In this document: in pieces, positions 1 to 31,167 of the stretch | How positions within the stretch are numbered: the first letter of the stretch is position 1 | Layout of the letters: each line of letters opens with the position of its first letter | Virus record (IMG/VR): IMGVR_UViG_3300032053_000330 | Location: 1-31,167 of that record | Length of the DNA: 31,167 nucleotides | Reading direction: 5' to 3' (one strand) | Source of the DNA: a virus | Program-made: the position numbers and the translations under genes | Notes under the pieces: generated by a model | The model's input: the letters and a program-made list of their open reading frames with translations, nothing else | What the model was told of the DNA's origin: nothing | Databases searched by the model: none

Positions 1-171
1 CTCAATTATGTGATAATAAGGAGATGCGTAAAATGCCACGAAATAGTTATCATTTTTGACGAATTGGATATTGTAAAAATGATAGCAAGGTTGGAGTGTC
101 CACATTGTCATACCAGAATTAAGATAACCGAAGAACCGCAAATAGAAGAAGTTAAAGAAAAAGTAAAATGA
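1..171 (+). CDS. Zinc-ribbon protein, C-terminal part
   Basis: Open reading frame already running at the left edge, 56 residues visible before a TGA stop. It has two CxxC pairs, CVKC at visible residues 9-12 and CPHC at 33-36, about 20 residues apart, which is the spacing of a small zinc ribbon. The tail is Glu/Lys-rich. The stop overlaps the start of the next gene (ATGA), so the two are translationally coupled and lie in one operon. The catalytic or binding role is unknown because the N-terminus is outside the window. Small zinc ribbons of this type are common in phage early regions, often with nucleic-acid contacts, but that is family-level inference. Confidence 0.6.
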   Translation, partial: LNYVIIRRCVKCHEIVIIFDELDIVKMIARLECPHCHTRIKITEEPQIEEVKEKVK

Positions 172-416
172 AAAATAATAATGAAGAAATATTAAATACT
201 TTGTATAATATGATTATAGATGGTAATTATCTGAGAAACAATCCACCAATGATAAATTATAATAAATCTTATATTAAACAAATAAAATATCCTGGTAAAA
301 TTAGTTACAAAATATTTAAGTTGTTATTTGGATTTTATTTAGTAATATCTACTAAATTCCCATATAAAACTATGTTTGGAAAAAAGAAACAAACAAAGAA
401 AGAAATAGAAAATTAA
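168..416 (+). CDS. Small hypothetical protein
   Basis: An 82-residue protein that starts inside the stop codon of the zinc-ribbon gene (ATGA overlap), which supports the start. It is rich in Asn, Lys, Ile and Tyr, with a hydrophobic stretch at about residues 48-62 (IFKLLFGFYLVIST) that could be a short membrane or buried helix, and a very basic C-terminus (KKKQTKKEIEN). No family is recognised. The coupled position in the + strand operon and absence of a competing frame make it a likely real gene. It is followed by the structured non-coding stretch at 420-622. Confidence 0.6.
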   Translation: MKNNNEEILNTLYNMIIDGNYLRNNPPMINYNKSYIKQIKYPGKISYKIFKLLFGFYLVISTKFPYKTMFGKKKQTKKEIEN

Positions 417-419
417 AAA

Positions 420-622
420 TAGGGTAATAAAAAAATGAGCCCCCATATTTAAGAGCTCTATGGTTTCTCGTTTGTTTGCAGAGGCAAATCAAGTCCTTAA
501 ACCATTGCGGTAGGTGCAATTCCTACTGGGGGCGACAAATAACAATTTAGAATATAAAGGCTTACGAGCCTACAACCGCATATTGGGGTTACGACCCTAT
601 TCGTGGGAGTGGGCTTTTTATT
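420..622 (+). ncRNA. Structured RNA with tRNA-like acceptor and T-arm
   Basis: A 220-base gap between genes holds strong secondary structure. GCCCCCA (439-445) pairs perfectly with TGGGGGC (527-533). Just inside it lies a T-arm-like hairpin, GTAGG/CCTAC (510-514/522-526) with the 7-base loop TGCAATT, followed after the acceptor by G then ACA. Bases 446-447 are TA, as at tRNA positions 8-9. The interior does not fold as a normal cloverleaf. It holds ATGGTTT/AAACCAT (460-466/499-505), an alternative TTTAAG/CTTAAA (448-453/496-501), and the hairpin GTTTGC-AGAG-GCAAAT (474-489). Two hairpins with TACG loops follow (558-571 and 585-598). The stretch ends in GGGC plus five T (611-619), which could pair with AGCCC at 438-442 as a terminator. 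It could be a divergent or degenerate tRNA, a tRNA mimic, or a 5' leader element of the downstream exonuclease-sigma operon. No known RNA family is claimed. Confidence 0.5.
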
Positions 623-637
623 ATTAAAATAAATTTT

Positions 638-1420
638 ATGGATGAAGAAATTATTAGAGAAGAAATTAAGCAGAAAGTCCTTTTATATGATTTGGAAACC
701 AGTTTTAACATTGCTTTTTGTTTTGGCAAATACGAACAGAATATAAATAGATATTTAAAGGAAGCTCGGCTATTATCTTTCGCCTACAAGTGGCTTGGCA
801 CGAAAGACATTTTTTGTTTTGCCGAATGCGATTTTAAAACTAATAAGGAATTGGTTCAGGAACTATGGAAAGTAATGGATGAAGCTGATATTATTGTCGG
901 ACAAAATGCCAAAAAATTTGACAACCGCAAGAGTAATTCATTCTTTTTGGAACATAACCTACCGCCACCTAGTCCATATAAAGTGTTCGATACCAGAGAA
1001 TTTGCCAGATATAAGTTTGGGTTTAACTCCAATGCTTTGGATGATTTGGGCGAACATCTTGGTTTGGGCAAAAAAGAAAGAATACTCGACAAGGATTTAT
1101 TGTTGGAAAGATTGACCTTGGGAAAGGCAACCGAACAAGATTGGTCTTTGTTAAAACGTTACAACAAAAAGGATGTCGCTTTATTGGAAAAAATTTATCT
1201 GTTATTCAGACCATATACAGCTAATCATCCAGCGATTTATGTCAATGACAAGGGAGTTTGTCCGATGTGCGGTTCTGACAGGTTGCAGTCAAGAGGCTGG
1301 AATTTCTTGGCAAGTGGTTTGAAGAAAAAAAATTATGTTTGCAAGAACTGCGGGAAGTGGTCGCAATCTACTTGGTCTGTTAGATTTGTCGACAGCAAGG
1401 GTGCTAACTTAGTAAAATAA
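638..1420 (+). CDS. DEDDy-type 3'-5' exonuclease with zinc ribbon
   Basis: A 260-residue RNase H-fold protein of the DnaQ/YprB-like group. The expected metal-binding residues are visible: D18 and E20 in YDLET, D95 in the stretch after IIVGQN, and Y175-xxx-D179 in the YNKKD motif, which makes it the DEDDy subtype. A C-terminal zinc ribbon follows with C208/C211 and C235/C238. Such proteins remove nucleotides from 3' ends of DNA or RNA using two divalent metal ions, and the zinc ribbon probably contacts nucleic acid. It is the first gene after the structured RNA and is followed 4 bases later by the sigma factor. There is no Shine-Dalgarno; the start is preceded by AAAATAAATTTT, the leader type seen across the window. 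Whether it acts in replication, recombination or RNA turnover is not shown. Confidence 0.8.
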   Translation: MDEEIIREEIKQKVLLYDLETSFNIAFCFGKYEQNINRYLKEARLLSFAYKWLGTKDIFCFAECDFKTNKELVQELWKVMDEADIIVGQNAKKFDNRKSNSFFLEHNLPPPSPYKVFDTREFARYKFGFNSNALDDLGEHLGLGKKERILDKDLLLERLTLGKATEQDWSLLKRYNKKDVALLEKIYLLFRPYTANHPAIYVNDKGVCPMCGSDRLQSRGWNFLASGLKKKNYVCKNCGKWSQSTWSVRFVDSKGANLVK

Positions 1421-1424
1421 ATTT

Positions 1425-1928
1425 GTGGAAAGAAAAGAAAAAGAAAAGATATTAGAACCATTGAAACCAGATATGATGGTTAAAGCCAAACACTGGAAAG
1501 TTCCTTATATGGAAACTGATGACCTATTCCAGGAATGTTATCTTAAATGCTGGACTGCTCTTGATAAGTTTAAGGGTGGTTCATCGCCAGAAACATATTG
1601 TTACCGAGTAATGGAAAATTGCCTTAAGGATTTATTTCGCAAACAAAAAAAACTCTCGATGGAAAACAATTATGAAGATGACGATATGATAAATGAAACC
1701 GAAGATAGGATGGATGCGAAGATAATGAAAGAATACTTTGTCAACGAAATAAAAAAATTGCCAGCCATAGAAAAAGCAGTCATTAGAATGAAACTCGGTC
1801 TGGTTGATGGCGTATTATACACCAACAAAGAGATTGGGATGATACTGGACTTAACGAGCAGCAGGGTTGGACAAATTGAAAAAAAAGCCTTATCCAAAAT
1901 AAAGTCTTTAAAAGATATTAAAAAATAA
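1425..1928 (+). CDS. Phage-encoded sigma-70-family factor
   Basis: A 167-residue protein with the layout of a small two-domain (ECF-like) sigma factor. Region 2 spans about residues 27-75 (DDLFQECYLKCW, then YCYRVMENCLKDLFRKQKK), matching the DLxQExxL...YxxRVxxN...RKQ pattern. Region 4 spans about residues 112-160, with LPAIEKAVIRMKLGL, a helix-turn-helix TNKEIGMILDL and SRVGQIEKKALSKIK. It would bind host core RNA polymerase and direct it to phage promoters. The start is GTG, supported by the same AAAATAAATTT leader found before ATG starts elsewhere and by the 4-base gap after the exonuclease. It sits on the strand opposite the virion genes and could be their activator, but no matching promoter motif was established. 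Confidence 0.82.
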   Translation: MERKEKEKILEPLKPDMMVKAKHWKVPYMETDDLFQECYLKCWTALDKFKGGSSPETYCYRVMENCLKDLFRKQKKLSMENNYEDDDMINETEDRMDAKIMKEYFVNEIKKLPAIEKAVIRMKLGLVDGVLYTNKEIGMILDLTSSRVGQIEKKALSKIKSLKDIKK

Positions 1929-1932
1929 ATTT

Positions 1933-2148
1933 ATGAAACCAGAGCAATGTCCTAATTGGAGTAATTGTAATACCCCAGTATGTCCCCTTGATAAAGATTC
2001 AACTGAGAATACCGAGACTAATGAAGGAGAGGAAGAATGTAAGATGTGGAAGGATAGGAAGTGGAGAATGGCATTACCTAAGGAAGTTAGAAAGGGCATC
2101 TACGATGGCAAATTTTTGAAGAATGGGTTCTACCACCCACCAAAATAA
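1933..2148 (+). CDS. Small Cys-rich CPLD-motif protein
   Basis: A 71-residue protein whose N-terminus reads CPNWSNCNTPVCPLDKD: three cysteines in a C-x6-C-x4-C arrangement ending in CPLD. I recognise this as a recurring pattern in small uncharacterised phage and bacterial proteins, possibly metal-binding, with no established role. The middle is acidic (ENTETNEGEEE) and the C-terminus basic and aromatic. It starts 5 bases after the sigma-factor stop, within the leader AAAAATAAATTT, and is the last gene before the bidirectional terminator. It is likely cotranscribed with the exonuclease and sigma factor. Confidence 0.65.
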   Translation: MKPEQCPNWSNCNTPVCPLDKDSTENTETNEGEEECKMWKDRKWRMALPKEVRKGIYDGKFLKNGFYHPPK

Positions 2149-2175
2149 AGGGTTTTAAGGCGGTCAGAATACCCA

Positions 2176-2217
2176 ACTAAAAAAGCTGGATAGTTTTACC
2201 CTTCCAGCCTTTTTAGT
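2176..2217. terminator. Bidirectional intrinsic terminator
   Basis: Arms ACTAAAAAAGCTGGA (2176-2190) and TCCAGCCTTTTTAGT (2203-2217) form a 15-bp stem with a single A/C mismatch and a 12-base loop. The A-run on one side and T-run on the other give a U-tract after the GC-rich part in both directions. It lies exactly between the convergent + strand early-type operon (ends 2148) and the - strand lysis cassette (ends 2220), so it should stop transcription from both. Confidence 0.88.
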
Positions 2218-2219
2218 TT

Positions 2220-2555
2220 TTATTTTTGGAAAATACGGATAGTTCCTCGAAGGTCATAATTTGCGTCAAGAAATAGATTGTCCGTAATTTCACAATACCA
2301 GTGATAAGTCCCAATGTTGGTTTTATATCGCCAACAATTTTTTTCTGGAAACAGGGCTTGCCACAAAACTTTCATTTTGTAACAGTCAAGTTTCAGATTA
2401 GAACTAGCGAGTTTTTTCGCCACTTTGTATTCTTCAGTTTCCTGAAAATAGATTTGTTCGGCTTGAGCAGGCAATACATTCCTTTTGATGAAAGGTATGC
2501 CGACAATAATCACCAATCCCACGATGACACAGAGAACACTTTCTCTGTACGTCAT
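2220..2555 (-). CDS. Membrane-anchored protein of the lysis region
   Basis: A 111-residue protein with one hydrophobic segment at about residues 7-23 (VLCVIVGLVIIVGIPFI), followed by KR, then a mixed soluble domain with several aromatics and cysteines (CWRYK, YHWYCE). It is the last gene before the terminator and follows the holin, with a small GGGC-ATAA-GCCC hairpin just upstream of the ATG. The position suggests a lysis accessory role, for example a spanin-like, holin-modulating or anti-holin protein. The sequence has no recognisable spanin lipobox or coiled coil, so the function remains open. Confidence 0.6.
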   Translation of the reverse strand: MTYRESVLCVIVGLVIIVGIPFIKRNVLPAQAEQIYFQETEEYKVAKKLASSNLKLDCYKMKVLWQALFPEKNCWRYKTNIGTYHWYCEITDNLFLDANYDLRGTIRIFQK

Positions 2556-2574
2556 AGTCGGGCTTATGCCCTAA

Positions 2575-2835
2575 CTATTTTTTGAATGCTTCAAGCACAG
2601 ATTGACCCATAGCAACTACTGGCTTTTTAACGAAGTCAAATAGACCACAGGCACTTAAACCTATTGCCAATCCCATAAACCAATCGTTCAATAGGAATAT
2701 CCCAGCTAACACACCTAAAAGTGTTGATAATAATGGGATATAATTTGTGTTTAGCTTGAAGGCATTTTTAGTTACTTGGCATAGAGCCATTATAATAAGC
2801 CCCAAGCCAATTCCGTGATACATAATTTCATTCAT
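2575..2835 (-). CDS. Hol118-like holin
   Basis: About 86 residues with two to three hydrophobic segments. The first is near the N-terminus (GIGLGLIIMALCQ). A second and third follow around YIPLLSTLLGVLAGIFLL and GLAIGLSACGLFDF. The order VTKNAF...YIPLLS..LG...G..IGLSA.GLFD..K closely follows the A118-type phage holin pattern. Holins accumulate in the inner membrane and open it at a set time so that the cell-wall lytic enzyme can act. I chose the ATG at 2835 over an upstream in-frame ATG at 2856. The 2835 start sits 4 bases after the peptidase stop with an AACAAATAAAACT leader like those of other genes, whereas 2856 would begin inside the preceding gene. Confidence 0.75.
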   Translation of the reverse strand: MNEIMYHGIGLGLIIMALCQVTKNAFKLNTNYIPLLSTLLGVLAGIFLLNDWFMGLAIGLSACGLFDFVKKPVVAMGQSVLEAFKK

Positions 2836-2839
2836 AGTT

Positions 2840-3745
2840 TTATTTGTTAATAACATTAATTAAACCATCGGCAGTGAATATTTTGGGTTGCATTTTTAGG
2901 GCAGCCAATTCACTATCCGAAACTACTTTTACAATGTTCCAATCTTGTCCACCACTTAATTGATAAAATGTAGTGGGTTCAAGAATGGGATAAATTCTGT
3001 CTTCTAATTTTAGATAGACAGACGACTTTGTTACTGTTTTAATAAATTCCATATCATTATTTTTACGAGTTATATTATATCGCATAGCACAAATTACCTT
3101 GCTGATGTCATATAAATACTTATCATTCCAATAACTGTCGTATATTTTCAACTTATCGCCCTCATAGCCATAAGCCATCACAGCGTGAGAACCATTATTG
3201 ATAACCACTTGTAACGGGGCATACCTCAATTCATCTTTATAGTTTGTCGCCCATCTGTAAGTTATTTCATATTGATTAAGAAACTCTTTTGCTTTCTGTC
3301 TGTATTCTTCTGACAATTCTATGCCGAGAAATTCCGAGCAATCCTTGATTGGTCTTGGTGCATTCCAGATTCCTTCCAATAAACAACCATTGTGTCTTTT
3401 TGAATCAGCAACTTTCTGCAAATAGTTTCCGTAAAAACATTTAGTTCCAGCCATAATCGCATCAGCTTGGTCGTCAATATTTATTTCAAAACCATATTTT
3501 TTCTTGTGTAATGTTTCAAGACAATTATCAGATGATTGGTCAACGCAAGTCCAAGTTTCAACACCATCAACAACCTGTATTTCTTTGGTCGGCAAATAAG
3601 CATCGGCTTGTCCATCAGGAAAAAGAATTTCTTCTTCCGCTCCAATGCCAAAGTAATCAAAAATCTTTTCATTCTTTTGGCGAGGGTCAGTAAGAACTCC
3701 TGTATTCTTTTTACTTCGCAACCACCTTTTTATTTTTAATAACAT
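2840..3745 (-). CDS. Papain-like cysteine peptidase, probable lysis enzyme
   Basis: A 301-residue protein with papain-fold landmarks in the right order: Q70 and C75 in DQSSDNC (oxyanion Gln and nucleophile Cys), H187 in NNGSHAVMAYGYEGD, and D203 in YDSYW, where papain has Asn before Ser-x-Trp. The His-centred block followed by a Gly-rich turn and the D-S-Y-W strand is typical of C1-like peptidases. There is no signal peptide. The gene lies immediately upstream of the holin (4-base gap), where phages usually place the endolysin, so a role in cutting peptidoglycan peptides or surface proteins is inferred. A role in virion maturation is an alternative. The extra C-terminal 90 residues, rich in beta-type sequence, may be a targeting domain. 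It overlaps the NrdD-like gene by 35 bases. Confidence 0.65.
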   Translation of the reverse strand: MLLKIKRWLRSKKNTGVLTDPRQKNEKIFDYFGIGAEEEILFPDGQADAYLPTKEIQVVDGVETWTCVDQSSDNCLETLHKKKYGFEINIDDQADAIMAGTKCFYGNYLQKVADSKRHNGCLLEGIWNAPRPIKDCSEFLGIELSEEYRQKAKEFLNQYEITYRWATNYKDELRYAPLQVVINNGSHAVMAYGYEGDKLKIYDSYWNDKYLYDISKVICAMRYNITRKNNDMEFIKTVTKSSVYLKLEDRIYPILEPTTFYQLSGGQDWNIVKVVSDSELAALKMQPKIFTADGLINVINK

Positions 3746-4037
3746 AATTTTTCTTTTGTTTATATTCCAACTGCTTGCCCTTGTTCCATTGTTGGATTGG
3801 TCTTAAATATCCTACCACCCTAGAATAAACCTCGGTTTCCTGATAATTTCTTAACTCTTTATTTTTTTTAAAACAATCATCACATTTATAGACAAAGATA
3901 TAATCGCCATTTAGTTTTTGATATTTTAATAGTTTGCCATTGAGAATTGTTAAACCATTTTTTTTAAATACTATGCCGATATTACAATCAACGCAAACTT
4001 CTTTAACTATTATCTTTGGCAATTCTTTTTTTTCCAT
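3711..4037 (-). CDS. Stand-alone NrdD-like glycyl-radical-loop protein
   Basis: A 108-residue protein. Its part from residue 67 (TEVYSRVVGYLRPIQQWNKG) matches the C-terminal end of class III anaerobic ribonucleotide reductases, including the RVxGYxRP loop that carries the radical glycine (here G76) and the following WNKGKQ. Two cysteine pairs, C15/C18 and C52/C55, could form the zinc site found next to this loop in NrdD, although here they are 33 residues apart. No ten-stranded catalytic barrel is present. In known biology, short glycyl-radical domains such as YfiD/GrcA repair oxygen-cleaved enzymes by supplying a new radical loop, so this may be an NrdD spare part. It could also be a split NrdD subunit whose partner lies outside the window. 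The C-terminus is Lys-rich. Confidence 0.7.
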   Translation of the reverse strand: MEKKELPKIIVKEVCVDCNIGIVFKKNGLTILNGKLLKYQKLNGDYIFVYKCDDCFKKNKELRNYQETEVYSRVVGYLRPIQQWNKGKQLEYKQKKNYVIKNKKVVAK

Positions 4038-4104
4038 TTTTTTTAAATATAATTTGACAGGGTTCTATCTCGTTTCGTTTTTTAAACCAAAAAGGTATGC
4101 TCAT
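4003..4104 (-). CDS. Possible 33-aa basic mini-protein
   Basis: An ATG at 4104 opens a 33-codon frame, starting MSIPFWFKKRNE, that ends with TAA inside the NrdD-like gene, overlapping it by 35 bases. The product is basic with an aromatic N-terminus. Support is limited to its position in an otherwise empty 158-base gap and a sensible overlap with the next gene. No family is recognised. It may equally be chance coding in a regulatory leader. Confidence 0.3.
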   Translation of the reverse strand: MSIPFWFKKRNEIEPCQIIFKKNGKKRIAKDNS

Positions 4105-4106
4105 TC

Positions 4107-4139
4107 CGATTGTAGTAGAAACTGACTACGATTGTGGTA
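4107..4139. repeat. Paired 11-bp direct repeat, possible operator
   Basis: CGATTGTAGTA (4107-4117) and CGATTGTGGTA (4129-4139) are repeated with 22-bp spacing, about two helical turns, so both would face the same side of the DNA. GTAGT (4112-4116) and ACTAC (4125-4129) also form an inverted pair. The repeats lie upstream of the NrdD-like and lysis genes and downstream of a TATAAT on the - strand, which would suit a regulator site. No regulator is identified. Confidence 0.3.
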
Positions 4140-4159
4140 AGAATTGACTATAATGTTTG

Positions 4160-4165
4160 ATTATA
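4160..4165 (-). promoter_or_regulatory. Candidate -10 box before NrdD-lysis block
   Basis: The - strand reads a perfect TATAAT here, in the only sizeable gap (4038-4195) ahead of the NrdD-like gene and lysis cassette. The upstream -35 is weak (TTTTGT at 17 bases), so the call rests on the hexamer and location only. In such AT-rich DNA a TATAAT can occur by chance. Confidence 0.25.
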
Positions 4166-4195
4166 TCCATTTCATTTGGGGGACAAAATCAGGTA

Positions 4196-4561
4196 TTATC
4201 TGAATTGGCAGGGGAAGTAGGAACTTCCTTCTTCTGAAAAATCTAAGTAAAATATATCAAAACCAAGTTCTTTACAAAGTTTTTCAAAATCTTCTTCCAA
4301 ACCAAAATATTTATAAAAGAAATCTGAAATATCATCATCTTTACCCTTATAACTTCTATCTATCCTATTAACAAAACCAAATTCTGTGTTTCCATTTTTA
4401 TTCTTAAGCGATAATCCAGCAATAGCCTCCATTTCCCCAAGTTTTTTTTCAGTAAAAGGACACCATCTATCTTGTTTCAGGGGAATTTTAATTACCAAAT
4501 AGTCACCCTCTTTGTAAATTTGTTCTTCCATAGTACCCATTTTTGATGACCAACAAAGCAT
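4196..4561 (-). CDS. Hypothetical acidic protein in a repeat-flanked unit
   Basis: A 121-residue protein of mixed alpha/beta type with an acidic second half (DDDISDFFYKYFGLEEDFEKL) ending FPCQFR. No family is recognised. The ATG at 4561 follows CCAATTT; an internal start at residue 13 (MEEQIYKEGDYL) is possible. The last codons and the bases just ahead of the start are copies of the same 16-bp sequence (4203-4218 and 4563-4578), in the same reading phase, so the sequence just upstream of the start would also read FPCQF. This suggests the gene arrived or duplicated as a 360-bp unit. It is the last gene of the accessory patch before the 158-base gap upstream of the NrdD-like gene. Confidence 0.6.
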   Translation of the reverse strand: MLCWSSKMGTMEEQIYKEGDYLVIKIPLKQDRWCPFTEKKLGEMEAIAGLSLKNKNGNTEFGFVNRIDRSYKGKDDDISDFFYKYFGLEEDFEKLCKELGFDIFYLDFSEEGSSYFPCQFR

Positions 4562-4578
4562 AAATTGGCAGGGGAAGT
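4203..4578. repeat. 16-bp direct repeats flanking a 360-bp gene unit
   Basis: AATTGGCAGGGGAAGT occurs identically at 4203-4218 and 4563-4578, exactly 360 bp apart, bracketing one small gene. A third, partial copy (AATTGGCAGG) lies at 5022-5031, ahead of the next small gene. The copies are therefore found at each boundary of two consecutive small genes, as expected for homologous cassette exchange or an old tandem duplication. Confidence 0.8.
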
Positions 4579-4584
4579 TATTCT

Positions 4585-5015
4585 TTTACAATTGCGACCA
4601 AATGATTAATTAAAATGTTTGAATGCTATTAAAACTTAACGGCATATTATTGATAGAATCAGTATTCGAACATAATGTGGTTAAATCTGAATTACTCCAG
4701 CTATTATAAGGTCCATACCAAGGTCTTTGAGAATAAGGCTTTTCAATTTCCTTGATAATAGTGATAGTTCCTGAATAATTGTTTCTTGACAGTTTATCAA
4801 TAATATCCCTGAGGAATTTAATCTCTTCTTCAAGAGATTTAATATCCCTTTCACCTTCTTCTTGTAAGTTAAACAAGATTTCTCTTGCTTCGTCTTTTGT
4901 TAGTAATCCAGTGGATACTAACCCTTGGAGCGATTCTGATGTTGGCTGCTCCTTTAAACGCCAAATAAGTTTCTTCGTCATAATCTTTTTTTATTAGTTT
5001 GGTCGCAGTTGTAAA
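4585..5015. repeat. 18-bp inverted repeats flanking one gene
   Basis: TTTACAATTGCGACCAAA (4585-4602) and TTTGGTCGCAGTTGTAAA (4998-5015) are inverted copies matching at 17 of 18 positions. They sit just outside the stop and start of the 123-aa gene at 4610-4981. In the transcript they would close the whole gene into one long stem-loop. In DNA they could be ends of an invertible or mobile segment, although no recombinase is present nearby. Confidence 0.8.
4610..4981 (-). CDS. Hypothetical protein with central coiled coil
   Basis: A 123-residue protein. The N-terminus (KLIWRLKEQPTSESLQ, then GLVSTGLLTKDEAREILF) looks helical. A coiled-coil stretch follows at about residues 40-67 (EEGERDIKSLEEEIKFLRDI), and the tail from about residue 75 is low-complexity and rich in Ser, Asn and Tyr. 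The GLLTKDEAREIL portion resembles the helical SHOCT-like or phage tail-accessory type, but I do not assign a family. It is enclosed by the 18-bp inverted repeats and lies downstream of the GC-rich island. It may be an accessory (moron-type) gene. Confidence 0.6.
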   Translation of the reverse strand: MTKKLIWRLKEQPTSESLQGLVSTGLLTKDEAREILFNLQEEGERDIKSLEEEIKFLRDIIDKLSRNNYSGTITIIKEIEKPYSQRPWYGPYNSWSNSDLTTLCSNTDSINNMPLSFNSIQTF

Positions 5016-5028
5016 TGAACAAATTGGC

Positions 5029-5115
5029 AGGTGGGAGTAAATGGAGAACCATTATAGCTGGTTTCGCCTGCCTTGCCTTCTGGCAATATGGCTGCTAAAC
5101 CACTCACTCCCACCT
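5029..5115 (-). ncRNA. Strongly foldable RNA segment downstream of the GC-rich mini-genes
   Basis: On the - strand AGGTGGGAGT (5115-5106) pairs perfectly with ACTCCCACCT (5038-5029). Inside, TGGTTT pairs with AAACCA, and a hairpin TTGCC-AGAA-GGCAA caps the structure. An alternative hairpin, AACCA-GCTATAA-TGGTT, would compete with the TGGTTT/AAACCA helix. It begins right after the stop of the preceding reading frame and could be a 3'-end stabiliser, a regulatory element or a small RNA. There is no U-tract directly after it, so a simple intrinsic terminator is unlikely. Confidence 0.5.
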
Positions 5116-5251
5116 ATTCGGAGTAACCCTCGGCTTCTTCTCGATGCCTCAGTTGACGAACACGAACATTCGCAGTTTGACCAGTCGTATCATCGATACT
5201 CCTTTGTTGTTGTGTCAGAATAACGCCTCTGACTTGGCGAGAAGGTTGAAT
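5114..5251 (-). CDS. Possible 45-aa protein without a canonical start codon
   Basis: A Shine-Dalgarno-perfect AAAGGAGG (AGGAGG at 5259-5254) follows the stop of the 57-aa gene. Two bases later comes ATT, from which an uninterrupted 45-codon frame runs (IQPSRQVRGVILTQQQ, then TGQTANVRVRQLRHREEAE) to a TAG at 5116-5114. No ATG, GTG or TTG stands at a usable distance, apart from a GTG that overlaps the Shine-Dalgarno. The frame is +1 relative to the upstream gene. It could be an ATT-initiated gene, the product of a +1 frameshift from the upstream gene, a degraded gene or chance. The amino-acid sequence looks protein-like but has no family match that I recognise. Confidence 0.3.
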   Translation of the reverse strand: MQPSRQVRGVILTQQQRSIDDTTGQTANVRVRQLRHREEAEGYSE

Positions 5252-5261
5252 CACCTCCTTT

Positions 5262-5435
5262 CTAGCAAAACACCCCAGTCCTTGGTGGATAGGTAACCTT
5301 GATGTCAGGCGTTGGCTCGTCTGGCAAATCGTCCAGCGTCATCGTCTCATCAGCAGACAAAGCCATCGGACAGACATCAGGGTCGTCTTCGCAGTCGCCC
5401 ACATTGGGGCAACCTGGCTTGCAGACTTTGGACAT
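5262..5435 (-). CDS. 57-aa Cys/Asp-rich protein with strong Shine-Dalgarno
   Basis: A small gene starting at ATG 5435. It has cysteines at C5, C9, C15 and C22 (VCKPGCPNVGDCEDDPDVC), an acidic middle (LDDLPDEP) and a terminal Cys before TAG. Four closely spaced cysteines suggest a small metal-binding or disulfide module. It is preceded by AAAGGAGG, 4 bases from the ATG, unlike virtually all other genes in the window. Its codons are also GC-rich (CTG, GCC, GAC), in clear contrast with the AT-rich neighbours. This points to transfer from a different genomic background or to a separately controlled gene. No function is known. Confidence 0.6.
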   Translation of the reverse strand: MSKVCKPGCPNVGDCEDDPDVCPMALSADETMTLDDLPDEPTPDIKVTYPPRTGVFC

Positions 5436-5439
5436 AGAA

Positions 5440-5447
5440 CCTCCTTT
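5440..5447 (-). promoter_or_regulatory. Strong Shine-Dalgarno of the 57-aa gene
   Basis: The - strand reads AAAGGAGG followed by TTCT and ATG. It is one of only two full AGGAGG sites noted in the window; the other is at 5254-5259. Nearly all other starts have only A/T-rich leaders, so this site both fixes the start and marks the segment as unusual. Confidence 0.75.
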
Positions 5448-5504
5448 CCTATATTATAAACTAATCCTATATTTTTAAAAGTGTGTTAACGGTGGATAAG
5501 TTTT

Positions 5505-6194
5505 TTAATATTTTAAAGTAGAATAATAATCGTAATATTTTCTAAAGGTATCTTCATCACCAATCCCTTTTCTTGTATTATATCTTTCTTTCCAAAGTTT
5601 AGGCATATCTTCATAAATATATCTAACTGTTTGTTTATCTGTTTTTTGGTCATAATCATAAACAGTTCTTTTCAAATCAGAATATTTAGCAGCAGCATCA
5701 ATTGCACCTTGAACAGAATTAGCATCAAATGATATTTTGTTTCTTATTAATTCATTTGCAGCAGTTTGGGTTAAACCAACGAGATACCCAAACTTACCAT
5801 AATCTTTTAATTCATTTTTTTTATTTTGACCCATTGTTGATTCTGTCATTATCAATGATTCTAAATATCCTGGTTTTAAATCTTTATATGAATTATAAGT
5901 TGATTTTAAAAATGGTTTATATTCTTCTGAAAGTGGGAACATATCAGTTTGCACTTGTTGGGTTTGTGTTTGTGGAGTAGTTGCTTGTTTATCTATAATT
6001 TCCTTGGTTGGAATTTTAACAATATCGGATTCTCTGCCAGCAACAATATCTTTTGATGCCTGTTTAATTAATTTATCATTTTGTATCCTTTTAATTTCAG
6101 TTGTCGCCTGATTAATAAGTTCAGAAAGTTTTTGTGCTTGGTATGTTGGGTCTAAAATTGCTTTTGCTAATTGTAAAAAGATTGATTCCGCCAT
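5505..6194 (-). CDS. Lytic-transglycosylase-like virion protein
   Basis: A 229-residue protein. Residues about 115-150 (LESLIMTESTMG, then YGKFGYLVGLTQTAANEL) follow the SLT/lysozyme-like pattern: a catalytic-type Glu in the ES motif (MTES), then a G-L-x-Q-T block equivalent to the GLMQI motif. The C-terminus is Tyr-rich and helical (RKYYDYYSTLKY). The N-terminal 90 residues are helical and Gln/Thr-rich. It follows the three internal-type proteins directly (1-base gap). It most likely makes a local hole in peptidoglycan during DNA entry, as short-tailed-phage internal or tail lysozymes do. Divergence from classical enzymes means activity is not certain. Confidence 0.6.
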   Translation of the reverse strand: MAESIFLQLAKAILDPTYQAQKLSELINQATTEIKRIQNDKLIKQASKDIVAGRESDIVKIPTKEIIDKQATTPQTQTQQVQTDMFPLSEEYKPFLKSTYNSYKDLKPGYLESLIMTESTMGQNKKNELKDYGKFGYLVGLTQTAANELIRNKISFDANSVQGAIDAAAKYSDLKRTVYDYDQKTDKQTVRYIYEDMPKLWKERYNTRKGIGDEDTFRKYYDYYSTLKY

Positions 6195-6195
6195 A

Positions 6196-9100
6196 TTATT
6201 TATTTAAAATATATTGCATAAAAATATCTTTTGAAGTTTTGGGATATGCGTCAATAGCATCAAGAATATTTTGCTGTCTTATTTCACTATAAACTTCGGC
6301 TAATTCCTTTTTTTCTTCATCTGTTTTGGCTCTTTCGGATTGAACCCTATACCAGTGAGCAGCACTTGTTGCATCATCACCAATACGATTGGCTATTCTT
6401 TCTCCAAGATTTCCGACTATTTCGTCTAATGAAAGTTGTTCTGCCTGAGGAACGTAACCAATATACATATTTTTCATTCTTTCTATTTGTGATTTAAACT
6501 CTGGTCTATTTAAAAATTCATCAGGAGTTAAACCACTTGCCACCCAAGCATTTTCAACTGAATCTAAAATATTATTTTCTTTAGCAGAAATTTCTTTTAA
6601 TACATTAATATCATCCCATTTAACTGGTTTGCCTTCAAAATAAATTTCATCTTGTTTATTGGTATCATTAATACCAAGGATTCCTTTTCCAGCCCAAGAA
6701 TCAATTATATCTTGCTTTGTAACATCCAATGGTTTCCCTTGTTGATAATTTCTTGTGACAATTTGTAGAAAAGGAGTCATTACTTTAAACAAGAATAATG
6801 ATTGTTCCCAAACCTTTCTATTGGTAGTTAATTTTTCTGGTTCATTTGAATATACTGGAGCATTATCATAGGGGTCTTTTCTATCAACCAAACCTTTAAT
6901 AAATCTAACCATAAAATTAGCAAGGTAAAGCATACCCTTTTCCTCTTTTATCCCCCATCTTTTAAGAGTATCAATAGCCGCATCTTTAACTGATTTCTTT
7001 CCAATGGCTACAAGATTAGTTTGATTAACTGCAATAGAAAATATTTTTGTTCCTATTAAAACATCTTGTGGAAGTTGAAATTGCATTACCCTAACTGTTC
7101 CATCTGGATTTTCTCCAAAATTTAGGTGAATACTATCTTGATAATATGATGGTAATTGTCCTTCTAACTCTCTTGTCTTTTTATCTCTGTCATTAAAAAG
7201 TGCAGCAAGAATTGGTAATCCCAAAACAACCATTAATGCTTTGCCTAAATGTTTTGTTGCAAATTTCCAGGTTGAAGATGATGCTTTGAAATACCAAGTT
7301 CCAAGAGGAAATAATGCACCACGAATAAAACGATTATATGGTTTTGAAGTCCATTTATAATCTATCTCAACATCTCTGGCAACTTTACCAAATGCTTGAC
7401 TATCTGTCATTTCGTCAACAATACCAGTATAAGAAAAATAATTTCTTAATTGTTTAATCTTATTCGCATCTCCTTTTTCCAAGACACTATAAAGATAATC
7501 GGCAATAGAAGTTCTTAATATGGATTCTCTAAATTGAATTAAATCTCCTGCCTTATCAAACAAATATTTAACTGGATTTTTTCCACCCCTAATATTATAA
7601 AGTTCCGACTGAACAATAGTTGCTCCCAAAATATCATTATCTTTTATAAACTTATCTAACCTTTGTAAATATGGAGTTGTTGTTCCTTTGGCTAAATAGT
7701 GAACAGCTTCTGGAATCTTGCTGGTAAATTTTAATGGCTCTGGCATTTGTAAGAAAGCCATATAAGTATCACCAACTATATTGTTTATATTATAAGAAGG
7801 ATACTTGGAAAAAATAGCCATTGTTTTCCAAAGAGAAACAACCCTATTAACTGAAGCAATTAAATGATTACCCTTCTCTGAAAAATTCTTAAAAGTATTA
7901 TAAACTTTTTCTGGAACTAAATAAGTTTTTCTATACTTACCAATTGCCATTACTCCTTCTTCTGTTGGATAAACAACACGACTGAATGGAGAAGATGGAT
8001 TAAATGCACGATACATTTTATTGTTTATTTCATAGATTCTATTTGGTTTTGGCTGACTTCCTCTAAATAATATTTGTTTCTCTGCTGGAGATAATTTTGG
8101 TGTAATATCATATTCAATTGCTTTGCTAACCATAAAATCCTCAATCAAATTATCATAATCCATTTCAAGAAATTGACCAAGAATCGTATCTCTATCAACA
8201 ACATATTCTTTAGATGTTTGACCAGCCTTTTTTAAATATCCCCTGAATGGCATACGCAAACGAGCAGGAATTCCTTTATTGAAAATCCAATCAGGAGTAT
8301 AGTCGGAAACATAATGTCTGACATAATCTTCCAACAAATCGGTCGGTTCAAGTTTTCCCATTTCAACCAATTTGTTTTGATAATAATTTTGTAATTTTCT
8401 ATACCTTTCAGCAGCCTTAATAATATCAGGAGTTGCATTGGTTTCGGCAGTTTTTAATGCGGTATTGGCTTCCTCTATGGTTATCAATGGATTACCCTTA
8501 CTGGCGGCAATTCTTGCCATTTGGTCTCTAAGTTTTATTAGTTCAATGGTTTGTTCAATGGCAGGATTTTCCATTCCACCAAATAAAGTAACGAAGTTTT
8601 TGTTTCTTTGTTCTATTACTTTATTAAGACCACCAATAATATCTGTTCTTATATCATTTCTTAGTTTCATCGGAGCATCTTTATAAAAATATAAAGGCGA
8701 AACTATCTTTTTAAAATTATCTATAAGATTACTGAAACCTTGTTTAATTTGATTAAATGAAGTTATTTGAATCGGAGTTGTTATTTTTGGTGAAATTGCT
8801 ACTTCTCTGATGGATAAACCAATTGAAGGTTTTTGAAGGTTGTCTTCCTTGATTTTATTTTCTTGATATATCTTATCTAATTCTTGTTCTTCTGGTGTTT
8901 TTGATACTTCTGGTTTAACAACCTCTACGGGGGCTTTAACCGCTTCTGGTGTGATTGTAGAAATAGGGATAGGAGTTACTGCGGTTGGAGGGACTGAAAC
9001 TATTGGTGGTTTAACTGGCGAAATCATTGGAACTTCTACTGGCACTTTGGTCGTTTCAGTAACTACCGAAGTTATGTTTTCACTAGTAATCGGTCTTGAT

Positions 9101-10095
9101 ACTATTTCTGTTGGACTAACCTTTATATTAAAAAGTTTTTTTAAAGAATCTATAAAAGCATTTCCTTGTATATTATAAGCACGATAAGTCAATTTAGTTC
9201 CATCGAAAGTTTCTTGAATATATGTATTTGATGATTTCCCCTTAACTTCAAGTTGATACCAACGAGAAATGGGTTCTTGTTTTAATAATGTAGAAGGAAC
9301 TCCAGTTTTAGATGGTTCAATTTCTTTGACATATTCATAAGCAACTGCTCCTGGAAATTTTGCTGGTTTAACAATTCCCTCTTTTGTTACCTCATAACCA
9401 TAAGCAGGTTCAACTTTTTTTAATGGAACTTTTGTTACTTTAGGAGCAGTTAATTGCAAAGTAGCTAATTTCAAAAAACTTGCAGCAATTGCTTGGTCAA
9501 CAAAAACTCCAAGTCCGCCAATAACATATTTCCACTTATTAGCTGTTTTTTTTGCTTCTTCGACAGTAATTGGTTGATATTTTTCTGGATTTATTGCCGA
9601 AGCAATTTCACTAATAAGGGGAGCATTTTCCATTGTCTCATCAAATCTAGTAATGACTCTCTTTTTTAAAGGTTCTGTTATTTTGCTTGGTGCTGTTTTA
9701 TAATCTTGTAATGTTAAAGCCAATGTTCTTGTTGGGTCAAAAGTTTTATTGACATCAAGCAATGTTTTTCCAAGTCCAGTAAAAAAATTAATCGCTAATT
9801 TACCAATTCCAATAGCAAATTGACCAGTTTGTTTTAAAGAAGAAACCATTTCTTCTTTTGCTTTTGCTGGTTGATAATTAGTAAGTCCAGCGAAAAAAGA
9901 TGGTATTGTTGGTTTAACAATTTCTTCTACTGCACTTGAAAGAGAAACTTTAGATTTTTCTATAACAGGAATTTTAGTAGTTTGAACTATTGGAATTTTT
10001 GAAACATTAAAAGTTTTTCCCTGAAATGTATTTTTATTTTCAATTGGTTGAGTAATTGAAGAATTACCTATTTGAAAAGTTTTACCTTCAAACAT
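6196..10095 (-). CDS. Large internal/ejection-type polyvalent protein
   Basis: The longest gene, 1299 residues. The N-terminus carries a short repeat (FEGKTFQIGN and FQGKTFNVSK). Hydrophobic segments at about 188-215 (YVIGGLGVFVDQAIAASF) and 945-965 (ALMVVLGLPILAALF) suggest membrane insertion. A Pro/Val/Thr-rich linker spans about 340-420. The long central block, about 430-900, is helical and charged, and includes YPSYNINNIVGD, reminiscent of large polyvalent-protein-associated regions found in phages. I infer an internal virion protein ejected with DNA to form part of a trans-envelope channel. It is grouped with two other internal-type proteins and the transglycosylase, as in podoviruses. 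No catalytic motif was recognised. Confidence 0.6.
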   Translation of the reverse strand: MFEGKTFQIGNSSITQPIENKNTFQGKTFNVSKIPIVQTTKIPVIEKSKVSLSSAVEEIVKPTIPSFFAGLTNYQPAKAKEEMVSSLKQTGQFAIGIGKLAINFFTGLGKTLLDVNKTFDPTRTLALTLQDYKTAPSKITEPLKKRVITRFDETMENAPLISEIASAINPEKYQPITVEEAKKTANKWKYVIGGLGVFVDQAIAASFLKLATLQLTAPKVTKVPLKKVEPAYGYEVTKEGIVKPAKFPGAVAYEYVKEIEPSKTGVPSTLLKQEPISRWYQLEVKGKSSNTYIQETFDGTKLTYRAYNIQGNAFIDSLKKLFNIKVSPTEIVSRPITSENITSVVTETTKVPVEVPMISPVKPPIVSVPPTAVTPIPISTITPEAVKAPVEVVKPEVSKTPEEQELDKIYQENKIKEDNLQKPSIGLSIREVAISPKITTPIQITSFNQIKQGFSNLIDNFKKIVSPLYFYKDAPMKLRNDIRTDIIGGLNKVIEQRNKNFVTLFGGMENPAIEQTIELIKLRDQMARIAASKGNPLITIEEANTALKTAETNATPDIIKAAERYRKLQNYYQNKLVEMGKLEPTDLLEDYVRHYVSDYTPDWIFNKGIPARLRMPFRGYLKKAGQTSKEYVVDRDTILGQFLEMDYDNLIEDFMVSKAIEYDITPKLSPAEKQILFRGSQPKPNRIYEINNKMYRAFNPSSPFSRVVYPTEEGVMAIGKYRKTYLVPEKVYNTFKNFSEKGNHLIASVNRVVSLWKTMAIFSKYPSYNINNIVGDTYMAFLQMPEPLKFTSKIPEAVHYLAKGTTTPYLQRLDKFIKDNDILGATIVQSELYNIRGGKNPVKYLFDKAGDLIQFRESILRTSIADYLYSVLEKGDANKIKQLRNYFSYTGIVDEMTDSQAFGKVARDVEIDYKWTSKPYNRFIRGALFPLGTWYFKASSSTWKFATKHLGKALMVVLGLPILAALFNDRDKKTRELEGQLPSYYQDSIHLNFGENPDGTVRVMQFQLPQDVLIGTKIFSIAVNQTNLVAIGKKSVKDAAIDTLKRWGIKEEKGMLYLANFMVRFIKGLVDRKDPYDNAPVYSNEPEKLTTNRKVWEQSLFLFKVMTPFLQIVTRNYQQGKPLDVTKQDIIDSWAGKGILGINDTNKQDEIYFEGKPVKWDDINVLKEISAKENNILDSVENAWVASGLTPDEFLNRPEFKSQIERMKNMYIGYVPQAEQLSLDEIVGNLGERIANRIGDDATSAAHWYRVQSERAKTDEEKKELAEVYSEIRQQNILDAIDAYPKTSKDIFMQYILNK

Positions 10096-10101
10096 AATTA
10101 T

Positions 10102-11250
10102 TTATTTAGTAAATGAGTATCCACTCATTGCACCAGTACTAATAATTTTTTTATATGCTTTTATGTATTTTTGAGCCAAGTCCGCACCAAATGATTTAGT
10201 CATTCCATCAAGTATGGATTCTTCTGAAGCACCAGAATTGAGATATCCCTGAATATCATTGGCTATATCATTTGGTACACCAACCGAAGCCATTTTATTA
10301 AGTTGGTCATTTGATAAAGTTGTTCCACCACCAGTAACTTTCTGTAAAATATTCTGTTTTTCAGTATTCCAAGCATTCTTAATAACCTGTTGTCCACCCT
10401 TACCAGTTGGTAAATAACTTGCTTGTTGTCCCTTAACTTCCATTGAATTAACTGGCATAGATTGTATAAATTGTGTTGGTGCAGTTTCGGAATATAATGA
10501 TTGTTTAAATCCTTCCTCGGTCATTCCTTGAGCCCAGGGAGCACCCCAACCCTTTGCTTCACTTAATGTAAGTTTATTGGTAGCACTAGCATTTTTTAAA
10601 CTTGCTTCAAGTACCGCCAAATCAACTCTTCTTTTATATTCTTGTTCATCTCTCTCAAGGGTAAATATCTGGTCGGAAACTTCTTTATATCTATCACTAA
10701 TCATCTTATAGTTATCAAGAGCCAAGTTTGCTTTATCAATCAGTTGCTTATTAACATCAATGACTCCAGCGAAAGCACTCTGGATAGTATTAGAATAATT
10801 TTCATAATTTATGTCCATCTCCTTTGCTCTGGATTGTAATGATGCCGCCAAAGCACCATAACCAGTCAAACCAGCCTTCTCAAATATAGAACTTGTACCC
10901 AATGCTTGCGAACCTTGTTTAGCCCGTAATGCCTCTTGTAAGATATTAAACCTGCCAGGAGTTAAACTGGCTGTCTGAGCAGTTTGTTGAGCAGTTTGTG
11001 ATTCAGCACCAGCCGCACCCCTTTGTAATCCGAGAACATCCAATTCTGATTGTCTTGAACCAATTGGTGTATTGGCTGATGCAGCTGCTTGATTAACTAC
11101 CTTCTGAAATTCAACTGGCATTTTAGTTTGGTCTGGATAGGCAAGACGATAGACCGAAGACCACTCCGAAGGAGTTGTGGGTTGGCGACCCTTTTCTTTT
11201 ACAAAAGTGTCTATAGATGGTTTTATTTGGGCATCTAATAAAGTAGGCAT
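10102..11250 (-). CDS. Probable internal virion protein (382 aa)
   Basis: A 382-residue protein rich in Ala, Gln, Ser and Thr, predicted mainly helical, with a long heptad-like stretch at about residues 150-225 (NYSNTIQSAFAGVIDVNKQL, then YKEVSDQIFTLERDEQEYKRR) and Gly/Ser-rich linkers later. No signal peptide or catalytic motif is present. It is tightly spaced between two similar-style genes (gaps of 6 bases). Composition and location match internal or ejection proteins of short-tailed phages. A tail-chaperone or scaffold role is less likely given its position after the tail genes. Confidence 0.55.
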   Translation of the reverse strand: MPTLLDAQIKPSIDTFVKEKGRQPTTPSEWSSVYRLAYPDQTKMPVEFQKVVNQAAASANTPIGSRQSELDVLGLQRGAAGAESQTAQQTAQTASLTPGRFNILQEALRAKQGSQALGTSSIFEKAGLTGYGALAASLQSRAKEMDINYENYSNTIQSAFAGVIDVNKQLIDKANLALDNYKMISDRYKEVSDQIFTLERDEQEYKRRVDLAVLEASLKNASATNKLTLSEAKGWGAPWAQGMTEEGFKQSLYSETAPTQFIQSMPVNSMEVKGQQASYLPTGKGGQQVIKNAWNTEKQNILQKVTGGGTTLSNDQLNKMASVGVPNDIANDIQGYLNSGASEESILDGMTKSFGADLAQKYIKAYKKIISTGAMSGYSFTK

Positions 11251-11256
11251 AAATTT

Positions 11257-12462
11257 TTAATAATTTAGATTTATATTTTGCGAATAGGCAGACCTTTTGC
11301 CCGCCTGCGTTAGTAAGTTTTGTAGGTAAGTTCCCTTAGCAGTTTCTTCTTCGGTTGGTAATGAGCCAGTAATTCCACCCATAACATCATATCCACCAGG
11401 TACTGATATGCCAGTCATACCAGCAGTTCCAAGTTGTGCTTCACCACTTCTGGCTTGTTCCAATACCTGTTGATTATATTGAGCCAATGAACTTGATTGT
11501 AACAAACGATTGGTTTGTTGAGTCATACCAACTGGCATTTGTCCGTAAATCTGCGGCACTGCTTCAGTACCTTGCTGACCGAAAGCACTTTCTTCTCCCA
11601 ACTGTTTAACTCCCTCGCCAGTAAAGGTCATACCAGCGGCTTCTAAACTTCTTTTTTGTGCTTCTATATTCTGTTGTGATTTTAAAGTTTCAGTTTCTTT
11701 TTCTAACTTTCTCTGCTCTTCTAAATATTTTAAATTTTGTTGTAAGGAAGTCGTGGCTATCTTAGTCAATTCGGCAAAATGCGGGTCTATAGTAGTCTCA
11801 CTTATTTTTTTAAATGTAGTTAAAATCTCCTCTGGATTTACCTCAACTCCAGGCGGATAATATTGAATAACTGTTTTAAATAATTCGTATTCCTCTGGTG
11901 ATAAACGACCATCTTTTAATGCTTGGTCTAATACGGCATTGGCATTTTTAACATATTCATCTTGTTTGGCTTGGGCTTCATCGGCTTCTTTTTTTTCTCT
12001 TTCTATTTTTTCTTGTGCGGTTTCACCCTCTACTGGTTTCTCACCTTCCTTTGGTTTTTCTTCTTCCCATCTTTCTGGATTTTTTTCTTTTTCAAATTGA
12101 ACAGTACCAGATAATTTATCTGTTAAAATAGCACCATCTTTTCCAATCCAATAATTATATTCTTCTTGTGTTGGTTCTCTTTTGAAATAGTCCTGATATA
12201 ATTTAGCGACTTGTTCTTTTGTTAAACTTTTAGAATGTTCAGGCAAAGTACTACCAACTTGATTAACTGGAACTTCTTGACCTAAAATAGTTGTAGTTTC
12301 TTCTTTAGAAGTTGTAGTTGGTTCTACTGGCAAAGAACCTAATTGTCCAATTAAAATATTTGATTTACCAATATCTTTTTCCGCCTCTTCTTGAGAAGCA
12401 GACGAACCACTATTTATTGTTCCATCTGATTTTTTATACCAGAACCAATATCTTTGTGCCAT
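11257..12462 (-). CDS. Probable internal virion protein with DUF4214-like patch
   Basis: A 401-residue protein. A stretch at about residues 88-110 (LYQDYFKREPTQEEYNYWIG) resembles the DUF4214 pattern LY..yl.R.pd..g..yW. It is followed by a highly charged Glu/Lys-rich region at about 125-170 and a coiled coil near 240-275 (LEEQRKLEKETETLKSQQN). The C-terminus is Gln/Gly/Met-rich and low in charge. It starts right after the long fibre gene and is followed 6 bases later by another internal-type protein. A structural or ejection role is inferred. DUF4214 itself has no fixed biochemical role. Confidence 0.5.
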   Translation of the reverse strand: MAQRYWFWYKKSDGTINSGSSASQEEAEKDIGKSNILIGQLGSLPVEPTTTSKEETTTILGQEVPVNQVGSTLPEHSKSLTKEQVAKLYQDYFKREPTQEEYNYWIGKDGAILTDKLSGTVQFEKEKNPERWEEEKPKEGEKPVEGETAQEKIEREKKEADEAQAKQDEYVKNANAVLDQALKDGRLSPEEYELFKTVIQYYPPGVEVNPEEILTTFKKISETTIDPHFAELTKIATTSLQQNLKYLEEQRKLEKETETLKSQQNIEAQKRSLEAAGMTFTGEGVKQLGEESAFGQQGTEAVPQIYGQMPVGMTQQTNRLLQSSSLAQYNQQVLEQARSGEAQLGTAGMTGISVPGGYDVMGGITGSLPTEEETAKGTYLQNLLTQAGKRSAYSQNINLNY

Positions 12463-12479
12463 ATATTTTTTATAAATTA

Positions 12480-14894
12480 TTAACCTGTTGCTGAAAACCT
12501 AATAGTATGGTCATGTGCTGGAGCGGTTACAGCCAACAACACTCCGCAATTAGTCCATTTGCTAATAAATAATATCAAACCATCTGCCGTAGATGCACAA
12601 ACGCTTGAAGTACTTCCATTTGACCTATGACAGCTTTCGTGCCCAACGGCAGTAGCTTCACCCTCGCTATAATCAGTCGCTGCCGCAGTATAATAAGCGT
12701 GAAAAAATATTCTTTGAGGTGGAAAAGGAATTGGCACGAAATAATAAGCAGGCGATGTAGATGTTATAAAAAATTCGCTATAAAAAGAATGAGTCGGTTG
12801 TGCCATCAATAAAGTTGTTGTTGAAAGAGCTTTACCTATTTTTAAAACGTTGCCACTTGGAGCTACTGAAGTAATGCCGTAAATAGAATCTATAAAATAA
12901 TCACTGCCAGCAATTAAACTTGCTTGATTGGGATTTATACCAAATGTCTGAATTGAAATTGGTGTATCGTCGGTATCAACGGATTCAGCCGCAATGCCGA
13001 TATAATTATGGCATTGATAATCATTGGTAACGCCAGCCCGATAAACCTTTGAGGCATCTTTTATGCCAATAACAGACCAATGAGGGGTGTAAACTCCCTC
13101 GCCGAATTCCTTTGATTTTAGTTGAACATAGTTATTGCTTCCCGCTGAACCTCCGCTTATCATAATCCCGTAATTTGGATGTACGTCCAATTTCCAACAC
13201 CAGTATAAGTTGGTAATATCTATTTCTAAGTATTGTCCACTCCCAGTTAATACTCCACTACCCCAAACAACACCATCATTCGTTGGCTGGGCATTCCAGG
13301 TGATAGAACCATCTCCGCTTTCTATCCAAGTTTGTGTCACCCGATAGATATTTATTGAAGTATCGCCAACAACATTGTCCTGATAAAGTCTTAATTTAAC
13401 ACTTGAATTTATATTATAAGGTTTCAAAATGTCAAACCAAATATAACCTTTCATCTGATACCAGTCACTCCCCGAACCTTCAAAACCTATCTTTACAACC
13501 GTAGCTGTTCCATAATTTGTAGTGGGATTTCTCTGCCAAACATAAGCATCTTTGGTAATAGTCCCTTCACCATAAACTGGTTCGTCTGCTGTTTGTCCCA
13601 GACAAACTGGATTTCCAGCCACAATAGGTTCGCCAGTAAGAGTACCAGTCGTGGATTTAATGACCAAATTTCCGTTTATGAGCAGACTTGTGCCATCCCA
13701 ATTTAGATAATTTATAGCATTGCCGATATAAAGTTTAGCTACATTATCATCATCAATACCCAAAATAAATCCACTTTCAGTGTTGGTAAAATCTGTTTTA
13801 CCACTTGCGATATAGCATTGATTATAACCTTGAGATTCGCCATAAACATAGAAACAAGTATCAACGCCAGCATGATAAACCCAACCTCCTTCTCCCCCAC
13901 CGATAGCACTCCTGAAATAATTTCCTCCGTGGCTTGGTGAAGAAACATCAATTCCCAATGCGAAATCGCTTGTATCGTGAATCCCAAGAATAGAAAAAAC
14001 AATACAATATTTTGTTCCGTTGACAAGAAGATATGTTTTGTCAAAAGTAAATGTTATCAAGGTAAGACTTCCTGGAATACTTGTGGCAAGAACACCTGTT
14101 GAAACTGCTAATGCCGTCCCAGTTGGTATTGAGTCCGTACCATATGTTCCTGAGTGAGCGTAAAGTTTTGCGTAAATATAATCTCCTGCAACGGGATTCA
14201 AACTTTTAATATAAAACTTCGCACTTGATAGATAATAACCAGTAACACTACAAGCAAAACTGTTTCCACCTGCAACAAGGTCGCTGCCAGACGGAGTATC
14301 CATCCATAACAAATCGTCTTGGTTTGTTTCTGAATACGAATCAATCAAAACAGGTGAACTCCAACCTGAACTTGATGCAAGATTTATGATTTGTGAAGTA
14401 ATTGTGCCTGCGGTTAATTTTCCTACATTTAAACTATCAATATATGTTCCATTGATAACAGAACCAACACCAGTATTCAAAGTAGCCTTAATGTCAAAAG
14501 CAGTAGTTCCTATCAGATATTTTACATAAGACGCATCAGTGGCAGAACCAAAATAGAAACCAGCACTACTAATGTAATAACCAGCATTAGTAGAATCACT
14601 AATAGAAGTTTTTCCATAGGATAAATTTCCACCAATTAAAGTTATATCCTTAAATTGTGCCGTGCCATCTCCCTTGATTTGCCAACCAGTTGTGCCAGCG
14701 ACAAATCCAGTTGATTGAATATATTCTCCAACTCTAATACTACCAGCAGTTAATTTTGAAACTGAAAGATTTTCCAATTTATCACCTTCAAGTCCTAAAT
14801 CAGGAAAATAAGATTTGCTATCAGGAACTTCAAGTTCGATTGGAACTGAATCCTTTCTGTTAAAAACGGAAAATCCAAGGTCTGTTAACTGCAT
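12480..14894 (-). CDS. Modular tail fibre / receptor-binding protein
   Basis: An 804-residue multi-domain fibre. The N-terminal part contains KLTAGSIRVGEYIQSTGF and GWQIKGDGTAQFKDI, a motif frequent in the C-terminal parts of tail-tip and fibre proteins. About residues 185-350 match the choice-of-anchor R type beta-sandwich (YIKSLNPVAGDYIYAKLYAH, PTGTALAVS). About 445-600 match a DNRLRE-type domain (WQRNPTTNYGTATVVKIGFE, IYRVTQTWIESGDGSITWN). The end holds Cys/His-containing beta sequence. These modules are carbohydrate- or surface-binding in other proteins, so this is the best candidate for host recognition. It lies directly after the propeller-like tail protein, overlapping nothing. Confidence 0.7.
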   Translation of the reverse strand: MQLTDLGFSVFNRKDSVPIELEVPDSKSYFPDLGLEGDKLENLSVSKLTAGSIRVGEYIQSTGFVAGTTGWQIKGDGTAQFKDITLIGGNLSYGKTSISDSTNAGYYISSAGFYFGSATDASYVKYLIGTTAFDIKATLNTGVGSVINGTYIDSLNVGKLTAGTITSQIINLASSSGWSSPVLIDSYSETNQDDLLWMDTPSGSDLVAGGNSFACSVTGYYLSSAKFYIKSLNPVAGDYIYAKLYAHSGTYGTDSIPTGTALAVSTGVLATSIPGSLTLITFTFDKTYLLVNGTKYCIVFSILGIHDTSDFALGIDVSSPSHGGNYFRSAIGGGEGGWVYHAGVDTCFYVYGESQGYNQCYIASGKTDFTNTESGFILGIDDDNVAKLYIGNAINYLNWDGTSLLINGNLVIKSTTGTLTGEPIVAGNPVCLGQTADEPVYGEGTITKDAYVWQRNPTTNYGTATVVKIGFEGSGSDWYQMKGYIWFDILKPYNINSSVKLRLYQDNVVGDTSINIYRVTQTWIESGDGSITWNAQPTNDGVVWGSGVLTGSGQYLEIDITNLYWCWKLDVHPNYGIMISGGSAGSNNYVQLKSKEFGEGVYTPHWSVIGIKDASKVYRAGVTNDYQCHNYIGIAAESVDTDDTPISIQTFGINPNQASLIAGSDYFIDSIYGITSVAPSGNVLKIGKALSTTTLLMAQPTHSFYSEFFITSTSPAYYFVPIPFPPQRIFFHAYYTAAATDYSEGEATAVGHESCHRSNGSTSSVCASTADGLILFISKWTNCGVLLAVTAPAHDHTIRFSATG

Positions 14895-14895
14895 T

Positions 14896-16596
14896 TTATT
14901 TTTTTATTTCATCAACTAATATACCAACAGAAAGTCCAAAAAATGACCAATAGGGATTCTTGCCCATTTCTGTCCCCTCGAACTGCAAAAAATTCCCTTT
15001 TTCTGGATTTACCTTCATATTTTCATTGATGTATTTTTTTAGTTGCCCAATTTCCTTGTACTCAGTTATTGAACGAGTATTGTTATCAACCACTCTGGCT
15101 TTTAAGAATAATCCCATTGCACGGTCGGCATAAGCGATAACAGATACAACATCTTTTGAAATTTGTGGAGAACCCAAGTCGAACGCTTTTGTTTCAAACC
15201 AAGAGTGAATTGGTTGTCCTGTGTCATTAACATCAACATAGGCATCAGCATAATATCTGGTTGAATCTGTATATTTGCTTTGAGCCCAAACCATACCAGT
15301 GGTTGAACCAGTATAAAGTTGTAAAGAACCAGAATTATTGTAGGCAGTCATTGCCGTGATATTATTATAAAGTTCTTCTATTCTCCAAGTTTTAGTTGGG
15401 ATATTATAAACAATCCGAGTGTTAGTAAATGTAATTCCATTGACGGTTACTGTTCCAACATAAAGATAATATTCTTCATCAACCACTTCGGCAAAGAAAT
15501 TACTCGGAGTTCCTGCCTTGATAAAATCTATTACCCGACCAGCGATATTTTCTGGTCTGCCAGAAGTTGATTGCCAAACACCATCTCTATTCGCCCATAT
15601 CATATAAGCACCAGAGTTTTTTATAGTTCGGTGATTTGAACAACCGACATCCCATACTTTCTTTTTCTCGCTTTGATTATATTGATAAGCAGAATAATTT
15701 GTAAAAACAACTAATCTATCCCAATTCTCTCCCAAACCAGTAATTGATTCCGAATAATCTACATCTATAAAATCAGTAGCAACAGTCCAACTAATATCGC
15801 CAGCAGTAGGAACGGAAGAATAATAAACACGATATGGATAGGCAGTAGCAGTAATATAACAATTTGCCACATATAATCTATCTCTATATCTTTTGATATA
15901 CTTGCCTTGCGGCATATTGGTACATCTATCAGTTGTTGAAAAAGTTGTACCAGTTAAAGTTCCTTTTGGTAAAAATACTCCGTCAGTAGAATCATAACCA
16001 ACGATAAAACAATAGCCAATAAAATCTTCCATTTCAGTTACACAATCTTCAAAAGCATTATAGGTTGTACTAACATTAATGTCAGTCCAAGTTTGTTCAA
16101 TGGTTTTACCAATTGCTTGAGTATAGGTTAAGTTTTGAGTAAGGGTTATACTTACGCCAGCCTGAATTGTATCAATTACTTTAGTTTCTTCTGTCGCAGT
16201 GCCTTTGCCAATTATTACCGAATCTCCAACAATATATCCAGTGGTCGTTGTAGTAGATACAACCTTTTGACCAGAAGCGGAAGAAGTGGTTACAGTAGAA
16301 GAAACATTAGTAAAATACTTCAATGTTAAATTAGTCCCAGCAGAATTATTTATAGTCGCTAATATCTTTTGAGTTGAAGCGGTTTGTCTAAAATTATGAA
16401 GTCCAGTAATTGATTTATTAGCAACTAAAGTATCACCGATTTTATAGTAGCCGAGCCGTTTGGTTATTGCTCCGTATTTATAACTAATCTGGCAGTTATC
16501 GAGCATCGACAACTCGTTATCATTAATCAAAAATGGAGATGTGGCAGTCTGAAGCCCACCCAAAAATTGTAGAAAATTAAATGTTTGAATTGCCAT
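14896..16596 (-). CDS. Beta-propeller-like tail (nozzle/stabilisation) protein
   Basis: A 566-residue beta-rich protein. Its start (FLGGLQTATSPFLINDNELS, then MLDNCQISYKYGAITKRLGY) has the GGL...P..L.dnE....N....yGa...R.G pattern typical of podovirus tail-nozzle or stabilisation proteins built as beta-propellers. Later blade-like stretches include YKRYRDRLYVANCYI-type and MIWANRDGVWQSTSGR sequences. It probably forms the distal tail tube through which DNA exits. It sits between the putative adaptor (16599-18026) and the fibre (12480-14894), separated by one or two bases on each side. The family name is inferred from the pattern rather than from a search. Confidence 0.6.
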   Translation of the reverse strand: MAIQTFNFLQFLGGLQTATSPFLINDNELSMLDNCQISYKYGAITKRLGYYKIGDTLVANKSITGLHNFRQTASTQKILATINNSAGTNLTLKYFTNVSSTVTTSSASGQKVVSTTTTTGYIVGDSVIIGKGTATEETKVIDTIQAGVSITLTQNLTYTQAIGKTIEQTWTDINVSTTYNAFEDCVTEMEDFIGYCFIVGYDSTDGVFLPKGTLTGTTFSTTDRCTNMPQGKYIKRYRDRLYVANCYITATAYPYRVYYSSVPTAGDISWTVATDFIDVDYSESITGLGENWDRLVVFTNYSAYQYNQSEKKKVWDVGCSNHRTIKNSGAYMIWANRDGVWQSTSGRPENIAGRVIDFIKAGTPSNFFAEVVDEEYYLYVGTVTVNGITFTNTRIVYNIPTKTWRIEELYNNITAMTAYNNSGSLQLYTGSTTGMVWAQSKYTDSTRYYADAYVDVNDTGQPIHSWFETKAFDLGSPQISKDVVSVIAYADRAMGLFLKARVVDNNTRSITEYKEIGQLKKYINENMKVNPEKGNFLQFEGTEMGKNPYWSFFGLSVGILVDEIKK

Positions 16597-16598
16597 AT

Positions 16599-18026
16599 TT
16601 ATATTTCTTCAAAATCATAATAAGTTCCAGATTCTAACATTGGTGCTTTATTACTTTTTGCTTCTGAAAATAATTGTAATCTAAAATCATCCATCCATCG
16701 TTTTGCTTCATCAAGATTACCCTTTCTCGCTTCAATTTTAGAAGCTAAAAAGGTTTGGGCGGTATAGGTAAATGGAATTTCCGTATTGTCGGAAAAATCT
16801 GATAGACGAGTTAATTTTTTTAAATATCTAATCTTTAATTTATATCCAACATAATCAGTTTCAACTGGAACATTTAATTTAATATAACCAGCATCAATCG
16901 TATATTTTTCTGGCAAACCAGGAGTTACACCTTGCCAAACGGAATCGCCTGCGATATGAGCGTGAGTAGTTCCAGTGCATCCACTCAACACACCAGTAGT
17001 TTCCGTATTAGCGGTATAGGCAACTGTATCTGAGCCCACATAGACTGAACCAGATTCAGAAAACTCATAAGAATCCGTGAGGGTTATAGAAGTTGCTAAT
17101 GCTAAAGAATTGGCGGCAAGTGTAGTTTGAACCCAATTTTCAGTTTCTTCATCAAACTCGTCTATGTCAATATAAGATAATGGATTATTACCTATTTTAA
17201 CTGCTTGAATTGCCTGTATTGTATTAGTATATTTTGGTGAATAGGTAAGTCCAGATAAGGCATATTTATATTCATTTTCGGTTAGGGCAAGTGAAGTTTC
17301 ATTATAAACCATTTCAAAATCCCAATCTTTCAAAATACCATTTTCATCTGTAAAATGAGTAACCGAATCTTGCCAGTTATTCAACTCTCTCATTAAAAAC
17401 TCTTTTGAAATCTTGCCACCCATTTCCGTATTGGTAACATCAAGTGCGGACTGAATTAAATCTTGGGCGGAAGTATTGCTTAAACCAGTTGAGGCGACAT
17501 AATCAGATGCCGAACTTGAAGTTGTGCCATCTGTAAAAACAACATAATAATAAGCATAGGTAGTATCAGTAGAAATCAGGGTATATTCGGTATATGGTCT
17601 ATTCCACTGAATCATTACCGCATCTGCTATTGGAGTTGTAATCGCATCAACCGAAGCAATTAAAGTTCCAGTACCACCATCAGTAGCCGCACCATAAATC
17701 TTAATTCCCCTTTCGTAAATCTTGGTGACTGGTGTGTCAATTTCGTGTGAAAACTTTGTAGAATTGGTAATCGTTATTGAAATTCCTCTTATTACAGTAC
17801 CATTGACATCACACTCTTCAGTTTTGCCATCACCAACTTCACCCATAATAAACCAGTCGTCATCTGAAAAGAAATTATTATCAACTACTGATAAAGCAGT
17901 TCCTACCGCTGTAAAAGTAGAAACAACATAAGTCCTTGTCAAATCAGATAAATTTGGATGTGCAATTTTTATAGTACTACCACTTATACTTATTATACTT
18001 GGTTTTCTTAACACCTTACTTGTCAT
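16599..18026 (-). CDS. Putative head-tail or tail adaptor structural protein
   Basis: A 475-residue protein. The first two-thirds are beta-rich with Thr/Ser/Gly-rich sequence. About residues 185-250 are helical (SAQDLIQSALDVTNTEMGGK, ELNNWQDSV). The C-terminus (TAQTFLASKIEARKGNLDEA, KRWMDDFRLQLFSEAK) has the helical shape seen at the end of tail-adaptor proteins. A middle segment (VYVGSDTVAYTANTETTGVL, then SGCTGTT) is like small repeats in structural proteins. It directly precedes the propeller-like nozzle protein. The leader is AATAAAATAAATTT. The role is inferred from order and architecture; a baseplate or fibre-attachment protein is an alternative. Confidence 0.5.
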   Translation of the reverse strand: MTSKVLRKPSIISISGSTIKIAHPNLSDLTRTYVVSTFTAVGTALSVVDNNFFSDDDWFIMGEVGDGKTEECDVNGTVIRGISITITNSTKFSHEIDTPVTKIYERGIKIYGAATDGGTGTLIASVDAITTPIADAVMIQWNRPYTEYTLISTDTTYAYYYVVFTDGTTSSSASDYVASTGLSNTSAQDLIQSALDVTNTEMGGKISKEFLMRELNNWQDSVTHFTDENGILKDWDFEMVYNETSLALTENEYKYALSGLTYSPKYTNTIQAIQAVKIGNNPLSYIDIDEFDEETENWVQTTLAANSLALATSITLTDSYEFSESGSVYVGSDTVAYTANTETTGVLSGCTGTTHAHIAGDSVWQGVTPGLPEKYTIDAGYIKLNVPVETDYVGYKLKIRYLKKLTRLSDFSDNTEIPFTYTAQTFLASKIEARKGNLDEAKRWMDDFRLQLFSEAKSNKAPMLESGTYYDFEEI

Positions 18027-18084
18027 AAATTTATTTTATTTGTCTAATCTATCTTCAATCTACGGACTATATTAACCACCCTGA

Positions 18085-18333
18085 TTATTTTCTAAAAACT
18101 AATGTAAGGATTACTCCGAATAAAGTTAAAAGCCCAGTCAATAAAGTAGTTATAAAAAACCAAAGTATCTTATCAAACTTGCTATCTATCTTAGTATCAA
18201 GTTCGTCTATTTTAGTATAAATAGCAGTGATATGATTTTTAAGGTCAAGTTTTATTTCTTGAATGTCCCCACAGGAATCTTCCTGACGCTGTTCAATTCT
18301 TGCTACTTTTTCTTCTGGTGTTTCGTGTGTCAT
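18085..18333 (-). CDS. XhlA-like coiled-coil membrane protein
   Basis: An 82-residue protein with an N-terminal coiled coil (KVARIEQRQEDSCGDIQEIK, YTKIDELDTKIDSKFDKI) followed by one transmembrane segment at about residues 57-79 (LWFFITTLLTGLLTLFGVIL) and a basic end (FRK). This is the layout of XhlA/haemolysin-type phage proteins, which assist holins. Here it lies in the tail-gene region, far from the lysis cassette, so it may instead anchor a virion component during entry. No enzymatic motif is expected or seen. Confidence 0.65.
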   Translation of the reverse strand: MTHETPEEKVARIEQRQEDSCGDIQEIKLDLKNHITAIYTKIDELDTKIDSKFDKILWFFITTLLTGLLTLFGVILTLVFRK

Positions 18334-18343
18334 AATAAAATAT

Positions 18344-18436
18344 TTATTGTTTAAATACTACTCTCCAAGTTTTTGGCTGCTCAGGGGTTTCGTGTATGTC
18401 TGTCCCTGTTAAATCTTTGTGATATACATTACTCAT
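18344..18436 (-). CDS. 30-aa mini-protein with HKDLTGTDIHE motif
   Basis: ATG at 18436 opens a 30-codon frame with the stretch YHKDLTGTDIHETPEQPKTW, ending TAA at 18344. The H.dLTG.D.He motif recurs near the N-terminus of phage virion and fibre-associated proteins, which supports real coding. It fills the gap between the 241-aa structural protein and the XhlA-like gene, leaving 23 and 10 bases. Function unknown; it may be a small virion or fibre-attachment peptide. Confidence 0.55.
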   Translation of the reverse strand: MSNVYHKDLTGTDIHETPEQPKTWRVVFKQ

Positions 18437-18459
18437 TTGATTTTATATTTAATTGATAT

Positions 18460-19185
18460 TTATTCAAAAGTATCGCCTATATTAATCTGAGTTGCTGTGA
18501 CTGTTTTCCACGAATCACCTATATTAATTTTTATTTCAGAAACATCTTTCCACACATCAGAAATGTTAATCTGCATATTAAATCCAGTTATTTTTAAATC
18601 TTCAATATAACCATCTGATGTTGGTGCTCCCCCATTATTAAAACTGGTGGGTGCTAATAAATATCTATGGTCTCTTTTGGCGGTATGTAAAGTAACGGAA
18701 AGGGTATCAATCAAATTAATATGTGCAGCATCGCTATAAATATAAGTATAAAATGTGCCATAAGTTCCGACAGATTCATCTCTTTTTACTCTTATGTAAT
18801 AAAGAGTATCCAACTCAAATGTTGTATAGCTATCTGAATATACATTTCCACCATCACACTCAATAGCATAATAAGTCCGAGTTCCACCATTATTCATTAC
18901 AAGATTACATAAAAAATAGTGAGTTCCAGTTGTAACCAATGTACTATAATCTCCCAAATCTATTCCCATCATCCAGGGACACATAAACCCTACAGAAGTC
19001 TGATTATCAAGATAAAAAGTAAATTCTTGGGTAAAATCGCCATCAAAATAATCTGCTGAAAAATCTTTATACAAATAACAAGTTTCCGCACAGGTTAATC
19101 CAGCAAAAGTAGATGTATTCGTATCTTGGGATAAATGATTATTTGTATCTACTTCTGTATAAGTAGTAAAATCTTGAACAGCCAT
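18460..19185 (-). CDS. Beta-sandwich virion protein with C-terminal repeats
   Basis: A 241-residue protein of mostly beta sequence resembling a concanavalin/LamG-type jelly roll (FTQEFTFYLDNQTSVGF, YYIRVKRDESVGTYGTFY, GYIEDLKITGF). After residue 203 come three short tandem repeats of the form xINIxDxW-x-V: QINISDVWKDV, KINIGDSWKTV and QINIGDTFE. The fold suits glycan binding at the particle surface. It directly follows the 427-aa fibre-like gene by 1 base. A minor structural or receptor-contact role is inferred. Confidence 0.6.
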   Translation of the reverse strand: MAVQDFTTYTEVDTNNHLSQDTNTSTFAGLTCAETCYLYKDFSADYFDGDFTQEFTFYLDNQTSVGFMCPWMMGIDLGDYSTLVTTGTHYFLCNLVMNNGGTRTYYAIECDGGNVYSDSYTTFELDTLYYIRVKRDESVGTYGTFYTYIYSDAAHINLIDTLSVTLHTAKRDHRYLLAPTSFNNGGAPTSDGYIEDLKITGFNMQINISDVWKDVSEIKINIGDSWKTVTATQINIGDTFE

Positions 19186-19186
19186 A

Positions 19187-20470
19187 TTAGGCGGTATATT
19201 TTATAAATAAAGTTCCTTCGGTTGTCGTATTGGCGGCAGGTGGGTCACCTGTGCCGTAGCAAACATTCACCAGCATATCAGTTGCTGCTGTGCCGTGGTC
19301 AGATGCTTCCATATTGGCTACCAGAGAACCAGCGACAACGGCTGCGGCAGGAAGTCCTGTGCAGTTAGTCAAAATGCCAGAAGTCGGTGTTCCCAATAAA
19401 GGAGTAATTAAAGTTGGAGAAGTATTATAAACTAATTTATCTGTTCCAGTTTCATCCGAAATAACTCCAGCCAATTCTGCAGAAGTTGTAGCGGCAAAAG
19501 CGGAAAGTTTATCAGTTAATAGTGCAAAAGATGATGAATGTAAATTATCAAGCAAATCAGCATTTAAATTAGTATTTAAAGTGGTTGAAGTGCAAGCATA
19601 GGGAGAGGTGCCAGTCGCCACGCTTGAAATAAAATTAGCAGAAGTAAAAGTATAAATACCAGTATTCGCATTAGCAGTCGCACCAGAATAAGGAACAAAG
19701 ATATTTTTTAATTCCACTGATGGAATATCAATCGAAACGCGTGAATCAACCGTTCCACCAACTGTTATATTATAGGTTACAGAAACTCCACCACCAGATA
19801 CATCAACTTCCCAATAAATAACAAGTCTATCTGAAAAATCGCCAGTTAAAGCAAAATCAGATACTAAAATAGCGTGAGGATTTATGATTTGAGGAGCCGA
19901 AGAAGAGGTTGCCGTGATAAGAATATCCTCAGAAGTCATTATTAAATTTTCAGTTCCAGCCGCAACTCTCTGATACATTTTCCATCTCGCTGTTACTACT
20001 TTGCCAGTCGTAACTCCTCCCTTATAAACGTGGGTGTGAGATTCGTAAATGCCAGCATAAAGAGTAGCTAACGCAGGAGAGGCAATCGGGGTTATAAATT
20101 TGAGAACAGTTTGGTTATTTCCATTTGTTAAAGCCGCAGTCGTAACAGTTCCAGTCGCAGACCGAGTATCGTCCATGATATAATAAATTCCACCAAGAGT
20201 ATCGGCAGTAGCAGAGTAATATTCAATTAATTCTTGAGATTGAACTGCTAAATCAACATAGTTTTTTGTAGCGGCGTCTTGACCACTCACTGGGTCTAAG
20301 ACACTTGTAATCAAAGATGAACCAGCGTCTAAACCTAAATCAAATACTGGTATTCCACCAATAATAGTTTGCGGAGTAGTTTGGTCAAGTTTAAGATAAC
20401 CCGATAAATCCTCAACGGATGTTTGGTCAAGTTTACCAGTATGAAAATTATATTTCCAAGATATAGACAT
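19187..20470 (-). CDS. Fibre-like virion protein
   Basis: A 427-residue protein. The N-terminal part (YLKLDQTTPQTIIGGIP, DPVSGQDAATKNYVD) and the block LLGTPTSGILTNCTGLP near residue 360 are characteristic of phage tail-fibre repeats. Intervening sequence is beta-rich with Ser/Thr/Ala (HTHVYKGGVTTGKV). It probably forms a trimeric fibre or head fibre. It starts just 1 base beyond the 83-aa gene and precedes the LamG-like protein. Attachment to head or tail cannot be told from sequence. Confidence 0.65.
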   Translation of the reverse strand: MSISWKYNFHTGKLDQTSVEDLSGYLKLDQTTPQTIIGGIPVFDLGLDAGSSLITSVLDPVSGQDAATKNYVDLAVQSQELIEYYSATADTLGGIYYIMDDTRSATGTVTTAALTNGNNQTVLKFITPIASPALATLYAGIYESHTHVYKGGVTTGKVVTARWKMYQRVAAGTENLIMTSEDILITATSSSAPQIINPHAILVSDFALTGDFSDRLVIYWEVDVSGGGVSVTYNITVGGTVDSRVSIDIPSVELKNIFVPYSGATANANTGIYTFTSANFISSVATGTSPYACTSTTLNTNLNADLLDNLHSSSFALLTDKLSAFAATTSAELAGVISDETGTDKLVYNTSPTLITPLLGTPTSGILTNCTGLPAAAVVAGSLVANMEASDHGTAATDMLVNVCYGTGDPPAANTTTEGTLFIKYTA

Positions 20471-20471
20471 A

Positions 20472-20723
20472 TTATGATTTGGTAACGCTTATTAATTGAT
20501 TGCTTATATCGTAAGCTAAAGTTAATGTAGCAACAGTCGCACCAGTAGAGCCGCCAGTTTTATAAACAACTCCTGTTAAATTGGTTGATGTATAAGATAA
20601 AGAGATATAGTCAAAAATTGGTATTTGAAATCCTTGAATATTCTTTAATGTTCCCTCGGTTGCTGGGTCAATTAAAACTTCACTTGTATTTTCTAAATTT
20701 ATTCTTGTTGTTCTATCGCTCAT
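20472..20723 (-). CDS. Small beta-rich virion protein
   Basis: An 83-residue protein. IPIFDYISLSYTSTNLTGVV and YKTGGSTGATVATLTLAYD form strand-like segments, as in small phage proteins encoded beside fibres. I recognise the general pattern (GVVYKTGGS, then ATLTLAYD) from phage genomes but know no assigned function. It sits 1 base before the fibre gene in the same operon and could be a fibre base or capsid-attachment piece. Confidence 0.6.
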   Translation of the reverse strand: MSDRTTRINLENTSEVLIDPATEGTLKNIQGFQIPIFDYISLSYTSTNLTGVVYKTGGSTGATVATLTLAYDISNQLISVTKS

Positions 20724-20742
20724 TTTATTTTAATTAATTTAA

Positions 20743-21567
20743 TTAATATGTAAGACCAATTTTATTATAGACCTTTTTTAACTCTTCCTCTTTTCTGAAA
20801 ATGGTTTGTTCTCTTCTAACAAGAGATAACATTTGTTCTTTTTTTATTATAATTTCTTTTTCTGCTTCTTCTAACCTTTTGTTAGATTCTAATATATCAT
20901 TTTCTATTTTCATTAATTCCAAATTTTTTTCATTCATCTCTTTGGTTAAACCAACAATAACATTATTTACATCCATTACTTTTTGTTCTTTTGTTTTAAT
21001 GTCTTCATCCTGTTGATTAATTTTTGAAGTTCCCTCTTCCAATTCTTTTGTATGAAGGTTAATCCCTCCCAACATACTTTCTATTTTATCGCCCAAGTCG
21101 GAAACATCTTTTCTTTTAGTTTCCAATTCTTTATTAAGTTGAGCAATGTCATTTTCAAGAACTACTTTAACTTTATTAAATTTATTATTTTCTTCAGTGA
21201 TATAACCCATTAAAGTTTTCTTTTCATTAGATAAAGAAACTGATTCATTTTTTATATCTTCCTTTGTTTTTTTGAGAATTTCTATTTCTATTATCAAATC
21301 TTTCTTCTGATTTTCAATATTAAAAAGAAAGTTGTCAAATTCAGATTTAGCAACTTCCAACCCTTTAATCAATTCTAATTTTTCATTAGATACTTTTTCA
21401 ATTTCTTTTTTTAATTCTTCTAATTTATCTTTTTCTTCTTTTTGTTGGTTCTGAAGATTAGAAATATTATTATCAGTATCAGAAATTTGTTTTTTAATAA
21501 CATTATACTCATTCATCACTCGACCTAATTTTTCTTTTTCATCTTTTAAACTAGTTATAATTTTCAT
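20743..21567 (-). CDS. Long coiled-coil protein
   Basis: A 274-residue protein that is almost entirely coiled coil: long runs of Glu, Lys, Asn, Leu and Ile with heptad-like spacing from residue 8 to about 262 (EEKDKLEELKKEIEKVSNEK, KRLEEAEKEIIIKKEQ). There is one cluster of Gly (MLGGINLH) near residue 165. It could form a long rod of tens of nanometres, for example a head or tail spacer. No enzymatic motif is seen. It lies between the tandem beta proteins and fibre genes, so a rod-like virion appendage is plausible; a scaffold or tape-measure role is less likely because it is short and lacks hydrophobic segments. Confidence 0.6.
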   Translation of the reverse strand: MKIITSLKDEKEKLGRVMNEYNVIKKQISDTDNNISNLQNQQKEEKDKLEELKKEIEKVSNEKLELIKGLEVAKSEFDNFLFNIENQKKDLIIEIEILKKTKEDIKNESVSLSNEKKTLMGYITEENNKFNKVKVVLENDIAQLNKELETKRKDVSDLGDKIESMLGGINLHTKELEEGTSKINQQDEDIKTKEQKVMDVNNVIVGLTKEMNEKNLELMKIENDILESNKRLEEAEKEIIIKKEQMLSLVRREQTIFRKEEELKKVYNKIGLTY

Positions 21568-21583
21568 AGGTTTATTTTATTAA

Positions 21584-21985
21584 TTAACTTTTCGTGAATC
21601 CTCTCACTTTCAATGTAACTGTTCCAGCACTTCTGGCAGTCATTGTGGCACATAACCACTTCAAACCATCACAGTTAATTTGGAATAATCTAAAGTCATC
21701 AGTGCCAGCTGGAGCAATTCCAGTATCTCCGTCAATGGATGCACCGTCTTGTAAGTCAATCACATCAATATAATCCCAATGATTTGTGACTGATTGAGAA
21801 TCTGAAAAATCTGGTGCGTCATCACTAAGACTTCCCTGAAACTTCACAGTCATATTGGCACTTGAAGCAGTCCCAAACTGAAGAACAACATAATTACAAT
21901 CAGATACATCAATTTTAAGACCAGTTTGAGGTGCAGTTCCTGCCTGAGCAGAAAAAATAGTTTGAATGTTTCTTGAATTTCTCAT
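21584..21985 (-). CDS. Small beta protein, copy 2 of a tandem pair
   Basis: A 133-residue protein starting MRNSRNIQTIF. I chose ATG 21985 because it aligns with the start of its neighbour's MRNSCNTIYLL and has the AAATAAAT leader; a longer in-frame frame to 22063 would run through the previous gene. It shares many blocks with the gene at 21993-22391, such as the identical NHWDYIDVIDLQ, VKFQGS, SSIDGDTGIA/ASIDGDTGIA and DGLKWLCA. The product is beta-rich and lacks catalytic motifs, so a minor capsid, spike or tail part is inferred. Confidence 0.7.
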   Translation of the reverse strand: MRNSRNIQTIFSAQAGTAPQTGLKIDVSDCNYVVLQFGTASSANMTVKFQGSLSDDAPDFSDSQSVTNHWDYIDVIDLQDGASIDGDTGIAPAGTDDFRLFQINCDGLKWLCATMTARSAGTVTLKVRGFTKS

Positions 21986-21992
21986 ATTTATT

Positions 21993-22391
21993 TTAATTAT
22001 TTGTAAATCCTCTGCCAGTAACCGTAACTGTTCCAGTACCACTATAACCACTAACAATGGCACAAAGCCATTTTAGACCATCAACATTAATCTGAACATT
22101 TCTAAAATCACTTGAACCAGAAACAGCAATGCCAGTATCACCATCAATGGAAGAACCACTTTGTAAATCTATTACATCAATATAGTCCCAATGATTAGAA
22201 ACTGATTGTGCCGAAGCAAATGCTGGTGAATCGTCACTGATTGAACCCTGAAACTTTACAGTTGCGGTTGTCGTTGAAGTTGTCCCATACTGTAAAATAA
22301 CATAGTCGTAATCAGAGACATCAATGATATTCCCAGCACCATTGGCGGCTTTGGCATTGAGAAGATAAATTGTATTGCATGAATTTCTCAT
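21993..22391 (-). CDS. Small beta protein, copy 1 of a tandem pair
   Basis: A 132-residue paralogue of the next gene downstream, sharing VSDYDYVILQYGT/VSDCNYVVLQFGT, VKFQGS, NHWDYIDVIDLQ, DGDTGIA and GLKWLCA blocks and ending GRGFTNN against RGFTKS. It is probably about half or more identical along the aligned length. The leader is AAATATAAAAATT before ATG. A terminator-like hairpin precedes it. Tandem duplication suggests either a hetero-oligomeric virion part or recent gene duplication with divergence. Confidence 0.7.
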   Translation of the reverse strand: MRNSCNTIYLLNAKAANGAGNIIDVSDYDYVILQYGTTSTTTATVKFQGSISDDSPAFASAQSVSNHWDYIDVIDLQSGSSIDGDTGIAVSGSSDFRNVQINVDGLKWLCAIVSGYSGTGTVTVTGRGFTNN

Positions 22392-22433
22392 AATTTTTAT
22401 ATTTTAATTAATAATTTTTTAATTAAATTGACC

Positions 22434-22464
22434 TTTACTGGTTTTTTTACAGAAAACCAGTAAA
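22434..22464. terminator. 12-bp perfect hairpin between genes
   Basis: TTTACTGGTTTT (22434-22445) pairs perfectly with AAAACCAGTAAA (22453-22464) around a 7-base loop. It lies in the gap between the DnaJ-type zinc gene and the tandem pair. The stem ends in a run of A/T, but there is no long U-tract on the - strand afterwards. It may therefore attenuate rather than fully stop transcription, or protect the 3' end of the capsid-gene mRNA. Confidence 0.6.
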
Positions 22465-22486
22465 AACTGTTAGTTTCATAAGAAAC

Positions 22487-22663
22487 CTATTCTTCTATTT
22501 TTGGAATACTATATGTTGCTTCCGTGCAATAACCTGATAATACTATTCCCGTTCCTTTACAATCAGGACAATCTGGTTCTTCTCCGTGTTCTACCATTGG
22601 AACTAATTTACCAGTTCCATTGCAAGAAGTACATATTTTGTATAACTTGTATGCTTGTGCCAT
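22487..22663 (-). CDS. 58-aa DnaJ-type zinc-finger protein
   Basis: Two CxxCxGTG motifs are visible: CTSCNGTG at residues 11-18 and CPDCKGTG at 32-39. Each contributes two zinc-binding cysteines, the hallmark of the DnaJ central zinc finger, of which this would be one unit. No J domain or substrate-binding domain is present. Start ATG 22663, ending TAG, 10 bases after the beta-helix gene. Phages carry many such solitary DnaJ-like zinc proteins. Function is unknown; a chaperone-like or redox role in assembly is speculation. Confidence 0.7.
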   Translation of the reverse strand: MAQAYKLYKICTSCNGTGKLVPMVEHGEEPDCPDCKGTGIVLSGYCTEATYSIPKIEE

Positions 22664-22673
22664 AAACTTGAAA

Positions 22674-23696
22674 TTAAGAACATTGAATAGAAATGCAATC
22701 AGAAGCAGCAGTAGAAGTAACAGGACTAACTACAAAGCAACCAGTGCATCCCGCAACCGAAGTAGCTAAATCAGCACAACCATCAATACGGGGATAACTG
22801 AAACATATTCTTCCACCAAGACCTGAATTTGTAGCAACAGCGGCAGTTAATGTTACACCACCAGAAGCAACAGTGCCTCTGTTATTGAAGATACAATCTT
22901 CAAAGTTAACAATGCTACTATTAATTGCAGCCGCACCAGCTCTAACAAATACGTGAGTAATTTGAGTTGTCCAAGAACGGAAAAAACAATGGTCAAAAAT
23001 ATTCCCACCACATCTTGATGTAGCTCCTAATAATATTTCTTGACCAGAAGCAACCGTGTGTTGAAGAGTATAAACTCCAAAGTTACATTCCTTATAGATT
23101 CCTTCACCACCAGAACAGTTAAAAGATGCAGCGTTGACATTAGTCAGATGTGCAGAACCTTGATTCTCAATATCACAATACTCCATATAAGTATTAGAAC
23201 CTTGGTCAGTAAATCCATATAAGTTCTCAGCAGCAGTAAAACTGTTTGCTATTTTTATGTTGTGCCAAGTAGTTCCTGTGCCAGTGACTTTTATCAAAGA
23301 CACATCATTCGCCACTCCCGTTCCACTTGTTTCAATTCTGGTTCTTGCACCCAATTTACGACCTGCACCAGCCATTCCAACAAAGTGAACTCTACTTTTT
23401 GTAACTTCCAACATTTCTGTTAACAAATGGGCTGTATGAGAGTCCAAAAGAATAACATCATTATTGTTAGTAGTTGTAGCCGCATAAGCAGCGGGTATAG
23501 TAGTAAAAAATCTCACATTACCATCTGGGTCATTCTTACAAACATTTTGAAGAATTTGAAAGTTTGGGTCTGCTGAATCGCTTGGACTCATAACTACTAA
23601 AATTCTTCCGAATGTCGGACAAATACTTGCAGCAACATTATTTAATCTGTTGAGTAATGCTTGTCCGTAACCTGAATTTTGATTATAATTTGACAT
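22674..23696 (-). CDS. Right-handed beta-helix virion protein
   Basis: A 340-residue protein whose sequence reads as stacked beta turns, with repeating short strands and frequent Asn, Cys and Gly (YMEYCDIENQGSAHLTNV, FEDCIFNNRGTVASGG). Such pectate-lyase-like beta helices form trimeric spikes or decorations in phages and can degrade polysaccharide; no catalytic residues could be assigned. It lies directly downstream of the major capsid gene with the leader AATAAATAAAT, so it may be a head spike. A tail spike or enzyme is an alternative. The N-terminal portion about 1-80 (FGRILVVMSPSDSADP, FFTTIPAAYAATT) looks like an attachment domain. Confidence 0.65.
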   Translation of the reverse strand: MSNYNQNSGYGQALLNRLNNVAASICPTFGRILVVMSPSDSADPNFQILQNVCKNDPDGNVRFFTTIPAAYAATTTNNNDVILLDSHTAHLLTEMLEVTKSRVHFVGMAGAGRKLGARTRIETSGTGVANDVSLIKVTGTGTTWHNIKIANSFTAAENLYGFTDQGSNTYMEYCDIENQGSAHLTNVNAASFNCSGGEGIYKECNFGVYTLQHTVASGQEILLGATSRCGGNIFDHCFFRSWTTQITHVFVRAGAAAINSSIVNFEDCIFNNRGTVASGGVTLTAAVATNSGLGGRICFSYPRIDGCADLATSVAGCTGCFVVSPVTSTAASDCISIQCS

Positions 23697-23698
23697 AT

Positions 23699-23761
23699 TT
23701 ATTTATTAAACCACTTGATTCCACCTACCGACCTCATTATGGCGACTAAACCATAACTCAT
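23699..23761 (-). CDS. 20-aa micro-ORF between capsid and beta helix
   Basis: ATG 23761, preceded by AACATTTGATTT, opens a 20-codon frame containing GLVAIMRSVGGIKWF, ending TAA at 23699, 2 bases before the next ATG. It spans most of an otherwise 87-base gap. The sequence is hydrophobic/basic and protein-like. A 6-bp hairpin (TTATGG/CCATAA) overlaps its start region. No function known; it could be a leader peptide for the beta-helix gene. Confidence 0.4.
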   Translation of the reverse strand: MSYGLVAIMRSVGGIKWFNK

Positions 23762-23783
23762 AAATCAAATGTTATTCTAACCT

Positions 23784-24791
23784 CTAGGCAGCACCATCGC
23801 CTTTCGAGAACTTGATAAACGAACCACTTACGATAACTATACCGTAACCTCCTCTAACACCATATTGCCAATCTTCGGTAGAATCTTTACCTAAATCAGC
23901 GGGCGGTAGAAAATGCGGTTCTTCCCAAACACCCAAATAAGCAGATGACATCTGTGAAGAGGCAATTCCCCAATAATACCTTTTATCAGTATCTGGAGCA
24001 CCCGAAGCGTTTGTCGCAACCAACGGTAGCACTACGTGGCGATATTTCGCTTTGTAGACGTTAGTCACACCAGAATTTGCACCTTCAACATCAGCGGTTG
24101 ACTGCAAGTATTCACGAGCAGTATTCACTGTGTTTGGGTCATCAGTGGTGAAAAGAATGTCAAAAGACATTGTCATCTTTTCTCCCATCTGATTATATGT
24201 ATTTTCGGTAACTAATCTTTCCATACCTTCTAAAGCACCCTTAGATAATCTTGGATTATTCGCCAAGATATTTCTATAGGTCGTTGAACTACCACGTAAA
24301 TCGTGAGTAGAATCAAATAAAGCAGTAGATGTAGTTTCACCAGTAGAAATGGTAACAGTGTTACCTTCCTTGTTGGTATAGGTTGTAGCAGTTCCGAACC
24401 CAATTCTGTGTTGTAAATCCAATTCCTGTCTTTGTGGGACTAATCTTGCTATGTTGGTTAAACGAGCAATAACTTCTGGGTATTTATTTCGAGTTCTCAT
24501 TTCATAGGTAATTCCAATGTCTTTACCAAAGCGGTCAACGGACATTGTTTTTGAAAAACCCTGTTGAACTTGAGCTCTCTGAGCTTGGTCTCCCTCATCC
24601 TTAATAGTAGCGTATAACTCTAAATCAATTTCGCTGAATTCTCTGGTATCACCAGAGTTCGCAGGAATACTAACTACCTTAAAGAGACCAGATGTTCTGG
24701 CAACTTGAGGAACAGCTTGCAACTCATCCATAAAGATGATATCTGCAGCCTTTGTAAAATCAGATTGTGTACTTGTATTTAGTTCACTCAT
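23784..24791 (-). CDS. Major capsid protein (HK97-fold type)
   Basis: A 335-residue protein with the sequence pattern of HK97-like major capsid proteins. An N-terminal helical segment (FTKAADIIFMDELQ) is followed by ANSGDTREFSEIDL (E-loop region), SKTMSVDRFGKDIGITYEMR, and a helical spine around residues 105-130. A beta-rich P domain is suggested by TMSFDILFTTDDPNTVNTAR. The protein ends YGIVIVSGSFIKFSKGDG. It lies 15 bases after the beta-rich head protein, in the normal order. The length is ordinary for the fold. It forms the icosahedral shell around the DNA. No protease gene precedes it, so cleavage of the N-terminus is not indicated. Confidence 0.82.
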   Translation of the reverse strand: MSELNTSTQSDFTKAADIIFMDELQAVPQVARTSGLFKVVSIPANSGDTREFSEIDLELYATIKDEGDQAQRAQVQQGFSKTMSVDRFGKDIGITYEMRTRNKYPEVIARLTNIARLVPQRQELDLQHRIGFGTATTYTNKEGNTVTISTGETTSTALFDSTHDLRGSSTTYRNILANNPRLSKGALEGMERLVTENTYNQMGEKMTMSFDILFTTDDPNTVNTAREYLQSTADVEGANSGVTNVYKAKYRHVVLPLVATNASGAPDTDKRYYWGIASSQMSSAYLGVWEEPHFLPPADLGKDSTEDWQYGVRGGYGIVIVSGSFIKFSKGDGAA

Positions 24792-24806
24792 ATTTGTAAG
24801 TTAATA

Positions 24807-25220
24807 TTATGCGTCTGTATAATCAGCGTTTGAGTTAAGAGTAAATCTACCTTTGGCAGAGCTAATGAAACCTTTACAGGTAACCACTTTATAGGTAGTC
24901 CCCGACTTATTCACCAAACCAGCAGTGCTTAAATCATAAGCAACACCAAAAGAGGTCGTTAATAGAGTACCAGTAACAGTGCATTCAAATTCAGCACTTG
25001 GTTCAAGTGGAACTTCCACTGGAACTAAAGTTGTTGATGCAAAATCTGCATCACCACTTGTTACGGCAGTTCTAATAAGACCAAGATGTTCAACTGATTG
25101 AGCAGTTGCTGTGGCAACATAACCAGAAGTCATCATAACGATGTCTCCCTCGGTAAAAGTTACAGAAGCTGTTTTGGGTTTCCAAACCATTTTGGTTTTC
25201 CCTTTACACCATCGAGCCAT
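24807..25220 (-). CDS. Small beta-rich head protein (decoration type)
   Basis: A 137-residue protein, mostly beta strands with Thr, Val and Ala (TFTEGDIVMMTSGYVATATA, FGVAYDLSTAGLVNKSGTTY), directly upstream of the capsid gene, where decoration proteins that cement the shell are usually encoded. I chose ATG 25220 (MARWCKGKTK) over an in-frame TTG 18 bases upstream. The ATG follows AAGAAAACAGTT and the upstream codons lie in the structured leader. Two Lys/Trp-rich stretches near the start (KCKG-type, MVWKPK) are basic. Decoration role is inferred from position and composition. Confidence 0.6.
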   Translation of the reverse strand: MARWCKGKTKMVWKPKTASVTFTEGDIVMMTSGYVATATAQSVEHLGLIRTAVTSGDADFASTTLVPVEVPLEPSAEFECTVTGTLLTTSFGVAYDLSTAGLVNKSGTTYKVVTCKGFISSAKGRFTLNSNADYTDA

Positions 25221-25246
25221 AACTGTTTTCTTAACCAAACAAAAAA

Positions 25247-25406
25247 CTACAACAAAATCAATGTTCGACTAACCATTGTTTTAATTGTAGTGAGCCTAAT
25301 ACTACGTTGATGACGCAGTTTCTCCTGCGAAGTAATAGATTGTTTATTTTTTACAAGGGATTTGATTTCCCCGTTTTCGCCCACGTAGACTAATCTACTT
25401 GGGCGA
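25247..25406 (-). promoter_or_regulatory. Hairpin-rich leader of the capsid genes
   Basis: The 214-base gap between the glycosyltransferase and the head protein has no gene but three hairpins. A 13-bp stem with one mismatch is formed by TCGCCCACGTAGA (25377-25389) and TCTACTTGGGCGA (25394-25406). A 5-bp stem is formed by CGCAG/CTGCG (25314-25318/25325-25329). An imperfect 15-bp hairpin spans 25247-25290 (CTACAA/TTGTAG at its base, CAATG/CATTG at its top). It could separate or stabilise the capsid transcript, or be a processing site. No U-tract is present after the first stem, so it is not a plain terminator. Confidence 0.55.
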
Positions 25407-25434
25407 TGACTGAGAACTAATCCTATTTAAACTT

Positions 25435-26235
25435 TTAAACCTCTTTCTTTTTAAGCCACTCTTCAACGCCTTTTTGTGCTTTTAGATTGGCTTTATCTAA
25501 AAGTTTTTTCATATTTTCTTCATTGCCTGTTATCCAATTATTTTTAATTTCCAGACCATTTACCGATAAATAAGTTTTCAAACCGATTCCTTTATTTTGG
25601 TAGTGAAGACAATTTATCCTACTGTCACAAAGCATCAATGGTTTCGTTTTCCAGAAGAAGAATAAATCTTCTCCAATACCTTTTGGCAATTCTTCCATCT
25701 GACCTGGCTTAACCCACTTAAACCAAGGTTTTTTTACTCTCTCAAGAACTTCTCTTTTAACCATAAAACAACCAGCACCAGCAGCCGCTACCTGGAACAA
25801 AGTATCAAGCGGATAAGTGATTATTCCATTAAAAGCTGTTTCTTCTTCGCTCCATTGAGAATAAAGATACGGATGGAATGGTTCTGTTTTCCAGTGGTAT
25901 ATTCCAGTAATTGCCTCAACTCCCTGGTCTTCATTTTCTTCCAAATCTTCCATCATCCAGTATAAAGTTTCTGGCGGCGAAACAACATCGGTGTCAAAAT
26001 ATGCGATATGCGTAGCACCATTCTCCAAAGCCATATCCGTCACATCATTTCTCATCTCATCAAGATTATATCCACCGTGAATTATCAATGAGAAATGGTC
26101 ATCTCTCTTTTTTTCCTTACACCATCCGTAAAAGTTGTCAAACATACTGAACAACGAAACAACAAAATCTGTCGGCAATGCTGGATAATTACAAGCGATA
26201 CAAACAAAAATGTTATTTTGTTTTGATGATGTCAT
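25435..26235 (-). CDS. GT-A-fold glycosyltransferase
   Basis: A 266-residue protein with the features of a family-2-like nucleotide-sugar transferase. NIFVCIACNYPALP is at the start of the fold. The DxD metal-binding motif is DTD in IAYFDTDVVSP, near residue 81. GAGCFMVKREVL follows near residue 155, and an E-D pair (GIGEDLFFFW) near residue 190 corresponds to the acceptor or base position. It transfers a sugar from a nucleotide donor to a target. The gene lies in the head module, between an unknown protein it overlaps by 23 bases and the capsid leader. A capsid or tail glycan is therefore a plausible target, but host surface modification is also possible. Confidence 0.8.
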   Translation of the reverse strand: MTSSKQNNIFVCIACNYPALPTDFVVSLFSMFDNFYGWCKEKKRDDHFSLIIHGGYNLDEMRNDVTDMALENGATHIAYFDTDVVSPPETLYWMMEDLEENEDQGVEAITGIYHWKTEPFHPYLYSQWSEEETAFNGIITYPLDTLFQVAAAGAGCFMVKREVLERVKKPWFKWVKPGQMEELPKGIGEDLFFFWKTKPLMLCDSRINCLHYQNKGIGLKTYLSVNGLEIKNNWITGNEENMKKLLDKANLKAQKGVEEWLKKKEV

Positions 26236-26581
26236 TTAATTGAATATCATCTGGATGCTCTACACTAAACTTTTTGGCGACACTATCATCACGAAGATTA
26301 AAAGAAAGATTACACATTGCCTGAGCAACTGGACTGACATATTTGTATTCTAAACCATAAGTAGCCATCTGTTCTAAAAACTTGGTTGCTAAAACTGAAT
26401 TGATTAAGTGATAATAATATTGATTAACTATATTTTCTGTCTGTATCTCGCTTAATAGATTCTTGTTGATTTTAATAGTTTCATCAGTTTCAATTTGACC
26501 GCCAAATAAACTAACTTCAACCAAATCACTCCCCTCAATTTCCATTACTTTTTTAATTTCTTTATTTCCTAAAAATGCCAT
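26213..26581 (-). CDS. Hypothetical head-module protein (122 aa)
   Basis: A 122-residue mixed protein with a helical middle (NIVNQYYYHLINSVLATKFL) and acidic/basic patches. No family recognised. It overlaps the glycosyltransferase start by 23 bases, indicating coupled translation, and follows the 167-aa gene after 4 bases. Position between the scaffold-type and capsid genes suggests a head or connector role. Confidence 0.55.
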   Translation of the reverse strand: MAFLGNKEIKKVMEIEGSDLVEVSLFGGQIETDETIKINKNLLSEIQTENIVNQYYYHLINSVLATKFLEQMATYGLEYKYVSPVAQAMCNLSFNLRDDSVAKKFSVEHPDDIQLNDIIKTK

Positions 26582-26585
26582 AGTA

Positions 26586-27089
26586 TTAGTTTAAGAATAT
26601 TGTATTAATGCTTAAAACTTTTCCTTCTGGTAGTTGAATCTGATAGACGGTATTTCCTTTTGAATCTTTCATTTCTGAAATTACACTACTAGTAACATAC
26701 TTATAATTTCTTTGGAAAATTTCATAATCAACAATTTCTTTGGTATCGTCTTCAAAAATAATTTCTGTCTTTAAAGATTCTTCCCAAACACCGTCAACTT
26801 TCTCGCATCTATTCTCCAACATTTTACCCCAACCAACAACATACTTATCGTGGTATCTAATTACTTTAACTTCTTTCAAACCAGTTTCACGATGTTGGTC
26901 GTTCCATTTGGCGAGTTGTGCCTTATTAGCAGCATACTCAAGTCGTTCAATCTTAGACTTTAATTCTTCATTAGATTTAATAATTGAATCAATTTGTTCT
27001 TGAGTAACAACTGGAACAACTGGAGTTGCAACTGGTTGAGATGTAGAGACTGTTTCTTCTGTTTGTTTTATTTCTTTATTTTTTGTCAT
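26586..27089 (-). CDS. Hypothetical head-module protein (167 aa)
   Basis: A 167-residue protein. The N-terminus to about residue 35 is low-complexity (Thr, Val, Pro, Gln). A short coiled coil follows at about residues 36-60 (IIKSNEELKSKIERLEYAA), then a beta-rich C-terminal domain from about 75 (VKVIRYHDKYVVGWGKML, SSVISEMKDSKGNTVYQI). It could be a minor head protein or connector. It is preceded by the scaffold-like gene and lacks any catalytic motif. Confidence 0.5.
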   Translation of the reverse strand: MTKNKEIKQTEETVSTSQPVATPVVPVVTQEQIDSIIKSNEELKSKIERLEYAANKAQLAKWNDQHRETGLKEVKVIRYHDKYVVGWGKMLENRCEKVDGVWEESLKTEIIFEDDTKEIVDYEIFQRNYKYVTSSVISEMKDSKGNTVYQIQLPEGKVLSINTIFLN

Positions 27090-27100
27090 AATTTTAAAGT

Positions 27101-27730
27101 TTAAAGTTTACCCATTTTTTTTAATTTCTCTTCACTCATATTCGGCTTCAATTTCTTCAAGAGGTCATATTGGTCATCTGTTAATTTATCAGCACTTTTG
27201 TTCCCTCCAGTCTGAATCGCACCATCCTTAGCCATAGCACTAAAAATTGGATTAACTGATGCCGACCTGCCACCAGTAGCCAAGACCCAAGCATCACCCA
27301 TCTTTTTTTCTATATCGGATTTAGTGATTGCTTCATCAGCCAAACGGTTAAAATGAAATAAAACTTTTTTCTTCATCTCTTCATCATTGCCAGCAAATTT
27401 CTCTAAATACTCTTCTTTGTAAGAACCAAGTTCTTTTTCTCTTGTTTCTTTTTGTTGCTTTGTAAAATTGGCTTGTTGTTCCTCTATCGCTTCTTGCCTT
27501 TTTAGAAGTTCCATTTCTTTAGCATTAAGAGTTTCTCTTTCCTCTTTAGTCATATCACGCAACTTCTTAAAATTAAAATCCTTGTTTTCAAATTTGGCAA
27601 GTTGTTCTTTTGTTTTGGATAATTCCTCTTGAAAAGTTTTTGATTTGTCTTCAGCCATTTTATTTGCCTCATCGGCACTCAAAACATTTTCAACAGGATT
27701 CCCATCTTGGTCATAATACTTTGCTATCAT
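27101..27730 (-). CDS. Probable capsid scaffolding protein
   Basis: A 209-residue highly charged helical protein. A coiled coil spans about residues 20-115 (SKTFQEELSKTKEQLAKFEN, KEMELLKRQEAIEEQQANF). A Gly/Ser/Ala-rich linker follows (GGRSASVNPIFSAMAKDG), and the basic end (YDLLKKLKPNMSEEKLKK) resembles the capsid-binding tail of scaffolds. Size, composition and position upstream of the capsid gene fit an internal scaffold that directs capsid assembly and then leaves. No protease domain is present. Confidence 0.6.
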   Translation of the reverse strand: MIAKYYDQDGNPVENVLSADEANKMAEDKSKTFQEELSKTKEQLAKFENKDFNFKKLRDMTKEERETLNAKEMELLKRQEAIEEQQANFTKQQKETREKELGSYKEEYLEKFAGNDEEMKKKVLFHFNRLADEAITKSDIEKKMGDAWVLATGGRSASVNPIFSAMAKDGAIQTGGNKSADKLTDDQYDLLKKLKPNMSEEKLKKMGKL

Positions 27731-27735
27731 AATTA

Positions 27736-28206
27736 TTATTTTATTTCGCTTAAAGAACTCTCAACTTCATCGTAAAAATTCTCGAAGTTAAGAATCGTGG
27801 CAACATCCCTGTCTTTCTTGCCATCCTTGGAAACTTGTTCTAAATGTTCGACTTTTGTGCCTTCGTAAATTTTCTTGAAGGCTAAAAGACCTTCTTTCAT
27901 AACCTCAACTTCAATTTCCTTATTCTGCATTACTTCAAATTCTTTTTCGATTGCCCTTAATTTTGCCTGAAGTTCAGTTTTCTTTTTTTCATCTTTCTCA
28001 TTTACCGATTCATTTTGAATCTTAACATAATCCTGACGTTTAATATTCATCGCATTTTCAGTATCGATTAAAACTTCTTCCCTAACTTTTCTAAATAACT
28101 TGTTGACATCCCTAAGTTCTGGAAGACTTAACTGTCCCTGCACTCCTTTTAGGTAATTGTTATAAGCCGAAAGGGAGTGAATGTAAGTCGTTTTAAATTT
28201 CATCAT
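27736..28206 (-). CDS. Hypothetical helical protein (156 aa)
   Basis: A 156-residue, mostly helical charged protein. A heptad-rich stretch spans about residues 55-105 (KKKTELQAKLRAIEKEFEVM). The C-terminus is acidic (FENFYDEVESSLSEIK). No family recognised. It lies between the 49-aa basic protein and the probable scaffold, in the portal-to-capsid interval, so an assembly or connector role is possible. It begins with two Met codons and no Shine-Dalgarno. Confidence 0.5.
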   Translation of the reverse strand: MMKFKTTYIHSLSAYNNYLKGVQGQLSLPELRDVNKLFRKVREEVLIDTENAMNIKRQDYVKIQNESVNEKDEKKKTELQAKLRAIEKEFEVMQNKEIEVEVMKEGLLAFKKIYEGTKVEHLEQVSKDGKKDRDVATILNFENFYDEVESSLSEIK

Positions 28207-28254
28207 TTTTAATTTTTTAATGATATAATTTATGTTATCTGTCGTTTGACAGCA

Positions 28255-28404
28255 TTATTTCTTTTTATTTTTTCTATTTCTTTGAGTTGACGGAGTCCAA
28301 CCCATCTTACGTAAAGTTCCGTACACGTAGGCATTTGCTCTCTTACCTTTTAAACCTTTCTTTTTTGCTTGGTTTTTAAGTTTTCTTTCTTCTGCTTTTG
28401 GCAT
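28255..28404 (-). CDS. 49-aa basic phage protein
   Basis: ATG 28404 with the leader TAGTATAAATTT opens a 49-codon frame: Lys/Arg-rich at both ends, with the core GLKGKRANAYVYGTLRKMGW at about residues 17-36. I recognise the GL.G.R..AYVYGTLR pattern as recurring in small proteins next to phage packaging and portal genes, with no function known. It sits 4 bases after the previous gene. The strong net positive charge suggests nucleic-acid contact, but this is inference. Confidence 0.6.
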   Translation of the reverse strand: MPKAEERKLKNQAKKKGLKGKRANAYVYGTLRKMGWTPSTQRNRKNKKK

Positions 28405-28408
28405 AAAT

Positions 28409-28768
28409 TTATACTACATCACTTTTAATAAATACTTCTTTTGGTTGATTGTCGGCATTATGAATACCATCAAGATAAACTATGATATTCCTAATCTCGG
28501 CAACACCAACCACCTTAGCCCGTTCAGAAAATATTTCTTCCATATCTTGGGCAGAAATAGCCAAATCAAGAATTCGCTGATTAATGTAAAAATCACAAAG
28601 TTTATTAAAGAATTTGTTATTGGCAAGACTATGAGCTTCAGCACATAAAGTTTTCTTTTCATTTTCGGTTAAACCATCAAGAATATCCTTACTGGTATTG
28701 GAATCAACATTTATCTTCTTCAATATATCATCAAACTTATTCTTAATTTTATCCTTATTATCTAGCAT
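28409..28768 (-). CDS. Hypothetical protein downstream of portal
   Basis: A 119-residue, mainly helical, acidic protein (NKFDDILKKINVDSNTSKDI, LCAEAHSLANNKFFNKLCDF) with a short hydrophobic segment near EIRNIIVYLDGI. Its start overlaps the portal stop (TAATG), showing translational coupling. No family is recognised. Position suggests a portal or packaging accessory or a small minor head protein. Confidence 0.55.
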   Translation of the reverse strand: MLDNKDKIKNKFDDILKKINVDSNTSKDILDGLTENEKKTLCAEAHSLANNKFFNKLCDFYINQRILDLAISAQDMEEIFSERAKVVGVAEIRNIIVYLDGIHNADNQPKEVFIKSDVV

Positions 28769-30774
28769 TATTGTTGTATTAAACTTTGAATATTGGGAAC
28801 TGCTTCGTTAGTATTGGCACTTTGACCGACCCTTGAAGCAATCATATCACCCATTGTTTTTTGCTGTTGTCCTCCACCACCCATCATCGGCATTACTGGT
28901 TGTTGTTGTTTAAATAACTTCTGCGGATTTTCTTCCGACATAATGGCAAATCTTTTCTTGGCATAATCGTAATTCAACGAATCAATGCCAAATAATATCT
29001 GGGCTTCTTTAAGTCTGCTGATAAACAAAGTTCTCTTCAATTCAGAAACATTCTTCTCGCTAGGAGTAATCTCAACATACCATTTAAGTTTAAGAGTTCT
29101 CAATACTTCTGGATTAACATAAACCTTTTTAACTTTCTTATTAGGAAATCTAATTGAGTTGCTAAGTATTTCTTCTTCGGCTAATACTTGGTCTGGACTC
29201 ATTGAATTTGCTTTCTCTGGATTAAACTCAATTATCTTACTGACATCTTCTTCTTCGCCAGTTGAATCCAGGTTTATACTTCTGTAAGTATTAACTATCT
29301 CGTTTTTATAAATGTCAATCTTGCTGTCTATGGGAGTTGTCCAGTTGGCACAAATATTATGAACACGAAGCCAGGTAAGTTGTCGTTCAAATTCCATCGC
29401 ACCGAGAACAACCCAACCAAGTTTCATCAGTTGTTGTTTTTTTAATTCCTGAACTTCGGTGGCAGTAGTTCCCGATTTAGTTTGGTCGCCAGAAAATACT
29501 GGATTAACAGTTTTCTCATTGACTAATTGCTTAATCAAGTTAAAGACGGAAAACTCACCCTGGGTTACACCAAGTTGCTGTTCTCCAAGTAAAGAATATA
29601 ACTGACCCTTACCGATTCCCTGAGTAATCTTACCGCCCAAGAATATATCACGACTTAAAATACGGTTGGAGTTATTAACCATTGGAGGTTTGAAAGACTG
29701 GCGTGTTTTGAGAATCATCAGTCTTAAAAACTCATCAAGCATCTGTTGGTCAACTTTCATCTTGGCTGGAATTGATTTTGAGTAAGCCCAGAATCTTGTC
29801 AATGCTTCTGCGTCAAACTTGGCAAGCGGAATTTCACCAGAAGGAGAAACTGCCGTTAAAGGAAAACCAATCGGCAACATCATCACCCCGTTAAGCAAAA
29901 TCATAAACTCGTTATTCCACTTGTCAAAGTATTTAACCACTTCGACCATATCATTCTCAGTTTCAATCAGAGTCCAATTACGATAACTTATAACTTCATC
30001 GTCAGTAATCTTAACTACTTTTTTAGAAACATATTCAAATCTTTCCCAATCTCCATAAAGAGTTTTTGCTTCATCATAAGATAATAAATCCCTGATAAAG
30101 GCATAGGGTTGATTCCAGATAAAAAATTCACGGATATTACCAAGATAAACTTTTGTGCCAGAAAGTAAATTAGACTGACATTCGCCCAAAGTCTTTTCCA
30201 GTCTGACAGACCATTTGATACTTTTCAAATCTTTAACGCCATTGGAAGACCAGGCTTCATCAAGTGTCTTAACGACATTATTTCTTTCTACAAAAAGTTC
30301 TTCAACAAAGGCAGTTCCCTGGTCTAAACCCTCTTTGTAATAAAGAGGTCTCTTAGCTTCATAGAGGTCAATATGTTTTGACTTTCTTACCATATCACCC
30401 ATCACCCAACCCATTTCATTGAGCATTATATCGTCTTGGTCAAAAGCAATTATACTGGAATCAAAATTAAAATTTAAAAGAGCCGATAGTAATGTAGTCT
30501 CTTTTTCCATTGTCGTGCCAGTAACAATCCTGACATCTTCGGCATTTTTCTTTTCTCTCAAATATGAATAGGCGGCTTTAGAATTTTCCTCGTAGTAGGT
30601 CATATAATCCATATCGTCAAATTCTGGATATGACCCATTTCGTTGGTCTCTGGATTTCTCTAATCTGCTTAAAAGATAACCACGATATTTTGTTTCATCA
30701 TCAGTATAATCTACTTTAGACACCATCTTTTCTTCTTCTAAAGCAGGTATCTCCTGTTTATTTTTCTTTGCCAT
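28768..30774 (-). CDS. Portal protein
   Basis: A 668-residue protein, the size of a podovirus-type portal. The central region, about residues 330-500, is helical. It includes KSIPAKMKVDQQMLDEFLRL and the stretch SGTTATEVQELKKQQLMKLG, which resembles the stem and crown helices of portal proteins with their T-A-T-E-V motif. The C-terminus is Gln/Gly-rich (GGGGQQQ) and probably disordered. The portal forms the dodecameric ring through which DNA is packaged and ejected. It lies just upstream of the small helical gene and begins 5 bases after the 111-aa gene. The leader is GTTTAAAATAT. Confidence 0.75.
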   Translation of the reverse strand: MAKKNKQEIPALEEEKMVSKVDYTDDETKYRGYLLSRLEKSRDQRNGSYPEFDDMDYMTYYEENSKAAYSYLREKKNAEDVRIVTGTTMEKETTLLSALLNFNFDSSIIAFDQDDIMLNEMGWVMGDMVRKSKHIDLYEAKRPLYYKEGLDQGTAFVEELFVERNNVVKTLDEAWSSNGVKDLKSIKWSVRLEKTLGECQSNLLSGTKVYLGNIREFFIWNQPYAFIRDLLSYDEAKTLYGDWERFEYVSKKVVKITDDEVISYRNWTLIETENDMVEVVKYFDKWNNEFMILLNGVMMLPIGFPLTAVSPSGEIPLAKFDAEALTRFWAYSKSIPAKMKVDQQMLDEFLRLMILKTRQSFKPPMVNNSNRILSRDIFLGGKITQGIGKGQLYSLLGEQQLGVTQGEFSVFNLIKQLVNEKTVNPVFSGDQTKSGTTATEVQELKKQQLMKLGWVVLGAMEFERQLTWLRVHNICANWTTPIDSKIDIYKNEIVNTYRSINLDSTGEEEDVSKIIEFNPEKANSMSPDQVLAEEEILSNSIRFPNKKVKKVYVNPEVLRTLKLKWYVEITPSEKNVSELKRTLFISRLKEAQILFGIDSLNYDYAKKRFAIMSEENPQKLFKQQQPVMPMMGGGGQQQKTMGDMIASRVGQSANTNEAVPNIQSLIQQ

Positions 30775-30779
30775 ATATT

Positions 30780-31115
30780 TTAAACACTATAATTTTTAAA
30801 TGTTTTATTATAACTTCCGTCACCTTTTGAATATGCAATTCCATCTTTACCAACTAACCACCATTCAAATTTCAAATATGGGTCTTCACTATCATCTATA
30901 AAATCAATCGCAAAATTTTGACTTATGTAAATATGAATATCATTTAATTCATTTGTTACAGTTAGTTTTGACGATATTCTTTTAACTTCTTCCAAATTAC
31001 TTAATTGATTTTTTCTAACTATAACTAAATGTCCTATTCCACCAAGTAAAGATTGAGCATATAAAACTCCACTTTTAGTTGGCAGATGAGAATTTTCCAT
31101 TACGATTTCTTTCAT
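30780..31115 (-). CDS. Hypothetical protein upstream of portal
   Basis: A 111-residue protein with beta and helical segments (HLVIVRKNQLSNLEEVKRIS, DIHIYISQNFAIDFIDDSED, EWWLVGKDGIAYSKGDGSYN). No family is recognised. Its start overlaps the stop of the preceding partial gene (ATGA), and it ends 5 bases before the portal start, placing it in the packaging/portal operon. Head-assembly or packaging accessory is possible. Confidence 0.55.
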   Translation of the reverse strand: MKEIVMENSHLPTKSGVLYAQSLLGGIGHLVIVRKNQLSNLEEVKRISSKLTVTNELNDIHIYISQNFAIDFIDDSEDPYLKFEWWLVGKDGIAYSKGDGSYNKTFKNYSV

Positions 31116-31167
31116 AGCACGCTAAATTTATCGTAAGATTGGTTGTCTTCTTTGGCTGCCAACTCTT
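31112..31167 (-). CDS. C-terminal end of an upstream gene
   Basis: The last 17 codons of a gene running off the right edge (ELAAKEDNQSYDKFSVL, then TGA). The stop overlaps the next start by ATGA coupling. In phages the gene just upstream of the portal block is often the large terminase, but these few residues do not identify it. Confidence 0.45.
   Translation of the reverse strand, partial: ELAAKEDNQSYDKFSVL

Follow-up and report, generated by a model that had tools for sequence, protein, structure and literature searches.

The virus contig analysed here (the window, 31,167 bases; genome G+C 34.5%) carries an element that has a tRNA-like shell but no anticodon domain and is not an ordinary tRNA (Table 1). 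The element lies in a 221-base plus-strand gap that separates a small ORF (168-416) from the exonuclease gene (638-1420), and the initial annotation was right to place it ahead of an exonuclease-sigma operon, as 638-1420 is phrog_403 and 1425-1928 encodes a sigma factor. Direct reading confirmed the end features claimed in that annotation, namely the perfect 7-bp acceptor-like stem (439-445/527-533), the T-arm hairpin with a 7-base loop (GTAGG/CCTAC, loop TGCAATT), TA at positions 8-9 (446-447), and the G discriminator (G534) followed by ACA (535-537). As in tRNA, the T stem directly adjoins the acceptor stem (7-bp acceptor, 5-bp T stem, and 7-nt loop), and the pairing of the shell is intact at 12 of 12 pairs. 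The T loop fits the pattern U-[UG]-C-R-A-N-N, with T54, C56, and A58 present and G55 replacing T55. For positions 400-637, the predicted ensemble gives a probability of about 0.87 to acceptor pairs one to six, 0.27 to pair seven (A445-T527), and 0.99 to the T stem. Two short plus-strand ORFs are also found here, one of five codons from an ATG (435-452, MSPHI*), which covers the 5' acceptor strand, and one of 17 aa (460-513), whose TAG stop falls inside the T stem; each could be a leader peptide or chance.

Table 1. Features of the element and of the genes that follow it, in window coordinates
Feature	Position	Strand	Basis
TAATAAAAA	425..433	+	Perfect complement of the terminator T tract 615-623 (inverted repeat I5)
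Acceptor-like stem, 5' strand GCCCCCA	439..445	+	Direct reading; 7/7 pairs with 527-533; same as the 5' end of many tRNA-Arg genes
TA at tRNA positions 8-9	446..447	+	Direct reading
Non-cloverleaf middle, 64 bases	446..509	+	No tRNA similarity above shuffles; low-threshold ARAGORN calls equal those of shuffled inserts
Predicted long arm ATGGTTT/AAACCAT, inner hairpin 470-495	460-466/499-505	+	Outer helix P 0.80-0.95; middle-only z -1.5
T-arm-like hairpin GTAGG-TGCAATT-CCTAC	510..526	+	Stem 510-514/522-526, 5 bp; 7-base loop 515-521; stem P 0.99
Acceptor-like stem, 3' strand TGGGGGC	527..533	+	Direct reading; present in tRNA gene matches
G discriminator, then ACA (not CCA)	534..537	+	Direct reading
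Hairpin 1, GGC-TTACGA-GCC	559..570	+	Direct repeat of hairpin 2, one compensated pair
Predicted intrinsic terminator: stem 566-573/609-616, inner stems, tail TTTTTATTATT	566..625	+	Fold -26.7 kcal/mol
Hairpin 2, GGG-TTACGA-CCC, apex of terminator	586..597	+	Repeat comparison and fold
DNA polymerase exonuclease subunit-like gene (phrog_403)	638..1420	+	PHROG E 1.2e-62; tblastn matches in many phages
Phage sigma factor gene, Sigma70 r2 and r4	1425..1928	+	Pfam 4e-10 and 8.9e-8

We described the shell by a strict descriptor with seven Watson-Crick acceptor pairs, an abutting 5-bp T stem, the loop T[TG]C[AG]ANN, and an insert of 38-110 bases. This descriptor has a single match in the window, at 439, and none on the opposite strand. 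Its chance expectation is 0.0033 per strand in a Markov simulation with the same dinucleotide make-up, a value that applies to a site picked from 31 kb by the initial annotation and to the mean composition of the window, the element region being richer in G+C. No match was found on either strand of 86 other phage loci (~1.0 Mb). A relaxed descriptor gave nine matches in 1.26 Mb, consisting of seven ARAGORN tRNA genes, one Streptomyces-phage tRNA-like element, and the window element; because the matches are nearly all tRNA genes, the descriptor is close to tRNA-specific. That an ordinary intergenic region with a terminator resembles a tRNA by chance could be argued from the single known sequence, from the choice of the site from 31 kb, and from the local G+C above that of the genome, but both the simulated expectation and the empty scan of real phage DNA speak against it, and we consider it very unlikely that the shell arose in this way.

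A pattern that combines the T stem with the 3' acceptor strand and leaves the loop partly free was then searched in the genomes of 84,980 species and found at no fewer than 119 loci. Among the matches listed, 112 of 119 loci are tRNA genes, all but one of which are Lys or Arg, and the tRNA matches that share the 5' strand GCCCCCA are nearly all Arg. G55 of the window element is absent from all 119 genomic matches listed. The seven matches without a tRNA call have a tRNA-Lys-like 3' end alone and no 5' acceptor strand, and one of them is cut by a contig end. In a Parcubacteria MAG (L150), the match at 6621-6644 on the minus strand belongs to a tRNA with anticodon TTA and a GCCCCCA/TGGGGGC acceptor, which ARAGORN reads as a stop suppressor.

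The middle enclosed by these ends is 64 bases long (446-509) and not 50 as first annotated; the statement that it lacks normal D and anticodon arms holds, while the other helices ascribed to it are a prediction only (z -1.5). Aligned to the cores of the matched tRNAs, the middle shows no excess similarity, and 272 of 500 shuffles score as high. A decayed tRNA core was considered as the origin of the middle and rejected, as this alignment is not above shuffles. Since the ends are Arg/Lys-like and the middle has no tRNA similarity, the ends are tRNA-like and the middle is not tRNA; the ends are either tRNA-derived or tRNA-mimicking. ARAGORN in its default, intron, and tmRNA modes calls nothing on the element, Rfam gives nothing at the gathering level and no ligand domain match, and the Rfam model RF00005 is unmatched on 380-680 even up to E 10. 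With lowered thresholds, ARAGORN proposes cloverleaves, yet it also does so for 124-184 of 300 middle-shuffled sequences. At these lowered thresholds it also offers an 'Ala(TGC)' tRNA interrupted by a 16-base intron; this short-intron reading was rejected, as more than half of the shuffled middles give the same. A minus-strand match to the plastid-ycf2 Rfam model (E 0.01, far under the cut-off) was taken as the complement of the T arm and acceptor, because the ycf2 model also matches both elements of the BE-cluster phages described below. The ARAGORN and Rfam checks proposed with the initial annotation thus return no normal cloverleaf and no clear anticodon, and its view of a tRNA-like but non-cloverleaf element is supported by the tRNA-specific shell, by the lack of a cloverleaf above shuffles, and by the lack of an Rfam tRNA match.

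Compared with shuffles, the domain of 98 bases and the full region of 209 bases are both more stable (z about -3.1), an excess to which the shell and the terminator contribute most. On its own, the middle reaches z -1.5, with 81 of 1000 shuffles as good. The terminator part has a z of about -4.1 (0-1 of 1000 shuffles as good) and a terminator scan match at 596-613, and some 12-20 bases separate its end from the exonuclease ATG at 638. TTACGA hairpins of the hairpin 1/2 type occur just twice in the window. Hairpin 1 and the terminator stem are mutually exclusive, as both need 566-570; hairpin 1 is predicted to form while the transcript end lies at 575-612 and to be lost once the full transcript folds (P 0.002). 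Genome-wide tiling shows that the element region is no structural outlier, the 200-base tile from 422 having a z of -2.1 and several other tiles lying below -4.

Searches for further copies of the element were negative in viral contigs (three RNA patterns, together with scans by exonuclease, sigma, portal, and alignment), in genome contigs by a portal scan, in GenBank phages by blastn, and in 86 related loci by nhmmer. The relatives of the exonuclease (about 34-42% identity) have neither a sigma gene nor the element nearby, and L005, the locus closest to the window in its portal protein (40% identity), is without the exonuclease.

The blastn phage matches over the T arm are nearly all located in one intergenic region of Streptomyces BE-cluster phages, and the match to the window element is the 29-base T arm alone (E 4-9). 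This region holds two tRNA-shelled RNAs side by side (L088:160-292 and L088:304-431; Lululemon PQ184791 99160-99988). Element 1 (160-292) has an Rfam tRNA match of 32.8 bits that reaches the cut-off, a 72-base insertion, and a retained D arm, and element 2 (304-431) has a middle of 97 bases. One or both elements are matched in 78 BE-phage records, and their relatives include L217-L226. Both-sided changes are seen in five pairs of element 1 and seven pairs of element 2, with 99-100% paired cells; the covariation score is reached by 0 of 500 shuffles, and slid controls give none or one such pair. Both T stems covary, compensatory changes also occur in the inner helices, and the acceptor of element 2 is invariant and so carries no covariation signal. 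The BE-phage RNAs are under pairing selection. One such RNA is annotated as 'tRNA-OTHER' in Mildred21 and the others are unannotated in the records examined; the BE-phage paper counts 43-48 tRNAs and one tmRNA (PMC5764925). Like the window element, the BE-phage RNAs have a 7-bp acceptor abutting a 5-bp/7-nt T arm and a long non-cloverleaf middle with other helices (predicted only in the window), and they are intergenic in a phage operon and missed by ARAGORN. Unlike it, they have middles of 97-103 bases, many relatives, and covariation, and element 1 has a D arm and an Rfam tRNA match; the inner arms differ, and the inner sequences have no detectable relation. The window element and the BE-phage RNAs have a build in common but no detectable homology.

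Among known RNAs, bacterial tRNA-Arg (CCG/CCT/UCU) and tRNA-Lys genes have an acceptor, positions 8-9, and a T stem identical to those of the window element, and some tRNA-Arg genes also have a G discriminator. The window element differs from them in having no D arm, anticodon arm, or anticodon, in its T-loop G55, and in its middle of 64 rather than ~41 bases. In tmRNA, the tRNA-like ends lack a D stem and a long helix replaces the anticodon arm, an arrangement shared by the window element insofar as its helix is predicted. However, the window element has no usual tag reading frame and no pseudoknots, its length is ~95-96 nt versus several hundred, the ARAGORN tmRNA search is negative, and the two halves of the shell are just 64 bases apart. 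RNase P recognises its substrates by the T-arm/acceptor stack, to which it binds, and takes the elbow as the point to measure from; tRNA-like structures within other RNAs are also substrates, and those of viruses and of long noncoding RNAs such as MALAT1 are cut by it (PMC4919913). These structures, like the window element, present an acceptor/T-arm stack outside a tRNA; they belong to other organisms than the window element, whose processing is a prediction.

Our tentative explanation is that the window element is a non-decoding, tRNA-like phage RNA, an RNase P-processed mimic in which an Arg/Lys-type acceptor/T-arm shell surrounds an unrelated 64-base middle. It builds on the observed shell and its tRNA specificity, on the missing cloverleaf, on the order of the genes, and on the terminator prediction. 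The rightward transcript from the small upstream genes would include the element, and most of it would stop at the terminator (566-625). Host RNase P, reading the acceptor/T-arm stack and not the sequence, would cut before G439 (438/439), and the 3' end would be trimmed back to G534 as in tRNA maturation; because the element presents this stack, the prediction that follows most directly is 5' cleavage at 438/439. The product would be a stable RNA of ~96 nt that looks like a tRNA to tRNA-binding enzymes. It should not decode, because the middle has no tRNA homology and no cloverleaf goes beyond shuffles, and it may serve as a decoy or scaffold. Read-through of the terminator would supply the exonuclease-sigma operon. 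The comparable build in BE phages, which is under pairing selection there, also favours a non-decoding RNA. Several points count against this explanation: the homologue searches are empty, the fold of the middle is not significant, and the region is no structural outlier. In addition, with G55 in the T loop the usual G18-Psi55 contact at the elbow cannot form, and the BE-phage RNAs are not detectably homologous, one of them keeping a D arm.

The ends of the element could instead be left over from a tRNA gene. A former phage tRNA-Arg or tRNA-Lys gene, its middle replaced or scrambled by a recent indel or recombination and its acceptor and T arm still intact, would now be a non-functional pseudo-tRNA; some tRNA-Arg genes have exactly the same 5' end (GCCCCCATA), T stem, and 3' acceptor strand, tRNA genes are common in phages, and no conserved relative was found to argue function. 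Yet the middle has no tRNA similarity while no shell pair has been lost. Twelve intact shell pairs around an unrecognisable middle are not expected from point-mutation decay, so a pseudo-tRNA would need replacement in a single event. G55, unseen among the 119 genomic matches listed, and the lack of any other ARAGORN tRNA gene in the window also weigh against a pseudo-tRNA, which we regard as rather unlikely but, like the leader discussed below, as a serious rival. The seven genomic matches with a tRNA-Lys-like 3' end alone show the pattern left by integration, and genetic elements are well documented to leave parts of tRNA genes behind (PMC9897764), which would suit an attachment-site remnant, that is, a host tRNA 3' end carried as attP by a temperate phage. 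However, the window has the full 5' acceptor strand and TA, whereas those seven partial ends lack the 5' strand; the T loop is unlike that of every genomic tRNA among the matches listed, and no integrase-like Pfam match was found among the proteins scanned (the window is possibly a genome fragment). An attachment-site remnant is therefore highly improbable.

The terminator bears on a different alternative, in which the 200-base region is a cis-acting leader and transcription attenuator of the exonuclease-sigma operon. The terminator (566-625) would be its off state, with hairpin 1 or 5' pairings as the alternative, and the tRNA-like domain would be a sensor or an RNase P site setting the mRNA ends. 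Because the strong terminator ends so close to the exonuclease start, with little space for an ordinary promoter, transcripts from upstream must read through it, and this makes the attenuator a serious rival. Hairpin 1 and the terminator stem, which share 566-570, fold in sequence as the transcript grows, with hairpin 1 first; the T tract is complementary to 425-433, and the 5-codon ORF spans the 5' acceptor strand. Nevertheless, the terminated form makes up nearly all of the predicted ensemble and hairpin 1 is almost missing from it, Rfam gives no ligand domain, and a promoter overlapping the element is possible. We judge a cis-acting leader to be rather unlikely.

If the non-decoding RNA is made and processed as proposed, this phage RNA would exploit tRNA maturation while having no role in translation, which would make it a candidate for a decoy of enzymes or defences that read tRNAs, or for a switch set by RNase P before the sigma operon. 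It is conceivable, although doubtful, that unrelated phages independently evolved non-decoding, acceptor/T-arm-shelled RNAs around private structured domains, using host tRNA maturation to obtain stable mimics, and that the window element and the two BE RNAs are separate instances. The culturable Streptomyces phages, with a conserved, covarying, and largely unannotated tRNA-shelled RNA pair, would make the idea testable at the bench.

We also recorded other properties of the window. Stop codons in the 35 ORFs counted are TAA in 33, TAG in two, and TGA in none, and TGA recoding was rejected because there is no sign of it beyond the missing TGA stops among these ORFs; one short ORF at ~79-170 ends in TGA. 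A host trace in 380 Patescibacteria genomes found the portal absent and the tail protein weakly present, and the phage shows no enrichment of the Bacteroidota -7 motif. Two small Cys-rich proteins, encoded at 1933-2148 (+) and by a small ORF at ~5435-5262 (-), have in common a CPN..C....VCP[LM]-like motif. The latter ORF has a strong Shine-Dalgarno sequence, while most other phage genes are without one and have AT-rich starts (AAATAAATTTATG). At 5244-5263 (-), inside a G+C-rich patch of about 4985-5470, AGAAAGGAGGTGATTCAACC is the complement, over 20 bases with one mismatch, of the bacterial 16S rRNA 3' end, with a chance expectation of 0. The region 4985-5200 (-) has a strong fold (z -4.1) with a long imperfect stem (GGTGGGAGTG.../...TACTCCCACC), and the 9-mer GTGGGAGTG occurs both here and at 603-611 (+), in the terminator region of the element. 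A 108-aa ORF at 3711-4037 (-) matches the C-terminal end alone of anaerobic ribonucleotide reductase (NRDD, E 1.2e-9). In addition, two adjoining duplicated structural-like genes without a Pfam match (21584-22063 and 21993-22391, minus strand) form direct repeats with a start-to-start distance of ~409 bases.
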